Assembly (NCBI RefSeq): GCF_014697375.1
Contig: NZ_JACJRS010000019.1
Coordinates: forward strand, 1-64,000
Source of the DNA: Phormidium sp. FACHB-1136
GTDB lineage: Bacteria; Cyanobacteriota; Cyanobacteriia; Phormidesmidales; Phormidesmidaceae
Length of the DNA stretch: 64,000 nucleotides
Direction of reading: 5' to 3'
Part shown: one piece after another, positions 1-64,000 of the stretch
Numbering within the stretch: position 1 is the stretch's first letter
Layout of the letters: each line of letters opens with the position of its first letter
Translations under genes and position numbers: made by a program
Notes under the pieces: model-generated
Seen by the model: only the letters and a program-made list of their open reading frames with translations
The model's database searches: none
Told to the model about the DNA's origin: nothing

Positions 1-94
1 AAGCCAGGGCCTTGAGGTGCCGCAGATCCCGACGATGGCTATATTGACGCAGCAAGGACAGCACTTGATCATAGAGACAGGTGGTGGCTGGCAT
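1..94 (-). mobile_element. 5' end of a transposase-like ORF, cut by window edge
   Basis: Reading the minus strand from the ATG at 92-94, the frame stays open to the window edge for 31 codons. The peptide begins MPATTCLYDQVLSLLRQYSH and continues with RRDLRHLKALA. From memory this start resembles cyanobacterial IS4-type transposases, whose first helix carries a Tyr-Ser-His / Arg-Asp-Leu-Arg-His-Leu-Lys pattern. No terminal inverted repeat could be assigned in the 146 bases before htpG, although an 11-base hairpin GTCTTGAAGAC lies near position 210. Because only the N-terminus is visible, intactness cannot be judged. The call rests on sequence memory, not a search. Confidence 0.5.
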
Positions 95-240
95 GGCAAA
101 GACCCTGAGATATGCAATTCCAGCGTCTCATGTCACCTCACCTTTTCCCCCTCGCAGCACGAGGTTTCAAGCCTTTCACCCACTTCTGTCAGGCAGTCAG
201 GTCTTGAAGACCCCTGGGTTCTGTGCATTACCGTTAACGT

Positions 241-2217
241 TTAGCGCTCGGTGAGTTTGGTGAGCAGGGTGTTCGACCGCTCCACGAAGGTTTTCATGCC
301 CTCGGCGTCGAAGCCTTTTTGGGCCATCAGGGCGGTGTCGTAGACCTGGTTACAGATCATGTCGGCTAGGGCTCCGGCGGGGGAGGCATTGCCATCGGAT
401 CCGAGGATGGTGCTTTGGCTGAGGCCGAGTAGGTTTTGGATGAGCGGGTGGGCGGTGTTCACCATCAGTACATGGTCGTCGGGGAATTCCATCGCCTTTT
501 GCTGAATTAGGGCGCTGATTTCCTGCATTCGACGGGCTTCTTCGGGCAAGAGCACCATGGCCGGGGGCGCATTTTCACCCTTCAAGGCTTGGGGTTTGAC
601 ATTGACCCTGGGTTTGTTCAGGGATTTTTCAAACATTTCCTTGATTTCATCGTCACGGGTTTTATTAGTGGCCGGATCAACAATTTCGCTTTGCTTTTCT
701 TTGTCGATCAAGGTGTCATCGAGATCGGCATCGACACGGACAAACTTCACCTCAGAATATTCCCGCTCTAGGGTCGGTACAAAGTGGGTATCGATGAAGG
801 AATCCATAAACAGCACTTCTAAGTCCTGTCCTTTGAATAGCTCAATGTAGGTGGCTTGAGAGACTTCATCGGTGGCGTAGAACACGCGATTTTCGTGCTT
901 GTCCTTGTTGCGTTCTAGGTAATCCTTCAGGGTGGTGTAGAAGTTGCCGTTGGCATCGGTGGCGGGCTTGTTGTCGGCTACTTCGGCGCAGGCATCCCCT
1001 TCTTCCGTCTGGACTTCCACCTTAGCCGCTTCCTCGGTATTGCCCAATTTAGCAGTGGTACGGAAGATCAGAATGTCTTTAACTTGATCCTTGAATTTGT
1101 CGTCGTTGAGGGAGCCAAATTTAACAAAGTTACCCAAATCTTGCCAGCTAGCAATGTACTTAGCGGGGTCATCGCGATACAGAGCCTTGAGGCTATCGCC
1201 TACTTTTTTGGCAATGTAATCGGCAATGCGGCGAACGGTGCGATCCCCCTGCAAAAAGCTGCGGCTGACGTTGAGGGGAATGTCGGTGCTATCAATTACG
1301 CCGCGCAGGGGCAACAGGAATCGAGGGACAACCTCTTCGCAGTTGTCGGTGACAAAGACCTGGTTGCAGTAGAGTTTGATGCTGCTTTTGGTGATGTCGA
1401 TATCGGGCTTGAGTTTGGGGAAGTAGAGGATACCGTTGACCACAAAGGGGTAATCGGTATTCAGGTGAATCCACAGCAGCGGATCTTCCTGGAAGGGATA
1501 CAGATAGCGATAGAACTCTAGGTAGTCTTCATCGGTCAAACTACTGGGGGATTTTTTCCAGGGGGCTTCGTGCTTGTTAACAATTTCACCATCCAACTTA
1601 ATGGGGACGGGCATGAAGTCGCAGTAGGTTTTAATGAGCTGCCGAATCCGGGCGGGTTCGAGATATTCCTCCTCGCCATCCATCAAGTGCAGGATGATGG
1701 TGGTGCCCACGGTGGTGCGATCCGAAGGGCTGAGGGAAAACTGGGTCGTTCCGTCGCAACTCCAGTGAACGGCTTCGGAACCTTCCCGGTAGGATAGGGT
1801 GTCAATTTCAACCGTGGATGCCACCATAAAGGAGGAATAGAACCCAAGGCCAAAGTGGCCAATAATCGGGTCTTCTGTGGCGCTATCTTTATACTTGGTG
1901 ATAAACTCTTCGGCGCTAGAAAAGGCCACTTGGTTGATATATTGCTTCACCTCATCGGCGGTCATACCGATCCCGGTATCGGATACGCTGAGGGTTTTCT
2001 TGTCTTTATCTAGCTTGATCTCGATTTCGGGATTGCTGATGTCGCCGCTATATTCCCCAGAACGAGACACCATGGAGAGCTTTTTAATGGCATCTACGGC
2101 GTTGGAAACCAGTTCTCGCAGGAAGATCTCATGCTCGGAATAGAGCGCCTTTTTAATAATCGGAAAAATATTTTCGGTGTGGATCGTAATATTGCCCTGT
2201 TCCAGAATCGTCGTCAT
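241..2217 (-). CDS. htpG: Molecular chaperone HtpG (Hsp90 family)
   Basis: This encodes a 658-residue bacterial Hsp90, an ATP-driven cytosolic dimeric chaperone. The N-terminal GHKL ATPase signature is clear: the ALYSEHEIFLRELVSNAVDA helix, then DTGIGM, then GHFGLGFYSSFM. The length and the Met-rich C-terminal dimerisation region fit the family. The frame is open 22 codons further upstream, but the ATG at 2215-2217 gives the usual start (MTTILEQGNITIHTENIFPI), so it is preferred. Cyanobacterial HtpG contributes to heat, cold and oxidative stress tolerance and to phycobilisome linker stability (known for the family). No CIRCE operator was seen upstream. The gene is divergent from the hybrid kinase at 2745. 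Confidence 0.97.
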   Translation of the reverse strand: MTTILEQGNITIHTENIFPIIKKALYSEHEIFLRELVSNAVDAIKKLSMVSRSGEYSGDISNPEIEIKLDKDKKTLSVSDTGIGMTADEVKQYINQVAFSSAEEFITKYKDSATEDPIIGHFGLGFYSSFMVASTVEIDTLSYREGSEAVHWSCDGTTQFSLSPSDRTTVGTTIILHLMDGEEEYLEPARIRQLIKTYCDFMPVPIKLDGEIVNKHEAPWKKSPSSLTDEDYLEFYRYLYPFQEDPLLWIHLNTDYPFVVNGILYFPKLKPDIDITKSSIKLYCNQVFVTDNCEEVVPRFLLPLRGVIDSTDIPLNVSRSFLQGDRTVRRIADYIAKKVGDSLKALYRDDPAKYIASWQDLGNFVKFGSLNDDKFKDQVKDILIFRTTAKLGNTEEAAKVEVQTEEGDACAEVADNKPATDANGNFYTTLKDYLERNKDKHENRVFYATDEVSQATYIELFKGQDLEVLFMDSFIDTHFVPTLEREYSEVKFVRVDADLDDTLIDKEKQSEIVDPATNKTRDDEIKEMFEKSLNKPRVNVKPQALKGENAPPAMVLLPEEARRMQEISALIQQKAMEFPDDHVLMVNTAHPLIQNLLGLSQSTILGSDGNASPAGALADMICNQVYDTALMAQKGFDAEGMKTFVERSNTLLTKLTER

Positions 2218-2744
2218 GGCGGTTCGGTTACTCGGTGAGGTATACATTGCTATGGGCATTTTTGACGCTGCACCCCTCCCCACACAAGCGGCGATTCCCT
2301 CCCCCGCTAGGTACGGTTGCCCCTACCCGCCACACCTCGCCTCCAGGGCTTTGACTCAGCCCAACCCCTGTCCTGCCAGAGCTTTTCCCTGCGACCCGTG
2401 GGTTAGAGTACTCCATGAAAATAACTATCCCTTTGCCATTGCTCTTGGCCCTCACCCCTGCCCCTCTCTCTGAAAGAGAGGGGTTCTCAATCTGGCTCCC
2501 CTTCGCCCTCAGGGAGAAGGGGTTGGGGGATGAGGGCCAAGACGGGACGCTTTATTCATTGGATTACGCTTATTCCTTTTCCTTATCTCGCTGAGGCCAG
2601 AAGGGTGAGTTAAGTGAGTTAAGGTTGGTTAAGTTCCTTTGCTTCCGAAAGTTTTGGCAGGGGTTGGGCATTTTAAGGCTAGTAAGATGCCAAATAGGCC
2701 GTTTACTTTCGTCACCGCCGCCTCTGTGTATCCCCGTAGATGCC
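2218..2744. other. Divergent intergenic region between htpG and hybrid kinase
   Basis: This 527-base stretch holds no convincing gene. It must contain the promoters of htpG (leftward) and the kinase (rightward), but I could not fix either with confidence. Its main content is the palindromic element at 2445-2540. A TTG-initiated extension of the kinase frame back to 2625 exists, but it lacks a ribosome site and encodes an unlikely leader. Confidence 0.6.
2445..2540. repeat. MITE/REP-like palindromic element
   Basis: The element starts TTGGCCCTCACCCC and ends GGGGGATGAGGGCCAA, so its ends are near-perfect inverted copies (TTGGCCCTCA against TGAGGGCCAA). Inside lie a CCCCTCTCTCTGAAAGAGAGGGG hairpin near 2461-2483 and a second arm pair CTCCCCTTC / GAAGGGG. 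It has no coding capacity. Elements of this look are scattered between genes in many cyanobacteria, so a non-autonomous mobile or REP element is likely. Confidence 0.6.
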
Positions 2745-5700
2745 ATGACTGTTACCCTCGACCAGACGCTATCCTCTGATCCCAGTCGGGCCAATCTACG
2801 TAGTTGGGTCGGCCTGGGGGTACTGTTGGCCCTGGTGTTGCTGGGAAACTATTTTCGCTGGTCGCTCTTTTTCCGCATTGAGTTCCTCTTTGGCACCATT
2901 GCGGTGTGGTTGGTGCTAAATTTCTATGGCCAGACCTGGGGGGCGGTGGCGGCCATCATTGGGGCAATCTGCACCTATTTTTTGTGGAACCATCCCTACG
3001 CCATCATTATTTTTGCGACAGAGTATTTGTTTGTGACGTGGTTCTATGTGCGTCAGCAGCGCCGCAATTTGGTGTTGCTGACGGCCCTGTATTGGGTGGT
3101 GCTGGGGATGCCATTGGTGTGGCTGTTCTATGGCCAGGTGATGGGCCTAGACCCCACCCAAACCCAGATTGTGATGCTAAAGCAGGCGGTGAACGGCATT
3201 TTTAATGCCCTGCTAGCCAGTTTGTTGATTATCTATGCCCCCGTGCATCGCTGGTTGCAGCGGCCCCAATCGGCCAGTGCCCTGTCCTTGCAGCAAACGG
3301 TGTTTAACCTGTTAGTAGCAGCGGCGTTTTTCCCTACCCTGTTGCTGTTGGCCATGGATAGCCATCGGGTGGTGGAGGATATTGTGGCAGAGGAACAAAT
3401 TCACCTGGGGTTGATTTCCCAGCCCTTGGCCAACCGCATTGATAGTTGGTATCAGCGCCATGTGCAGGCCACCACGGCCCTGGCAGACCTAGCAACGGTG
3501 GCCGCGACGGTGGCTCCGCTGTCGAATACGGCACAGCCTACGCTCCAGGCCCAGGCCGCGACGATTCAAGCCCTGCTAGCAGACTTTCGGCATTTGGTGG
3601 TGACGAACAGCAGTAACGACATCATTGCCCAGACGTCCACCCAGCAACCCCTCCCCAGTCCGTTGCCGATGCCCAACAGCACGGGATCTCTCCGCCGATC
3701 CCCAACCCTAACGCTGGAAAGCCTGGATGGAGACGCCTTGCAGGAGGACAGTGCCCTGCTCAGCCAGCCCATTCTCAAGCGAGGGGAACCTCAGGGCTGG
3801 GTGTGGGGCGAAATTGACCTCAACGTGCTGAGAAATATCCTGCTCGACACGGCCCAGGATATTAGCTTCCAGGCAACGCTGCTCGACCCGAATCAGCGGG
3901 TGATGGTGAGTACGGATCCAGAACGGCCCTGGGGAACGCCCCTCAGTTTGCGCCAATCGGGGGAAGCGATCCCCCTGAGCGACTCGACCTACCAACTGCT
4001 GCCCGCCCTCGGTAGCCCGGACTACCATCCGGTGTATTTGGTGCGCTGGCGCAATTCCCACTTTGTGCGAGAAACGCCCCTATCGATCCTAGAGGGGTGG
4101 ACGTTGATTGTGGAATCCCCCGCTCGGCCCCATGCCAAACAGGTGCAGCAGGAGAGCAGTAAGTCCTTATTGGTGCTGATGGTGGTGACGGGGCTTGCCC
4201 TAGGCATGGCAGCGGCCCTCAGCCACGCGTTTGTCAAACCGCTGTTTGATTTGACCCAGGCCACCACCAACCTGCCCACCCAGGTGCTAGAACGCCAGAC
4301 GGTTCGGTGGCCCAGCAGCCCCGTGGTGGAACTGCGATCCCTGGTGAACAACTTTCAGCAGATGGCGACTACGCTGACCCAGAAGTTCCAGGAGCTTCAG
4401 CAGGCCAAACAGCACGCCGAGGTGGCCAACCAAACCAAGAGCGAATTTTTGGCCAACATGAGCCACGAACTGCGGACGCCCCTCAACGCCATCCTGGGCT
4501 TTACAGAACTGCTGATCCGCCGCCCCGACCTTGAACCTTACCGATCTGACCTCAACGTCATCCAAAACAGCGGCAGACACCTGCTGGATCTGATCAACGA
4601 CATCCTCGATCTGGCCAAAATTGAAGCGGGCCAAATGAGCCTGCGATCCACCGACTTTCACCTCGATGGCCTGCTGGATGGCATCGAAGATTTATTCCAG
4701 CCCAGAGCCGAGACAAAATCCCTCGCGTGGGTGGTGGAGCGTTCCCCCGACCTGCCGCCGATGATCAACGCCGATGAGCGCAAGCTGCGCCAAGTTTTGA
4801 TTAATCTGGTCGGCAACGCCATTAAGTTCACGGATCAAGGTCAGGTGACGCTGCGGGTACAGCCCCTCTCCACCCCACCCCCCACCGAAGCACTGTGGCT
4901 CCAACTGGACATTGAGGACACTGGCCCCGGTATTGCCCCGGAGGAACTGCCCCTGCTGTTCAAAGCCTTCTCCCAAACCGAATTGGGCAAGGCCAGCCAC
5001 GAGGGCACCGGGTTAGGGCTGCGAATTAGTGACCAGTTTGTGCAGTTGATGGGGGGCACCATCGCCGTCCAAAGCCGAGTTGGGGAGGGCAGCCAGTTCC
5101 GGGTAACGCTGCCTGTGCAGATTGCCGAGGAGGGATTGCAGCCCGCCCCCGCCAAGACTCGCATCCCCCTAGGGCTCGATCCCTTTTCCCCAGAGTGGCG
5201 GATCTTGATTGTGGATGACCAGCCTAGCAACCGCGCCCTGCTCAATCGCTTCCTCTCCGACCTAGGGTTCAGCGTCCGCGAAGCCAGCAACGGCCAGGAG
5301 GCCATCGACCAATGGGGCACCTGGCGACCCAACCTAATCTGGATGGATATGCGAATGCCCGTGATGGATGGCTATGCCGCCACCCGCTACATCAAGGGGC
5401 ACCTGCAAGGACAGGCCACCGCCATCATTGCCCTCACCGCCAGCATTTTTGACTCCGACCGACAACTGGTGCTGGATGCCGGATGTGACGACTTTGTGCG
5501 CAAGCCCTTCCAGCAGGCGGTAATTGTGGACAAGCTCATCCAACACCTGGGGGCTGAGTTTGTCTATGCCGATCCCGAACAGGACGCCCCAGCCTCCGAA
5601 ACAGCCCCCCAGCCCCTCTCAGCGGATAGCTTGGCCGATCTCCCCGCCGAGTGGCGATCCCAACTCTATCGCTATGCCACCCAGGCCGACCAATCCGCTA

Positions 5701-5837
5701 TGCAAGCCTTGGTCGATCAACTCCCTGAAGACCGAGCCCCCCTCCGCCAAGCCCTCACGGACTGCATTGAAAACTTCCAATTTGATAAGATCATGATCCT
5801 TACCCGCAGCACCGATGAGCCTCGCCCCTCCCGCTAA
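2745..5837 (+). CDS. Membrane hybrid histidine kinase (multi-TM, extracytoplasmic sensor, HisKA, HATPase, REC)
   Basis: The protein has 1030 residues from the ATG at 2745. Residues about 20-205 form a block of hydrophobic helices (MASE-like). An extracytoplasmic segment follows to about 465, then another membrane helix near 470-495 and a HAMP-like linker with coiled coil. The dimerisation box [19 protein letters not shown] carries the phospho-accepting His574. The ATPase N-box [13 protein letters not shown] lies near 687, and DTGPGI and GTGLGL follow. A receiver starts near 819 ([14 protein letters not shown]) with Asp868 in [12 protein letters not shown]. The tail of about 80 residues is not a recognisable HPt domain. 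The stop codon overlaps the next gene by 23 bases, so the kinase and the c-di-GMP regulator are probably translated together and signal to each other. The ligand is unknown. Confidence 0.93.
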
Positions 5838-8043
5838 GTCCACCATTTTAGTGGTAGACGACATTCCCGATAATTTGCACCTGCTCACCCGAGAACTCAC
5901 TGACCACGGCTACGAAACCCGCGCCGTTCTGACCGGAGAAATGGCCCTGACCGTGGCCCAATCTGCCGCCATCGATCTGATTTTGCTGGATATTATGCTG
6001 CCGGATATGGATGGCTATGCGGTTTGCCAAGCTCTCAAGGAAAATTCCGCTACCCAAGATATTCCAGTCATTTTTGTCAGCGCCTTAGATGACCCCTTTG
6101 ATAAAGTAAAAGCCTTTGACGTGGGAGGGGTAGACTACCTTTCCAAACCCGTCAAAATGGTGGAGGTGATCGCACGGATTAACACCCAACTCAGTCTTCG
6201 CCATGCCCAGCAAAAACTTCAGCTATTTAACCAGAATCTCGAAGCCCTAGTGCAGCAACGCACCCAGGAATTAGCCCAGACTAACCAAGCGTTGCAAGCC
6301 GAAATTCAGGTGCGCCAACGGGCCGAACAAGACCTCCGTCTCAGCGAAGCCCGCTATCGGTTAATTGCCAACCACATGGGAGATTTGGTTTGCCTGCACA
6401 ACCAAGACGGGGATTTTCTCTACATTAGCCCCTCGGTACAGTCCTTACTGGGCTATCGCCCCGACGAATTGCAGGGCAAAAGACTTCAGGATTTCTGCCA
6501 TCCCGATGATTTGCCCTGTCTACAACTGCATTTTCAAGAGTCTTTTCAGCGGGCTGAATCCATCACCAGTGCCTATCGTTTGCGCAATCAGGCTGGAGGA
6601 TATGTGTGGATCGAAACCCTAGCCAAAGCCATCATGGACGAGGGCGAACCGATCACCGGAATTGTCACCAGTTCGCGAGACGTAACTCGGCGGGTCAACG
6701 TGGAGCGCAAACTGCGCTACGAAGCCCTCCACGATGCCCTCACCCACCTACCCAATCGCGACTGGTTAGCTAAGCGCCTAGAGATGGAAATTCTCCAGTG
6801 TCGTCGCCAGCTCGGTCGTCAGTTTGGCCTGTTGATGCTCGATTTGGATCGGTTTAAGGCGGTGAACGATAGTTTGGGCCATTTGATCGGCGATAAATTG
6901 CTGATTGCCGTGGCAGAACGACTGAGAGCTACCGTTCGCAAAGTGGATATGCTGTCTCGCTGGGGCGGCGATGAATTTATCATCTTTGTCGAGCAGGTCA
7001 ACCACATTGATGAACTAGTCCAGGTTGCTGAAGCCATCAACCAAGCCCTAGAAAGCCCCATGGAAGTGGATGGCAAAATTATCTTTACCACCGCGAGTAT
7101 TGGGGTCTTGCTGGGCGGTGCCAACTACGGCACTAGCAACGAAATTTTTCGCGATGTGGATATTGCCCTCTATCGAGCGAAGGAACAGGGGCGCAATCGC
7201 TACGAAATCTTTGGCTTGGAAATGTATCAGGAAGCGCTGTCCCTGCTGACCCTGGAAAATGAACTGCGGGAAGCCATTAAAAACGAAGCATTTGTGGTGT
7301 ATTACCAGCCCATTATCGATATCAAGACCCGCACTCTGATCGGCTTTGAAGCCCTTACCCGCTGGCAACATCCCCTGCGAGGGCTGATTATGCCGGGAGG
7401 GTTTATTGACCTAGCAGAGGATAGCGGACTGATTAAACCCATTGGCAAACAAATTTTATATCAGGTCTGCCACACCATTGCTGAATGGGAACGCTTGGGC
7501 TATTTAGAGGCATGGCTTCAGATTAGTATTAATGTTTCTGGTCAGCAGTTCCGAGACCATAATTTTATCGAAACCCTTGATCATATTCTGATTGAGACGG
7601 GGGTGAAGGGAACTCGTCTGAAACTAGAAATTACCGAGCGTATTTTGCTGGAACAATCCGATAGTATTGCCCGTACTCTCGACGCGATTCACCAACGCGG
7701 CATTACCCTCAGCATTGATGACTTTGGCACCGGCTATTCCTCCCTGCGCTACCTCAGTCAATTTTCGGTGGAAACGCTCAAAATTGATCGTTCCTTTGTG
7801 ATGCAACTTCAGCCAGGGAAGTCGGGCATTGTGCAGGCCATTATCGATCTGGCCCACAATTTGGAGATGGACTGCATTGCTGAGGGTGTGGAAACGGAAG
7901 ACCAACTGCACCAACTGCAACGGTTGGGGTGTGAAGCCGCCCAGGGCTACCTATTTGCCAAACCCATGCCCCCCGATCAGGCCGTACAATATCTGCAATC
8001 GGCCCCACCAACCTTGGAAACCCTGCTGTCTCAACTGTCTTAA
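5815..8043 (+). CDS. Response regulator with PAS, GGDEF and EAL domains (c-di-GMP turnover)
   Basis: This 742-residue protein begins with a receiver ([14 protein letters not shown]; phosphorylatable Asp59 in [12 protein letters not shown]). A coiled coil (about 140-170), a PAS domain (about 178-290), GGDEF and EAL follow. The cyclase motif GGDEF is intact at 384-388, and an RKVD inhibitory site sits five residues before it. The phosphodiesterase motif EAL is intact at 512-514, with [22 protein letters not shown] and KIDRSFV all present. Either activity, or both, could be functional. Overlap with the upstream hybrid kinase makes that kinase the natural phosphodonor. The aldo/keto reductase begins three bases after its stop, which suggests one operon. 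Confidence 0.95.
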
Positions 8044-8046
8044 CCC

Positions 8047-9033
8047 ATGGCCCTGTCCTCCCGTTCCCGTCTCTCCTTGCCTACGATGGGCTGCGGCACC
8101 TGGGCCTGGGGCAACCGCCTGCTGTGGGGCTACGACCCCGCCATGGACAACGAATTGAAGCGGGTGTTTAATGCCTGCGTGGCCCAGGGTGTCACCCTGT
8201 TCGACAGCGGTGATTCCTACGGCACAGGCCGCCTCAACGGACGCAGCGAAACCCTACTAGGCCAGTTTGCCAGCGCCTACCAGGGGCCAAACCAAGATCA
8301 GATTTGCCTTGCCACCAAACTCGCGGCCTATCCCTGGCGCATCACTCGCCAATCGGTTGTCCAGGCCGGAGATGCCTCAGCCCAGCGCCTCGGACGCCCC
8401 ATCGACCTAGCCCAAATGCATTGGTCTACCGCCAACTATGCCCCCTGGCAGGAGGGGCCGTTTTTGGATGGCCTGATGGATCTCTACGAGCAGGGGCAGA
8501 TTCAGGGGGTTGGGCTGTCGAACTTTGGCCCCAAACGTCTGAAACTGGCCCACCAGCGGTTCACCGCACGGGGTATCCCCATCGCCACCCTGCAAGTGCA
8601 GTATTCCCTGCTCTCCACCTACCCGGTCACGGAACTGGGCCTAAAGGATCTCTGTGATGACCTGGGGATTCGCCTGATTGCCTACAGCCCCCTGGCCCTG
8701 GGCCTGCTAACCGGGAAATACTCCCCCCAGGGGCCATTCCCCAAGGGCGTGCGGGGGCTGCTGTTTCGCCAACTGCTGCCCAAAATTCAGCCCCTTTTGC
8801 ACACCCTGGCGGACATTGCCGATCAGCGCCAAAAAACCTCCGCCCAGGTGGCCCTCAACTGGTGCATCGCCAAGGGTACCATCCCCATTCCTGGGGCCAA
8901 GTCCCTCACCCAGGCCGAACAAAATCTCGGTGCCCTCGGCTGGTCGTTAGACAGCGGCGAAGTAGACGCCCTCGACCAAGCCAGCCGCCGCAGCGACAAA
9001 CAAATGGTGCAAAACATCTTCCAATCCCGTTGA
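8047..9033 (+). CDS. Aldo/keto reductase
   Basis: This is a 328-residue NADPH-dependent oxidoreductase of the aldo/keto reductase superfamily, a (beta/alpha)8 barrel. The catalytic tetrad is visible: Asp53 and Tyr58 in LFDSGDSYGTG, Lys91 in CLATKLAAYPWR, and His125 in LAQMHWS. The nucleotide-binding end IPIPGAKSLTQAEQN is typical. The substrate cannot be read from sequence; plant-type and cyanobacterial relatives reduce reactive carbonyls. It starts three bases after the GGDEF-EAL gene and is followed by more than 400 bases without a gene, so it looks like the last gene of that operon. No functional link to signalling is evident. Confidence 0.93.
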   Translation: MALSSRSRLSLPTMGCGTWAWGNRLLWGYDPAMDNELKRVFNACVAQGVTLFDSGDSYGTGRLNGRSETLLGQFASAYQGPNQDQICLATKLAAYPWRITRQSVVQAGDASAQRLGRPIDLAQMHWSTANYAPWQEGPFLDGLMDLYEQGQIQGVGLSNFGPKRLKLAHQRFTARGIPIATLQVQYSLLSTYPVTELGLKDLCDDLGIRLIAYSPLALGLLTGKYSPQGPFPKGVRGLLFRQLLPKIQPLLHTLADIADQRQKTSAQVALNWCIAKGTIPIPGAKSLTQAEQNLGALGWSLDSGEVDALDQASRRSDKQMVQNIFQSR

Positions 9034-9460
9034 TTCGATGGATTGACAACGTTTTCAAGTGCTACAACCGACTCAGTAAACCCATCTAAAATACATCTAC
9101 TTGTTTAATCAAGGCTCGGAAAGTCGTTTAGGTCAGGAAAGTGCAGTAGCCTGGTGTGTTCAACTTTGACAAAACCATTTTCGCGATTAGGATCACATAA
9201 GTGTCAATGATGAGATATTGGGTCAATGTAACGTTAGTGATAGATTGAGTGACTCCCCCTTGGTGCTTATTCTAGGGGCTAACCATGCTTAGGGTAATTA
9301 GCTCAATGGGGCGAATAAAATCAGGGTCAGGGATCTACAAGATGCCCTATTGCCCTCGCTAAAAGCCTAGGTTATTCGGAAGTTTTCATCTTTAAGTTTT
9401 CATGGGGTCTCCGTTGAAATTTTGCTATCGATAGCTTAATTATCGTTTCATATTAACGTC
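9034..9460. other. 427-base AT-richer intergenic region
   Basis: No coding frame is supported here. The region is visibly richer in A and T than its neighbours. Its right end holds a well-formed promoter for the gene at 9461, annotated separately. No clear terminator hairpin for the aldo/keto reductase was found. Confidence 0.6.
9414..9442 (+). promoter_or_regulatory. Sigma70-type promoter with a 12-base palindrome in the spacer
   Basis: TTGAAA at 9414-9419 and TAATTA at 9437-9442 are separated by 17 bases. The perfect palindrome GCTATCGATAGC (9424-9435) fills most of the spacer. This is a natural operator position for a dimeric repressor. The ATG of the sensor-cyclase gene follows 19 bases after the -10 box, which implies a very short leader. 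Confidence 0.5.
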
Positions 9461-11224
9461 ATGGCTCGAAAGTGCATCTACTACATTCTTCTGTTCTGTA
9501 TTGGGTTAGCCTGCTGGTCAATGTTGGCACACCCCAGCCTAGGTCAAGACTCGGATGCGGCACGGGTTCTTTTCATCAACTCCTACCATCGAGGCTATTC
9601 CTGGAGTGATGGCATTGAGGCTGGGCTGAGCCAGCGGTTAGCCGAATCGAAGCAGCCCGTTGAACTATCCATCGAGTTCTTGGATAGCCGCCGCTTTGCC
9701 TACGGTCAGCAGAGAGATTTTTTAGCCCAGGCCATGGCGGTTAAGTACGATCAGTATCGCCCTGATGTGGTGGTGGTTTCCGACAATGCCGCCTTCGATT
9801 TTGCGATGCAATATCGCCAGAAGCTATTTGCCGATATCCCCATTGTGTTCTGCGGCTACAACAACTTTCGTCCCGAAGTTTTGCAAGGCATTACCAATAT
9901 AACGGGGGTGAATGAAGAAATTGCCATCATGGATACGGTGGAGATGGCCCTCCAGATTCATCCTAGAACGAGAACCCTTGCCTTCATTGTGTCTACGGGG
10001 GAAGAAAGCAGTCAACGCATTAAAGACGTAGCGGAGGAGACGATTTTCCCGGCCCTGCGCCAGCGGTTTGAGGTGGTCGTACTGGCGGATGCCCCCATCG
10101 AGGAAATCCAAACTCGACTGGCGGATCTGCCTGCTAATACCTTACTTTTCTTGAGCGGCCAAACCAGCACCCAGGGCGATGGCCGTGCCCTTACCCCCAC
10201 CGAAAACGGACGTTTAATTACAGGGGTCAGTCCCTTTCCGGCCTACACCTTTTGGGATTTCCACATGGGCGAAGGGGCCATCGGTGGGCACATTATCACT
10301 GGCCCTGAGCAGGGCATCGCGGCGGCGGATTTGGTCTTGCGCATTTTGGCTGGAGAATCTGCGGATGACATTCCGGTGATCATGACCAGCCCCACCCGCA
10401 ATATTTTCGACTATCGGGTGATGCGCAAATTTGGTGTGCGGCCTAGCAGTTTGCCCGCTGGGGCTGACATTATCCATCAACCTTTTCTGGTGTGGGAGAA
10501 CTACCGTTGGCAGGTGATCGGCACGATCTCGTTGGTTGTGCTGCAAGCCCTATTGATTGCCCTACTGCTGAAGATTGCCCGCGAGCGCCGCCTTGCCCTA
10601 CGTGCCCTCGGTAAAGAACAAGCCCGCCTAGAGGAACGGGTGGAAGAACGCACCATCGCCCTGCAAATGGCCAATCGGCAATTAGCCCATCTCAGCCGCA
10701 CCGATGCCCTGACAGAACTGGCCAATCGGCGTTATTTTGATGAAACGCTGATGATGGAATTTCTGCGGATGCAGCGCTGTCACCATCCTCTGTCGCTGAT
10801 TCTGCTCGATGTCGATCATTTCAAACCCTTTAACGACCACTATGGCCATGTGATAGGCGATGACTGCCTCCGTCGCATTGGCACCGAAATCGGCCACATG
10901 GTGCGCCACCCGCCCGACTTGGCCGCTCGCTATGGGGGCGAAGAATTTGCCCTGATTTTGCCCGAAACCGACCTGGCTGGGGCCAAAGCTTTGGCCGAAC
11001 GCCTGCGCCGCCGGGTGGAAGAACTGGCCATTCCCCACCAGTTCTCCAGAACCCAGCCCTACGTCACCGTTAGCCTAGGGGTCGTTATGGTAATGGCCCA
11101 GGATGTGCCCCACGCCGAGGACGTGATTCGGCTGGCCGATCAGGCGCTCTACCAAGCCAAACTCCAGGGCCGCAACCGCACCATCATCCAAGCCATCTCT
11201 CTGCCCCTGACTCCCCATTCCTAA
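9461..11224 (+). CDS. Secreted-sensor diguanylate cyclase (ABC-substrate-binding-like domain + GGDEF)
   Basis: This 587-residue protein has a signal peptide or anchor (about 1-29). A periplasmic binding-protein-like domain of the ABC_sub_bind type (VLFINSYHRGYSWSDGIEAG, DVVVVSDNAAFDFAM) reaches to about 330. A membrane helix near 345-367 follows, then a coiled coil and a GGDEF domain. The active site is GGEEF at 492-496, with DVDHFKPFNDHYGH upstream, so cyclase activity is expected. The inhibitory site reads HPPD where RxxD is usual, so product inhibition may be weak or absent. It probably senses a small extracytoplasmic ligand and makes c-di-GMP. It is monocistronic behind the promoter at 9414-9442. 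Confidence 0.93.
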   Translation: MARKCIYYILLFCIGLACWSMLAHPSLGQDSDAARVLFINSYHRGYSWSDGIEAGLSQRLAESKQPVELSIEFLDSRRFAYGQQRDFLAQAMAVKYDQYRPDVVVVSDNAAFDFAMQYRQKLFADIPIVFCGYNNFRPEVLQGITNITGVNEEIAIMDTVEMALQIHPRTRTLAFIVSTGEESSQRIKDVAEETIFPALRQRFEVVVLADAPIEEIQTRLADLPANTLLFLSGQTSTQGDGRALTPTENGRLITGVSPFPAYTFWDFHMGEGAIGGHIITGPEQGIAAADLVLRILAGESADDIPVIMTSPTRNIFDYRVMRKFGVRPSSLPAGADIIHQPFLVWENYRWQVIGTISLVVLQALLIALLLKIARERRLALRALGKEQARLEERVEERTIALQMANRQLAHLSRTDALTELANRRYFDETLMMEFLRMQRCHHPLSLILLDVDHFKPFNDHYGHVIGDDCLRRIGTEIGHMVRHPPDLAARYGGEEFALILPETDLAGAKALAERLRRRVEELAIPHQFSRTQPYVTVSLGVVMVMAQDVPHAEDVIRLADQALYQAKLQGRNRTIIQAISLPLTPHS

Positions 11225-11255
11225 GCTCTCTGCATCCTGCCCCGCCCCCTCGGAT

Positions 11256-11936
11256 CTACGGTTTGAGGGCGATGACGTACTGGTTCACCAGGCTATCGAT
11301 TCCGGTAATGGCGGTGCCCACCACCACGGCGTAGGCTCCGGCTTCTAGGGCGGCGTGGGCCATGTCCGGCGAGGCAATCCCCCCTTCGCAGATCACGGGT
11401 ACGGTGCAGTGGTCTACCATAGCCCGCAGCAAATCCAGGCTAGGGGGTATTTCCGTTTGGGTGGCCTCGGTGTAGCCAAACAGGGTAGTCCCCACGCAGT
11501 CGGCCCCGGCCTCGATGGCGTATAGGGCATTTTCCAGACTATCCACATCGGCCATCACGGGTTTATTAAGGCGGCGGTGGATATAGTGAATCAAATCGGC
11601 TAGGGTTTCTGCGCCAGGGCGAGGGCGCTGGGTGGCATCCACCGCAATGATGTCGCTGCCTGCCTGGGCCACGGCATCGGCATGGTGGGTCTGGGGGGTG
11701 ATATACACCGCCGAGGGCGGCAACACCTGTTTCCATAGGCCAATGATGGGCTGACTCACCCGCCGCCGCACCGCTTCAATGTGGCTGGGGGAATCTATCC
11801 GCACACCCACAGCCCCCTGTTGCACCGCCGCCGCCGCCATGGCCGCAATCACCTCAGGATGATGCAACGGCGACGCCGCCGGAGCCTGACAAGACACCAC
11901 TAACCCACCCCGCAGGGCTTGTAAACTCACATTCAC
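11256..11936 (-). CDS. nanE: Putative N-acetylmannosamine-6-phosphate 2-epimerase
   Basis: The 226-residue TIM barrel has the NanE signatures GGLVVSCQAP near the N-terminus, MADVDSLENALYAIEAGADCVGT in the middle (quoted in part as ADVDSLENA) and CEGGIASPDMAHAALEAGA near the end. NanE interconverts ManNAc-6-P and GlcNAc-6-P. No other sialic-acid genes (nanA, nanK) lie nearby, which is usual in cyanobacteria, where the enzyme may serve amino-sugar salvage. It converges with the gene at 9461, with 31 bases between the stops. The start ATG is followed by the family's usual first strand. Confidence 0.9.
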   Translation of the reverse strand: MNVSLQALRGGLVVSCQAPAASPLHHPEVIAAMAAAAVQQGAVGVRIDSPSHIEAVRRRVSQPIIGLWKQVLPPSAVYITPQTHHADAVAQAGSDIIAVDATQRPRPGAETLADLIHYIHRRLNKPVMADVDSLENALYAIEAGADCVGTTLFGYTEATQTEIPPSLDLLRAMVDHCTVPVICEGGIASPDMAHAALEAGAYAVVVGTAITGIDSLVNQYVIALKP

Positions 11937-12136
11937 GCGATAGACTCCCTGTGGCTACTCTCTATTGCTAACGTGGCTAAAATGTTGTCGAAATAGAATT
12001 ACCACTGTAAAACAACCCTGCCACCTGTTACCCCATCGGCTAGGGTTAGATGATAATCTTGCGGGTCATGACAGGGGTTACCACTCATTTGCCCCTGGTT
12101 GACTGACAAAACGTACTAGAACCCATACCTATCAAA

Positions 12137-12155
12137 GGGTCAGGAGACCTGACCC
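12137..12155. repeat. Hairpin repeat, GGGTCAGG-AGA-CCTGACCC type
   Basis: A perfect 8-base-pair stem GGGTCAGG / CCTGACCC encloses the loop AGA and is followed by CCTAC. A second copy with a compensated stem lies at 29462-29480. It sits nine bases beyond the stop codon of the minus-strand gene at 12164, so here it could also act in transcription termination or mRNA 3'-end protection. Confidence 0.6.
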
Positions 12156-12163
12156 CTACTTGA

Positions 12164-13060
12164 CTAGACTTCAACCCACGGAAAATCTTTCACCGTTGGG
12201 AATCGCTCTTTCATGCCCCAGAGAACTTTGGGATGCCTAAAACATTCATTAATATCAATTTCTGGTATTTCTGTCTCGCCCAGGGGATTCTTAATGAAGA
12301 AGGCATTATAGCCATAGCGATTGCAGCCTACTAATCGATATCCCCTACTTCGTGCAAGTTTGACGAAGGCAGGTAACGAAGCCCCACAGAAATTAGGCAT
12401 ACCGAGGGTCATCGGATATTCACGGGCATTAAAGGAGTCGCTGTAGGGAACGGTTAACGCCCTGTCTGGTCCCAGAATGTCTTGATATTCCACCACCACC
12501 ACACGGGGGGAAATGCTATCAATGGCCTCCCAGATCCAGTAATCTACGCCATCCATATCGATAGAGAGCAGGTCGATTTCCCCTGCAAACCCGTGGGTAG
12601 TGATAATGTCATTGGCATTGTCACGGGTGATCCAAGCAGGCACAAAGGTGGGTGGATAGACATAGGTATGGGGATTTTTCTGGTAAAATTCAAGGCCACG
12701 TTTGATACCCGCCTCATTGCCATCTACCAGTAACCCATGCCATCCATGGTGAATGATTAAGTTGGCCGCGTTGCATTCTATGCCGTCCCCAGCACACATC
12801 TCCACCGCTTTCTTGCTAGTAGCGCCAATAATGGAGAAGATATAGAGCAGAATACCGTCTTCATCGGTTTGCGAAAAGGCTTTAAAACCCACTTGACTGA
12901 ACTGGGGTAACGCTCGCCCGGATTCCTTCAATGCCTGATAGGTGAATTGAAGTTGAAGTTGTGACGCCGCATCTGGATACTCAATCGTTGCACCTCTCTG
13001 CAAAAGAGGGCTAATCAGGAAGTCTCGACCACGAATTGCCAGTTTCTTGAGTGCATTCAT
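12164..13060 (-). CDS. FkbM-like methyltransferase-fold protein
   Basis: The 298-residue product starts at the ATG at 13058-13060, behind a strong GGAGG site; the frame extends 24 codons upstream without support. The segment AVEMCAGDGIECNAANLII followed by GLLVDGN resembles the S-adenosylmethionine-binding strand-loop and acidic second strand of class I methyltransferases. LLSIDMDGVDYWIWEAI resembles the FkbM-family core. The substrate is unknown; related proteins are often linked to surface glycan or lipid modification. No signal peptide is present. The methyltransferase fold is an inference from motifs, and the C-terminal third has no recognised motif. Confidence 0.6.
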   Translation of the reverse strand: MNALKKLAIRGRDFLISPLLQRGATIEYPDAASQLQLQFTYQALKESGRALPQFSQVGFKAFSQTDEDGILLYIFSIIGATSKKAVEMCAGDGIECNAANLIIHHGWHGLLVDGNEAGIKRGLEFYQKNPHTYVYPPTFVPAWITRDNANDIITTHGFAGEIDLLSIDMDGVDYWIWEAIDSISPRVVVVEYQDILGPDRALTVPYSDSFNAREYPMTLGMPNFCGASLPAFVKLARSRGYRLVGCNRYGYNAFFIKNPLGETEIPEIDINECFRHPKVLWGMKERFPTVKDFPWVEV

Positions 13061-13359
13061 CGTCGTTTCTCCTCCGTAGGGGGTACGTTGGTGGTGGCGC
13101 AGGTTCAAGGCCTGGGCAAATCGGGGGTTCACGCTTGGCGGCTGGCTAACCCCTGACGGCTAACAGCCTGACCCAAGGGTACCGTACTGGCGCTTGAAGC
13201 GATGATAAACCCAGGGTGGGCTTTTATAGGGGTTCTAGCGCAATGTTCGGCAAAGCCCCTGAAACCCATGTCTGGCAATCTATTGGCAGATCGTTCACGG
13301 TTTCCATTTGCCGATGAGTCCGATACCCTGATGCGATGACGGGTTTCTTGAGGCAATCT

Positions 13360-13860
13360 ATGGCAGTTCGGCTTTCCAAAATTGCTCTGGTGGCGTCCAT
13401 TGGGCTGCTGGCGCTGATCATTGTGGTCAACAACACCACGGATTACAACACCAATTTTCAGTACGTGCACCACGTCCTGTCAATGGATACAATTTTTCCC
13501 GATAGCACCCTTACTTGGCGGGCCATTCGCACCCCGGCCCTTCAGCACGCAGCCTATGCGACGATCATTGCCACCGAGGCGACCATTGCCCTCCTTTGCT
13601 TGGTGGGGGCGGCTCGGTTGTGGCAACGCCTAACCCAACCCGGATCAGCCTTTAACCAAGCCAAGGCCATTGCCACCTACGGACTGACCCTGGCCTTTCT
13701 GTTTTGGTTTGTGGGCTTCATGGTGATTGGGGGGGAGTGGTATGCCATGTGGCAATCTCCCGATTGGAACGGCCAACCCCCCGCCTTTCGGTTTATTGGC
13801 TGTGTGGGCCTAGTGTTGATTTACCTCAGCCTCGCCGATGCTGATTTACCCGCTGCCTAG
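13360..13860 (+). CDS. Small integral membrane protein, DUF2165 family
   Basis: The protein of 166 residues has four predicted membrane segments (about 5-24, 60-83, 105-130 and 140-160). Between the first two lies the soluble motif [21 protein letters not shown], whose Asn-Tyr-Phe-Val-His-Val-Leu-Ser-Met-Asp pattern is typical of DUF2165. I prefer the ATG at 13360 to the one at 13336, because GAGG precedes it at a normal distance and the product then begins like its relatives ([11 protein letters not shown]). The function of DUF2165 is unknown. Its TAG stop shares the bases CTAG with the stop of recA on the other strand. Confidence 0.85.
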
Positions 13861-14930
13861 GGTGTGTCATCCATTAGAAGATCCTCCTCGATCTCCTCGT
13901 CGGGGTCTTCAATGGCGGTGGGGTTGCCGTTGATGGCCAGTTTCTCGCGCACCTGGGCTTCAACCTTGGTGGCAAAGGCGCTGTCCTCCAGCAGACGGGT
14001 GATGGTGTTGTCGCGCCCTTGGCCGATGTTGTCGCCCTCGTAGCTATACCAGGCTCCCTTGCGGGTGATCACCCCGGTTTGTTCGGCCAGATCGACCAAA
14101 CAGCCCATGGTGGAAATGCCTTGGCCAAAGAGAATATCAAATTCGGCAATGCGGAAGGGGGGGGCAACCTTGTTTTTGGCTACCTTCACCTTGGCCCGAA
14201 TCCCGTATTCTTCGGTGCCCTTTTTCAGGGTTTGGATGCGGCGAATATCCAGCCGCACGGAGGCATAGAACTTGAGCGCATTGCCGCCCGTGGTGGTTTC
14301 GGGGTTGCCGTAGGAAATGCCGATCTTCTGCCGCAGTTGGTTGAGGAAGATCACCGTACACTTCGATTTGCCGATGCTGCCCGTAATTTTCCGTAGGGCT
14401 TGGCTCATGAGGCGGGCCTGCAAACCGACGTGGGCATCGCCCATCTCCCCTTCAATTTCAGCCCGAGGCACCAGAGCCGCTACCGAGTCTACCACTACCA
14501 CATCAATGGCCGAAGACCGCACCAGTTGATCCACCACCTCCAGGCCCATTTCCCCGGTATCCGGTTGGGAGACCAGGAGTTCGTCAATGTTGACCCCCAG
14601 CGCCTTGGCATAGACCGGGTCGAGGGCGTGCTCCGCATCCACAAAGGCCGCTACCCCACCAGATTTTTGAATTTCGGCAATGGCATGGAGGGCCACCGTG
14701 GTTTTCCCAGAACTTTCGGGGCCATAGATTTCAATCACCCGGCCCTTGGGTAAGCCACCCCCCAGGGCCAAATCTAGGGTGAGGGCTCCGGTGGGGATGG
14801 TCTCGATTTGCATCCGGCTGGCTTCGCCCAGACGCATGATGGAACCTTTACCAAAATTGCGCTCAATTTGATTGAGCACCATGGTGAGGGCTTTTTGCTT
14901 TTCGGAAACGTCGCTGTTTTTAGGGGCCAT
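13857..14930 (-). CDS. recA: Recombinase RecA
   Basis: RecA of 357 residues forms ATP-dependent filaments on single-stranded DNA for strand exchange and triggers LexA self-cleavage where LexA is present. The Walker A box GPESSGKT covers residues 70-77. The Walker B strand [22 protein letters not shown] and the L2 region [22 protein letters not shown] (both quoted only as landmarks: [10 protein letters not shown] and GNPETTTGG) are intact. The acidic tail ([11 protein letters not shown]) is also present. A promoter and possible SOS-type operator lie about 160 bases upstream. The gene converges with the DUF2165 gene and overlaps its stop codon by three bases. Confidence 0.98.
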
Positions 14931-15272
14931 AGCTGCCTAAGGGGGTAACGGGTCACAGGGGGCGGGGCGGTGGCCAAAGCCAACCCCAAGGAACTCAATG
15001 AAGTGTAATTTCTCTTGGCCAAAAGCTCCATAGCTCAGCCCAACATCCAGGCCAAAGTACGGAGGCATTGCATTCAACAATGCTAGTATAGTACACTTGA
15101 ACCAAATTGCAAGCCATTGTTGCTGGCTTTCCGGCCCTCGGTTTCCGTCCGCACCGCATCCGCACCGCGTTTGAACTGCAACAGTGTGGCCTGAAGCCCG
15201 ATCTCGCTGGTGCGGGGGCCACATCTGCTCCTATCCTACTCCCTCCCTTTCGCCAATACGAGGTGAATTTCC
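14931..15272. other. Divergent region between recA and a small ORF
   Basis: The 342 bases contain the recA promoter (15085-15112), a leader of roughly 150 bases for recA, and a ribosome site for the small gene at 15273. No further gene is supported; weak open frames on the minus strand here are unlike known proteins. Confidence 0.6.
15085..15112 (-). promoter_or_regulatory. recA promoter with a LexA-box-like sequence in the spacer
   Basis: On the minus strand TTGCAA (15112-15107) and TATACT (15090-15085) are separated by 16 bases. The spacer contains GTTCAAGTGTAC (15102-15091), an imperfect dyad GTTC-N4-GTAC. The cyanobacterial LexA box described for Anabaena-type genomes has the form GTAC-N4-GT(T/A)C; this site matches one half exactly and the other with a change. 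Operator function is an inference. Confidence 0.5.
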
Positions 15273-15503
15273 ATGGCGATCAGTAAGCTTACCCACGTTC
15301 TCACCTTCCCTGGATGGATTGCCGCCATCACCTACGAGGCGGGGCAGGGCTACCGCTGCTGGGTGGTCAATCCCGATTTTGTGGTTCTCAATGATGGCGA
15401 ACGCTACCGAACCAGCGGCGAAGCGATCCAGGCAGGCCGCATTTTCATCCACTACTCCATGGGGGCCGAACCGGATCGAGGCAACCGGGGGGGAATGCCG
15501 TAG
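15273..15503 (+). CDS. Small conserved-type hypothetical protein
   Basis: The 76-residue product begins MAISKLTHVLTFPGWIAAIT and carries a compact beta-rich pattern (YRCWVVNPDFVVLNDGERY). I do not recognise a family. It is taken as real because a GAGGTG ribosome site stands at the right distance from the ATG, codon use matches its neighbours, and no larger frame competes. There is no signal peptide or membrane segment. It lies between recA and the ABC exporter and converges with the latter. A role cannot be inferred. Confidence 0.55.
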   Translation: MAISKLTHVLTFPGWIAAITYEAGQGYRCWVVNPDFVVLNDGERYRTSGEAIQAGRIFIHYSMGAEPDRGNRGGMP

Positions 15504-15599
15504 GGCAGAGAAAGCCGTAAGGTCACTTGTTATGGCAACGAATGAACTTCGGTCGATTGTTGTCTTCAGAGGAACCCTGCTCTGCCTTAGCCCATCATC

Positions 15600-17393
15600 C
15601 TAGCCCGCTTGCTCTGATTGAAAAGGGCTACTTTCTACCGCAAATTGTTGGGCATAGAACTGGGCGTAGCGGCTCTTTTGGGCCAGGAGTTCGCTGTGGG
15701 TGCCGGATTCAATGATTTGCCCTTTTTCGATGACTAAAATGCGGTCGGCTCGGCGCACGGTAGCCAGACGGTGGGCAATGATAAACACGGTACGATCCCG
15801 CATGATCCGCTCTAGGGCTTCTTGCACCAGGGCTTCCGATTCGGCATCGAGGGCGGAGGTGGCCTCATCCAAAATCAGGATGCGGGGGTTGAGCAGCACC
15901 GCACGGGCGATAGCGACCCGCTGCCGCTGACCGCCGGAGAGGTTCACCCCTCGTTCGCCCACCCAGGTATAGTAGCCCTGGGAAAACTGGCTGATGAAAC
16001 CGTGGGCATTGGCAATGCGGGCGGCTTCCTCGACGGCTTGGATGTCAAACTCTTTTTGGCCAAAGGCAATGTTTTGGGCGATGGTGCCGGAAAATAGGGT
16101 GTTTTCCTGGGGCACAATGCCAATTTGGCGGCGTAGACTCCGCAAGGACACCGTGGCGATGTCTAACTCGTCAATTAAGACCTGACCCGATTGCGGATCG
16201 TAGAAGCGGGGTAGCAGGTTAACCAGGGTGGATTTCCCCGCACCGGAAGCGCCGACGAGGGCAATTTTTTCGCCCGGAAGGGCCACTAGGTCGAGGTTGC
16301 GCAGAATGGGTTCCGCTGGGTTGTAGCCAAAGGTGACGTTGCGATACTCGACCCGTCCCGTCACCGGGGGCATTTCGGTGGCGTTGGGCAGTTCGCGCAC
16401 GGCGGGTTCAATGTCCAGCAGTTCCACAATGCGGTCTACGGAGGCTTCCCCCTGTTTAAATTCGCTGTAGTTGTGGATGAAGTGGTTGACGGGGTCGATC
16501 AGCATCAGGGCGGCGATCACGTAGCTGCCAAAGGACGCCCCCGTGAGGTTGCCCTGGGAAATTTGCCAGGTACCCATCAGCAAAATCATCACCACCACTA
16601 GGCCGTAGAGGAAGCCCACCACGGGATACTGCACCGCCTGGAGCCACGCGGCTCGGTACTTGGCTTGGCGGTTCTTTTCGGCCTCCTGGGTGAAGCGCTC
16701 GATTTCGTAGTCTTCGGCGGCAAAGGCGCGGACGAGGCGAATGCCGCTAAACACTTCCGTAACCAAGGAGGACAAATCCGACACCAGGTTTTGGCTGCGG
16801 CGGGAGGACTTCAGCATTTGGTTGCCAAACCAGCCCGCCAGCACCGCCAATAGGGGAATCAACACCATCGCCGTGAGGGTGAGCTGCCAGTTGAGGTAAA
16901 CCATGTAGCCCACCACCACAATCAGTTGCAGCAGGGAGGGGATGAAGTCGTGGAACAGCTTTAGCACCACTTCCCCGATGCGGTCGATATCTTCCGTCAG
17001 GCGATAGGCCAAATCCCCCGTTTGGCTGCGCTCGAAGTAGGCCAGACTCAGGCTATGAATGTGGGTATAGACCTGTCGCCGCACCTTAAAGGCTACCTCC
17101 AACGCCGCCTTCGACATGAAGGAATCCTGGATGTATTGGCCCACCTTCTGCACCGCAAAGCCCGCCATGGTGATGGCAATCAGCCGCGACACCGCCTGCA
17201 CATTCCCCGCCGCCAGCAGCGCCAAGACTTGGCCCGACAACCAGGCCAAAATCGGCCAATAGCCCACAAAAATCAGCGTCCCAAACATGGCCTTGGCAAT
17301 GGTGGGCCACTGCTGCCGCACGTAGGGGGCGAGAATCCAATAGTTTGAGCCTTGGCGACGAGGGTGGGTCAACGGGAAAATACCTATGAGCAA
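15600..17393 (-). CDS. ABC exporter, fused permease and ATPase (MsbA/MdlB-like)
   Basis: The protein of 597 residues is a half-transporter with about six membrane helices (residues 35-320), then a nucleotide-binding domain. Walker A is GASGAGKST, the Q-loop IGIVPQENTLFSG, the signature LSGGQRQR, Walker B ILILDEATSALD and the H-loop IIAHRL. It should dimerise and export a lipid, peptide or drug; the substrate cannot be told. The frame starts with TTG at 17393 behind GGAAGAA; a second TTG seven codons later is also possible, and there is no ATG nearby. A perfect 16-base tandem duplication lies just upstream, between this gene and a divergent transporter gene. Confidence 0.93.
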   Translation of the reverse strand: MLIGIFPLTHPRRQGSNYWILAPYVRQQWPTIAKAMFGTLIFVGYWPILAWLSGQVLALLAAGNVQAVSRLIAITMAGFAVQKVGQYIQDSFMSKAALEVAFKVRRQVYTHIHSLSLAYFERSQTGDLAYRLTEDIDRIGEVVLKLFHDFIPSLLQLIVVVGYMVYLNWQLTLTAMVLIPLLAVLAGWFGNQMLKSSRRSQNLVSDLSSLVTEVFSGIRLVRAFAAEDYEIERFTQEAEKNRQAKYRAAWLQAVQYPVVGFLYGLVVVMILLMGTWQISQGNLTGASFGSYVIAALMLIDPVNHFIHNYSEFKQGEASVDRIVELLDIEPAVRELPNATEMPPVTGRVEYRNVTFGYNPAEPILRNLDLVALPGEKIALVGASGAGKSTLVNLLPRFYDPQSGQVLIDELDIATVSLRSLRRQIGIVPQENTLFSGTIAQNIAFGQKEFDIQAVEEAARIANAHGFISQFSQGYYTWVGERGVNLSGGQRQRVAIARAVLLNPRILILDEATSALDAESEALVQEALERIMRDRTVFIIAHRLATVRRADRILVIEKGQIIESGTHSELLAQKSRYAQFYAQQFAVESSPFQSEQAG

Positions 17394-17435
17394 TTCTTCC
17401 CCAAGCTATCAGGTTTAGCGGCCCTGTGCAGGGCA

Positions 17436-17467
17436 GCGGTGTGACATTATCGCGGTGTGACATTATC
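17436..17467. repeat. Perfect 16-base tandem duplication in a divergent promoter region
   Basis: GCGGTGTGACATTATC occurs twice without a gap (17436-17451 and 17452-17467). It lies between the divergent ABC exporter (start 17393) and the DMT transporter (start 17573). Each copy carries TGTGACATTA, which contains a TGTGA half-site. It could be a doubled regulator site or a simple slippage duplication. Confidence 0.7.
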
Positions 17468-17572
17468 AAAGGCGTTGAAAAGGCGCACGGGTTCAAGACA
17501 TGTTAAGCATGGGGTATTCCTGACGGTTTGTTGGGCCGTTTTCCCGACCCTGGTTTCTCCTGGATTGTTCTA

Positions 17573-18448
17573 ATGGCTTCCTCCCCAATGTCCGCTCGTG
17601 CCACGCTGATTGGGTTCACCGCCATTGTGATGTGGGCCACCCTGGCGCTGCTCACCCAACTCAGTGGCCCCATTCCGCCCTTTCAACTAACGGCGATGGC
17701 CTTTACCCTCGCCTTTGGGGTGGGGGGCATCCTGTGGTGGCGGGAGGGAGGATCCCCCTGGCGCTACCTAAAGCTGCCCGTTGCGGTGTGGGCGGTGGGG
17801 TTGTTTGGGCTCTTTGGCTATCACTTTTTCTACTTTTTGGCCCTGCGCCATGCCCCAGCGGTGGAAGCCAGCCTGATCGCCTACCTCTGGCCGCTGCTGA
17901 TTGTGCTGATGTCAGCCTGGTTGCCGGGAGAGCGGCTGCGTTGGTTCCACGGGGTGGGAGCGATGTTGGGGTTCCTGGGGGCGGGGCTGCTGATCACCCA
18001 GGGGCAGGGGTTATCCCTGCGGGCGGAATACACCACGGGCTACCTGGCGGCCTTGGTCTGTGCCTTCACTTGGTCGAGCTATTCGGTGCTGTCGCGACAT
18101 TTTGGGGCCATTCCTACCCAGGCGGTGGGAGGCTTTTGCGGCGTCACGGCCCTATTGGCCTGGATGTGTCATGGGCTGTTAGAAACCTCGGTGTGGCCCG
18201 TGGGGTGGCAATGGCTGGCGGTGTTGGCGCTGGGCCTTGGCCCGGTGGGGCTGGCCTTTTTTACCTGGGATTACGGGGTTAAACAGGGCAACCTGCGGAC
18301 GTTGGGCACCCTCTCCTACCTAGCACCGCTGTTGTCTACCCTCTTGTTGGTGGTGGCGGGGCAAGCGGATCCCTCCTGGACGCTGCTGCTTGCCAGTGGC
18401 TTGATTGTCGGTGGTGCCCTCCTGGCCTCTGGGACGTTGAAACCCTGA
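17573..18448 (+). CDS. DMT-superfamily transporter (EamA, YddG-like)
   Basis: About ten hydrophobic helices in two homologous EamA halves make up the 291-residue protein. ATLIGFTAIVMWATLALLT at the start and YHFFYFLALRHAPAVEASL followed by LIAYLWPLLIVLMS resemble the YddG-type aromatic amino-acid exporters. The substrate is an inference. The ATG at 17573 is preferred to a TTG at 17528; a second ATG at 17588 is possible. It is divergent from the ABC exporter and convergent with dusB. Confidence 0.88.
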   Translation: MASSPMSARATLIGFTAIVMWATLALLTQLSGPIPPFQLTAMAFTLAFGVGGILWWREGGSPWRYLKLPVAVWAVGLFGLFGYHFFYFLALRHAPAVEASLIAYLWPLLIVLMSAWLPGERLRWFHGVGAMLGFLGAGLLITQGQGLSLRAEYTTGYLAALVCAFTWSSYSVLSRHFGAIPTQAVGGFCGVTALLAWMCHGLLETSVWPVGWQWLAVLALGLGPVGLAFFTWDYGVKQGNLRTLGTLSYLAPLLSTLLLVVAGQADPSWTLLLASGLIVGGALLASGTLKP

Positions 18449-18498
18449 AGGCTGCTGAAGTAGGTCTCCCCGTCTACCCCAATCTCAACCCCAATCCC

Positions 18499-19560
18499 CT
18501 AGCAATTGCTATTGAAGCAATCGCTATCGCATCGGAGTGCCGTTGTCTCTAGGGTTTGGATGGCTTGGTTGAGAAGGCGATCTCCCTCCTCCAAGGTCTT
18601 GATTTGGCAGAGCTGATCCCGCAGGGGCGCGGCTCCCTCAAAGCCCTTGACATACCAGGTCATGTGTTTGCGGGCTTGGTGGATGCCCTTTTGGCCCTTG
18701 TATTGCCACAGCAAATGCAGATGTTCCTGGGCGCAGCGTAGTCGTTCTAGGGGCGTGGGGGGCGGTGACGGGAGGCCCGTTTTCAAGAACCGATCAATTT
18801 CCCCTACCAAAAAGGGATAGCCCAGGGTGCCACGGGAACACATCACCCCATCGGCCCCGGTTTGTTCCAGGCAGCGCAGGGCCGACTCCACTGAGACAAT
18901 ATCTCCATTGGCAATCACCGGAATCGATAGGGCCGCTTTCACACGGGCGATCCAGTCCCAGCGGGCGGGGCCGTGGTAGCCCTGGCGACGGGTGCGTCCG
19001 TGGAGGGTCAGCATTTTAGCTCCGGCGGCTTCCATGCGACGGCCAAACTCCACGGCGTTGATGTCGTCATCGTCCCAGCCAATCCGGGTTTTGACGGTCA
19101 CCGGAACCGCCACCGCCTCAACTACGGCATGGACAATCGCCTCCGCCACCTCCGGCTGACGCAACAGGGAAGACCCGCCTCCCTTTTTGGTGATTTTGTT
19201 GACCGGACAACCCATGTTGATATCGATGGTTTTGGCCCCCTCCGCCACCGCCATCCGCGCCGCTTCGGCCATAAAGTCGGGCCGACAGTCGAACAACTGA
19301 ATGCTAATCGGCTGCTCTTCGGGGCCAATGTCCATAATTTTTTCTAGCTCCCGCGCATGGCACAGCCCCGACGCCTGCACCATCTCCGTGTAGAGCATCG
19401 ACTCCGGCGCATAGCGGCGCACCAGTTCCCGAAAGGCCCGATCTGTCACCCCCGACAGCGGCGACTGCAACACCCGACTGTGGATGATCACATCGCCAAT
19501 CACCAAGGGATCTTGCAAGTGGGACGGGATGATGGACGACGGTAGGGTGGGGGTTGGCAT
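18499..19560 (-). CDS. dusB: tRNA-dihydrouridine synthase, DusB-like
   Basis: The 353-residue flavoenzyme reduces specific uridines in the D-loop of tRNA with NADPH. The FMN-barrel motifs are intact: QSPLSGVTDRAFRELVRRY near the start, the catalytic Cys118 in DINMGCPVNKITKKGGGSSL, VTVKTRIGWDD, LTLHGRTRRQGYHGPARWDW and IPVIANGDI. The class is closest to DusB by memory. The last ten residues are Cys- and Asp-rich (CDSDCFNSNC), which is unusual and probably a lineage-specific tail. It is convergent with the DMT transporter, with 50 bases between stops. Confidence 0.95.
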   Translation of the reverse strand: MPTPTLPSSIIPSHLQDPLVIGDVIIHSRVLQSPLSGVTDRAFRELVRRYAPESMLYTEMVQASGLCHARELEKIMDIGPEEQPISIQLFDCRPDFMAEAARMAVAEGAKTIDINMGCPVNKITKKGGGSSLLRQPEVAEAIVHAVVEAVAVPVTVKTRIGWDDDDINAVEFGRRMEAAGAKMLTLHGRTRRQGYHGPARWDWIARVKAALSIPVIANGDIVSVESALRCLEQTGADGVMCSRGTLGYPFLVGEIDRFLKTGLPSPPPTPLERLRCAQEHLHLLWQYKGQKGIHQARKHMTWYVKGFEGAAPLRDQLCQIKTLEEGDRLLNQAIQTLETTALRCDSDCFNSNC

Positions 19561-19634
19561 GGCTCAGGCGTGGGAAGGGGGTGGGTCGAGGCAGGTGGGC
19601 TGCGTTTCTTTAAGCCTAGAATTGGCGAAACCGC

Positions 19635-20201
19635 CTATTCTAGGGATAAAACATTCTCATAAAACAGGGCGATGGGGCAGGTAACGTCAACGCTGGCTAG
19701 GGTCACCGTGTCTCCCGCTTGATAAGCCGTGTAAAGCCACAGACGACCTTCCCCACGACGATAAATCTCAACGTTGATTTGCGTGGAGCTAATGAGGACG
19801 TACTCCTGCAAGCTGGGCAGCAGGCGGTATTCCCTAAACTTATCGCCTCGGTCGAGGTGCTCTGTCCCCGGAGGCAGCACCTCAACAATCAGTTTGGGGT
19901 ATTGAATCGCGGTAACGGCGGTTTTGTCGCGCTCATCACAGCTCATCACCAGATCGGGATAGCGATAGATCGAAGGCGTAACGTTGACCTTGGCGTCGGC
20001 AATGTTGATGCGACAGCCTTGGGCGCGTACCTGGGGCCGCAGGGCTGTGAGCACGTTGATGGCAATATCGTTGTGGGGTAGGGTGCCCCCTGTCATCGCC
20101 ACCACGTCGCCATTCACAAACTCATAGCGCACCTCCTGGCTAGGCTCCCAGGCGAGGTAAGCGTCAACGGTCATGGTTGGGGGCTGAGTGGCGACATGCA
20201 T
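19635..20201 (-). CDS. Uma2 family (DUF820) PD-(D/E)XK nuclease-fold protein
   Basis: This 188-residue protein belongs to the Uma2/DUF820 group, which is greatly expanded in cyanobacteria. The core runs from TVDAYLAWEPSQEVRYEFV, through YRYPDLVM with Asp83, to LIVEVLPPGTEHLDRGDKFREY, with Glu107 and Lys121 at the positions of the nuclease metal site. Members are often linked to mobile or accessory DNA, but a cellular role is not established. The start at the ATG 20199-20201 gives a normal N-terminus. It is divergent from the methyltransferase at 20351, with 149 bases between. Confidence 0.93.
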   Translation of the reverse strand: MHVATQPPTMTVDAYLAWEPSQEVRYEFVNGDVVAMTGGTLPHNDIAINVLTALRPQVRAQGCRINIADAKVNVTPSIYRYPDLVMSCDERDKTAVTAIQYPKLIVEVLPPGTEHLDRGDKFREYRLLPSLQEYVLISSTQINVEIYRRGEGRLWLYTAYQAGDTVTLASVDVTCPIALFYENVLSLE

Positions 20202-20350
20202 AGGGGAGAACCATGGGAAAATCGGGGGATGCCGGGGGCTAGACAGGTTGCGCTGTGGCTATTGTAGACCGCCCTTGGAGGCCGCTGTTGGGATCCCCTC
20301 CCCGTCGGAATGTGTCTACACTCAAGGAAACGTCTTTGCCCTGAGAAACC

Positions 20351-21028
20351 ATGCTGCTTCAGCCGGAACAACGCACCAAACTCGACCCCTCCGACGACGC
20401 CTATTTTTACGATATGCCCCGGTTTGTCACCCATGTAGACGAGGGCTTTATTCAGCGGCTGACGGATCTCTATCGCCAGCGGTTAATCCCAAGCAGCCGC
20501 ATTCTCGACCTGATGAGTAGCTGGGTATCTCACCTGCCGGAGGACGTGGCCTTTAGCTGGGTGGAAGGCCACGGCATGAACGCCGAAGAACTGGCCAAAA
20601 ATCCTCGCCTCGATCACTTCTTTGTGCAAAACCTCAACGAAAATCCCCGCCTGCCCCTAGAGGATGAGTCCTTCGATGCGGTGCTGAATACGGTGTCGGT
20701 GCAGTACCTCCAGCAGCCGGAGGTGGTGTTTGAGGAAATCCATCGAGTGCTGAAGCCCGGTGGGGTGGCCATCGTCAGTTTTTCTAACCGGATGTTTTAC
20801 CAAAAGGCGATTGCTGCGTGGCGCGATGGCAGCGAAGCCGACCGGGTGGCCTTGGTGAAGGGCTATTTCAACGCCATCCCCGGCTTTAGCGCCCCGGAGG
20901 TGGTCGCCTACGCCCCACCCCTGCCCGGAATTTTGCAAATGTTGGGCTTGGCCATGGCCGACCCCTTCTATGCCGTCATTGCCCGCCGCCTAGCAAATCC
21001 CGGTTCCCCCCTTTTTAAGGGGGGCTAG
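20351..21028 (+). CDS. SAM-dependent methyltransferase (class I), 3' end inside a repeat
   Basis: The 225-residue protein contains a methyltransferase core: ILDLMSSWVSHLP for the SAM-binding strand, FDAVLNTVSVQYLQQPEVVF, and EIHRVLKPGGVAIVSFSNRM. The target is probably a small molecule but is unknown. DLMSSW in place of the glycine-rich DxGxG loop is typical of one cyanobacterial subgroup and not evidence of inactivity. The C-terminal residues NPGSPLFKGG and the TAG stop are encoded by a palindromic repeat (21006-21036), so the native 3' end has been replaced or extended by repeat insertion. Confidence 0.85.
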   Translation: MLLQPEQRTKLDPSDDAYFYDMPRFVTHVDEGFIQRLTDLYRQRLIPSSRILDLMSSWVSHLPEDVAFSWVEGHGMNAEELAKNPRLDHFFVQNLNENPRLPLEDESFDAVLNTVSVQYLQQPEVVFEEIHRVLKPGGVAIVSFSNRMFYQKAIAAWRDGSEADRVALVKGYFNAIPGFSAPEVVAYAPPLPGILQMLGLAMADPFYAVIARRLANPGSPLFKGG

Positions 21029-21108
21029 GGGGGATCGATCCCCTATATCGTCTACGTCAAGGACTTATGTGTACCCAGTAGCCCTGGCAAGGGGGGCTAG
21101 GGGGGATC
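21006..21108. repeat. Two copies of a GC-rich palindromic repeat
   Basis: AAGGGGGGCTAGGGGGGATC occurs at 21017-21036 and again at 21089-21108. The first copy is preceded by CCCCCCTTTTT, which forms an 8-base-pair hairpin CCCCCCTT/AAGGGGGG. It is followed by GATCCCC, which pairs with GGGGATC. This is the same family as the array at 25655-26003. The first copy encodes the end of the upstream methyltransferase. Confidence 0.8.
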
Positions 21109-21453
21109 ACGGCTAGGAGCCAAGCCAAATCGCCACTTCCATCGATAAGTCGTCGGGTGGTGATGGCCAGAGCGCTGGGGTGTCGAATCGTGAAAATTGG
21201 TTAAGCGCCAGCAACAGCCCGCTGCTCCTCAACTCCCGCAGGCTTCTCAATGGATGTGATAGGACGTTTGCCGGGATCTCGCCCCTGTCAATAGAAAAGT
21301 CTCTGGCCAAGAAATAGATCCCTGCGCCATCCGGGTATCGCATTGTAAACGAGTGTTGCAATCTGGTTACAACCTCTCAGGTACGGCCTGATCCGCCCAA
21401 ATTGGCGTGATAGGATGCCACTCGTAGCTTTTGCGATTTTGGGAGACACATCC
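21029..21453. other. Region between methyltransferase and chlP
   Basis: The 425 bases carry the second repeat copy and the chlP promoter area. A minus-strand frame (ATG at 21343, stop at 21113, about 76 codons) is open but shows no family resemblance and no ribosome site, so I do not call it. A frame-compatible ATG at 21415 lies 13 codons before the chosen TTG start of chlP. Confidence 0.5.
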
Positions 21454-22689
21454 TTGTCACTTCGGGTAGCAGTAGTAGGATCAGGTCCGGCAGGCTCCTC
21501 GGCTGCCGAGACCTTGGTAAAAGCAGGTATCGAAACCTATTTGTTTGAGCGCAAGTTAGACAACGCCAAGCCCTGCGGTGGGGCCATTCCCCTCTGCATG
21601 GTGGAGGAGTTTGACCTGCCCCCCAGCATCATCGACCGCCGGGTGCGGAAGATGAAGATGATCTCCCCCTCGAATATTGAAGTCAACATCGGCGACACGC
21701 TGAAGGATGACGAGTACATCGGCATGTGCCGCCGCGAGGTGATGGACGGCTTCATGCGGGATCGGGCCGCGAAGCTAGGGGCCAAGCTGATCAACGGCAC
21801 CGTCTACGCCCTGGATATTCCTAAGTCCAGTAACCAACCCTACACCCTGCACTACACCGAACACCGGGAAGACGGTTTGGTGGGCGACAACAAGTCTCTA
21901 CAAGTGGATCTAGTGATTGGGGCCGATGGGGCGAACTCCCGCGTGGCCAAGGCCATTGATGCTGGAGACTACAACTACGCCATCGCCTTCCAAGAGCGCA
22001 TCCGTCTGCCCGAAGACAAAATGGCCTACTACGAAGACCTGGCGGAAATGTACGTCGGCAACGATGTCTCCCCCGACTTCTACGCCTGGGTGTTCCCCAA
22101 GTACGACCACGTTGCGGTCGGTACGGGCACCATGCGGGTGAACCAAGCCAAAATCAAGCAACTCCAGGCCGGAATCCGCGCCCGTGCGGCCAAGCGCTTG
22201 GAAGGTGGCGAAATCATCAAGGTGGAAGCCCACCCCATCCCTGAGCATCCCCGTCCTCGCCGCGTCGTCGGTCGGGTGGCCCTGGTGGGCGATGCCGCTG
22301 GTACCGTCACCAAGTCCTCCGGCGAAGGCATCTACTTTGCGGCCAAGTCGGCCCGGATGTGCGCCGAAACCATCGTGGAATTCTCCAACGGTGGTCAGCG
22401 TATCCCCACCGAAGATGACCTCAAGGTGTACCTGAAGCGCTGGGATCGGCAGTACGGCATGACCTACAAGGTGCTGGATCTGCTGCAAACGGTGTTCTAC
22501 CGTTCCGACGCCACCCGCGAAGCCTTCGTGGAAATGTGCTCGGATATCGACGTGCAGAAGCTCACCTTCGACAGCTACCTCTACAAAACCGTGGTGCCTG
22601 CCAACCCCCTCGTGCAGATGAAAATCACCGCCAAAACCGTCGGTAGCCTGATTCGTGGCCACGCCCTCGCCCCCACCCGGAGCTGGTAG
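21454..22689 (+). CDS. chlP: Geranylgeranyl reductase (geranylgeranyl-diphosphate/chlorophyllide geranylgeranyl)
   Basis: ChlP reduces three double bonds of the geranylgeranyl chain to phytyl with NADPH, supplying phytol for chlorophyll a and tocopherol. The 411-residue flavoprotein has the FAD dinucleotide motif VAVVGSGPAGSSAAE at the start, then FERKLDNAKPCGGAIPLCMV, DLVIGADGANSRVAKAI, and GRVALVGDAAGTVTKSSGEG for flavin and substrate binding. I choose TTG at 21454 as the start because GGGAG stands eight bases before it and the product then begins SLRVAVVG like known ChlP proteins. The ATG at 21415 would add an unusual leader. It is monocistronic, with a hairpin downstream. Confidence 0.96.
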   Translation: MSLRVAVVGSGPAGSSAAETLVKAGIETYLFERKLDNAKPCGGAIPLCMVEEFDLPPSIIDRRVRKMKMISPSNIEVNIGDTLKDDEYIGMCRREVMDGFMRDRAAKLGAKLINGTVYALDIPKSSNQPYTLHYTEHREDGLVGDNKSLQVDLVIGADGANSRVAKAIDAGDYNYAIAFQERIRLPEDKMAYYEDLAEMYVGNDVSPDFYAWVFPKYDHVAVGTGTMRVNQAKIKQLQAGIRARAAKRLEGGEIIKVEAHPIPEHPRPRRVVGRVALVGDAAGTVTKSSGEGIYFAAKSARMCAETIVEFSNGGQRIPTEDDLKVYLKRWDRQYGMTYKVLDLLQTVFYRSDATREAFVEMCSDIDVQKLTFDSYLYKTVVPANPLVQMKITAKTVGSLIRGHALAPTRSW

Positions 22690-22773
22690 CCCCCTGGCGA
22701 TGATCTAGCTTCGGCCCAGGCCATGTTGCCCAGTGACTCACACCACGGGCGGCTAGGGTTCATCGCGTTTAAG

Positions 22774-22802
22774 CGCCCCTCTTTCAGCTTGGAAGGGGGG
22801 CG
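22774..22802 (+). terminator. Hairpin downstream of chlP
   Basis: CGCCCCTCTTTC and GGAAGGGGGGCG form a 12-pair stem with two G-T pairs and the loop AGCTT, followed by TTTA. It lies about 85 bases after the chlP stop. The T-run is short, so it may act as a terminator or as a 3'-end stabilising hairpin. Confidence 0.5.
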
Positions 22803-22934
22803 TTTAGCGTTGCCTCTACGGTTGAATGGGGTTGGGAATTGGGGTCGTCCCATGCGGATTTGGTATGAGGTCATCGGGTCTCCTCTCAACAGGGGCACTA
22901 AGATGTGAGGATACGCCTGCCCCAGTCTGTGCCT

Positions 22935-25814
22935 ATGTCCACCACCGCCGAACGTCTGCACACCTTTGTGAATTACGTTTCTGAATATCTGAAGGGAGAC
23001 GAAAAGGGGGAAGCCCAGAGTTTCCTGAATCAATTTTTTCGCGCCTTTGGCCACGCCGGAGCCATCGAAGCCGGGGCCACCTACGAAGAACGCATCCACA
23101 AGGGCAGCAAGAAGGGCAAAACAGGCTTTGCCGACCTGGTGTGGAAGCCCCGTGTGCTGATTGAAATGAAGAAGCGGGGGGCCGACCTCAGCAAGCACTA
23201 TTCCCAGGCGTTTGACTATTGGCAGCGGGCGGTGCCGAATCGGCCTCGCTATGTGATGCTGTGCAATTTTGATGAATTTTGGGTCTACGACTTCGATACC
23301 CAAATCGATACGCCCATCGATAGGGTGCCCCTGGCCCATCTGCCGGAACGGGTGGCCACCTTTGGCTTTATGGAGGTGCAGGAGCGGAAATCGGTCTTTG
23401 GCAACAACCAGGTGGTGGTGACGGAAAAGGCCGCCAAACGCATGGGCGAGCTATACCAAACCCTGCAAGAACGCCTGATGCACGTTCGCCGCATTGACCG
23501 ACCAGAGGCGGCCCTGGTGGCCCAGCGGTTTGTGTTGCAGTGCGTGTTGGCCATGTTTGCCGAAGACCGCAACCTGTTGCCCAACAGTCTGTTTGTAGCC
23601 TGTGTGCAAGATTGTCTGCAAACGGGGGCCAGTTCCTACGATGTGCTGGGGGGGCTTTTTCGAGAGATGAATACCCCCGGCATTACCCCCGCCGGACGGT
23701 TTGAAGGGGTTGAGTATTTTAATGGTGGGCTGTTTCGCCACATCGACCCTATTGACCTCACCAAGCAAGAGCTAAAGCTGCTGGAAATTTCGGCCCTAGA
23801 GGACTGGAGCAAGGTACGCCCCGCTATTTTTGGCAGCATTTTTGAATCCGCCATCGACAGTAAAGAACGCCACGCCCACGGCATTCACTACACCTCCGAG
23901 GCGGACATCATGAAAATTGTGCGCCCCACCATTTCCCGCTATTGGGAAGACCGCATCGACCAAGCCAACACCATCGGCGAACTCAATGCCCTCCAGCTAG
24001 AACTCCAACAATATCGAGTGCTAGATCCGGCCTGTGGATCTGGCAACTTTCTCTACATTGCCTATCAAGAACTGAAACAAATTGAACAAGACCTGCTAGA
24101 CAAAATTGCCGAACGTCGCCGCTCCCCTCGCGACCAAATTCAGATGGGTTTTGTGACGCCCCTACAATTCTTTGGCCTCGATAATAACCCCTTTGCCGTA
24201 GAATTGGCCCGCGTGACGCTGATGATTGCCCGCAAAGTCGCCATCGACCGCCTTGGCCTAACGGAAGCCAATTTGCCCCTAGATACCCTAGACGACAATA
24301 TCCGCTGCCAAGATGCGCTGTTTACTGAATGGCCCAAGGCTGACGCGATTATTGGGAATCCGCCATTTTTGGGTGGAAAATATATGCGTATTGCTATGGG
24401 AGATGACTATATTGATCGCGTTCTTAAACATTTTCCAGAGGTCAAGGACTCCGTTGACTTCTGTTGCTACTGGTTTCGGCTAGCTCATGATCATATGTTT
24501 GAAGATGGCAGAGCTGGCCTCGTAGGTACTAATTCTATAAGCCAGGGTAAGAGCCGAATAGCATCCTTAGACTACATAACTCAAAATAGTGGATTTATAC
24601 ATGAAGCCGTATCTACGCAAGACTGGTCAGGAGAAGCAAACGTTGATGTAAGTATAGTTAACTGGACAAAGAAAACACCCGCCTTACTTTATCTAGACAA
24701 CTGTCTAGTGACTAAAATTAACTCGTCTTTAACATCTACAGCAGATATTTCAAACACTCAGAAAATATCATCAAATCTAAATTATTGCTTTCAAGGAATT
24801 ACGCCAATTGGCAAAGGATTTATCCTAAGCAGAGAAGATCATGGAAAATTTCTAAATAAAAATTCAGTTTATGGCGATATTATAAAGCCCTTTTCAACTG
24901 GTGAAAATTTAACCAAAAATGCTCTGTGTATACCTGATAGATTTATCATTGATTTTAGGGATATGGCAATTGAAGATGCTATGAGTTATTTGGATGTCTT
25001 AGCTCATTTGGAGAAAACGGTTAAACCCGTCAGAGAGAAGAATAGAAGGAAGTCATATCAGGAAAATTGGTGGAGGCACGGAGAGGGTAGGCCAGCTTTA
25101 AGAGAGAAGTTAGACAAAATTGCATATTATTTTGCTGTCCCAGAGACTTCAAAATGGGCAGCATTTATTCCATGTTCTTCAAAGTGGCTACCTGGTAATG
25201 CAGTGCGAGCAGTCACATCTGATGATTTTTATATATTTGGAATTTTGGCATCAAAGATTCATCGTTTTTGGGTCAGCGCTCAAAGCTCTACTCTAGAAGA
25301 TAGAACTAGATATACTCACCAGACCTGCTTTGAAACCTTCCCCTTTCCCCAAACCCCCAGCCCCGCCATTGTGCAAAAAATCCGCGACAAAGCCCTAGAA
25401 CTGCACCAATACCGCAGCCAACAGATGGAGCAAAAACAATGGGGCATCACCAAACTCTACAACGCCTACTTTGATGAACCCGCCAGCCAGCTCTATAAGC
25501 TCCACAAACAACTCGATGCCCTCGTCCTCCAAGCCTACAGCTTCAGCCCAGACGACGACCTCCTCGAAAAACTCCTAACCCTCAACCTCGCCCTCGCCGC
25601 CCAAGAACAAAACGGCCAACCCGTCATCGGCCCCTGGGATCCGACCACTCCACACCCCCCTTCCCAAGGGGGCCGGGGGGGATCTAATCTCAGCCGCAGT
25701 GGAGATCCCCCTAAATCCCCCTTAGAAAGGGGGACTTTGAAAGGGAATCCTTCTTCCCAAAAGGGAACGCTAAATAAACACCCCCCTTCCCAAGGGGGGC
25801 CAGGGGGGATCTAA
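22935..25814 (+). CDS. MmeI-like single-chain restriction-modification enzyme (type IIG/IIL), mosaic
   Basis: A nuclease and an adenine methyltransferase are fused in one 959-residue chain. The PD-(D/E)XK site is Asp67, Glu77 and Lys79 in GFADLVWKPRVLIEMKKRG. A helical spacer follows. SAM motif I DPACGSGNF begins at 364 and the catalytic NPPF at 475. The target-recognition region follows to about 800, then a short helical tail. The ATG at 22935 is preferred to an unsupported GTG at 22905. From about 24360 to 25330 the DNA is strongly AT-rich (hand count of line 24721: 18 G/C in 60; line 25501: 35 in 60). This covers the end of the methylase and the specificity domain, so the gene looks recombinant. 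The last 50 or so residues (after GPWDP) are translated repeat DNA. Confidence 0.88.
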   Translation: MSTTAERLHTFVNYVSEYLKGDEKGEAQSFLNQFFRAFGHAGAIEAGATYEERIHKGSKKGKTGFADLVWKPRVLIEMKKRGADLSKHYSQAFDYWQRAVPNRPRYVMLCNFDEFWVYDFDTQIDTPIDRVPLAHLPERVATFGFMEVQERKSVFGNNQVVVTEKAAKRMGELYQTLQERLMHVRRIDRPEAALVAQRFVLQCVLAMFAEDRNLLPNSLFVACVQDCLQTGASSYDVLGGLFREMNTPGITPAGRFEGVEYFNGGLFRHIDPIDLTKQELKLLEISALEDWSKVRPAIFGSIFESAIDSKERHAHGIHYTSEADIMKIVRPTISRYWEDRIDQANTIGELNALQLELQQYRVLDPACGSGNFLYIAYQELKQIEQDLLDKIAERRRSPRDQIQMGFVTPLQFFGLDNNPFAVELARVTLMIARKVAIDRLGLTEANLPLDTLDDNIRCQDALFTEWPKADAIIGNPPFLGGKYMRIAMGDDYIDRVLKHFPEVKDSVDFCCYWFRLAHDHMFEDGRAGLVGTNSISQGKSRIASLDYITQNSGFIHEAVSTQDWSGEANVDVSIVNWTKKTPALLYLDNCLVTKINSSLTSTADISNTQKISSNLNYCFQGITPIGKGFILSREDHGKFLNKNSVYGDIIKPFSTGENLTKNALCIPDRFIIDFRDMAIEDAMSYLDVLAHLEKTVKPVREKNRRKSYQENWWRHGEGRPALREKLDKIAYYFAVPETSKWAAFIPCSSKWLPGNAVRAVTSDDFYIFGILASKIHRFWVSAQSSTLEDRTRYTHQTCFETFPFPQTPSPAIVQKIRDKALELHQYRSQQMEQKQWGITKLYNAYFDEPASQLYKLHKQLDALVLQAYSFSPDDDLLEKLLTLNLALAAQEQNGQPVIGPWDPTTPHPPSQGGRGGSNLSRSGDPPKSPLERGTLKGNPSSQKGTLNKHPPSQGGPGGI

Positions 25815-26003
25815 TCTCAGCCGCAGTAGAGATCCCCCTAAATCCCCCTTAAAAAGGGGGACTTTGAGTAAACCCCCCCCTTCCCAAGGGGGGCCGGGGG
25901 GGATCCAATCTCAGCCGCAGTGGAGATCCCCCTAAATCCCCCTTAAAAAGGGGGACTTTGAGGAAACACCCCCCTTCCCAAGGGGGGCCGGGGGGGATCC
26001 AAT
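25655..26003. repeat. Array of GC-rich palindromic repeats
   Basis: Units begin with CCCCCCTTCCCAAGGGGG at about 25655, 25781, 25873 and 25969. They continue through CCGGGGGGGATC, AATCTCAGCCGCAGTGGAGA, TCCCCCTAAATCCCCCTT and AAAAGGGGGACTTTGA. Three units are complete and the fourth ends after GGATCCAATCC. Spacings are about 126, 92 and 96 bases; the first unit has an extra 30-base stretch. Each unit contains two hairpins. The array overlaps the 3' end of the restriction enzyme gene and supplies its stop. Confidence 0.9.
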
Positions 26004-26031
26004 CCTTAACGAGTAAAGATGAGTATTAGCA

Positions 26032-26409
26032 ATGACCAGACTTAGCAGCAGTGAATTTCATCTACCCTACAACCCTGCCCTAGTGGAGAGGGCCAAGCAA
26101 CTTCGTAAAAACATGACCCCAGCCGAGAAAAAACTATGGTATCAATACTTACGAGACTTCAAGTATCGTGTTTTAAGGCAGCGCCCCATCAATCAATTTA
26201 TTGTTGATTTCTACTGTGCCCATCTGAGATTAGTCATCGAAGTTGATGGAGACAGTCATTTTAGTGACAACGCACAAGCTTACGATAGTGACAGAAGCCG
26301 AGTTCTAGAAGGTTATGGATTAAACGTCTTGAGGTTTACAAATGAACAAGTCTTACAGGATTTTGAGGCTGTGTGCGCCTCAATCGCTATTCTCGCAGAA
26401 AAATCGTGA
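26032..26409 (+). CDS. DUF559 endonuclease-like protein
   Basis: The 125-residue protein matches the DUF559 group, a Vsr-like branch of the PD-(D/E)XK nucleases. Landmarks are AKQLRKNMTPAEKKLWYQYL at the start, the arginine-rich RVLRQRPINQFIVDFYC, LVIEVDGDSH with the metal-site Glu and Asp, and LNVLRFTNEQV near the end. It starts 28 bases after the repeat array and follows the restriction enzyme, a common setting for such small nucleases. Its target is unknown; a role in DNA repair or defence is only contextual. Its base composition is more AT-rich than most neighbours. Confidence 0.9.
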   Translation: MTRLSSSEFHLPYNPALVERAKQLRKNMTPAEKKLWYQYLRDFKYRVLRQRPINQFIVDFYCAHLRLVIEVDGDSHFSDNAQAYDSDRSRVLEGYGLNVLRFTNEQVLQDFEAVCASIAILAEKS

Positions 26410-26413
26410 TTCC

Positions 26414-26512
26414 ATAAAAATCGAGGAGTTTGAAATTAGCTTACTCAGCGAACCCATACTCGCTGAAGAATGGCTTACCCCTGAAGAGGATGAAGCATGG
26501 AAACATTTGTAA
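26414..26512 (+). pseudogene. Start-less antitoxin-like ORF fragment
   Basis: The frame reads IKIEEFEISLLSEPILAEEW and ends LTPEEDEAWKHL before TAA. This resembles short cyanobacterial antitoxins that end in LAEDW...EEDEAW..L. No ATG, GTG or TTG precedes the peptide in frame; the expected initiator position reads ATA. A mutated start codon (ATG to ATA) would explain this. No toxin partner follows. The family call is from memory and moderate at best. Confidence 0.4.
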
Positions 26513-26584
26513 AAGGAAGCATGGCCATTTTTCCTTTTTGATCACGATTCTGAGGCATTAAAGTCGGATAAATTTGATAGCCAT

Positions 26585-26827
26585 ATGTCCCTGACTAATT
26601 ACCAAGAAGTCCAGACCTACCTTAAATTTCTACCCCTTTTACAAGACTTACCCAAACAACCTTTTTTCATTGTTTATGATGCTGAAGCAGATGTACTTTA
26701 TATCGACTTCAACAATCCCCCTCAATCCGCCGACGATAGCGAACTTACCGACGACGACATTGTAATTCGCTACGACGAAACCGAGGCCATCATTGGGTTA
26801 ACCATTCTCAACGCTAGCCAGCGCTAA
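26585..26827 (+). CDS. DUF2283 family protein
   Basis: The 80-residue protein has the DUF2283 core FIVYDAEADVLYIDFNN, followed by ADDSELTDDDIVIRYDET and the closing GLTILNAS. In front stands a helix of about 25 residues (MSLTNYQEVQTYLKFLPLLQ) that is common in cyanobacterial members. DUF2283 proteins are often found beside toxin-antitoxin genes, where their role is unclear. It lies between the antitoxin-like fragment and a broken RelBE-type pair, within the AT-richer accessory stretch. Confidence 0.85.
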   Translation: MSLTNYQEVQTYLKFLPLLQDLPKQPFFIVYDAEADVLYIDFNNPPQSADDSELTDDDIVIRYDETEAIIGLTILNASQR

Positions 26828-26885
26828 TCGTGAAGATAATCACACAGGCTGTCATCAAGTCAAGAACGTTGCCGCCATTCTATAA

Positions 26886-27032
26886 ATTTTTCAAGAAAGA
26901 CGCGATCTTTTTCAGGAGATCATCTCTGAAGCCTTAGAAGACATGGCCTTAGTGAAAGCCATTGACGAAGGAAAAGACTCTGAGCCCGTCAGCCGAGAAA
27001 CTATCTTTGCGATTCTGGAGCCGACAGAGTGA
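26886..27032 (+). pseudogene. RelB-type antitoxin remnant (N-terminus missing)
   Basis: After an in-frame TAA at 26883-26885 the frame reads IFQERRDLFQEIISEALEDM, then ALVKAIDEGKDSEPVSRETI and FAILEPTE before TGA. This is the usual C-terminal part of RelB-like antitoxins paired with RelE/ParE toxins. The N-terminal DNA-binding part is absent and there is no plausible start codon upstream. Its TGA overlaps the GTG of the toxin fragment by the GTGA arrangement typical of intact pairs. Confidence 0.6.
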
Positions 27033-27075
27033 ACATCGAATTTCGTAAAACCTTTGAAAAAGACCTTAGAAAAAT
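27029..27075 (+). pseudogene. RelE-type toxin remnant (first 15-16 codons)
   Basis: GTG at 27029 starts MNIEFRKTFEKDLRKI, a typical RelE N-terminus. After this the reading continues into the antisense of the neighbouring kinase gene, so the toxin has lost about 70 residues. The break lies within 15 bases of the kinase stop codon. This marks a deletion junction. Confidence 0.6.
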
Positions 27076-27087
27076 CGAAGTTAATCA

Positions 27088-28221
27088 TCATTCTGGCTTG
27101 ACACCTCCACTATGGCCACAGGGCAGCACAACGCGAACGGTGGTTCCAGCTTCAGCGGTAGATTCAACCGTCAACATTCCCCCGTGGGCTTCCACAATGC
27201 GCTGGACGATGGCAAGGCCCAGGCCATTGCCCCCCGCCTTGGTGGTGAAAAAAGGTTGCCCCATCTTGTCTAGCACCGCTGGCGGAATCGGGTCGCCGCC
27301 ATTGTGGATGCTGACCCAGAGGTGATGGGGTGTGGGGCCAGGGGCAATGTGCCACGTCACCGACTCCCCAGGGGGGATGGCCTCACAGGCATTGCGTACC
27401 AGGTTGATGAACACCTGCTTAAGTTTGTCCACGTCGCCCAAAATCCAGGCTTCGGGGAGGTCAGACCTAAACACTAGCGACCGTCCCTTGGCCATGGGCA
27501 GGGTGGCGAGATGGTTCTTGAGTTGCTGGGCAAAGGCGACAAAATCAAAGGGGAGGGTTGTGAGGACGGGTTCGCGGGCGTACTGCAAAATTTCGTTGAG
27601 CAATTGCTTGAGCCGATCCGCTTCCTCTAGGGCGAGGGATAGCCGTTGTTGGGCACGCTCTGGCAGGGCCATCTCCCGAAAGGACTCTAGCCCCATCAGA
27701 ATGGTGGTGAGGGGGCTACGGACTTCGTGGACAATCATGGCGGCGAGTTCGCCAATTTCCGCCAGTCGTTCGGTGGCGACCTGGGCTTGTTTGCGTTCGG
27801 TAATGTCTCGCACCATGGAGATGATGCAGTGTCGTCCCTCCAGCGACACCACCGCCGCCGAAATTTCGGCGGGCACCGCCACCCCCCGTTTGGTCATGCA
27901 GGAGAGTTCGTTTGTCCAGCCGTGGCCCTCCTGCAATACCGTCCGGCCAAAGGCTTGGAAGGCCGATAGGTCATGGGGATGAATGGCGGAAACGGCCACC
28001 GTGGTCAGCAGTTCTTCGTGGCTATAGCCCAACATCTGGCTGGCCTTTGGGTTGGCTTCCAGGAAGCGGTCGGCCTGGGGGTCGATTAAGAAAATGGCGT
28101 CGTTGGAATGGTGAAAGATGGTTTGCAGCCGTTGTTCGCTCTCTGACGGTGATCCATCAACTACGGCTGACGCATCATCGGCCCATGATTCCGACCGTTC
28201 TCCTGGTGGCCCTATGGTCAT
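27088..28221 (-). CDS. PAS-domain histidine kinase, soluble
   Basis: The kinase has 377 residues from the ATG at 28219-28221; a TTG eight codons upstream is less likely. A PAS domain (about 30-145; LQTIFHHSNDAIFLIDPQA, MLGYSHEELL) precedes a HisKA box AAMIVHEVRSPLTTILMGLE with His165. The ATPase then shows INLVRNACEAIPPG, NGGDPIPPAVLDKMGQPFFT and GNGLGLAIV. HEVRSPL is the NtrB-like H-box variant. No membrane segment is present, so it senses a cytoplasmic signal. It is the last of four minus-strand genes that include another kinase and an OmpR-type regulator. Its stop abuts a toxin remnant. Confidence 0.92.
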   Translation of the reverse strand: MTIGPPGERSESWADDASAVVDGSPSESEQRLQTIFHHSNDAIFLIDPQADRFLEANPKASQMLGYSHEELLTTVAVSAIHPHDLSAFQAFGRTVLQEGHGWTNELSCMTKRGVAVPAEISAAVVSLEGRHCIISMVRDITERKQAQVATERLAEIGELAAMIVHEVRSPLTTILMGLESFREMALPERAQQRLSLALEEADRLKQLLNEILQYAREPVLTTLPFDFVAFAQQLKNHLATLPMAKGRSLVFRSDLPEAWILGDVDKLKQVFINLVRNACEAIPPGESVTWHIAPGPTPHHLWVSIHNGGDPIPPAVLDKMGQPFFTTKAGGNGLGLAIVQRIVEAHGGMLTVESTAEAGTTVRVVLPCGHSGGVKPE

Positions 28222-28247
28222 GGCGTACCCTAATGTGTGGCCCAATG

Positions 28248-28289
28248 GCTTGGGCTACCATGGTAACAGATCACAAAAATGGCCCAAGC
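28248..28289. other. Hairpin upstream of the PAS kinase
   Basis: GCTTGGGC (28248-28255) and GCCCAAGC (28282-28289) are perfect inverted 8-mers with a 26-base loop that itself contains TACCATGGTA. It lies in the 5' region of the minus-strand PAS kinase and could form in its leader. Confidence 0.4.
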
Positions 28290-28328
28290 CCTTAGCTAAT
28301 CTTGACTTGAGCCATTTGAGTTTGTCCT

Positions 28329-28366
28329 AGGTTTGGGCATAGCGATGATGGCTACGGCCCAAACCT
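28329..28366 (-). terminator. Terminator-like hairpin after the EF-hand gene
   Basis: AGGTTTGGGC (28329-28338) and GCCCAAACCT (28357-28366) form a perfect 10-pair stem. TAGC/GCTA extend it inside the loop. It starts four bases past the stop of the small EF-hand gene on the minus strand. No U-run follows, so attenuation or mRNA stabilisation is as likely as termination. Confidence 0.55.
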
Positions 28367-28370
28367 TAAG

Positions 28371-28544
28371 CTAGGATCCACGCTGGTCGCGGTTGTAGTC
28401 CACCAGTTCTCCCAGGCTAACCATGCCGTCGCCATTTAAGTCTGCGACTGGATCGTGGATTGTGGTTTGGGAGGCCATCGCCGCTGAGGCCAGGGTCAAG
28501 CTGGAGATCAGAATCGTCAAACCAGAGATGATAGTCCGTTTCAT
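28371..28544 (-). CDS. Small secreted single EF-hand protein (57 residues)
   Basis: The ATG at 28542-28544 follows AGGAGA at a good distance. The product starts MKRTIISGLTILISSLTLAS with AAMAS after it, a standard signal peptide with an Ala-x-Ala-type site. The mature part is about 33 residues and contains one canonical 12-residue calcium loop, DLNGDGMVSLGE, with ligands at positions 1, 3, 5, 7, 9 and 12. A dockerin-like half-motif is the alternative. It lies between an OmpR-type regulator and a PAS kinase on the same strand and is followed by a hairpin. It may be a periplasmic calcium-binding accessory of this two-component cluster; that role is inference. Confidence 0.75.
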   Translation of the reverse strand: MKRTIISGLTILISSLTLASAAMASQTTIHDPVADLNGDGMVSLGELVDYNRDQRGS

Positions 28545-28665
28545 GGGGTTCTCCTAGGGAGGGAAATGTCCCTCGTGTTGTGTGTGGTTTACAGTTCCCA
28601 TGGTGCGGGTCTGGCCTGAGTCCTCCCTAAGCGGCGGATAGACGATTGCCTAGAATATCGTGAGA

Positions 28666-29367
28666 TTACGCTGAGAAAGCGGCTTCTCGCAGCACATAGC
28701 CGACGCCGCGCACGGTTTGAATCAGGCGGGGTTCGCCCTCGGCCTCTAGTTTGAGGCGCAGGTAGCGAATATAGACCTCGATGATGTTGGAGTCGCCCAT
28801 GAAGTCGTAGCCCCACACTTCTTCGAGGATGCGGTCGCGGGTGAGCACCTGGCGGGGGTAAGTCATCAGGTAATCCAGCAGGTCAAATTCCTTGGCGGTT
28901 AGTTCAATGGATCGCCCATTACGAATCACCTGGCGGCTTTTGCGGTCTAGGGTGAGGTCGGCATAGACTAACTGCTCGGCCTCCTGGGGCTGGAGGGAGC
29001 GCAGGTGTGCCCGCACCCGTGCCATCAGTTCTTCGATGCTGAAGGGTTTGATCACATAGTCATTGGCTCCCGCGTCTAGCCCTTCCACCCGGTCGCTGAT
29101 GTCGTCCTTGGCCGTCAGCAAAATGATCGGGATCTTCGATCCAGTTTGGCGTAGGCGACGGCAGACCTCCACCCCGCTCAGTCCCGGCATCATCCAGTCC
29201 AAAATAATCAGGTCGGGCGCTTGCTCACGGGCCGCCATCAACCCCGACAGACCATCGTGGGCCACGCTCACCTCATAGCCTTCGTAGGTCAGTTCAAGCT
29301 GCACAAACTGGGCCAGGTTCGCCTCATCCTCCACCATGAGAATCTTTGCTAGCGTCTTTGCTGTCAT
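28666..29367 (-). CDS. OmpR-family response regulator
   Basis: This 233-residue regulator has a receiver (KILMVEDEANLAQFV; phosphorylatable Asp57 in LIILDWMMPGLSG; Lys of IKPFSIEEL) and a winged-helix DNA-binding domain (SIELTAKEFDLLDYLMTYPR, RDRILEEVWGYDFMGDSNII, YIRYLRLKLE, VRGVGYVLR). The ATG at 29365-29367 is chosen because AGGAGG precedes it; two earlier ATGs lack support. It lies downstream of a membrane kinase on the same strand, 125 bases away, and that kinase is the likely partner. By memory it is close to RppA/NblR-type cyanobacterial regulators, but I do not assign a name. Confidence 0.93.
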   Translation of the reverse strand: MTAKTLAKILMVEDEANLAQFVQLELTYEGYEVSVAHDGLSGLMAAREQAPDLIILDWMMPGLSGVEVCRRLRQTGSKIPIILLTAKDDISDRVEGLDAGANDYVIKPFSIEELMARVRAHLRSLQPQEAEQLVYADLTLDRKSRQVIRNGRSIELTAKEFDLLDYLMTYPRQVLTRDRILEEVWGYDFMGDSNIIEVYIRYLRLKLEAEGEPRLIQTVRGVGYVLREAAFSA

Positions 29368-29461
29368 CGCCTGCCTTGCCTCCTGTGGATTCATGGATAC
29401 TTGATGAATGGATGTTTGATCAATGGATACGAAATCCGACTGGTTTTCCCTGGGTATCAGT

Positions 29462-29480
29462 GGGCGAGGAGACCTCGCCC
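29462..29480. repeat. Hairpin repeat, GGGCGAGG-AGA-CCTCGCCC type
   Basis: A perfect 8-base-pair stem with loop AGA is followed by CCTAC. It is the partner of the element at 12137-12155: loop and 3' flank are the same, the stem bases differ, and pairing is kept. It lies between the sensor kinase and its regulator gene. Confidence 0.65.
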
Positions 29481-29492
29481 CTACGGTCTCTG

Positions 29493-30956
29493 CTACCCTG
29501 CCGAGGATCGGGGTAGCGCAATGGTAAAGACGCAACCCTGCTGGGGCTGGGATCGCAAACTCACCTGGCCCGCCATCGCCTCCACCAAGGATCGCACTAG
29601 GGTCAGCCCCAGGCCGGTGCCGCCGCCCTGGCGAGATCGGTCTTCATCCACCCGGTAGAAGGGGTCGAACACCGCCGCTTGATCCGGCTCTGGAATCCCC
29701 GGCCCTTGGTCGTGGATTTGCACCAAGGCCCAATCCGGCTGGCCCAACACCTGCACCCGAATCGGCTGGTGGGAATAGCGCAGGGCATTGTCTAGCAGTT
29801 CCACTAAGGCCGCACACAGCCTCTCCCGATCCACCAGCACCACGGGGGATATGCCTGGAGCCTCCAGCCGAATTCGCGACGGGCCATCGGTTGGGTCATC
29901 CGCCTGATCCTCAGCCAGAGCGATGGCAGCTTTGACGATATCCACCAGGTCGGCAGGGGCCAGGGTCAGGGTTCGCTGGTGGTTGTCGAGGCGGGCCAGT
30001 TCCAGTAGTTCCGTCAATAGGTGGATGGTGCGGTGGGTTTCGGCGGCGGCAATTTCTAGCCCCTGGCGCTGGGGTGGGGTGAGGGTATCGGCTCGTCGCA
30101 GGGTGCTGTCGAGATAGCCCTGCACCAGGGTCAGCGGTGTGCGTAGCTCGTGGGAAATGTCGTTGATAAACCGCTTTTGCTGTGCCCAAGCCTTGGCCAG
30201 TCGGGTCAGCATCAAATTATAGGTCTGCACCAACTCGGCCACCTCCGTGGGGGCGGTGGGCAGGGCAAACGAGTGATGGCCTAGGGTTTCCGCCGTCACC
30301 TGGCTGGCGAGGTGGTTGATCTGGCGAATGGGCCGCAGAGCACGACGGATATACCAGGTACAGACCAGGGCGAGGAGCGCCACCATCACCAACCCCGTTA
30401 GCCACAGCATCCGAATCAACTGCTGAAGCCCTTGGTATTCCGCCGTGATGTCGTTGGCCAAGTGCAGGGTAGCGGCGGGGAAGCCCTCCATCGCCAACGG
30501 CTCGGCACAGACCACAAACACCCAGGTTTGAATCGGCTGGATCGCGATGCCTTCCGCCATCGCCTGGGTAAGCAGCGCCTCAGCCACCCCAGATCCCTGC
30601 CACGATCCCATGGTGAGCGTTTCCGACTGGGCCACCACATCCCCCGCCGAAGTCGTCACCCATAGGGCCAGATCCCCGGTGGTGCGGTGATTGATCACCT
30701 TCTGCATCGCCATTTGAACAGACATCTGATCTGCGTAGTGATCCACATCCTCCCGAAAGCGGGCCACCACCAAACTGGCCTGATGAACGTGACTATCCAG
30801 CAAAATCGCCTGGGTACGCCAGCCCAGCCACCCAGTTAGCCCCGCCATCGCCACCAGCGACGCCAAAACCACCCCAGCGGTGAGCCTCACCTGAAGCGAG
30901 TTGAGGTCAACCCAGCGTTGGAAAAAGGTGTGTAAGCGGTGCCCTACCGTGGCCAT
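29493..30956 (-). CDS. Membrane sensor histidine kinase
   Basis: The 487-residue kinase starts at the ATG at 30954-30956; a TTG seven codons before is weaker. Two membrane helices (about 28-48 and 185-208) frame a periplasmic sensor of about 135 residues. A HAMP linker (ALRPIRQINHLASQV) leads to the HisKA box [20 protein letters not shown] with His269. ATPase motifs follow: LVELLDNALRYSHQP, DQGPGIPEPDQAAVFDPFYR and GTGLGLTLVRSL. Gene order kinase-regulator-EF-hand-PAS kinase on one strand suggests a shared signalling unit. A hairpin repeat sits between kinase and regulator. Confidence 0.94.
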   Translation of the reverse strand: MATVGHRLHTFFQRWVDLNSLQVRLTAGVVLASLVAMAGLTGWLGWRTQAILLDSHVHQASLVVARFREDVDHYADQMSVQMAMQKVINHRTTGDLALWVTTSAGDVVAQSETLTMGSWQGSGVAEALLTQAMAEGIAIQPIQTWVFVVCAEPLAMEGFPAATLHLANDITAEYQGLQQLIRMLWLTGLVMVALLALVCTWYIRRALRPIRQINHLASQVTAETLGHHSFALPTAPTEVAELVQTYNLMLTRLAKAWAQQKRFINDISHELRTPLTLVQGYLDSTLRRADTLTPPQRQGLEIAAAETHRTIHLLTELLELARLDNHQRTLTLAPADLVDIVKAAIALAEDQADDPTDGPSRIRLEAPGISPVVLVDRERLCAALVELLDNALRYSHQPIRVQVLGQPDWALVQIHDQGPGIPEPDQAAVFDPFYRVDEDRSRQGGGTGLGLTLVRSLVEAMAGQVSLRSQPQQGCVFTIALPRSSAG

Positions 30957-31035
30957 GGTCGCCCCAGGAATGGTCAAAGATTCGCTAACCCTAGCGCCTC
31001 ATGGGTTTAAACCTAGCAACCCCACCTGAGAGTTT

Positions 31036-31050
31036 CCTGATAAAATCAGG
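31036..31050. other. Short perfect hairpin in a divergent region
   Basis: CCTGAT-AAA-ATCAGG is a perfect 15-base inverted repeat between the divergent sensor kinase and lipase genes. It could be an operator for either gene. No matching copy was found elsewhere. Confidence 0.35.
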
Positions 31051-31159
31051 GCAATTTGCAGGCTATTGGGCCTAGGCATCGCCATTTTTGCGAGGGATGA
31101 TCAGCATGGCGAGATGGCAAAATCGTACAGATGTTGAGTCGAATGGATTTTAATATCGA

Positions 31160-32359
31160 ATGGATCTCAATGCTGACAAAATTAATCGTCGCCACTTTTT
31201 GATGGGCGGTGTAGCGGCGGGTAGTGCGGCCACCTTTGGCACTGAGTCCATGCGTCGGCAGCGGGCCGCCGAGCGACAGGCGATGATTGATGCCTACGCG
31301 GCCCAGTTCTATAACCCCAACGACATCATCCAGGCGGCGGTGACGGGCGATACCCGCATGGTGGAGGAGTTTCGGGCCATCCAAGACTCGGCAGCGTTTC
31401 CGGCCCCTCCCATTCCCTACAACCGCGAAATTTCCAAGCGACTGATTTTACTGAGCCGCCTTGCCACTCAGCAGTACATCACCGGGCGCAACGACCCCAC
31501 CTACGACGGCAACCTTCAGCAGTTATTTGACTATGACAAGAGCCTGGATAAGTACCGCTTGGTCACAAATTTTCGCGGCCAGGAACGCCAGGTTAACGAC
31601 ACCGTGGAAATTCAGATTCCCCAGGAGTTGATCGACGACCCCACCCTGATCAACAACCCCACCGCCTTAGAAGACGGCCTCTCCCAAACCGAAGATGTCA
31701 TCCGCACGGGCGTGACCACCGCCGTCAGCGTGGGTCGCCGCATTGAGGTGTTTTTCGGCTTTTTGTTGGAATCTGACGACGACAGCATCCTGGTGTTTCG
31801 CGGCACCCAGCGCACCTCCGAATGGATTGGCAACATCTACGCCGTGCAGCAAGACTACATCGACCCCAATACCGATCAGCCCATCGGGCGCATCCACACC
31901 GGATTTCGCCGCATCGCCGATGGCATCATCAACCCCTTGGCGGTGGATGCGGTGCGCCAAATTAACCCCAACAAACCCTGCTACGTGTCCGGTCACAGCC
32001 TCGGTGCGGCTCTGGCGACGATTTTGGCGTTGGATATTGCCCTCGCCATGCCCACACTTCAGTCCCAGCTTCAGGTCTATGTCTATGCCACGCCCAGGGT
32101 GGGCAACCCCAACTTTTCCCGTAGCTATGCCCAAATTTTGCCCAACAGCTACCGCATCACCAACCTAGCCGACCCCATCCCCACCATGCCCCCCACCCGT
32201 CTGCGGGCGGAATTTGTCCACATTGGCGAAGAATGGGCCTTCCTTAGCCAGGGCGGCGACATTTTGCCCAACCACATTGTGGACACCTACCGTCGCGCTA
32301 TCAATGCCGAAGTGGAAAGTAACCAGGGTCGAAATTTTCCCCTATCAGGGTTAGCCTAG
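31160..32359 (+). CDS. Tat-exported class 3 lipase
   Basis: This alpha/beta-hydrolase of the Lipase_3 type has 399 residues. The N-terminus INRRHFLMGGVAAGSAATFG carries a twin-arginine motif with hydrophobic stretch, so folded export by Tat is likely. The nucleophile elbow is GHSLGAALA with Ser280. The acid is probably Asp in NLADPIPTMPP and the base His in PNHIVDTYRRA. ILVFRGTQRTSEWIGNI provides the oxyanion-side strand usual for this family. The lipid substrate is unknown. It is divergent from the sensor kinase and is followed after 40 bases by the folate gene. Confidence 0.9.
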   Translation: MDLNADKINRRHFLMGGVAAGSAATFGTESMRRQRAAERQAMIDAYAAQFYNPNDIIQAAVTGDTRMVEEFRAIQDSAAFPAPPIPYNREISKRLILLSRLATQQYITGRNDPTYDGNLQQLFDYDKSLDKYRLVTNFRGQERQVNDTVEIQIPQELIDDPTLINNPTALEDGLSQTEDVIRTGVTTAVSVGRRIEVFFGFLLESDDDSILVFRGTQRTSEWIGNIYAVQQDYIDPNTDQPIGRIHTGFRRIADGIINPLAVDAVRQINPNKPCYVSGHSLGAALATILALDIALAMPTLQSQLQVYVYATPRVGNPNFSRSYAQILPNSYRITNLADPIPTMPPTRLRAEFVHIGEEWAFLSQGGDILPNHIVDTYRRAINAEVESNQGRNFPLSGLA

Positions 32360-32399
32360 ACCTAGTGTCGAACGCCCTGTCTTCCCCCACCCGTGCCCC

Positions 32400-32981
32400 G
32401 TGCCCACTCCCGCCGAACTCAACCGCGAAGCCAAAACCGACCTGCGTCGCCGCCTGCTCCAGGCTCGGCAAAAAATCCCTGCCCAGGTGTGGCGACAGAA
32501 GAGCGACCAAATTTGCGATCACCTCGACCACTGGGACTATTTCCGTCGTTGCCGCGTGATTCTGGCCTACACCAGCTTCCGCCAAGAACCTGACCTCAGC
32601 CCCTTGACGCAGCGCCATGCCTACTGGGGCCTGCCCCGCTGCGTGGGGAAAGACCTACATTGGCACCTCTGGACAGCCCAGAACCCCTGGCCCCTCACCA
32701 AGGGAGCCTACGGAATTTTAGAGCCTCACCCAGAATCTCCTGAAGTGGATGCCAACCTGGTGGATTTAATCCTAGTGCCCGCCGTCGCCTGCGATGTGAA
32801 GGGCTATCGCCTGGGTTATGGGGCCGGATACTACGACCGCATGTTAAGCCAGCCGCCCTGGCGCACGGTGCCCACGGTGGGAATTGTGTTTGAATATGCC
32901 CGCCTGCCCAGCCTGCCTAGGGACGTTTGGGATCGGCCTATGCGAGGCATCTGTTCGGAAAGTGGCCTATTTTTGTCCTAG
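32400..32981 (+). CDS. 5-formyltetrahydrofolate cyclo-ligase
   Basis: The 193-residue enzyme converts 5-formyl-THF to 5,10-methenyl-THF with ATP. The family signature is clear: ILVPAVACDVKGYRLGYGAG followed by YYDRML. An N-terminal basic helix (EAKTDLRRRLLQARQKIP) matches the ATP-site helix of known members. The start is GTG at 32400; no ATG is in frame nearby. It follows the lipase by 40 bases on the same strand but has no evident functional tie to it. Confidence 0.95.
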   Translation: MPTPAELNREAKTDLRRRLLQARQKIPAQVWRQKSDQICDHLDHWDYFRRCRVILAYTSFRQEPDLSPLTQRHAYWGLPRCVGKDLHWHLWTAQNPWPLTKGAYGILEPHPESPEVDANLVDLILVPAVACDVKGYRLGYGAGYYDRMLSQPPWRTVPTVGIVFEYARLPSLPRDVWDRPMRGICSESGLFLS

Positions 32982-33124
32982 CTCTTTTGGGGGCGATGGG
33001 GTGGTGAATGGGGTTGGGCCTAGGGGGCTGGGTGCGCTGTTCCCTTCCCCTGTCCACCCATCTCAATTTGTGTCTAATTTAGCGTTTGGAACCCAAGTAG
33101 GGCATTACTAGACTATGTTTCATC

Positions 33125-34102
33125 ATGGGTAAAAGCGTGTTGATCCGTCCTGATGCTGATCTATTCCCAGACTTTAACGCCGCTGCCAAGGCCGTTTTGA
33201 CCTACCTTCAGCAGACCTTGGGCTTTGGGCTGTGGATGGTGACCCGCACCGAGGGCGAAGACTGGATTGTGCTCCAGGCCCAGGATCAGGGCTACGGGGT
33301 GAAACAGGGGGATGTGTTTCGCTGGACAGATTCCTTTTGCTCGCGCATGGTGGCTGGGAAAGGCCCTTGCATTGCCCCCAATTCCATTTTGGTGCCCGCC
33401 TACGCCGAGGCTCCCATCGCCGCCCAGGTGAAAATTGGAGCCTACGTGGGGGTGCCCCTGGCTACCGAGGATGGCACCCTGTTTGGCACCCTGTGCGCCA
33501 TCGACCCCACCCCCCAACCCGACGCCATTACCGAACATCTGCCCCTGATTGAACTGTTGGCCAAGCTGCTGAGTTCCATCCTCCACGCCGACATGGCCGC
33601 CGCCGAGCAAGCCCGCCGCGCCGACCGCCTCCAAACCGAAGCCTTCACCGATGCCCTCACCGGGCTCTACAATCGCCGAGGCTGGGATCAACTCATGGCC
33701 GAAGAGGAAGAAAGCTGCGCCAACTATGGCTTTCCCGCCTGTGTGGTGGTGATTGATTTAGACAACCTAAAGGTGGTGAACGATAGCCTGGGCCATGCCG
33801 CCGGGGATGATTTGATCCAACGGGCGGGGCAAATTTTGAGCCAGGAAACCCGCAAGCACGACGTGGTGGCTCGCATTGGTGGCGATGAATTTGTGGTGCT
33901 CTGTACCGAATGTTCGACTATCCAGGGGCAATGGCTGGCCGAGCGGCTTCAACGTGCCCTCTTCAGTGGCCAGATTCAGGCATCCGTGGGGGTGGCTACC
34001 CGACACCCCAGCCGAGGGCTCAAAGCCGCCTGGGCCGAGGCCGACCACGCCATGTACCAACAAAAACGCGGGAGTAAGCGCGTCCCCATCCCACCCCATT
34101 GA
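33125..34102 (+). CDS. GAF-GGDEF diguanylate cyclase
   Basis: The protein of 325 residues has an N-terminal GAF domain (about 15-155; DSFCSRMVAGKGPCIAP, KIGAYVGVPLATEDGTLFGT) and a GGDEF domain. The active site GGDEF lies at 252-256. The inhibitory site RKHD stands five residues before it, so product-inhibited c-di-GMP synthesis is expected. DALTGLYNRRGWDQL and DLDNLKVVNDSLGHAAGD are intact. There is no membrane segment. No conserved Cys of a bilin-binding GAF is obvious, so a chromophore is unlikely. It stands alone between the folate gene and a metallopeptidase. Confidence 0.94.
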   Translation: MGKSVLIRPDADLFPDFNAAAKAVLTYLQQTLGFGLWMVTRTEGEDWIVLQAQDQGYGVKQGDVFRWTDSFCSRMVAGKGPCIAPNSILVPAYAEAPIAAQVKIGAYVGVPLATEDGTLFGTLCAIDPTPQPDAITEHLPLIELLAKLLSSILHADMAAAEQARRADRLQTEAFTDALTGLYNRRGWDQLMAEEEESCANYGFPACVVVIDLDNLKVVNDSLGHAAGDDLIQRAGQILSQETRKHDVVARIGGDEFVVLCTECSTIQGQWLAERLQRALFSGQIQASVGVATRHPSRGLKAAWAEADHAMYQQKRGSKRVPIPPH

Positions 34103-34267
34103 GATACCTCAACCCAGGGGTGCTGAAGACCGTCCGGGACAGTCGGTTTGGCGATCCTTCGGCTTTGGGAAGAGACTGCTATGATTTCTGTGATTTAGAT
34201 GATTTGATGTCCCCATGGCCTAGGTCTCGGTCACCGGGCCACCCCATCCCCCATTCTGAGCAGCCCT

Positions 34268-34951
34268 ATGTTCTACTTCGATCCGATTTATCTGTTGCTG
34301 ATGCTTCCCGGCATGGCCCTGATGTTCTTAGCCCAATCCAAGGTCAAGGGCACCTATCGCCGCTATTCTCAAGTGCAATCCACCATGGGGATGACGGGAG
34401 CCCAAGTGGCCCAAACCATTTTGATGAAAAAAGGGGTCAGCGGTATTCGCATCGAACCCGTGGCGGGCGAACTCACCGACCACTACGACCCCAGCGCCAA
34501 GGCTGTGCGGTTGTCCGAGGGGATCTACAACTCCACCTCCCTCGCCGCCGCCGCCGTGGCCGCCCACGAATGTGGCCATGTTCTGCAAGATGTGGAAGGC
34601 TACAAGTTCATGAACCTGCGAGCGGCCCTCGTTCCTGCCGTAAACCTGGGTTCTCGCCTTGGCCCCATCTTGATTATGGCAGGGCTGATTCTCAATTTCC
34701 TCAACCTCGCCTGGATCGGCATCTTCTTCTTTGCGGCGGTGCTGCTGTTCCATGTGGTCACCCTGCCCGTAGAATTTGACGCCTCCGGTCGCGCCCTCCG
34801 CCTCATCGACGAACTGGGCATCCTGCAAGGCGAGGAAAACAAAGGCGCTAAGGCCGTCCTCAGTGCCGCCGCCCTCACCTACGTGGCTACGGCCTTCTAT
34901 GCCTTCCTCAATCTGCTGTACTACATTGTGTTGATCAACCGCCGCCGCTAG
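34268..34951 (+). CDS. Membrane zinc metallopeptidase, YugP-like
   Basis: The 227-residue protein belongs to the PF04298 membrane zinc peptidases. The metal site HECGH covers residues 100-104 (His100, Glu101, His104). PVEFDASGRAL supplies the downstream conserved Glu-Asp segment. Membrane helices lie at about 3-22, 140-170 and 195-222. Substrates are unknown; a role in membrane protein quality control is a family-level guess. The ATG is supported by length and hydrophobic start. No operon partner is within 160 bases on either side. Confidence 0.92.
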   Translation: MFYFDPIYLLLMLPGMALMFLAQSKVKGTYRRYSQVQSTMGMTGAQVAQTILMKKGVSGIRIEPVAGELTDHYDPSAKAVRLSEGIYNSTSLAAAAVAAHECGHVLQDVEGYKFMNLRAALVPAVNLGSRLGPILIMAGLILNFLNLAWIGIFFFAAVLLFHVVTLPVEFDASGRALRLIDELGILQGEENKGAKAVLSAAALTYVATAFYAFLNLLYYIVLINRRR

Positions 34952-35146
34952 TCATCCAGGGATTCGTCTTCTATCGCCCCGGTTTCTCACGGGTGCAGAG
35001 ACCTTTGGATTGGCTCAGGGTGGGCTGTTTCAAGCCAGGGCTTAGGCTAAGGTAGGGAGAGTCTTAAGGTCGGGATAGCCTACCGTTAGGGCGATTCCCG
35101 ATCCTTTCAGCCCATTCATAATTTTTGGCCCATTGACTCCAGTTCT

Positions 35147-35932
35147 ATGACCCTCCAACGCTCGCCGCTGCCGATTTTGACCCTGGTTCATCAGGCTACT
35201 TCCACCCCTGGGCTGGTAGGGGCAATTTTGGCGGAGATGGGCTATCGCCTGGATATCCGCTGTTTGGCAGTGGGGGATGCGTTGCCGCCAACCTTAGATC
35301 ACCACAGTGCCGCCATCGTGTTTGGTGGCCCCATGAGCGCCAACGATGATCACCTGCCCTTCATTCGCCAAGAACTAGACTGGATTCCTACGGTGGTGAC
35401 CGCCCAAAAACCCTATCTGGGAATTTGCCTAGGGGCGCAGTTGTTGGCCCGTACCCTAGGGGCGAAGGTGGCTCCCCACCCCGATGGTCTGCGGGAAATT
35501 GGCTATTACCCAATTACTCCGACCCCAGTGGGGCGAACCTTCCTGCCCCGGCCCATGCTGGTATATCAGTGGCACCAGGAGGGCTTTGAGGTACCCCAGG
35601 GTGCCCACCTGTTGGCTAAGGGAAACACCTTTAGCCATCAAGCCTTTGGCTACCAGCGGGCCTATGGGCTGCAATTTCATCCCGAAATTACCACCACCAT
35701 GGTGAACCACTGGACGACGGAGGGGGCCGATCAACTCGCCTACCCCGGTGCCCAGGGCCGCACCTACCACATCAGCCACCATCGCCTCTATCGGCAATCG
35801 GTGGAGGGATGGCTGCGGCGATTCTTGGCCCAGTGGCTAACCACACCTACTCAGGCGGAACGGGCTTGGGGGGAGTGCCACAGTCCCAGCCACGCTCAGT
35901 CCATGGCCTATCGGGATAGATCTCGGGCCTAG
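35147..35932 (+). CDS. Class I glutamine amidotransferase-like protein
   Basis: The 261-residue protein has the GATase fold with the triad visible: Cys94 in YLGICLGAQLLA, His178 and Glu180 in LQFHPEIT. IVFGGPMSANDD lies upstream, as in GuaA-like stand-alone members. Such proteins often hydrolyse glutamine or gamma-glutamyl compounds, but the partner synthetase is not next to it. The C-terminal 30 residues are low in conserved features. No signal peptide is present. Confidence 0.92.
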   Translation: MTLQRSPLPILTLVHQATSTPGLVGAILAEMGYRLDIRCLAVGDALPPTLDHHSAAIVFGGPMSANDDHLPFIRQELDWIPTVVTAQKPYLGICLGAQLLARTLGAKVAPHPDGLREIGYYPITPTPVGRTFLPRPMLVYQWHQEGFEVPQGAHLLAKGNTFSHQAFGYQRAYGLQFHPEITTTMVNHWTTEGADQLAYPGAQGRTYHISHHRLYRQSVEGWLRRFLAQWLTTPTQAERAWGECHSPSHAQSMAYRDRSRA

Positions 35933-36043
35933 GGATAGCGTTGCAGAATACCGCTGCAAATCCCGACTTCGGACTATGGTGGAGGAGGTTCTGCGCCGTC
36001 TCCCGTGGTGGCCAACCGTTGCCTGAGTCCTGGGTGAGTATCC

Positions 36044-38230
36044 ATGCCAGATCGAGCGGATCCTATCTCTGCGATGCCCCCAGGGGATTCCTCTGCCGAT
36101 TCCTCCGTAGCGTTCTCTGCCGATTCCTTGGGGCATTCCTCCATCGACCCCGATCCGGCCCCGGCATCGGGGTCGGCAGCACAGGCCGCTTTTTTAGTCT
36201 GTGGGTTAGGGAGTTTGGGCCAGCATTGTGTGATCAATCTGAAAACCTTTGGGGTACCCGTATATGGAGTGAATGACGCCCAACCGGAACAGTGGGAAAC
36301 CGCCCAGGTTCCCGATCTCATCGACCATTTGGTGATTGGTGATTGTCGTTCTAGTGAGGTGCTAGAACGGGCGGGGGTACACCATTGTCGGGCGGTGTTG
36401 CTAGTCACCCAAGATGAGCGGGTGAACCTGGAGGCGGCCCTAACGGCGCGGGTACTGAACCCCCAGGTGCAGTTGGTGATGCGATCAGGTCAGCAAAACC
36501 TGAATGACCTGATGGAGCAACAGTTGGATCACTTCGTTGCCTTCGAGCCCACCCAACTGGCGGCCCCCGCCTTTGCCCTAGAGGCACTGGGAGACACCCT
36601 ACTGGGCTACTTCACCCTAGAGGGCCATCGGTTTCAGGTGGTGCGGCAGCGGCTAGAGGCGGGTCATCCTTGGTGTCGCCATCGTCCCCTGCACGAACTG
36701 AACAGTCGCCAGCGGCGGCTCCTGTCCCACCATCGGCCCCAGGCTGGGGATGAGAAGGTCTCCCCGGCCCAGGTGAGCCCGTCGGCTCTGTTTTATGGCT
36801 GGCAACCCCACGACCTCCTCCAGCCCGGTGATGAGGTCGTCTGTTTGGACTGTGATAGTCCCCCTGTGCAAGCGGCTTCCCCGATGGCCAGGGAGGATCA
36901 GGGGCGCTTGGCGCGGCGTGGCCAAAAGCGGGGCCAAGGGCAGGGAGATGGGCCAGCGATCCACCAGGGGGCTCAGTGGACGGCCCTCCGAGACCGCCTA
37001 GTGCGTTGGTGGCAGGGGGGCGAGACACCTAACCCCATTCGTCAGGTGGCGATGCTTTGCGGGGGAACGGTGGCGGGGCTGTGTCTACTGGGCACGGCCC
37101 TGCTGGATGCCAATGCTCCGGCGGAAATGTCCCGCTTTGAAGCTTTTTTGCTCACCTTCATTACCCTGTTTGGTGGCTACGGCGATGTCTATGAAACCCT
37201 GGCCGAGTTTGATCACCCTCGTCTATTGCAAAGCTTTGGGGTGGTGTTGACCGTGGCCGGGGCCGCCTTTGTGGGGGTGCTCTATGCCCTGTTGACGGAA
37301 AAGCTGCTCTCCCTGCGCTTCGAGTTCATGGAGCGGCGTCCGCCCGTGCCGGAACGGGATCATGTGGTGGTGATCTGGCTGGGCCGGGTGGGGCGTCAGG
37401 TGATCAGCCTGCTGCAAGATCTAAAGCAGCCCGTGGTCGGCATCATGCCCCAGATGGTCGATACCGACCTGCTGCCCACCATTCCCCTGCTGACCGGGGA
37501 CATTGCCACCGCCCTAGAACGGGCCAACCTGGGCACCGCCAAAAGTGTGGTGGCCGTCAGCGATGACGAAATTCAAAACCTAGAACTTGGCCTCATGGCC
37601 CACCGCCTCAATCCCCACTGCCGCGCCATCATTCGCACCTACGACCAGCGCTTCACCAACCGGGTGGCCCAGATTTTTCCCTTTACCCAGGCGATTTGCG
37701 CCTCGGCTATTTCCGCCGAAGCCTTTGCGGGAGCCGCCTTTGGCGAGGATGTGATTGCCCTGTTTCGGCTGCATCACCAAACGGTGCTGGTCACCCAATA
37801 CACCATCGAGGCCCACGACACCCTCAACGAGTTGCTGCTGTCGGACATTGCCTATGGCTACGGCGTCGTGCCCGTTTGGCACCAGCGGCCAAATCACACA
37901 GGACAGGTGATGCCCTCGGAGGACACCGTGCTCTACCCAGGGGATCGCCTGGTGGTGTTGGCCTCCATCCAGGGGTTGCGCCGCATCGAGCAGCGACAAC
38001 TGGCCCCCAAGGTCTGGGCGGTGGAGGTAGAAGCCGCCCTCACCGCCGATGCTGGCTTTGATGGAGCCTCCGAAATTGCCCGCATCACGGGGCTCAATCT
38101 AGGTACTGCCCGCCAGTTCATGGCCCAAATCCCAGGCACCATTCCCCAGCCCCTCTACCACCACCAAGCCCTGCGGCTGGTGCGTCACCTCCGTCGTGTC
38201 CGTGTGCAGGCTAGGGTGGTGTCATTCTAG
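36044..38230 (+). CDS. Two-RCK (TrkA-N) protein with central channel-like membrane segment
   Basis: In this 728-residue protein a first RCK/TrkA-N domain (FLVCGLGSLGQHCVINL, about 45-170) and TrkA-C-like part come first. A basic, low-complexity linker leads to a two-helix membrane unit (about 340-425) whose turn reads TLFGGYGD, with GGYGD at 377-381 where potassium channels have T-x-GYGD. A second RCK domain (HVVVIWLGRVGRQVISLL) and TrkA-C follow. The last 60 residues (EIARITGLNLGTARQFMAQI and what follows) resemble a ribosomal L7/L12-type C-terminal fold. A ligand-gated cation channel or its regulator in the cytoplasmic membrane is likely; selectivity is uncertain because the filter is altered. 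Confidence 0.82.
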   Translation: MPDRADPISAMPPGDSSADSSVAFSADSLGHSSIDPDPAPASGSAAQAAFLVCGLGSLGQHCVINLKTFGVPVYGVNDAQPEQWETAQVPDLIDHLVIGDCRSSEVLERAGVHHCRAVLLVTQDERVNLEAALTARVLNPQVQLVMRSGQQNLNDLMEQQLDHFVAFEPTQLAAPAFALEALGDTLLGYFTLEGHRFQVVRQRLEAGHPWCRHRPLHELNSRQRRLLSHHRPQAGDEKVSPAQVSPSALFYGWQPHDLLQPGDEVVCLDCDSPPVQAASPMAREDQGRLARRGQKRGQGQGDGPAIHQGAQWTALRDRLVRWWQGGETPNPIRQVAMLCGGTVAGLCLLGTALLDANAPAEMSRFEAFLLTFITLFGGYGDVYETLAEFDHPRLLQSFGVVLTVAGAAFVGVLYALLTEKLLSLRFEFMERRPPVPERDHVVVIWLGRVGRQVISLLQDLKQPVVGIMPQMVDTDLLPTIPLLTGDIATALERANLGTAKSVVAVSDDEIQNLELGLMAHRLNPHCRAIIRTYDQRFTNRVAQIFPFTQAICASAISAEAFAGAAFGEDVIALFRLHHQTVLVTQYTIEAHDTLNELLLSDIAYGYGVVPVWHQRPNHTGQVMPSEDTVLYPGDRLVVLASIQGLRRIEQRQLAPKVWAVEVEAALTADAGFDGASEIARITGLNLGTARQFMAQIPGTIPQPLYHHQALRLVRHLRRVRVQARVVSF

Positions 38231-38306
38231 GGTGGCGTCATGCTTGGGATGCGACCCACAACAGTGGTGCATGGAACCTGGTAGCCTGATCTGTCGTCTA
38301 GGGGTT

Positions 38307-38699
38307 CTAAGTCTGGCCCTTTTGGCCAAATACCTGTTGCAGAACGGCCCAGCGAGAACAGTCCCAATGGTCGATGTGGGCACAAATTTTGCCCGCGTCA
38401 TTCAAGGTGAGTTCGCTACGTCCGGGGATACCCATGGCGGGCTTCCAGGGCAGCGGCGCGACCCAGTTCAAGGTCCAGCGGCTGTGGATGTGGTGGGGGT
38501 CAACGTACTCAATGGCGTGGAGTTGTAGGTCAATGGCTTGGAACCAACGGGTGATGAAGCCAATCATCTGCTGGTAACGCTGAAGGCCACGAAACTCGTT
38601 GAGGGGATCCTTAAAATACACATCCTCCGCATAGAGGTGATAGCTCTGCTGGTGGGGAAAGCGCTGATAATCTTGGCGCAGTTGTTCTAATACATCCAT
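38307..38699 (-). CDS. DUF2358 family protein (NTF2-like)
   Basis: The 130-residue protein carries the DUF2358 pattern: LRQDYQRFPHQQSYHLYAED, VYFKDPLNEFRGLQRYQQMI, and SRWTLNWVAPLPWKP. These are widespread in cyanobacteria and plant plastids and adopt an NTF2-like fold by prediction; their function is not established. The ATG at 38697-38699 is preferred because the 40 codons upstream are unlike the family. It converges with the RCK gene (76 bases between stops) and is divergent from the lipoprotein gene. Confidence 0.88.
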   Translation of the reverse strand: MDVLEQLRQDYQRFPHQQSYHLYAEDVYFKDPLNEFRGLQRYQQMIGFITRWFQAIDLQLHAIEYVDPHHIHSRWTLNWVAPLPWKPAMGIPGRSELTLNDAGKICAHIDHWDCSRWAVLQQVFGQKGQT

Positions 38700-38898
38700 G
38701 GTGATTCCGACTTGATTAGGGGGACGCTGTGGCTTTGAACCCGTTGGGCCGATCCACCGTTGGGGGCCGATCCAGTCTGATACAAGGGCGACTTCCGGAG
38801 GGCTTGATGCAGGGGGCAAGGGGCAGGATTCAGAGGGCAGAATTCAACAACTTCAATATCGACAACTTCAATAACCGTGTGATTGTGAGGCATGAATC

Positions 38899-39378
38899 AT
38901 GATGATGACAAAGTTTAAGGGGCGCTCGGCAGGTTGGTTAGGATTGGCCGCTTTGGCCACCGTGGTTGCGGCTTGTTCCGCCCCTGCCACCACCGCTTCT
39001 TCAGTTACCGAAGCGACGACCACCACCCTGCCCCCCTACCTCCCCGATTGGGAGGTGTACGACATCGTGGATGACGCCAGCTTTGACCTGCCAACGGGGG
39101 AGTTAACCCCCTTTAGTTTGGCGCAATCGCTCCTGCAAGAACCAGAAACCTGGGAGTGCTTTCGGGTTTCCCAGGTGCGGGTGGAAGCTCTGGACGACGG
39201 TGGCATGGCCGTTCTCGCCACCAAGGTGGGCCTGTGTGATGATTCGGTGGCCGCCATTGAGCAGCGCATTGATCTGACCCTCACCGAGACGGGCTGGGCC
39301 TTAGATCAGGCGGGGCAACGCTTCGGCTGCGCCAGACCCGAGTTTGCCTGGGCCGCACCGGGCACCCTTTGTCCCTAG
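38899..39378 (+). CDS. Hypothetical lipoprotein
   Basis: The 159-residue protein starts with MMMTKFKGRSAGWLGLAALA and a lipobox VVAAC with Cys26, so lipid attachment after signal peptidase II cleavage is expected. A Thr/Ser/Pro-rich linker follows, then a compact domain with four further Cys (ECF, GLCDD, FGCAR, TLCP) that could form two disulfides in the periplasm. I do not recognise the family. Its TAG stop shares CTAG with the stop of truB on the other strand. Confidence 0.8.
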   Translation: MMMTKFKGRSAGWLGLAALATVVAACSAPATTASSVTEATTTTLPPYLPDWEVYDIVDDASFDLPTGELTPFSLAQSLLQEPETWECFRVSQVRVEALDDGGMAVLATKVGLCDDSVAAIEQRIDLTLTETGWALDQAGQRFGCARPEFAWAAPGTLCP

Positions 39379-40274
39379 GCCCAGGGTTTTAAGACCATCT
39401 TGGCCTTCAGGATGGGTTCCCCGTCCCGCCATTCCAACTGGCCAATGCCTAGGAAGTCGCGGCCCTCGGCGGACAGAATGCGGTAGGGCTGATCGGCCTC
39501 TAGGGGCACCGGGGGCGGAAACTTTTGACCCTGCTGCCAGCGACGGGCCAGATCGGTGTCTAGGGGCAGGGTTGGCAGATGGGTGAGGGCCGATTCTGGG
39601 GCATGGAGTTGGATGGTCTGGCTCTCTACCTGCTGCTTCACCTGATCGAGGGTCAGACTGGAGGCCAGATCAAACCCATTGCTGCGGGTGCGGGTGAGGT
39701 GGGCGAGGGTGGCCCCCGTCCCTACCTGTTGACCCAAATCGCGGGCCAAGGATCGGATGTAGGTACCGGGGCCACAGTCCACCGTTAGGGTGAGTTCGGG
39801 ATAGTCTCCCGGTTGCCAGCCCTGCACCGTGAGGCGGTGGATCACGACGGTACGCGGGGGCGGCGTCACCACTTGGCCTCGGCGGGCCAAATCGTACAGG
39901 CGCTTCCCCTGCACCTGAATGGCGCTAAACACCGGGGGCACCTGGGCCAGAGTGCCTACAAACTCCGGCAGGGCCGCTTGGACGGTCTCTAGGGTCAAAT
40001 CCGTGGCGAGGCAATGGCTCAGCACGTCGCCCTCTAGGTCGTCGGTGGTGGTGGTCAGGCCAAAGCGAATCACAGCTCGGTAGGCTTTGTCTGCCGCCAG
40101 GTAGGGTAGCAGCCGCGTGGCCCGTCCCACCGCTAAAGGCAGCACCCCCTCAGCCAAGGGATCGAGCGTGCCGCCATGGCCCACTTTGGGAGTGCCCAAC
40201 AGCCGCCGCACCGTCGCCACGCAATCGTGGGAGGTGACCTGACAGGGCTTGTTTAAGTTTAAAAAACCGTCCAC
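39375..40274 (-). CDS. truB: tRNA pseudouridine-55 synthase
   Basis: TruB makes pseudouridine 55 in the T-loop of nearly all tRNAs. The 299-residue protein has NKPCQVTSHDCVATVRRLL at the start and the catalytic Asp38 in GHGGTLDPLAEGVLPLAVG. YRAVIRFGLTTTTDDLEGD and VDCGPGTYIRSLARDLGQ complete the family core. A PUA-like C-terminal part is present (YRILSAEGRDFLGIG). The start is GTG at 40274; no ATG is close. The gene converges with the lipoprotein gene and overlaps it by four bases, sharing CTAG. Confidence 0.97.
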   Translation of the reverse strand: MDGFLNLNKPCQVTSHDCVATVRRLLGTPKVGHGGTLDPLAEGVLPLAVGRATRLLPYLAADKAYRAVIRFGLTTTTDDLEGDVLSHCLATDLTLETVQAALPEFVGTLAQVPPVFSAIQVQGKRLYDLARRGQVVTPPPRTVVIHRLTVQGWQPGDYPELTLTVDCGPGTYIRSLARDLGQQVGTGATLAHLTRTRSNGFDLASSLTLDQVKQQVESQTIQLHAPESALTHLPTLPLDTDLARRWQQGQKFPPPVPLEADQPYRILSAEGRDFLGIGQLEWRDGEPILKAKMVLKPWA

Positions 40275-40562
40275 AGCGACTTCAACGCCCTACAGCTAAC
40301 GACCTGACCTAAAACGACCTAACCTATATGCGGGAGTTTGTCGTAGCCGCCACCGAGATAGATGGTCTACGTCATGGGGTTAAGTTCTGCAACCGTTTCA
40401 GGCAAACCCGATATTAGCGTGATTGCGGTCTCTAGCCCAGGCTCCAGCCGCAGCAGGGCCAACCGTAGGCAAGTACAATAAGCATTATGCTCAATGCTGA
40501 CGGTCATGTCAGCGCTCTTATCAAAACCGTCTCCCCGACCATCCCGCACCCTAGGCAACCCT

Positions 40563-41123
40563 ATGCCCCTCGGCCACGAACCTCCCCAACTGCTGAAACG
40601 GCGCTTATTCTACGAAGGCCGTAAGTTCAACTTTGAGGTCAATCGTCTGCGTCTGCCCAACCAGGCCGAGGGAGAGTGGGAATGTGTGCGCCATCCCGGC
40701 GGTGCCCTAGCGGTGCCCCTCACCGATGATGGTCGCCTGATTTTGCTGCGGCAGTATCGGTTTGCGGTATTGGGGCGGCTGCTAGAATTTCCGGCAGGCA
40801 CCATCGAACCCAACGAATCGCCAGCGGAGACCATTCGCCGCGAAATCCAGGAAGAAACGGGCTATGCCGCCACCACCTGGCTCCCCATCGGCACCTTTCC
40901 CCTCGCTCCGGGTTATTCCGACGAGTTCATCTATGCTTTTCTGGCCACCGACCTGGAACCCGTGGAGGCCGTGGAGGGGGACGAAGACGAAGATATGGAA
41001 GTGGTGTTGATGACCCCGGCCCAGTTTGAAAAGGCCATCATGGCCGGGGAAGCCGTGGATGCCAAAACCATCGCGAGTTTTTTCCTAGCCAGACCCTTCA
41101 TCGCCAAACTAACCGATTTTTAG
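40563..41123 (+). CDS. NUDIX hydrolase (ADP-ribose pyrophosphatase type)
   Basis: The protein of 186 residues hydrolyses a nucleoside diphosphate linked to another moiety, probably ADP-ribose. The Nudix box is complete, from GTIEPNESPAETIRREIQEE to TGY. The preceding LILLRQYRFAVLGRLLEFPAG matches ADP-ribose pyrophosphatases, and APGYSDEFIYAFLAT is the usual following strand. I choose the ATG at 40563 (MPLGHEPPQLLKRRLFYEG), which fits relatives, over the ATG at 40494. The next gene follows after about 180 bases. Confidence 0.93.
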   Translation: MPLGHEPPQLLKRRLFYEGRKFNFEVNRLRLPNQAEGEWECVRHPGGALAVPLTDDGRLILLRQYRFAVLGRLLEFPAGTIEPNESPAETIRREIQEETGYAATTWLPIGTFPLAPGYSDEFIYAFLATDLEPVEAVEGDEDEDMEVVLMTPAQFEKAIMAGEAVDAKTIASFFLARPFIAKLTDF

Positions 41124-41301
41124 CGTTCTCTCCCAGCGCAACCTACGGCGACATCTACGACAACTGGCGGAACTTGGGCGGCGTTTAGGGCACCGGGCCG
41201 AAGCCTGGGCAGCTTATAAGCAAGGCTCAGGGGCGTGGGCGGCGGGAACGCTGGCTGCGACTAAAGCCCCATGTTGTGCATTGACCTCAGGGAGGATCGC
41301 T

Positions 41302-42201
41302 GTGTTTAAGTCCGTGGGTCAGCGGGTGTGTGCGTTTGACTTGGAATGGGTGCCCGATGCACCCTCAGGGCGGCGAGTGTATCGGTTGCCGGAGATCCTA
41401 CCCGATGGAGAGGTGTTTCAGGTGATGTGGCAACAGGGCGGAGCCACGGAGGAGAAACCTCGGCCCTACCTGAAAACAGCCCTGTGTCGGGTGGTATCGG
41501 TGGCGGCGGTGATCCGGGAACAATCCCGTAAGGGCGAGGTGACGCTGCGGCTAACGGCCCTGCCCAAGCACCTCGACCAGCCCATGGCAGAAGGGGAATT
41601 AATCGCCACGTTTTTGGGCTACGTGGGTCAGCAAAAGCCCCAGTTAGTCGGGTTTAACTCCCACACTTCCGATCTACCGATTCTGCTCCAGCGGGGCATG
41701 GTCACGGGCATTGCCGCTAAGGATTTTTGCCATCGCCCAGACAAACCCTGGGAGGGCATCGACTACTTTGCCCGCCACACCGAGGCCCACATCGACATTA
41801 AAAACCTGGTTAGCGGTTGGGGCATTGGCACCCCCTCTCTGCACGAGCTGGCGGCGGCGATGGGTATTCCCGGCAAGATGGGCACAGACGGCAGTAGCGT
41901 CGTCGATCTCTGGGTGGAGGGCAACCTGCGGGCCATTGTGGAATACAACCACTTTGATGCCCTCACCACCTATCTGGTGTGGCTGCGAACGGCCCTGTTT
42001 GCGGGCTTTTTTAGCCCTGAGCAGCACCAAGTGGAGGAAGACCGAGTACGGGATCTCCTGCATCGACGCATTGCAGCGGGCGACCAGCATTTGGCCCAAT
42101 ATTTAGAGCAGTGGAACCGCTTCCAGCCCCAGCCCGCCGATACCGTGGCCATTGACCTCTCCCCCATTACCGAGGTGGCGATGGCCGAAATAGCGGCCTA
42201 A
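41302..42201 (+). CDS. Predicted 3'-5' exonuclease, PolB-like (DEDD)
   Basis: The 299-residue protein looks like the stand-alone exonuclease group related to family B polymerase proofreading domains. Acidic metal ligands are visible in CAFDLEWVPD (Asp, Glu), in VGFNSHTSDLPILLQRG (Asp), and in EYNHFDALTTYLVWLR (Asp). PSLHELAAAMGIPGK is a typical internal helix. I choose GTG at 41302 because GGGAGG stands seven bases before it; a TTG at 41281 lies before that ribosome site. Its substrate is inferred to be single-stranded DNA or RNA. Confidence 0.88.
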   Translation: MFKSVGQRVCAFDLEWVPDAPSGRRVYRLPEILPDGEVFQVMWQQGGATEEKPRPYLKTALCRVVSVAAVIREQSRKGEVTLRLTALPKHLDQPMAEGELIATFLGYVGQQKPQLVGFNSHTSDLPILLQRGMVTGIAAKDFCHRPDKPWEGIDYFARHTEAHIDIKNLVSGWGIGTPSLHELAAAMGIPGKMGTDGSSVVDLWVEGNLRAIVEYNHFDALTTYLVWLRTALFAGFFSPEQHQVEEDRVRDLLHRRIAAGDQHLAQYLEQWNRFQPQPADTVAIDLSPITEVAMAEIAA

Positions 42202-42343
42202 TGGTTCAGCAAGATAGGGCGGCGGGTCGGTAGAACATCAAGCCGATAGGATGGTGAGGGTTAATGCAAACCATCGTCAATAAAGGGTAGGATGTCTGGC
42301 AGGGTGGGCCTTACCTTCCCCGTTGCCCACAGTGACTCACGCG

Positions 42344-43438
42344 ATGACTTCCCAGGATATTCTGCGCCTTGATGCCATTACGAAGCGATATACCCCCCAT
42401 GGCCCCCCGGCGGTGGACGGGGTGAGCCTCGGGTTGTGCCAGGGCGAGATTTTGGCGTTGCTGGGGCCTTCGGGTTGTGGCAAAACCACCCTGCTGCGGC
42501 TGATTGCCGGGTTTGAACACCCCGATCAGGGCACCATCTACCTGGGGCAGCAGCCCGTCTGTGGCCCCTGCTGGATCCCCCCAGAGCGGCGGGATGTGGG
42601 CATTGTGTTCCAGGACTATGCCCTGTTTCCCCATCTGACGGTGGAGAAAAATGTGGCCTTTGGGCTTCAGTCCTTAGTTCGTCTGGGCAGTTTGAACCCT
42701 AAGCAGGTGCAGGCCCAGACCCAGGAATCCATTGCCCTGGTGGGGTTGACTGGGTTTGAGACGCGCTTTCCCCACGAACTGTCTGGCGGGCAACAGCAGC
42801 GGGTGGCCCTGGCCCGTGCCCTGGCCCCTCGGCCCACGATTATTTTGCTGGATGAACCCTTTAGTAACCTAGATGTGCAGGTGCGGATCCATCTGCGCCA
42901 GGAGGTGCGAGATGTGCTGAAACAGGTGAACGCCTCCGGGGTCTTCGTTACCCACGATCAGGAGGAAGCCCTCGCGATGGCGGATCAGGTGGCCGTGATG
43001 CGCCAGGGACGGTTAGAGCAGTGGGGCAGCCCCGAAATGGTCTATACCGCCCCCGCGTCCCGTTTTATTGCCAGCTTTGTCACCCAGGCCAACTTTCTCC
43101 CGGCCCGCCGCACCCCCCAGGGCTGGGAGACCGAATTGGGCACCCTGACCCAGGTGATCCAGGCTGATGGGCTCCCTCCCGCCGATACCCTGGCCCAGGG
43201 GGAGGTGATGATTCGTCAGGAAGATCTGGCCCTGCAAGCGGTCGATCAGGGGCTGCTGCACGTCAAAAGTCGCCAGTTTTTAGGTCGAGAATACAACTAT
43301 TGTCTCGCTACTCCCTCCGGGCACACCCTCCACGCCCGCCTACCCATCAGCCAGGTTATCCCAGTGGGAGGGCAGGTAAACCCAGTGATCCCACCCCACC
43401 CGCTGTGGATCTATCCCAGCCCAGCCCCGGAGGCCTGA
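42344..43438 (+). CDS. ABC transporter ATPase, iron(III)/FbpC type
   Basis: The 364-residue protein is an importer ATPase with Walker A GPSGCGKTT, Q-loop VFQDYALFPHLTVEKNVAFG, signature LSGGQQQR, Walker B IILLDEPFSNLD and H-loop VTHDQEEA. A C-terminal TOBE-like domain (about 240-355) is present. By likeness to FbpC/FutC it would energise ferric iron uptake, but spermidine- or sulfate-type ATPases share these motifs. No permease or binding protein is nearby, so it works with components encoded elsewhere. The ATG at 42344 is chosen over a TTG seven codons before. Confidence 0.88.
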   Translation: MTSQDILRLDAITKRYTPHGPPAVDGVSLGLCQGEILALLGPSGCGKTTLLRLIAGFEHPDQGTIYLGQQPVCGPCWIPPERRDVGIVFQDYALFPHLTVEKNVAFGLQSLVRLGSLNPKQVQAQTQESIALVGLTGFETRFPHELSGGQQQRVALARALAPRPTIILLDEPFSNLDVQVRIHLRQEVRDVLKQVNASGVFVTHDQEEALAMADQVAVMRQGRLEQWGSPEMVYTAPASRFIASFVTQANFLPARRTPQGWETELGTLTQVIQADGLPPADTLAQGEVMIRQEDLALQAVDQGLLHVKSRQFLGREYNYCLATPSGHTLHARLPISQVIPVGGQVNPVIPPHPLWIYPSPAPEA

Positions 43439-43825
43439 GCCCGCATCGCACGGGGAGGATTTAGAAGACGTGCGGCCATTGTCCGGGTGCATACCGCAAA
43501 AACACGGAATAGCTAGGGTACTATACGAAAAGAAGCATTAACTGATATAAATACTGATATAGCTATTCTTTGACGGGTAGGTATACCTCAGCAATATCAC
43601 CCCTGAGACATTGGGGGTTGAACCCTTTGACAGGGCTGCATCTCACCGAAATTCGATTGATACGTCACTGATCCTGGTCACTCATTCTAAATTAGCCCAG
43701 CCGTCCTAGCGGATTTTACTGATGAGGTGAGTGTTGCCTAAGACCTCAATACGCCCGTGTTGTGTGCCCCCCTGTGACCCGTTGCGACCCCCTTTGCGAC
43801 CACTGATGCCTCTCCGGTGATTGCC
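43439..43825. other. 387-base intergenic region, AT-richer
   Basis: No gene is supported. A short tandem, ACTGATATAAAT then ACTGATATAGCT, occurs at 43541-43564, in an AT-rich core that could hold the promoter of the gene at 43826. The minus-strand frame overlapping the right end is the shadow of that gene. Confidence 0.5.
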
Positions 43826-45085
43826 ATGAGCCCCTGGGATTCCCTTGATTCTTGGTCTGACTACTCGAATCGCCCTCCCGCTAGTTTGGAGGAGACGATT
43901 TATCAGCATTTTCAGCAGTGGCGGCGGCAGGAAGCGCCCCACGAGTTGCTGAATCGGTTTCGTCAATTGCTGACCCAAGGGGACAGCTACCCCGATGCCA
44001 CCGTGGCGCGGGCCTTGTTTGCCCTGGCGAAGGAGCCCAATGCCGAGCGGGAATTTAAGTACGTCCTCAACCGCTGTTGCTATACCCTGATTAATTTCTG
44101 GTATACCCAGCCTCGGGATCACTGGGCGATTCCTGAACTGATTGGGTTGTTTGACCACAACTCGGCCCCCGCCAATGCGCCCGATGTGCGGCGGGTTCAG
44201 GCTTTGATGAAGTCCTTTGCGACCAGTGACCAGTATGCGGCCCTGGGGCGTTTGGCTCAAATTTTGAGCGCGCCAAAGCGGGGATCCGGAACTCAGGCCG
44301 CCGTGGAAGAACAGCCCCTCGGCTACCGGATTTCCCACTATCCCTTTCTGTATCATGGCAGTTTGCTCACCAAGGATAGCGACCAGGAGCAGGCGCAAAA
44401 CGTCGGCGATCTGCGGCACAAGGCTGAGCTAAAGTTGGCGGTGAATTTGGCCCGTTACCACAGTGGCCTAAAGCAGCGGGGTGAAGATCGGAGGCTGGCT
44501 AGCCCAACCCTGCTGCCCGCCGCCGATTTTCAGCAGGCCATGGGCTACTACACGGGCAAGGTTGATGGCCACCGCGCCCAAAGGGACTTGGCCTCCTGGT
44601 TTTCCACCTATAGCAAAACCGCCCGATCCTTTGGCCGTTTTAAGGATGAGTTTGTGGATTATTTGATCGGGCCAATTGCGGCCCTTGAACCCAAATACAG
44701 CGGCAACCACTTTACCCGTAATCTGCGCCAGCATCTCTACGACACCCTGCCCCAGTTTGATGACCAACCCATCAACGACTTTATCCTGGTGGAAACCTGC
44801 CGTCAGGTGCTGAATTTTCTGGTGGTGGATAACCCCAAAAAGCCCGTTTTCCGACGCTATTGCCACCTGATCGAGGACATTGGCCACACCCTCACCATGG
44901 GGCTGTTGCTGCGGATTGTGCTCTTTTGCGCCAAAGCCAAACCCTGGTTAGAGCGGCGCTTTTCGATTCTGTTCAATCTGCACGAACGCCGCCTGTGCAA
45001 AGAGGTACCCTGGCTGGTCACCAGTTTGGAACATGCTAACCTAGCACTTATCACTAACTTCAATGACGTTGGCTACCAATTTTAG
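43826..45085 (+). CDS. Conserved-type cyanobacterial protein of unknown function
   Basis: The 419-residue protein begins MSPWDSLDSWSDYSNRPPAS and has no signal peptide. It is mostly helical by pattern, with stretches such as NAEREFKYVLNRCCYTLINF, TFSTYSKTARSFGRFKDEFV-like basic helices (here WFSTYSKTARSFGRFKDEF) and RRYCHLIEDIGHTLTMGLLL. I recall similar full-length proteins only from cyanobacteria but know no function. GTG at 43817 is an alternative start. It precedes an L,D-transpeptidase by 42 bases on the same strand, so a link to the cell envelope is possible but not shown. Confidence 0.85.
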   Translation: MSPWDSLDSWSDYSNRPPASLEETIYQHFQQWRRQEAPHELLNRFRQLLTQGDSYPDATVARALFALAKEPNAEREFKYVLNRCCYTLINFWYTQPRDHWAIPELIGLFDHNSAPANAPDVRRVQALMKSFATSDQYAALGRLAQILSAPKRGSGTQAAVEEQPLGYRISHYPFLYHGSLLTKDSDQEQAQNVGDLRHKAELKLAVNLARYHSGLKQRGEDRRLASPTLLPAADFQQAMGYYTGKVDGHRAQRDLASWFSTYSKTARSFGRFKDEFVDYLIGPIAALEPKYSGNHFTRNLRQHLYDTLPQFDDQPINDFILVETCRQVLNFLVVDNPKKPVFRRYCHLIEDIGHTLTMGLLLRIVLFCAKAKPWLERRFSILFNLHERRLCKEVPWLVTSLEHANLALITNFNDVGYQF

Positions 45086-45127
45086 GTAGGAAAAATTTCC
45101 AGGAACAGTGTTTAGGAACGGTCTGGC

Positions 45128-45790
45128 ATGGGACAATCTCGCATCGATCTGCCTGAGACAAAACAACCCGGTGCCCAATCCTGCTCAGTCACCCCCGATT
45201 TCCCCTCTAAAGCCGGATGGCGGTGGAGGGGTTTGCTGGCTGGATGTTTAGGTTGGAGCCTTTTGGCTGGGCCGAGTTGGGCTTTGTTATCCCCAGTGCC
45301 AGCCCCCCTGTCCACAGGAGGGGAATTGCGGTCAGCAACCCCGCCCTTGCCACCGCTGGGGGAAGCGACCGACCACTTGCCGCCGAGGGTCGATCCGATC
45401 TATGCCAGCCATGTGGTGCTGCGGCTGTCGGATCGTCGCGTGTATCTCTATGATGGCGACCAGCTATGGGTGTCCTATCCGGTGGCGGTAGGGCGCGAAG
45501 GCTGGGCCACCCCCACCGGGAACTTTATGGTGCAGCGCAAACAGGCCGATCCCACCTGGCGGCATCCCTTCACCGGGGCACTGGTTCCCCCCGGCCCAGA
45601 CAATCCCCTCGGTCGTCATTGGGTGGGCTTTTGGAGCGATGGGAATAATGTGATTGGTTTCCACGGCACCCCCCAGGAGGAGTTGATTGGGCAGGCGGTG
45701 TCCCATGGCTGTGTGCGGATGCGCAATGCCGATGTGGCGGAATTCTTTGAGCGGGTGCAGGTGGGGACTCCGGTGGTGGTGGAACCCTAG
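45128..45790 (+). CDS. L,D-transpeptidase (YkuD)
   Basis: The 220-residue protein has an N-terminal hydrophobic segment (about 28-55) for export. The YkuD catalytic domain follows, with VLRLSDRRVYLYDGDQLWVS, then HGTPQEELIG and the active-site SHGCVRMRNADV, where Cys195 is the nucleophile and Arg197 supports it. Such enzymes form 3-3 crosslinks in peptidoglycan or attach proteins to it in the periplasm. It lies close behind the 419-residue unknown protein and may share its transcript. A lysozyme gene is about 1 kb downstream. Confidence 0.94.
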   Translation: MGQSRIDLPETKQPGAQSCSVTPDFPSKAGWRWRGLLAGCLGWSLLAGPSWALLSPVPAPLSTGGELRSATPPLPPLGEATDHLPPRVDPIYASHVVLRLSDRRVYLYDGDQLWVSYPVAVGREGWATPTGNFMVQRKQADPTWRHPFTGALVPPGPDNPLGRHWVGFWSDGNNVIGFHGTPQEELIGQAVSHGCVRMRNADVAEFFERVQVGTPVVVEP

Positions 45791-45829
45791 GCGAGGTGGG
45801 TTGGTTCTAGTTTGTACCTGTCATGATCC

Positions 45830-46390
45830 CTAGTCTGTGCCTGCCATGATCAGGTCGAAGCCGTAGTCGATGTAGGTGGCGTTGGGCATGAGGGTACCGA
45901 GCAGATTGGCTCCGGTGAGGTCGGTGCCCGTTAGGTCGGCATTGCGTAGGTCGGCCCCTTGCAGGTTGGCTTGGCTGAGGCTGGCCCCGCGTAGATTCGC
46001 CCGCTTGAGGTTCGCCCCGCGCAGGTCGCAACCGCTGAGGGATGCATCCACCAATTGGGCATGGCTGAGGTTGGCCCCGGTCATCTGTGCCCCAGAGAGG
46101 ATGGCTTGGTAGAGGTTCGCCGCCGATAGATCCACCCGGATGAGTTCGGCTCCGATCAAATTGGCCCGATGCAGGATAGCCCGGTGCAGACTCGTGCGAT
46201 CTAGCACCGCACCGGGCAGAAACGCCCCCGCGCCGTTCACCCCTTGTAGATTGCATTCCACCAGTTCAATGAAGGGAAACTTCACATCTTTAAACGACAG
46301 ATGATGCAGATCTAGGTGCTCAAACCGCAGATGGCCCTGGTTGTAGCGCTGGATGAGATCGGTAATGGAGAAGCGATTGAGCGGCAACAT
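45830..46390 (-). CDS. Pentapeptide repeat protein
   Basis: The product of 186 residues has a short N-terminal helix region (MLPLNRFSITDLIQRYNQGH) and then about 25 A(D/N)LxX repeats, for example ANLKRANLRGASLSQANLQG. They should fold into a right-handed quadrilateral beta-helix. Some members mimic DNA and bind gyrase, but for most cyanobacterial ones the partner is unknown. The ATG at 46388-46390 fits relatives; the frame is open 12 codons further. It is convergent with the L,D-transpeptidase gene. Confidence 0.92.
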   Translation of the reverse strand: MLPLNRFSITDLIQRYNQGHLRFEHLDLHHLSFKDVKFPFIELVECNLQGVNGAGAFLPGAVLDRTSLHRAILHRANLIGAELIRVDLSAANLYQAILSGAQMTGANLSHAQLVDASLSGCDLRGANLKRANLRGASLSQANLQGADLRNADLTGTDLTGANLLGTLMPNATYIDYGFDLIMAGTD

Positions 46391-46850
46391 GGGTACACCA
46401 CAAACACAGCTAAGGACGGCGACCACACCGCCGAGGCGAAAGACCCTTGAGTCCGCCGCCCTTGACCTGATAGGAACGAGTAGATGAGCGCCCTGGAGAT
46501 ATCCTTAGCACAGGTGGGCGGGCTACCGAGGAGGTCAATCCGACTGTCACAACCGCAACCAAGGATAACCATGCCGTTGGCCGCCAGGGTTGAGAGCCCG
46601 TGGAGATGCCCTACTTCCATACTATAGGTTGTACCAAGAAACCGAGATTCAACGGTTGCGAAGAATTTATTAAATTACCGAGGTACAGCGCTCTTGCACC
46701 CTTGGGGATCAAGGTCTGCTCCCCTGGAGTAGCCGTGGCTGAACTCCGAACCACGCGGGCCTGTGAAGGTACGCTTCATTTGCGCATCGTCCATCGGGAA
46801 GCAAGCTACACTGACCATGTCTGTGCCTGGGTAAACGGGAGATTGTGGCC
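46391..46850. other. 460-base intergenic region
   Basis: No convincing gene is seen. The stretch separates the divergent pentapeptide and lysozyme genes. It contains the inverted repeat CCTTGGGGATCAAGG near 46700 and several short open frames that resemble nothing known. A small RNA cannot be excluded. Confidence 0.45.
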
Positions 46851-48221
46851 ATGGCTGGGGTGCCGCTGCCGGGGATCGATCTAATCAAAACCTTTGAGGG
46901 GTCTCATCTGGAGGCCTATCCCGACCCTAAAACGGGGGGCGCACCCATCACCATTGGCTGGGGTTCCACCCGCGACCGTCAAGGTCGTCCCTTCAAACTG
47001 GGAGACCGCATCACCCAGCAGGAGGCCGATGACCTGCTAATGGATCAAGTGATTCGATCCTACCTACCGCCCCAATCCCGCATCCCCGGTTGGGATCGCC
47101 TCAACGACAATCAGCGGGGGGCCATCCTCAGCTTTGCCTATAACCTGGGAGCCCAGTTCTATGGGGCCAACGGCTTTGAAACGATTTCGCGGGTACTCCG
47201 CAACCAAGAGTGGCACAACCTAGAAGCGGCCTTGATTTTGTATCGCAACCCCGGCAGTCGGGTGGAGGAAGGCTTGCTGCGGCGTCGGTTGTCGGAGGCC
47301 AATGTGTTTTTATCGGGCACTCCAGGGGTGTCCCTCAGTGCGGCGGGGCAGCGCTACCTCTCTGGAGGCCGCACCCGTGACCCCAACTCCCCCCTCAGCC
47401 GCGAGGCCCAAGCCTACCTGGCCAATCGGCCCCGCGTCACCAGTGGCGGTGCGGCGGCAGCCAATCCCCCGGTGTCTCCCGGTAGTCGGCCCCTGCGGCT
47501 AACGACGCCCTACCTGCAAGGGCCAGATGTGCAGCAGGCTCAAGCGGCCCTAGTCCGCTGGGGAGCCAACCTGGTGCCCGATGGCGTCTTTGGCCCCACG
47601 ACCCAACGAGCCGTCATCCAGTTTCAGGCGGCCCAGGGGTTAGAACCCGATGGGGTGGTAGGGTCTCAAACCTGGACGGCTCTCCAGCGCCAGGTGGCCG
47701 TTCCGCCGCCGCCCGCTGTCCCGCCCCAGCCGCCTCGATCCTTGCCATCGACCCCAGCAACCGCCCCTAGCCTACCCCGCACCCTGCGGCTAACGCACCC
47801 CTTCACCACGGGGTCTGATGTGCGTGATTTGCAGCAGGCTCTAGCCCGGTCGGGGGTGGCCCTCGTGGTGGATGGTGTCTTTGGCCCCGGCACGGATCGG
47901 GCGGTCAAGTTGTTTCAATCAAACCGGGGGTTAGCTGCTGATGGCGTTGTGGGGCCGCGCACTTGGGCCATGCTCCAGGGATCGGCCACTCCCGCCGCCC
48001 CTACCGCCAGCCCCCGCGCCCTACGGCTTACCCACCCCTTTACCACGGGGCCAGATGTTCGGTTGCTGCAACAGGGGCTCACCCGATCTGGGTTTACCGT
48101 CGCCGATGATGGCATCTTTGGCCCCGGCACCGAACGAGCCGTAAAACAGTTCCAAGCCAGCCGTCGCCTCGTGGCCGATGGCATTGTGGGGGCACAAACC
48201 CGCGCTCGGCTGGGGCTTTAG
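46851..48221 (+). CDS. Phage-type lysozyme (GH24) with three peptidoglycan-binding domains
   Basis: The protein of 456 residues opens with a GH24 muramidase: catalytic Glu16 in LIKTFEGSHLEAYPDP, then APITIGWGSTRD and NDNQRGAILSFAYNLGAQFY. Three PG_binding_1 repeats follow at about 210-280, 308-378 and 388-456. Each starts LRLTxP(Y/F) and contains DGVFGPxT..AV..FQ or DGIFGPGT. Pro/Ala-rich linkers join them. No signal peptide is seen and no phage genes lie near, so export or role (cell-wall turnover, defence or domesticated endolysin) is open. The ATG at 46851 is preferred to GTG at 46845. Confidence 0.93.
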   Translation: MAGVPLPGIDLIKTFEGSHLEAYPDPKTGGAPITIGWGSTRDRQGRPFKLGDRITQQEADDLLMDQVIRSYLPPQSRIPGWDRLNDNQRGAILSFAYNLGAQFYGANGFETISRVLRNQEWHNLEAALILYRNPGSRVEEGLLRRRLSEANVFLSGTPGVSLSAAGQRYLSGGRTRDPNSPLSREAQAYLANRPRVTSGGAAAANPPVSPGSRPLRLTTPYLQGPDVQQAQAALVRWGANLVPDGVFGPTTQRAVIQFQAAQGLEPDGVVGSQTWTALQRQVAVPPPPAVPPQPPRSLPSTPATAPSLPRTLRLTHPFTTGSDVRDLQQALARSGVALVVDGVFGPGTDRAVKLFQSNRGLAADGVVGPRTWAMLQGSATPAAPTASPRALRLTHPFTTGPDVRLLQQGLTRSGFTVADDGIFGPGTERAVKQFQASRRLVADGIVGAQTRARLGL

Positions 48222-48235
48222 ATGAATGCCGGAGG

Positions 48236-48727
48236 TTAGCGGTAGTTCGTGAATTGCAGGGCTAGGGGCCAATCTTCCTGCTTCACCAACTGCATGGCCT
48301 GTTGCAGGTCGTCTTTGGATTTACCCGACACCCGCACCGCATCCCCTTGGATGGAAGCGGTCACTTTTTTGAGGTTGTCGCGGATCAGCTTCGACACCTG
48401 CTTGGCCATCTCCTGACTCATGCCCTTCTTGAGGGTAATCTGCTGGCGCACTCGGTTGCCGCTAGCGGATTCCACCACACCGTAGTCAAAAATTTTCAGG
48501 GACAAGTCCCGCTTCGCCGCCTTCTGATGCATCAGTTCCTTCACCGAATCCAGGCTCATCTGGCTGGCGGTTTCGATGGTGATGGTGTCGTTACTGAGTT
48601 CGATGGTGGTTTTGCTGTCCTTCAGGTCGTAGCGACTGGTGACATCGCGGCGGGTTTGGTCGAGGGCGTTGACCAGTTCTTGGCGGTCAAAGTCGCTGAC
48701 AATATCAAAGGAAAACGTAGAGGCCAT
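48236..48727 (-). CDS. YajQ family nucleotide-binding protein
   Basis: The 163-residue protein matches Yaj[21 protein letters not shown] at the start, [20 protein letters not shown], and [20 protein letters not shown] near the end. It has two ferredoxin-like folds. Some members bind c-di-GMP and act in transcription control, others bind tRNA or GTP. With three GGDEF proteins in this window, a c-di-GMP link is possible. The ATG at 48725-48727 is standard. It converges with the lysozyme gene (14 bases between stops). Confidence 0.95.
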
Positions 48728-48812
48728 CGTGGAGGGTCTCCCAAATACCAACAATTTCTAACTACCGCGTTCTAGCCGTTGTGTTCTAACTATCGCGTGA
48801 ATCACCACCAGC

Positions 48813-49217
48813 CTACAGGAAGGCGGCACGACAACTCAAGACATACAGGGTGAAGGTGCCCAGGTTGGCCAACCCAAACATCAGCGAACGCAACATAGGC
48901 ACATCGGCAATATAAAACACCGGATACAGCGACCGGGCCACCAAATAGACCACCGTGGCCCCTAACGCAACCGAAGACTGGATCTGGGTGACGTAGGCCA
49001 TCAATGCCGCCGGAGCAAAGAGAATCATCGACTCGAAGGCGTTTTCGTGGGCCCAGGTGGCCCGCTGAGCGTAGGGGGGCAACTGGGGCAGCATGGCACG
49101 AGGGGCAGATTTGTCGTAGCCCAGCTTAAAGCGGGCATAGCCCACGGCCAAGAAGGGCAGATACACAAGTACCGCTGCCAGGGGAATACTGAGCAGGAGA
49201 AAATCGGGCATGGCCAT
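48813..49217 (-). CDS. MAPEG family membrane protein
   Basis: The 134-residue protein has four membrane helices and MAPEG landmarks: AVGYARFKLGYDKSAPR, RATWAHENAFESMILFAPA and ARSLYPVFYIADVPMLRSLM. Eukaryotic members use glutathione in lipid mediator synthesis. Bacterial ones are mostly uncharacterised. It starts nine bases after the stop of the SLOG-like gene at 49227, so the two may be cotranscribed with the DRTGG gene further upstream. Confidence 0.92.
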   Translation of the reverse strand: MAMPDFLLLSIPLAAVLVYLPFLAVGYARFKLGYDKSAPRAMLPQLPPYAQRATWAHENAFESMILFAPAALMAYVTQIQSSVALGATVVYLVARSLYPVFYIADVPMLRSLMFGLANLGTFTLYVLSCRAAFL

Positions 49218-49226
49218 GACAATTTC

Positions 49227-49730
49227 CTAATCGAAGTAAAACAGCGTCACGATTTTACGCTGGTCTTCGGCATCCTGGCAGGTGCGCAGCAGGGTGTGGC
49301 TGTCGTGGAAGGCGAAACAGATCAACTGCTGGCAACGGGAGATAATTTCCTGGTTGCAGATGGAACTAGCCTCCGCCAAGGATAGAACATCGTTGGAGGG
49401 ATTCTCCACCAGGTGCATCACGTCCTCCAGTTGATCCCGTGATTCGCGAGGCTGGCGCTCTAGGCTTTGGGGCAAAATTACCGTCAACAGGTTGGGATCG
49501 GCCTTCATCGCCCCCCGAATGGCCGCCGAATTCGTGCCCGTCGCGCCGGAGGTGATGACTCGGTTTCCCCCCAGCACGAGGGCATAGGTCATCAGCTCGA
49601 TGAGCTGCTGATGGGTGATGGGCACATGGCGAGACCCCAGAATGGCCACTCGCTTAGAACCGGACTGTTGAATAGCGGCCAGTTCCTGGAGGAAGGTATC
49701 GACTTTGGATGCTTCGATAGACTGACTCAA
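49227..49730 (-). CDS. SLOG/DprA-like Rossmann protein
   Basis: The 167-residue protein reads RVAILGSRHVPITHQQLIEL, then VLGGNRVITSGATGTNSAAI and RGAMKAD, a nucleotide-binding pattern of the LOG/DprA superfamily. Members bind nucleotides or DNA, some in DNA uptake, some in sensing. The C-terminal part includes SSICNQEIISRCQQLICFAF. The start is TTG at 49730; no ATG is near. It lies between the MAPEG and DRTGG genes on the same strand. Its role is not known. Confidence 0.75.
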   Translation of the reverse strand: MSQSIEASKVDTFLQELAAIQQSGSKRVAILGSRHVPITHQQLIELMTYALVLGGNRVITSGATGTNSAAIRGAMKADPNLLTVILPQSLERQPRESRDQLEDVMHLVENPSNDVLSLAEASSICNQEIISRCQQLICFAFHDSHTLLRTCQDAEDQRKIVTLFYFD

Positions 49731-49823
49731 CGGCTACACCGATTAGGAGAAGACGGGCTTCATTGTATCAGACCCCTGTTCTCCCTGGGCAGACCTGGGC
49801 AGGGTTCTGGGGTAAGGTCGCCT

Positions 49824-50897
49824 CTAGCCCGCTGAGACGGGCAGTTTCAGGTCAATCAGGCTGAGCAGGCGATCTAGATCCAGATGGGTGGAGACTAAAT
49901 CTTGGACGCACTGCACTTTGATGGGCTGATGGAGTCGTACTTGGCCAAACAGCTCGTCGATGCGCTCCACGGTGGAGAGGGTGTCGGAATCCACCGCCAT
50001 GATGGGAATTTCGAGATCCGTGGCCCGCTCTAGGATGGGGGGAGTGGGGGGGATTTGCCCGGTCAGCACGAGGCACTGCGTGGAGGTTTCTAGGGCGGCA
50101 AACTGGATGTCGGTACGGTCTCCCCCGGTCACCACGGCCATGTTCAACCCCTTGCGGAAGTAGCGCAGGGCAGAGTTGACGTTCATGGCCCCAATGGTGA
50201 GGCTTTCTACCATCAGTTCCATGCGGTCGGGGCAGCACAGCACCTCGGCGTGCAGTCGGGCCACAATTTCTCCCACGGTGATGCTCCGCATGATGGGGGA
50301 ACGGGGAAACAGCGCCAGCACCGGGATGCCTTGCTGTTCGAGGAAGGGCTGGGTAATGTGCTGGGCCGATGCTAGGCTGTCATCGGGCACATCGTTGAGG
50401 ATTACCCCCACCAGATGACGCCCCAGTTGGGCCTTAGCCGCCAGCAGCCGATCCACCAGCAGGGGGGAATCGTAGCGGGTGACCAACAGCACCGAGGCAT
50501 CAAGATCAGCGGCCATGCGCGGGAGGGATAGATTGAGCAGGATCCCCTCCGTGAGGTTACCGGGGCCTTCTAGCAGCAGGAGGGCTTCCCCCCGACTTTG
50601 GCTGTAGGCGGATAGGCTATGGTCAGCCAGGGTGCCCTGGGTGAGGCGCTGCTCCACCGACGCTTCGGTGAGAGAGGCCAAGGGGGGATAGTAGCGATTC
50701 GCGGGTAACTTCAGGGTTTCTAGGATGAAATCGAGGTCGGGATCGAGGGCGTTGTCGTTCAAGGCGCTACCGAGGGGTTTGCCAAAGGCAATATCCACGC
50801 CCATGGCCTGGAGTTTGAGGCCAATGCCCAGGATGGCTGCCGACTTGCCACTGTAGGGCTCGGTCGATCCAATTAATAAACGCTTTGAACTGGGCAC
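49824..50897 (-). CDS. Phosphotransacetylase-N-like protein (P-loop + DRTGG)
   Basis: The 357-residue protein has a BioD-like P-loop domain (IGSTEPYSGKSAAILGIGLK near the start) and a C-terminal DRTGG domain (MAVVTGGDRTDIQFAALETS). This matches the N-terminal module of long phosphate acetyltransferases without the catalytic PTA domain. It may be regulatory, binding a nucleotide. The start is GTG at 50897 with AAGGAG at a good distance. It stands 106 bases downstream of the giant Hsp70-like gene, on the same strand. Confidence 0.9.
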   Translation of the reverse strand: MPSSKRLLIGSTEPYSGKSAAILGIGLKLQAMGVDIAFGKPLGSALNDNALDPDLDFILETLKLPANRYYPPLASLTEASVEQRLTQGTLADHSLSAYSQSRGEALLLLEGPGNLTEGILLNLSLPRMAADLDASVLLVTRYDSPLLVDRLLAAKAQLGRHLVGVILNDVPDDSLASAQHITQPFLEQQGIPVLALFPRSPIMRSITVGEIVARLHAEVLCCPDRMELMVESLTIGAMNVNSALRYFRKGLNMAVVTGGDRTDIQFAALETSTQCLVLTGQIPPTPPILERATDLEIPIMAVDSDTLSTVERIDELFGQVRLHQPIKVQCVQDLVSTHLDLDRLLSLIDLKLPVSAG

Positions 50898-51003
50898 GCC
50901 ATCACTCCTTCACATGGGGGAACCATCTAGTCTCTAGGGTAGACCAAACTAGACCCTTCATAATACCTGGGACGTGGGTAACCCAGGGCAAACCCGTCAT
51001 CAT

Positions 51004-54000
51004 TCACACGCTGAGGGTGGTGAGTTTGACCAGGAGCGGATCGACTAGGGTTTGTTGTTTGTCAGCCAGCAGTTGTTGGATGTAGGCCCGCAGCCCTTGG
51101 CTTTGCTGGGGATTGGGCACATACACCTGGGGGGTAGGGCGGCTAAACAGGGGAGCCATGCCCAGCCGTTTGAGGGCCGGATCTGCGCTAGGAATCAGCA
51201 AGGGGCTGGGGGTGGCGGTAGGGAGAAGGCCGGGGGGCAAACGTCCTTCTAGCAGGGCCATGAGGTGGGCTTCACATACCGATACATTGAGCCCCTGTTC
51301 CTGGAGCAGGTGGAGGATACCGCTGAGGGGCAGGGGTTGATCCGTACAGGTGCGCAGCAGTTCCATCAGCAGAAACATATCGCTGTACTGGTGGCGGTTG
51401 AGGTCGAGCACCTGGGGATAGCGGGCCAAATTCACCAGGCCATAGGCAACACGGCTGCAACTGGGGGGACGGTCGCTGTGGTAGGTGTCTTGGACGATGG
51501 TGGCGTTGGGGAACTTTTGCCGTAGCCAGCGGGCCATCTTGGGCAGTGATGCACTGCCGCCCGTACAAACCACCTGATGCACCGCCTGACTGGCCATGCC
51601 CACTTCGCTCAGCAGGCGATTGAGATGGCCGTTGATGCGCTGAATGTAGGGCAGGATGATTCGGTCTTCTAGATCCTTGCTGCGCACCACCCAGTGTTGA
51701 TCGGCTAAATCAAGCTCAAATTGGGACTGGTGCTGGAGGATGATTTTGAGGTGGCGGGCCGCATCTAAAACGCTCTGCCCCAACGCCGAGGATTCTAGCC
51801 GCTGCCAGATCCGTTGCCGACGGGCGAGGTCGGGTTCGGCGGGGCGGGGTAGATCTAGGTCATCCAGGCGTAGGTCGGCCCAGTGGGCATTCTCCAATTC
51901 TGGCACCTCTGCCTGCCAGCCCCAGCCATTGGCCCCAGTGGATTGACGGGCGGGCGGGCGGGCGCGAGGCTGCCGACGGTCGGCGGGGTGCAGCAGTTGG
52001 CAGACGATATCGAGGTCAATGGCATCCCCAGCATAGGCGAGGGAATGGAGAGCAAAATCTTCGTAACTCAGGTTAGCCAAGGGTTCTGGGATATTGACGA
52101 GGCCCACTTCGGTGACGGTGGATCCGGCGGAAATCACCACGGTGCCCCCTGTCCACTGACAGGCGTAGAGGGTTTGCTGTTGGATGGGCTGGCTTTGGCC
52201 CTGGGGCACGGGGGTGGCGGGATCGGGCAGGCCCGACAACACCGCCGCAATGGCATCCTCAATGAAGTACACATCATCGGCACTAGCCACCAGCCCTGCC
52301 CCTAGCACCGCTTCTCTGAGGTTAAAGGTGTAGGTGTCGGGCCAGTTGGCGGGGTAGCTCACCACCACTCCGGCTAACTGCCCTAGGGCTTGGGCAATGG
52401 CCTCGGCCTTCAGCCCCACAGCCCCTAAGGTAAAGGACGCCTCGCGCTGGAGAGCCTGGGGTAGGGTGGCCAAGAGCCCCTGCAAACTGTCTTGAAACGC
52501 CTTTAGGGGGAGTCGGGTAGCCTCCGACCACTGGATTTGTGGCTGGGAGGTGGCCCCACAACCGAAGGGAATGCCAAGGCGCAAAAACGGCTTCAGATTT
52601 TTGAGCGTTACCGTACTATCGTCGGGGTCACCCTCGCTCCAGGTGACGGTGAGAGCCGATGATCCAACGGACTGCACTTGGTAATCGCCGCTAGCCGCCA
52701 CCCGCACCAACCCCAAGGTTGGCAAGCGGAAAAACTTATCGGCGGTGGCCCCAGAAATGCCATTATCCACCCAATAGAGCGGGTGTACCTGGCCGCTGTA
52801 TCGTTCTAGCAGCACCGCCGATAGTCCCGTGGTGCCCAAATCTAGCCCTAAAAACCACAGGGATTCTGGGTCACGCCGAACGGGGGGCGGTGGTGGAGGC
52901 TCGGCGGGGGGCAGGGGTTCCGCCAGCAGGGCTTCCAGGTTGGCCAAGTCAGCCTCGTCTAGGGCGGAACCCCCTGAGGAGATCGGCGGGAAGACGGGTT
53001 GTCCAGGCGTTGGGGAGGCCAGGGGAACGGTCTGCGTGGGGGTGGCCCGATCCGTCAAGACTTCATCGACAAGATCCTGCGCCACATCGCCCGTTAAACT
53101 GGCAATCCGGTCTTGATCCAGGGAGCCCAAGATGCTGTCTAGGCTCATTTCCCGGTGCCAGTCACTATCTCCATTCACCGTCATGTCTGGCGTCATATCT
53201 GGCGGCCCAGAGGACATCGCACCCTCGTTACCTAGGGACGCTAGGGAAATATCGGGAGAAATTTCGTTACCTAGGGATGTTAGGGAGATATCGGGAGAGA
53301 CTTCGGCGGCGGCAGGTTCCGGTTCCAGCGCTCCCGTATCGCCTAGGCTCAAATCCAGGTCATCCAGGGTAATCGAGAAATCAAAGGGGTCGGTAGCGGC
53401 GGATGGTGGACTAGGATCTGGATCCGAACCCCCAAAATCTACCCCCCACGCCGCTAGGGAGTCGTCACCCGGACGAGCGGATCCAGCGTTGCCTAGGGAT
53501 GGTTCTGAAACGGCAAACTCTTCCAAGGTTGGCCCAGACGTGCCGAAGTCCTCCAAGGTTGGCCCAGACACAGGGAACTCATCCAAAGTCGGTTCGGTAG
53601 TCCCGAAGTCCTCCAAGGTTGGCCCAGACGTGCCAAAGTCCTCCACCGTTGGCCCAGATATGGCAAACTTCTCCAGGGTTGGCTCGGTAACCCCAAAGTC
53701 CCCCAGGGTTGGCCCAGACGTGCCAAAGTCCTCTAGCGTTGGCCCAGCTATGGTTGGGGCCGTTGGCGCAGGCTCCTGGGGTGCGGATGATTCCCCCCAA
53801 CCCAGGCTATCCAAGCTATCCCCCTCTAAGCTGAACGACAGATCGGGGACTTCCACGCTGGGCTGAATCGGCGGGGTGGGCAGGGAGGCGGGGGAATCTT
53901 GGTCGGTCTCCGGGCCACCGAAATCTCCAAACACGTCCTCGGCGGTTACGGCCTGCGTTTCCGGCTCTGGCAGGGGGAAGCGAGGATCAAGGCGAATATC

Positions 54001-56571
54001 GCCAATTAAGTTTTCTAGGCTGAGGGATGGATCCGATACCTCAGGAGCAGCGGTGGGCGGGGTCGGTGGCCCCTCACCAAACAGGTCAAGTCCGACATCG
54101 GAGGGCATCGGATCCACGGTGGGGTCTGACGCTGAGTCCGTCGCGAACTCGCCTAGGGCATCCAGGGTCAAGCCCGCATCTGGGGGGTCTGGCTCCGTTG
54201 GCCCCAAGGTCAGGTCTAAGTCCGACAGAATCATCGATAGGCTATCCGCCGTACTTAGGCCCGGATCGATGGGCGGGCGAGCCGGAACACTGGGGGGATC
54301 GGGCAGGAGCCTGGGGGCTAAATCGCCAAACAGGTCATTGCCCAAGGTCTTGCTCAGGTCTTGAATCGGATCACGACCAAGATTCTGATTCAGGTCGTCA
54401 CCCAGGTCGCCGCCCAGGTCGCCGCCCAGGTCGTCGCCAAAGTCGCCAAACACATCCGCCGCCGTTAACTCTGGGCTGGTGGAGGCATCGACCGGGAAGG
54501 AGGGCTCTGGGGGCGTGGGGGGGGGAAATTCCGTCGCAAAGCCGCTAAACAGCTCCCCGGTGATCAGGCCGGAGCGACCTACGGGCGGTTCTAACGGCTC
54601 CGCTGGAGAGACATCTCCAAACCCATCCACCGCCTCGAAGCCCTGGACATCAGCGACATCCTGAACATCAGCGGCGATATCGCCAAATAAATCCTCGGCG
54701 TCGGTGGGCAAATCGTCTACGGGGGTATCCTCCATGGCCACCTGCTGCGCCCACTGATCCACCCGTGTAGACCAGTCCACCTCGTCCTCCACGGGGGCAT
54801 TGAGAGCCTCTGGCAACCCCTCCCTTGGGGCGTCTACCGGAACTGGAAGCATTGTGGACTCCAAGGTTTCTAAGTCCTCGGAGAGGGTGCTGATGACCTC
54901 GCTATTGAGGGGTAAGGCGTAGCTATCGGCCTGGATAGACTCGGCGGCGGTGAGGAGGTCTTCGTCCTCTGGAGCCTGAATTTGCTGGCTGGGGTTCAGC
55001 AGAATATCCAGGGCATCCAGTTCGGTGGAGGCCCCTGATCCATCGGGCAAGAGTTCATCGAGGGAGGCAATGGTGGCGACGGCGGGAGCTGGGCTGGGGA
55101 TAGACTCTGCCAGGGTGCCCTCCACCAGTTGGGTTAGGCCATCGGCGGGGGGGGCAACCTCGACAGCCTCAGCCTCCCCCAGGTCTTGGGGGCCATCATC
55201 GGCTAGGGATCCCCAGTCCTGGCTGTCGGGTGGGGGTGGGATAAACCCGAGCGGAGCCTCTGGCCGATCTAGGGGGCCAGTCGTCCTCGGTTGCCCCTGG
55301 GGCGGGCGAAGCGCACTATCGCCAAACAGGGTTTGGTAGAGATCATCAATCTCCTCGGCGTCCTCGGTTTCGTCTTCAGCGTCCTCTGGTACGGCATCGA
55401 CTTCGGCTTCTGGGGCCACCGGAACCGACACCGACGCGCTGGGATCGGAATCGGCTAGGTTAAGCTGGCCCAGAATTTGCAGCGGCTCCAGGAAACGAGT
55501 GGGCTCGTCCTCGGCCTCTAGGCTAGGTGTCGGCGCGGCCTCATCCCCATCGAGGCGCAACTGCGAAATTTCCTCGTCAATTTGTAGCAGCGTGACTTCA
55601 TCGTCGTCAAAGTCAATGTCGAGATCGAGCCCCTCTAGGTCGAATTCCTCTTCTTCGCTGGCCAAGACCTCTGGCGATGGGGGCGGCGTCACGACTTCGG
55701 CCACGGGCAGTTCGGGGGGGGCCGTGCGTCCCGGCGACTCTAGATAGGCTAGGGCTTCCTGGTTCATGCGCTGGGCCACATGGTTCACCAAGGCGCTGAA
55801 CATCATTTCGCCCTGCTGCCCCAGGGTGTGCATTTTGTTGAGCCCCTGGTTGAGGGAATCTTGGTAGCTGTAAACGCTCTGTTGCAGGGCATCGAACACC
55901 GCCCGCAGGGATAGGTCTAGGTTGCGGATTAAGTCGTCGGTTTGGGCCTGAATTTGCTGGAGATAGGCCAAGCGCTGGGCCGGGGAGAGTTCCCCCAACC
56001 CCTCGGCGATGGACGGATCATCGGGGGCCGATTGGCTGAGCAGATAGTTGTTGGATACCGAGGTTTCTAGGCGACGCACCGCCTGTTCTACCTGCCCCGC
56101 CAGATGGGCATCGAGGTGTTGGGTCAGATCCGCCAAGGTTCTCTCCCACAGCCCTGGGGAGAGGAGGGGGTTCCCCTGGGCGGCTTCTAGGCGCTGCTGC
56201 TGAAGCTGTTGCACCTCCAACAACAGGGTTTCGCGCTGTTGGCGCAGGGCCGATACTTCGTTTTGCAGTGGGGTTAAAATCTGTAGGGTTTGCCCCCGTA
56301 GGTACTGCATTTCCTGGAGCAAGGCATTCAGCACTTGGCTCGCCGCCTGACTGGTGGCATCCCCAGGCAGACCAGCGGCCCCAGCGGGCAAGCTATCCAT
56401 ACCCTGAGGATCGGCCTGCATTTGGGCTAGGCAAGCCCTCGCCTTCGCTAAAAGCTGGCGTTGCTGCTGGGTGGCGCTCGACATCACCCAGGGCAGCTTT
56501 GGTGCAGCCTCCCCCAAGGTTGCGTCAATCTCAGCAATTAAGGCTTCTAATTGTTGCCGCTGCACAGTCAC
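51004..56571 (-). CDS. Giant protein: coiled coil, long acidic repeat region, Hsp70/actin-fold C-terminus
   Basis: The 1855-residue protein has three parts. Residues 1-280 are helical with coiled-coil stretches (ALRQQRETLLLEVQQLQQQR). About 290-1235 is acidic, Pro/Gly/Asp-rich and probably disordered, with tandem repeats and scattered LFGD-type motifs. From about 1238 an Hsp70-like ATPase starts: GLDLGTTGLSAVLLE with Asp1244, a central VVSYPANWPD...IEDAIAAVLSG segment, VVISAGSTVTEVGLV at the phosphate-2 position, and VVCTGGSASLPKMARWL at the adenosine loop. The phosphate-2 loop lacks the DxGGGT form, so hydrolysis may be impaired. A 150-residue helical tail replaces a recognisable substrate domain. 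The start is GTG at 56571 (a second GTG lies two codons on). Function unknown; a scaffold that uses an actin-fold switch is my inference. Confidence 0.8.
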   Translation of the reverse strand: MTVQRQQLEALIAEIDATLGEAAPKLPWVMSSATQQQRQLLAKARACLAQMQADPQGMDSLPAGAAGLPGDATSQAASQVLNALLQEMQYLRGQTLQILTPLQNEVSALRQQRETLLLEVQQLQQQRLEAAQGNPLLSPGLWERTLADLTQHLDAHLAGQVEQAVRRLETSVSNNYLLSQSAPDDPSIAEGLGELSPAQRLAYLQQIQAQTDDLIRNLDLSLRAVFDALQQSVYSYQDSLNQGLNKMHTLGQQGEMMFSALVNHVAQRMNQEALAYLESPGRTAPPELPVAEVVTPPPSPEVLASEEEEFDLEGLDLDIDFDDDEVTLLQIDEEISQLRLDGDEAAPTPSLEAEDEPTRFLEPLQILGQLNLADSDPSASVSVPVAPEAEVDAVPEDAEDETEDAEEIDDLYQTLFGDSALRPPQGQPRTTGPLDRPEAPLGFIPPPPDSQDWGSLADDGPQDLGEAEAVEVAPPADGLTQLVEGTLAESIPSPAPAVATIASLDELLPDGSGASTELDALDILLNPSQQIQAPEDEDLLTAAESIQADSYALPLNSEVISTLSEDLETLESTMLPVPVDAPREGLPEALNAPVEDEVDWSTRVDQWAQQVAMEDTPVDDLPTDAEDLFGDIAADVQDVADVQGFEAVDGFGDVSPAEPLEPPVGRSGLITGELFSGFATEFPPPTPPEPSFPVDASTSPELTAADVFGDFGDDLGGDLGGDLGDDLNQNLGRDPIQDLSKTLGNDLFGDLAPRLLPDPPSVPARPPIDPGLSTADSLSMILSDLDLTLGPTEPDPPDAGLTLDALGEFATDSASDPTVDPMPSDVGLDLFGEGPPTPPTAAPEVSDPSLSLENLIGDIRLDPRFPLPEPETQAVTAEDVFGDFGGPETDQDSPASLPTPPIQPSVEVPDLSFSLEGDSLDSLGWGESSAPQEPAPTAPTIAGPTLEDFGTSGPTLGDFGVTEPTLEKFAISGPTVEDFGTSGPTLEDFGTTEPTLDEFPVSGPTLEDFGTSGPTLEEFAVSEPSLGNAGSARPGDDSLAAWGVDFGGSDPDPSPPSAATDPFDFSITLDDLDLSLGDTGALEPEPAAAEVSPDISLTSLGNEISPDISLASLGNEGAMSSGPPDMTPDMTVNGDSDWHREMSLDSILGSLDQDRIASLTGDVAQDLVDEVLTDRATPTQTVPLASPTPGQPVFPPISSGGSALDEADLANLEALLAEPLPPAEPPPPPPVRRDPESLWFLGLDLGTTGLSAVLLERYSGQVHPLYWVDNGISGATADKFFRLPTLGLVRVAASGDYQVQSVGSSALTVTWSEGDPDDSTVTLKNLKPFLRLGIPFGCGATSQPQIQWSEATRLPLKAFQDSLQGLLATLPQALQREASFTLGAVGLKAEAIAQALGQLAGVVVSYPANWPDTYTFNLREAVLGAGLVASADDVYFIEDAIAAVLSGLPDPATPVPQGQSQPIQQQTLYACQWTGGTVVISAGSTVTEVGLVNIPEPLANLSYEDFALHSLAYAGDAIDLDIVCQLLHPADRRQPRARPPARQSTGANGWGWQAEVPELENAHWADLRLDDLDLPRPAEPDLARRQRIWQRLESSALGQSVLDAARHLKIILQHQSQFELDLADQHWVVRSKDLEDRIILPYIQRINGHLNRLLSEVGMASQAVHQVVCTGGSASLPKMARWLRQKFPNATIVQDTYHSDRPPSCSRVAYGLVNLARYPQVLDLNRHQYSDMFLLMELLRTCTDQPLPLSGILHLLQEQGLNVSVCEAHLMALLEGRLPPGLLPTATPSPLLIPSADPALKRLGMAPLFSRPTPQVYVPNPQQSQGLRAYIQQLLADKQQTLVDPLLVKLTTLSV
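53227..53304. repeat. 39-base tandem duplication inside the giant gene
   Basis: Two imperfect 39-base units start at 53227 and 53266. They encode ISPDISLASLGNE and VSPDISLTSLGNE-type 13-residue units. A second short tandem, built of CCAGGTCGCCGC-like 12-mers, lies at about 54390-54440 and encodes a DLGG/DLGD run. Confidence 0.75.
53482..53751. repeat. Nine tandem 30-base repeats (decapeptides) with a 90-base super-period
   Basis: On the minus strand nine 10-residue units run without gaps (residues about 941-1030): IAGPTLEDFG, TSGPTLGDFG, VTEPTLEKFA, ISGPTVEDFG, TSGPTLEDFG, TTEPTLDEFP, VSGPTLEDFG, TSGPTLEEFA, VSEPSLGNAG. Every third unit has Glu before Pro where the others have Gly, so the array is really three copies of a 30-residue unit. 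Confidence 0.95.
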
Positions 56572-56920
56572 GTCCCTAATCCCTTACTTCCCCAAGTATT
56601 GCCAAAGTGTATGCCAGACGGTCTGAAAAATCACCTTTCCGCCCGATACATTAAGTTCGATGTCTTCCTAACCCCCAGGCCCGCTAGGGCGTGAAATGGT
56701 ATACTGAGTTCCCCGGTTTGAAGCAAGTTGGAGCAAGGCTAAGGGGTAACCATGACACACCATCCCAGCTTGACCCATGCCTCGGTCGGCGTTCATCCTC
56801 GTTAGACCATCCTCTGGTGATACCATCCCATCGAGCTCTGGCTGTAGCATAGCGATAGTGAAGCCTCGGCTAGCGATTTTTGTTACCAGACTAGACAATT
56901 TTTTAGCGTTGGAGTAGTCA
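56572..56920. other. Divergent region between giant gene and SYCRP1-like regulator
   Basis: The 349 bases hold no gene. TGGTATACT at 56697-56705 is a good extended -10 box on the plus strand, which would give the regulator a leader of about 200 bases; a matching -35 is weak. GGAG at 56911-56914 is the regulator's ribosome site. I found no clear TGTGA-N6-TCACA site for autoregulation. Confidence 0.45.
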
Positions 56921-57625
56921 ATGGATGCTCGCCACGGTCATCGGGATCCTCAGATTGATCTCCAGCTCGTTCGTTCGGCGCTGATATTCAAAGATTTGCC
57001 CGAAGACGCAGTGATTCAGGCCACTAGCCATGTGGTATCGCGTAGCCATCCCGCCAATCAGGTGATTTTGCTCGAAAATGACTGGGGCAGCTCGGTCTAC
57101 TTCATTCTCGACGGCTGGGTAAAAATTCGCACCTACAACCTAGACGGCAAAGAGGTCACCCTCAACATTCTGGGCCGGGGGGAACTGTTTGGGGAAATGG
57201 CCCCCCTTGATGAGGTGCCCCGATCCACTGACGTGATTACCCTCGTTCCTACGGTGATTGGCAGTGTGCCCGCCAGCGATTTTGTGCATCTGCTGAACAC
57301 CCAACCCCTGGCTGGAATTCGGCTCTCCCAGCTCATGGCCCGACGGCTGCGCCAGGTGAACCGACGGCTGCGGCTGCGGGAGTCGGACAGCACCTCGCGG
57401 GTGGCGGATATCATTTTGTTTCTAGCCGATGGCCAGGGCAAAAGTGGCCAGGGCGGCCTCGAAATTCCCAACCTGCCCCACCGCGAACTCAGCAGCCTCA
57501 GTGGCCTTGCCCGCGAGACGGTAACCCGCGTCCTCAGTAAGCTAGAAAAGAAAGGGCTGATCGTTCGGGATAAAGACCTCATGGTCATTCCAGATATCAA
57601 CGCCCTGGAAAAGCTGCTCGTCTAG
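56921..57625 (+). CDS. Crp/Fnr family regulator, SYCRP1-like
   Basis: The 234-residue regulator has a cyclic-nucleotide-binding domain (FKDLPEDAVIQATSHVVSRS to about 150) and a winged helix with ELSSLSGLARETVTRVLSKL as recognition region. The phosphate-binding cassette reads GELFGEMAPLDEVPRSTDVI; Glu and Arg-Ser are where cAMP-binding CRPs need them. The segment YFILDGWVKIRTYNLDGKEV is close, by memory, to the cAMP receptor SYCRP1 of Synechocystis, which controls motility and pilus-related genes. Cyclic AMP binding is thus likely but not proven. The next gene starts seven bases after the stop. Confidence 0.9.
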   Translation: MDARHGHRDPQIDLQLVRSALIFKDLPEDAVIQATSHVVSRSHPANQVILLENDWGSSVYFILDGWVKIRTYNLDGKEVTLNILGRGELFGEMAPLDEVPRSTDVITLVPTVIGSVPASDFVHLLNTQPLAGIRLSQLMARRLRQVNRRLRLRESDSTSRVADIILFLADGQGKSGQGGLEIPNLPHRELSSLSGLARETVTRVLSKLEKKGLIVRDKDLMVIPDINALEKLLV

Positions 57626-57631
57626 GTATCC

Positions 57632-58441
57632 ATGAGTTCTTCCGTGCCCCATTCCGCTGACCCCAACGGCCCACCCTCCGCCTCATCCGCAGGATCTTCG
57701 TCAGAGTCTGAGGCCAATTTCGACGATCTCGACACCTACCTGGACTACCGTGCCGCCGCCAGCGACACCGGATCCTGGCGACCCCCCACCGACCATCGCC
57801 GCAAGGCTGGCCCCCTGGTGATGGTAGAAACCGCCTTTTTGGCCAGCACCGCCGCCCTGATTTGGCTGGTAAACACCTACTTTCCCCCCGGCCCCATTCT
57901 GCGGATTTTGTTCCCGTTGCCCATGGCCTTGGTCTATCTGCGCTGGGGGCCGAGGGCAGCCTGGATGTCGGCCCTGGTGTCGGGGCTGCTGCTGTCGGTG
58001 CTGATGGGGCCACCCCGGAGTCTGTTGTTTTTGATGCCCTACGCCATCATGGGGGTGCAGTTGGGCTTTACCTGGGTGCGGGGAGCCAATTGGTATATCT
58101 CCATTGCAGCGGGGACATTTCTGGGTAGCCTGGGCTTTTTCTTTCGCCTGTGGCTGATGTCGGTGCTGATTGGCGAAGACCTCTGGGTCTACCTCACCAC
58201 CCAAGTCACCCAAATGCTGAACTGGGGGTTAGAGAAGCTGGTGAATTTCGGCATCCTAGACATCGGTGTCTTAGGGCAAGCCAACGTGGAAGCCATCCAA
58301 ATCCTCGCCCTGGTGATGGTGTTGCTCAGCAATGTGGTGTATCTGTTCACCGTTCACCTGGCGGCTTGGCTGTTGTTAGAACGTCTGGGAGCCAAAATCC
58401 CCGAACCACCCGCCTGGGTACAAGACCTCCTGGCCGATTAA
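57632..58441 (+). CDS. DUF2232 membrane protein
   Basis: The 269-residue protein has a hydrophilic Ser-rich N-terminus of about 55 residues and then six or seven membrane helices, including GPILRILFPLPMALVYLRWG and PRSLLFLMPYAIMGVQLGFT. These fit the DUF2232 (YybS-like) family, whose function is not known; relatives resemble substrate-binding components of energy-coupling transporters. It follows the regulator gene by six bases and is probably cotranscribed with it. A strong hairpin follows the gene. Confidence 0.9.
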   Translation: MSSSVPHSADPNGPPSASSAGSSSESEANFDDLDTYLDYRAAASDTGSWRPPTDHRRKAGPLVMVETAFLASTAALIWLVNTYFPPGPILRILFPLPMALVYLRWGPRAAWMSALVSGLLLSVLMGPPRSLLFLMPYAIMGVQLGFTWVRGANWYISIAAGTFLGSLGFFFRLWLMSVLIGEDLWVYLTTQVTQMLNWGLEKLVNFGILDIGVLGQANVEAIQILALVMVLLSNVVYLFTVHLAAWLLLERLGAKIPEPPAWVQDLLAD

Positions 58442-58446
58442 CCTCC

Positions 58447-58507
58447 AGATCCCAGGGTTCGTAGATTCCAATGCGCTCCGTCCAGCCACGGGAGAACCCT
58501 GGGATCT
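58447..58507. other. Long hairpin between DUF2232 and cobT-like genes
   Basis: AGATCCCAGGGTTC (58447-58460) and GAACCCTGGGATCT (58494-58507) are perfect 14-base inverted repeats around a 33-base loop that holds a small CCGT/ACGG stem. TTTAT follows. It starts six bases after the DUF2232 stop and ends 51 bases before the cobT-like ATG. It may terminate, attenuate or protect mRNA. Confidence 0.65.
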
Positions 58508-58558
58508 TTATGAACAGAGGAGATTTTTCACATCGTATCGACGCAGTAGGCAACACCG

Positions 58559-59695
58559 ATGATTACCGTCCACAGCGACCCCCAGCGGGCAACCCCGTGG
58601 CTTCAGCGGGTGCAGGGGCAACGTCCGGCCCTGGCCCTGGTGCTGGGCTTCACCGAAACAGGGCTGATTCCCGGCATTTCCGCCGCTGGGGCCACCCCGA
58701 CGGATCGCCGCACCACCGCCCTTGCCGATGCCGAATGGATGGTGAACGGCCCCCAACCGCAGCCCACTTTTCCCCTCCCACCCCTCCAGGCAGGCGCGTC
58801 TCCAGCTCTGATTTCGCGGGCGGTGATTGCGGGGCAGGATATTCCCCTCACCGTGTTTAACGCTGGACTGTCCCAAGCCCCCACCGTGGCCTATGTCGAT
58901 CTACAAGGACAGCCTGCCCAATGCCTCACCACAGGCCAAGCTCTGCCCCTGGCGACCGTCAAACACCTGTTCCAATCGGGGCTGCACTGGGGCGAAACCC
59001 TGGCGGCTGACGCCACTACGGACTATCTACTGCTGGCGGAATGCGTCGTTGGCGGCACCACCACCGCCCTCGCCCTGCTCCAAGGACTTGGCCTCGACGC
59101 CATGGATCGAGTCAACAGCAGCCACCCCATCTGTAACCACGATCAAAAACGGGAGATTGTCCGACAAGGACTGGCCCAAGCCCGTCAGCACTGGGATGGA
59201 ACATCACCTCACCCGCTAGAGGTCGTCGCGGCACTAGGCGATCCCATGCAGCCCGTTGTGGCGGGGATGGCCCTCGCGGCTAGCCGCACCCAGCCCGTGA
59301 TGTTGGCCGGAGGCACCCAAATGCTGGCGGTCTATGCCCTGATGGCGGCCTTGGCCCAGGTTGATCACTTGCCCTGGCATCCCGAAAATATCGTCGTTGG
59401 CACCACCCGCTGGGTCGCCACAGATCCCACCGGGGATACCGTGGGCTTGGCTCAGGCTATGGATGCCTGTCTGCTGGCGACGGATTTATCCTTGACCAAC
59501 TCCCGATTCGCCGCCCTACGTGCCTACGAACAGGGCTTTGTCAAAGAAGGGGTGGGGGCCGGAGCCTGCGCCATTGCCGCCACGCTGTATCAGAATTGGG
59601 GGCAGGCCGAACTCCTGGCCGCCATTGAACAGGAACTCACCCAAAAGGTTGAACTTGAAGCTCAGGCACGATTGCCAGAAGAAGAAACAGGTTAG
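58559..59695 (+). CDS. CobT-like phosphoribosyltransferase (TIGR00303/UPF0284 type)
   Basis: The 378-residue protein matches the family annotated as nicotinate-nucleotide dimethylbenzimidazole phosphoribosyltransferase-like (TIGR00303). Landmarks are ETGLIPGISAAGATPTDRRT, ADAEWMVNG, LLAECVVGGTTTALALLQGL, ALGDPMQPVVAGMALAASRT and VMLAGGTQMLAVYALMAAL. In cobalamin-type pathways the enzyme activates the lower ligand base. Cyanobacteria make pseudocobalamin with adenine, so the true substrate may differ. The ATG at 58559 is not preceded by a strong ribosome site, but GAGGAG is present about 30 bases before. Confidence 0.9.
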   Translation: MITVHSDPQRATPWLQRVQGQRPALALVLGFTETGLIPGISAAGATPTDRRTTALADAEWMVNGPQPQPTFPLPPLQAGASPALISRAVIAGQDIPLTVFNAGLSQAPTVAYVDLQGQPAQCLTTGQALPLATVKHLFQSGLHWGETLAADATTDYLLLAECVVGGTTTALALLQGLGLDAMDRVNSSHPICNHDQKREIVRQGLAQARQHWDGTSPHPLEVVAALGDPMQPVVAGMALAASRTQPVMLAGGTQMLAVYALMAALAQVDHLPWHPENIVVGTTRWVATDPTGDTVGLAQAMDACLLATDLSLTNSRFAALRAYEQGFVKEGVGAGACAIAATLYQNWGQAELLAAIEQELTQKVELEAQARLPEEETG

Positions 59696-59722
59696 CAGAT
59701 CGGCCCAGGCCACACTGAAGGA

Positions 59723-59893
59723 TCAATGGTCAGGGAAGGATGCCTTGGCGTAGTCCTCCCGCTCTTCGGCAAGGGCGATGCTGTAGGCACCCTTTAGGAC
59801 ATCGACAGCATCGTGAAGCAAGCTCAAACGAACCGGATGTAGGATCAGAGAAAATCGGAATGGTTTTTTAGAGCGCCATCCTCTGGAAGAGGA
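59723..59893 (-). other. Open tail in frame after the caspase stop
   Basis: After the caspase TAA (59896-59894) the same frame stays open for 56 codons to TGA at 59725-59723. Its end reads LLHDAVDVLKGAYSIALAEE followed by REDYAKASFPDH, which looks protein-like. No ATG is in frame; TTG codons are. It may be a small gene, a gene remnant, or chance. Confidence 0.25.
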
Positions 59894-62134
59894 TTAGCCA
59901 GGGGCAACAATTTCAAACAGTAGGGAGAGGGCGGCGACGGCATTGGCCTCCAGGCGGCGTGGCCCGGAGGGTGGGGGGCTATCGTTACCGCTGCGGCGAC
60001 TGTCGAGGGTGCTGAACATATCCTGCATGATATCCGGGGCCTGGGCCGATTCGTCGGCGCTGCGCAGGGTAGAGGCCACGCGGCGCAAGGCGTTCAAGGT
60101 GCTCTGGAGGGAGGTGGGGCTGGCGATCACCAGCAGTTGGGCAATGCCGAGGGGGGCTCTGGCTCGCAGCCTTTCGGACTTAGATGCTCCGGGATCAATA
60201 CGATCTTGGTTAGCATTGTCGCTGGCACGGGGAAGCAGCACACCTACCTCCCCAGCGGCGTTGATGGCCAGCAGCCCCAGGTATAGGGGGATGGCTTCGT
60301 GGTTGGTAACGGTGATGGTGAGCTCCTGGTCTACCGTGATGGTCTGGATGCCCTGGGCGGTGAGCCGGGGGATGATGATGGCGCTGTCGTCACCGCCTCG
60401 GGTGGTGGTGCTGCTGCGCGATCCCTGGTATTCCACTGCGAGGCTGACGTTAATTTGGGAGGCGGTTTGGTTCACCATCAGGGCCAACATGCGCCCCACC
60501 AGCAGGGAGGTCAACTGGGGCTTCAGGCGAAGGCGGAGGGCATCGGCCAAACTTTCCCCAGGGGCACCAAAGGACTCCACCATCAGCGGTTCCTGGGTGG
60601 CCGAAAACAGGCCCACACTACCCACCACTGGGCGACGGGCCACCCCGCTTTGCACCATGCGCTGATCAATCTCGGCGGTGTAGCGGCCCAGGAGAACGTG
60701 GGGCGGCTTGGGGGCTTGGCCCGGTGCCACGGCCACCCATTCGACAAAGCGCAGATCGCTGACTTGGGCCGGGGCGCTGGCCTGTTCGGCGGCGGTGAGG
60801 GTGTCGTCTAGGCCCAGGCGCAGGGTGATATTAGCCGGAATACCCCGCACCTGCTCTTGCAACAGAGGGGTGGCGGGGGCCGCGCCTCGGGTGGTGTTCT
60901 GGGCAGGATTTGCGGGGATCACTTCCCCGGTGGCCCGCAATCCATCCCGACTGATGAGGCGCACGGTGGCGACGGGGTTGCCCTGGGCGTCGATCTGGGT
61001 GAATTCGGCCCCTTGGTCAAAGGCTTCTAAACTGCCGGGGTTCACCCCTCCCAGCCACAGGTTCACCCGGTCGCCAGATCTCGCCCCGGCATTGAGGATG
61101 ACGGCTTCGGCAGCGGGGGCAACGGGAGCCCCATGGTAAATGGGATCTTGGGTGGATCGGGTGACACCCTGGGGATCGTACTCTGGGATTTGGCTGTGTT
61201 TCGTGAGGCTGGTGGTGCTGCGGGCCACCGCTGCAATGGTGGCCGATAGGGGCTGGGCTTCGTGCCAAAGGTGCTGGGTGAGTAGGCAGGTGAAGGCTCC
61301 GGCGGTGAAGCCCTCGAAGGGGTAGTCGGCGGATTGCTGGTTGGCCCTGGCCGATGCCGCCACAAAGCCCCCCCCCTGGCGCGACTCGATTTGTTCGATC
61401 AACTGCTGTGGCCCCCAGCCTAGGCGACTCAGCAGGGTTTGCTGAAACTCGCCCTCGGCCTGGGTGATGGGTGGGGCGGTGCCCGTGCGAGCCTCCAAAT
61501 CGGTGACCTGGGAGCGCATAATCACGTTGCCCCGTTTGCCGCCCCCGGCATAGCAGCAGTCCAGCACTAGGGTGACGTTCTCGGTGGGGAGGGCCGCCCG
61601 CATTAGCAACAGCGTGTGGCCCAGAATGCCCTGCACCTCGCCGCCGCCGCCATCGCTGTCCACGGGCACCAGGGCGGTGTTGAGGCAACTGGCATCGATG
61701 CAATCCTGGTCGGCTTCGTCCAGCAGGGCACGCATCACGATATCTTCGTTTACCCTCACCCCATGGCCAGAGAAGTGCAGCACCACTACATCGTTGGGGC
61801 CAACGCTGTTGAGCAGATACTCGTTGTAGGCCCCTAGGATATTGGCGCGGGTGGCCTGGGCATCGGTGAGCACATGGATATCGACGGGGTTAAAGCCAAA
61901 GCGGTGGATCAACAACTGCCGCTGAAGCTCGACATCGGTGACGGGGCCGTAGAGGCGGTCGCGGGCGGGGTAGGCGTTGATGCCCACCAATAGCGCCACC
62001 TTGCGACGGGTATTCTGGGCCAGGGCGCGGCCATAGCCCTGGCTATAGCGCTCTAGATGGATCTGGCTGAGGCCAATGGCCCCCATGGCACCTAGGGTAC
62101 CCTGCAAAAAATGGCGGCGGTTGAAATGAGTCAT
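59894..62134 (-). CDS. Tat-exported caspase-family protease (orthocaspase) with DUF4384-like tail
   Basis: The 746-residue protein starts with a twin-arginine signal (FNRRHFLQGTLGAMGAIGLS) and then a C14 caspase-like p20 domain: RRKVALLVGINAYP, the His124 site VVVLHFSGHG, and the Cys194 site LVLDCCYAGGG. The His-Cys dyad is complete, so protease activity toward basic P1 residues is expected from the metacaspase-like group. The last 250 residues contain ITVTNHEAIPLYLGLLAINA and GEVGVLLPRA, as in DUF4384 domains. It would act beyond the cytoplasmic membrane. It follows the TPR-CHAT gene by 93 bases on the same strand. Confidence 0.93.
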   Translation of the reverse strand: MTHFNRRHFLQGTLGAMGAIGLSQIHLERYSQGYGRALAQNTRRKVALLVGINAYPARDRLYGPVTDVELQRQLLIHRFGFNPVDIHVLTDAQATRANILGAYNEYLLNSVGPNDVVVLHFSGHGVRVNEDIVMRALLDEADQDCIDASCLNTALVPVDSDGGGGEVQGILGHTLLLMRAALPTENVTLVLDCCYAGGGKRGNVIMRSQVTDLEARTGTAPPITQAEGEFQQTLLSRLGWGPQQLIEQIESRQGGGFVAASARANQQSADYPFEGFTAGAFTCLLTQHLWHEAQPLSATIAAVARSTTSLTKHSQIPEYDPQGVTRSTQDPIYHGAPVAPAAEAVILNAGARSGDRVNLWLGGVNPGSLEAFDQGAEFTQIDAQGNPVATVRLISRDGLRATGEVIPANPAQNTTRGAAPATPLLQEQVRGIPANITLRLGLDDTLTAAEQASAPAQVSDLRFVEWVAVAPGQAPKPPHVLLGRYTAEIDQRMVQSGVARRPVVGSVGLFSATQEPLMVESFGAPGESLADALRLRLKPQLTSLLVGRMLALMVNQTASQINVSLAVEYQGSRSSTTTRGGDDSAIIIPRLTAQGIQTITVDQELTITVTNHEAIPLYLGLLAINAAGEVGVLLPRASDNANQDRIDPGASKSERLRARAPLGIAQLLVIASPTSLQSTLNALRRVASTLRSADESAQAPDIMQDMFSTLDSRRSGNDSPPPSGPRRLEANAVAALSLLFEIVAPG

Positions 62135-62227
62135 GAAACGTGCCTACGGCCTAAACAGTGTGGACAATGTAGTACTACCTGAGACAAGTTCTCTTCCTTT
62201 AGTAGACCCATGGTGTGGTTACAACAT

Positions 62228-64000
62228 CTATTCCCCTAGGCCCATGAAGGTAAAGGCAGCCCAGTTGAGGGGGTCGGGGTGGGTTTGCAGGGTCTCTAGC
62301 ATGGCCTGACGCAGGGCTTGGTCGCGGGTTTCCTCTAGCAGCAGGTGGCGATAGAAGGCCGTCATCAGTTGGGCCGTAGGGGCATCGGGCACCGCCCAAA
62401 GCGACACAATCACCGTGGGTGCCCCCGCCGCCATCAGGGATCGCGATAGGCCGATGACTCCATCTCCGGTAATGTCGCCCCGCCCGGTGTCGCAGGCGCT
62501 GAGCACCACCAGTTCGGCATTCAGTTTAATGGTTTCCAAAATTTCGGCAGAGGTGAGTAGGCCATCTTCGCCATCCCCTGGCGCAAGGGCAATGGCCCCA
62601 GGGATGTCCTGCGTCCCGCCGCCGCCATATTCCAGTAACCCATGGGTGGCCAGATGCACCACCATGGCCTCGCCCACACGTTGTTTGACGGCGGCTTCGG
62701 TGGCTTGGTCGCCAATTAGGGGTTCCGCCCGGTAGACATTGGCAATGGCCAACACCTCCTGTTCCGACCCCGGTAGCGGAGTCAGGGGCGTTGCGGAATT
62801 TCCCACCGTCGGCATGGTGGGGTTGCCGACCAGGAGCAGCCGTTGGGGGGTATAGGTGCTGCCAATCCGGCGAGGGGCACGTTGCTGGCGGCTGAGGGCT
62901 AGGGCTTGAATGGACGGGGCATTCAGAATCGTATGGCGTTCGATTAGGTATTGCCCCTCCTCGTTTTGTAGGGCGGCAAAGGGCACCAAAAACAGCGGCC
63001 CCTGGGGAATAAACACCACCCGATCCCTAGGGTTGGTGGGCAGCAGGTCGGCAATGGGGTCAATCAACAGTTGGTGCAGTTGGCGCAATTGGGCGCTGTG
63101 ATCGACGGTGGTGGGTGCTGCCATGGCCAATTCAAAGCCCCGGCTGCGTACCCCCAGAGAGTCCCGACTGGTGCTGACCAATTCCGCCACATTGGCCGTG
63201 GCAGCGGTGAGGGACATCTTGCGAAAATCCATCTGGCCGCTGGGCTGCACCACCCAAATGTAGATACTGGGGCCATCCGGGCCAGTCTCCACCAGAGAAT
63301 ACTGCACCAGCACACTGCGTTCGGTGCGGGCAATGGCTTGAATGGCGGCAAGGTCGGGGGGTGTGGCGGTGAAGGGCTCTTGCTGTTGCTGGGATAGATT
63401 TTGGGCCAGCATGTCGATGAAGGCGCGGGCGCGACCCCGTTCGGAGGCTTCTAGGGCGGCTTCGGGCCGATTTTGCAGAATGTAGACCTGCTCTAGCCCC
63501 CGGTAGGCCCCCACCTGGCGGTCAAATAGGCTGACCTTGCTGGCATCGGCCTGCACTGTGCCACGCAGACTGTCGAATGCCGTCACGGCTTCGCCAAGGT
63601 AAGTCTCGGCCTCGTCGATGGCTTCCTGGTTCAAATATAGCCAGCCCAGGCTATTCAGGGCGCGGGCCTCCACCTCTCGCCCCCCAATCTCGCGGGCAAT
63701 GGCTAACCCCTGCTGGTAGGCATCCAGGGCTGATTCGGGATCGTTTAAGCCTTGGTGGGCATCGCCCAATCCCAACAGAGCGAGGCTTTCCTCCCGTCGT
63801 AGACCAATTTCGCTGGCCATTTGTAATCCGGCTTGGTAGTCGCTCAATGCCTGGGCCTGATCTCCCCGTGCGATGGCCTCATCTCCCTGGCTCACAAACG
63901 CCCTCACCTCCCTAGCCCGACCGCCCATAGCCCGTGTTCTAGCTAGGGCACTACGCAGGGGGAAGATGATGTCTAGCTCTGCATAAAGGGCCGTGGCTTC
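62228..64000 (-). CDS. TPR-CHAT protease, 5' end beyond window
   Basis: At least 590 residues are visible. The frame is open through the right edge (EATALYAELDIIFPLRSALA precedes the first visible Met), so the N-terminus is missing. Tetratricopeptide repeats occupy the visible start (ALSDYQAGLQMASEIGLRRE, LALLGLGDAHQGLNDPESAL, ALNSLGWLYLNQEAIDEAET). The CHAT domain follows with MVVHLATHGLLEYGG (His) and ELVVLSACDTGRGDITGDGV (Cys), both catalytic residues kept. CHAT proteases are caspase/separase relatives; TPR-CHAT proteins include the Csx29 protease of type III-E CRISPR. Adjacent to a caspase gene, it may be the upstream member of a protease pair. Confidence 0.93.
   Translation of the reverse strand, partial: EATALYAELDIIFPLRSALARTRAMGGRAREVRAFVSQGDEAIARGDQAQALSDYQAGLQMASEIGLRREESLALLGLGDAHQGLNDPESALDAYQQGLAIAREIGGREVEARALNSLGWLYLNQEAIDEAETYLGEAVTAFDSLRGTVQADASKVSLFDRQVGAYRGLEQVYILQNRPEAALEASERGRARAFIDMLAQNLSQQQQEPFTATPPDLAAIQAIARTERSVLVQYSLVETGPDGPSIYIWVVQPSGQMDFRKMSLTAATANVAELVSTSRDSLGVRSRGFELAMAAPTTVDHSAQLRQLHQLLIDPIADLLPTNPRDRVVFIPQGPLFLVPFAALQNEEGQYLIERHTILNAPSIQALALSRQQRAPRRIGSTYTPQRLLLVGNPTMPTVGNSATPLTPLPGSEQEVLAIANVYRAEPLIGDQATEAAVKQRVGEAMVVHLATHGLLEYGGGGTQDIPGAIALAPGDGEDGLLTSAEILETIKLNAELVVLSACDTGRGDITGDGVIGLSRSLMAAGAPTVIVSLWAVPDAPTAQLMTAFYRHLLLEETRDQALRQAMLETLQTHPDPLNWAAFTFMGLGE

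What the first reader, a model, noticed from the sequence alone, without database searches (positions are those of the whole stretch)
59894..64000. Tandem TPR-CHAT protease and Tat-exported caspase: a candidate two-protease module
Two cysteine proteases of the same clan lie head-to-tail 93 bases apart, both with intact His-Cys dyads. The first has a TPR sensor-like region and no visible signal peptide so far. The second has a twin-arginine signal and a DUF4384-like tail. A cytosolic CHAT protease could process or gate a caspase before or after export, or the two could act in one cell-fate or defence pathway. TPR-CHAT proteins are known effectors (Csx29), and caspase-CHAT neighbourhoods deserve attention. 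The functional link is inference.
Basis: partly seen in the sequence, partly recalled or inferred. Interest (0 to 1): 0.72.

Follow-up and report, generated by a model that had tools for sequence, protein, structure and literature searches.

The report
Exported CHAT–caspase protease gene pair
A cyanobacterium carries two caspase-clan protease genes as neighbours, both predicted to be exported from the cytoplasm, and related cyanobacteria repeatedly keep the same kind of pair together, which points to a proteolytic partnership in the cell envelope whose substrate is not yet known.

Summary
A 746-aa Tat-signal orthocaspase (59894-62134, -) lies 93 bp downstream of a TPR-CHAT gene (62228 to beyond 64000, -), and both dyads are intact. 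The full gene starts near contig position 65281 with a Sec-type signal peptide, and a second signal-peptide TPR-CHAT lies just upstream. The 'cytosolic CHAT gates the caspase' model is therefore unlikely; both proteases should meet outside the cytoplasm (predicted, not shown).

The pairing is real. A CHAT gene sits under 500 bp upstream on the same strand in 11 of 12 close caspase relatives, and in 0 of 20 control caspases of another subfamily. Across the wider subfamily the pairing changes state at least 16 times. The CHAT partner is swapped between CHAT lineages while its place is kept. Close relatives often add two TPR-protein genes and two-partner-secretion (TPS) genes. The window's genome has no TPS domain hit, so a TPS substrate cannot be the function here.

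Best reading: a modular extracytoplasmic two-protease unit, in which the TPR-CHAT probably controls or is controlled by the orthocaspase. Which cleaves which, and the substrate, are unknown. The families are known; I found no report of the combination.

The parts
59894..62134 (-). Tat-exported orthocaspase, 746 aa: Tat signal, C14 p20 domain, long beta-rich tail with DUF4384
62015..62134 (-). Tat signal (residues 1-40: MTHFNRRHFLQG...ALAQ); RR invariant in 78/78 aligned caspases
   Evidence: AF2 pLDDT below 50 for residues 1-41
61160..62005 (-). Peptidase_C14 domain; H124 at 61763-61765, C194 at 61553-61555; D192, R201, R207 also invariant
60113..60334 (-). DUF4384 (residues 601-674), borderline score
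62135..62227 (.). 93-bp intergenic gap; no terminator-like or promoter-like consensus found in it
62228..64000 (-). 3' part of the exported TPR-CHAT protease gene; the full gene runs to contig position 65281 (ATG) or 65350 (TTG), outside the window
63575..63781 (-). best-scoring TPR_12 stretch within the window; further TPRs lie on both sides, including beyond 64000
62240..63091 (-). CHAT domain; H at 62642-62644, C at 62492-62494

Best explanation
A modular, extracytoplasmic two-protease unit. The TPR-CHAT protein is threaded out by Sec and folds outside the cytoplasm (periplasm or thylakoid lumen). There its TPR superhelix binds an envelope ligand or partner and controls the CHAT protease. 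The orthocaspase folds in the cytoplasm and crosses by Tat, probably as a low-activity precursor cleaving after Lys/Arg. The two meet only outside the cytoplasm, where one most likely activates or limits the other and then cuts envelope, surface or secreted proteins. Shown here: adjacency, its conservation and recurrence, partner swapping, intact dyads. Predicted from sequence: export of both. Inferred: the functional link, Lys/Arg specificity, the cascade, its direction and its substrates.
For: Close relatives: CHAT under 500 bp upstream, same strand, in 11/12, gaps -17 to 124 bp; controls 0/20. Within 500 bp, 43 loci have a same-strand CHAT and 4 an opposite-strand one (p=2.8e-9). Well-supported branches force at least 16 changes of the pairing state on the caspase tree (22 by parsimony), and paired CHATs of the close group are not one clade (AU p=1.35e-6): the position is kept while the partner changes. 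CHAT and caspase overlap by 4 bp in Leptolyngbya ULC186, L. boryana plasmid p1 and Leptolyngbya NIES-3755 plasmid3, suggesting translational coupling. Export: RR in 78/78; a signal-peptide heuristic is met by 25/34 paired CHATs versus 63/377 background genes and 2/34 shuffles; the window CHAT start is supported by orthologue alignment. The nearest solved CHAT fold is the transmembrane anti-sigma factor DdvA. The nearest solved relatives of the caspase are metacaspases.
Against: No activity, localisation or interaction data. About 64% of the wider caspase subfamily has no adjacent CHAT (40/110 paired), so the caspase can work alone or with an unlinked CHAT. CHATs are abundant (9-22 matches per genome), so some proximity may reflect protease-rich islands. 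Unpaired CHATs in the same loci often have signal peptides too (24/38), so export is a trait of this CHAT family, not of the pair. The signal-peptide test is a home-made heuristic, not SignalP. No complex could be modelled.
Confidence: 0.55

Rival explanations
1. Protease islands without a direct link: exported CHATs, caspases, trypsin-like and subtilase proteases gather in envelope gene islands by duplication and shuffling, and neighbours need not act on each other.
For: The genome has 22 CHAT and 8 C14 matches. Contig C241 carries a caspase, a trypsin-like protease, several CHATs and a subtilase in under 25 kb. Most of the wider caspase subfamily is unpaired.
Against: Same-strand, close upstream position in the close clade, strong strand bias, 4-bp overlaps, and none in 20 control caspase loci.
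Confidence: 0.22
2. A maturation module for two-partner-secretion exoproteins: CHAT and caspase trim or release TpsA at the envelope.
For: TpsB-TpsA-CHAT-caspase clusters in CCP3 and Nodosilinea LEGE 06152; TPS genes beside the pair or the caspase in Acaryochloris and Leptolyngbya SIOISBB. Most TPS matches in five same-genus genomes lie near CHAT genes. Two single proteins carry TPS and CHAT domains together.
Against: The window's own genome has no TPS or ShlB match although the TPS model rings in 5 of 5 same-genus genomes tested with it, so this cannot be the function here. Many paired loci elsewhere also lack TPS.
Confidence: 0.13
3. Signal transduction like DdvA: the TPR-CHAT is mainly a ligand sensor, with the membrane TPR protein and the exported TPR protein of the operon passing the signal on; proteolysis is secondary.
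For: Best fold match of the CHAT half is DdvA, a transmembrane anti-sigma factor. Relatives' operons encode a TPR protein with apparent membrane helices and a TPR protein with an apparent signal sequence downstream; the own genome has this gene pair on contig C26.
Against: No sigma or anti-sigma gene was recognised beside the pair; the His/Cys dyad is invariant in the aligned CHATs, which argues for protease activity.
Confidence: 0.06
4. A cytosolic defence or cell-death effector pair like Csx29 or other intracellular caspase/CHAT systems.
For: Same clan and domain order as Csx29; PADLOC 'caspase' and 'TPR' models match.
Against: Signal sequences on both; no CRISPR-type repeat or cas gene in 13.4 kb; no NTPase or adaptor-domain partner seen; the PADLOC matches are generic domain matches.
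Confidence: 0.04

Closest known systems
Cyanobacterial orthocaspases / metacaspases (C14)
   Same: C14 domain with His/Cys dyad and an Asp just before the Cys pair; the fold matches Arabidopsis MC9 and MC4; DUF4384 tails are known on orthocaspases (PMC8283722, PMC7475262). A Tat-like signal was noted for pseudo-orthocaspases (PMC6426788).
   Different: Active dyad plus Tat signal plus a recurrent exported TPR-CHAT partner; the passages I searched in those papers do not describe CHAT neighbours.
DdvA, transmembrane anti-sigma factor (PDB 8rot, 8rw5)
   Same: Nearest solved CHAT by profile (3.2e-10) and by fold (3.8e-14).
   Different: DdvA is a membrane anti-sigma factor; here the TPR-CHAT follows a signal peptide and no anti-sigma region was found.
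Csx29 / TPR-CHAT of type III-E CRISPR (Craspase)
   Same: TPR array followed by CHAT protease; fold match E about 1e-12.
   Different: Exported here; no cas gene or CRISPR repeat in the examined stretch; weak at sequence level (E 0.4-0.5).
HetF (CHAT-TM-TPR divisome protein of Anabaena)
   Same: Cyanobacterial CHAT plus TPR protein.
   Different: In HetF the CHAT region is N-terminal (aa 1-555; PMC8406250); here the order is signal peptide, TPR, CHAT.
Multi-peptidase conflict systems of multicellular bacteria (PMC7159879)
   Same: Combine caspase-like and trypsin-like proteases in proposed cascades.
   Different: Built around NTPases and adaptor domains; a text search of that paper finds no CHAT; none of those partners was seen here.

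Membership tests
Orthocaspase / metacaspase-like C14 | C14 p20 domain with His-Cys dyad | tested here: met
   PF00656 E=1.1e-19; H124 and C194 invariant 78/78
Orthocaspase / metacaspase-like C14 | Acidic S1 residue before the catalytic Cys, implying Lys/Arg specificity | tested here: inconclusive
   D192 is invariant 78/78, as expected; its S1 role is taken from metacaspase knowledge, not tested
Orthocaspase / metacaspase-like C14 | Proteolytic activity and activation mode | not testable with these tools
   needs biochemistry
TPR-CHAT protease family | CHAT domain with His/Cys dyad after TPRs | tested here: met
   CHAT 245.6 bits, TPR_12 126.7 bits over the full ORF; dyad conserved
Csx29 / type III-E Craspase | Encoded with cas7-11 and a CRISPR array | tested here: not met
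   none in the 13.4 kb L021 stretch; the rest of the genome was not searched for cas7-11
Csx29 / type III-E Craspase | Cytosolic, no signal peptide | tested here: not met
   Sec-type signal at the predicted start
HetF | CHAT at the N-terminus, with TM and TPR regions | tested here: not met
   CHAT is C-terminal here; HetF layout from PMC8406250
DdvA-type anti-sigma factor | Cytoplasmic anti-sigma region and internal TM | tested here: not met
   Pfam finds only TPR and CHAT in the full ORF; N-terminal signal peptide instead
Two-partner secretion system | TpsA (PF05860) and TpsB (PF03865) in the genome | tested here: not met
   none in the own genome; the TPS model was validated in five relatives; the ShlB model was not validated by a genome search, only seen to match relatives' proteins
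Bacterial gasdermin operon | Gasdermin gene beside the protease | not tested
   no gasdermin model was searched

The most novel reading that the evidence does not exclude
A widespread cyanobacterial zymogen cascade working outside the cytoplasm, built of two caspase-clan proteases exported by different routes (Sec TPR-CHAT and Tat orthocaspase), with interchangeable CHAT sensors and, in relatives, secreted TPS proteins as substrates or carriers, including CHAT proteases fused to a TPS export domain.
Probability: 0.25. Interest if true: 0.8.

Novelty: new variant of a known kind. Interest (0 to 1): 0.55.

Why it matters
Work on cyanobacterial orthocaspases mostly asks about cell death inside the cell. 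A large, active-site-intact subfamily that is Tat-exported and recurrently paired with an exported TPR-CHAT would move part of that question to the cell envelope, and names a concrete partner to test. Small plasmid-borne, overlapping pairs (Leptolyngbya boryana p1) give a simple test system.

Tried and rejected
Cytosolic Csx29-like effector: rejected on signal sequences and absence of cas genes nearby. TPS maturation as the general function: rejected for this genome because no TPS domain is found. First labels T430 and T376 were contaminated by TPR matches and were rebuilt from non-TPR parts; the gene strings should not be read for those two labels. A CHAT-caspase complex was not modelled: the tool folds single chains only. 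The viral fold search gave mainly metacaspases of large eukaryotic viruses. Literature searches for CHAT with two-partner secretion, and for orthocaspase with periplasm and operon, found no paper; most subscription papers are not covered.

Full report
OBSERVATION. The caspase is 59894-62134 (746 aa) and the CHAT ORF stops at 62228, 93 bp upstream. Pfam gives Peptidase_C14 (1.1e-19), a borderline DUF4384 (27.1 bits, cut-off 27), CHAT (2.9e-73) and TPRs. The window cuts the CHAT gene. In the contig (C101, 69375 bp) it is a 1040-codon ORF; alignment with orthologues puts the start at an ATG at contig position 65281, which opens with MHLRATLFLSLPLPFLVFSADIASALG, a Sec-type signal. A second TPR-CHAT (1061 aa, also with a signal sequence) lies upstream on the same strand at contig 65458-68643, just outside the window. 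The genome holds 22 CHAT and 8 C14 matches.

THE PROTEASES. In 78 aligned caspases, R6, R7, H124, D192, C194, R201 and R207 never vary. The caspase model (pLDDT 77, pTM 0.83) matches plant metacaspases best, with a long beta-rich tail. The CHAT half (pLDDT 80) matches the transmembrane anti-sigma factor DdvA, Csx29 and separase. Its His and Cys are invariant in the aligned CHATs.

IS THE PAIR MORE THAN CHANCE? I took about 60 relatives of this caspase from same-family and same-class genomes, 80 named loci from GTDB genomes and, as control, 20 caspases of another subfamily from the same kinds of genome. After removing duplicates, an upstream same-strand CHAT within 500 bp was found in 11/12 of the close group (at least 500 bits), 12/63 and 14/36 in two wider bands, 0/7 in the most distant band and 0/20 controls. 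Within 500 bp, 43 loci have a same-strand and 4 an opposite-strand CHAT. A density-based expectation is about 0.1% per locus. These tests ignore relatedness, so the tree matters more: 40/110 caspases are paired, well-supported branches force at least 16 changes of state, and the window's group of ten is 9/10 paired. Pairing is therefore both clustered and repeatedly gained or lost. The caspase tree is a FastTree tree with some long branches.

PARTNER SWAPPING. The nearest caspase relative (CCP3, 72% identical) stands beside a CHAT only about 36% identical to the window's, whereas Nodosilinea nodulosa, G014 and a second CCP3 locus keep orthologous CHATs (57-59%) beside about 60% identical caspases. 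Leptolyngbya ULC186 has a CHAT of another lineage overlapping the caspase by 4 bp. One clade for the paired CHATs of the close group is rejected (AU p=1.35e-6). The CHAT tree is a quick tree with long branches, so lineage details are provisional.

OPERON CONTEXT IN RELATIVES. The fuller close-relative order is [TpsB, TpsA], CHAT, caspase, membrane TPR protein, exported TPR protein. The last two have no curated family beyond TPR and weak fn3 matches; their membrane and export character is read from the sequence by eye. In the window's genome these two lie on another contig (C26) next to another CHAT, so the cluster looks split. TPS is absent from this genome by the PF05860 search, which rings in all five relatives tested with it.

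LOCATION. The Tat motif occurs near the N-terminus of 120/124 caspases and of 4/377 background genes. A simple signal-peptide rule is met by 25/34 complete paired CHATs, 24/38 other CHATs, 63/377 background genes and 2/34 shuffled N-termini; most of the nine failures still look signal-like by eye. Sec substrates cross unfolded, so an exported CHAT should not be an active protease in the cytoplasm.

MECHANISM. Shown: adjacency, conservation, swapping, intact dyads. Predicted: export of both. Inferred: they share a compartment and a pathway. I judge a functional link likely (about 0.75), joint extracytoplasmic action somewhat less so, and any particular direction of cleavage no better than about 0.3. 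The combined statement gets 0.55.

NOVELTY. Both families are known. The literature I could search gives orthocaspase domain lists, a Tat-like signal on pseudo-orthocaspases (PMC6426788) and DUF4384 tails (PMC8283722), but I found no description of the exported CHAT-caspase pair; most subscription papers are not held. I therefore call it a new variant of a known kind.

Noticed in passing
L225:7834-13134 (G014) and L224:881-6997 (G010): Single proteins with an N-terminal TPS secretion domain and a C-terminal CHAT protease domain; in L225 a TpsB gene lies directly upstream. This looks like a CHAT protease carried out by two-partner secretion.
   Followed up: partly
L021:9459-12644 (contig C101:65458-68643), outside the window: Second signal-peptide TPR-CHAT (1061 aa) upstream of the pair, from a different CHAT lineage.
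   Followed up: partly
L117 and L229 (own contig C241): Protease island: caspase, trypsin-like protease, several CHATs (one with CHASE2) and a subtilase within 25 kb.
   Followed up: partly
L223:7234-9637 (own contig C26): The membrane TPR and exported TPR genes that follow the caspase in relatives sit here, away from the caspase, beside another CHAT.
   Followed up: yes
L230:519-5287 (Leptolyngbya boryana IU 594 plasmid p1): Plasmid-borne CHAT-caspase pair overlapping by 4 bp, divergent from a DUF1822 and CHASE2 gene set; the pair also overlaps by 4 bp in Leptolyngbya sp. NIES-3755 plasmid3 (L232).
   Followed up: partly
L139:5374-7877: The CHAT beside the nearest caspase relative is split into 758- and 94-aa ORFs by a frameshift or assembly error.
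   Followed up: no
window 51004-56571 (-): 1855-aa protein with many SGPTLEDFG-type repeats and what looks like an actin/Hsp70-like ATPase region at its C-terminus.
   Followed up: no
G006, G009, G014, G018 TPS matches: Most TPS genes in these same-genus genomes lie within several kb of a CHAT gene; in G009 a DUF928 gene is next to the CHAT.
   Followed up: partly
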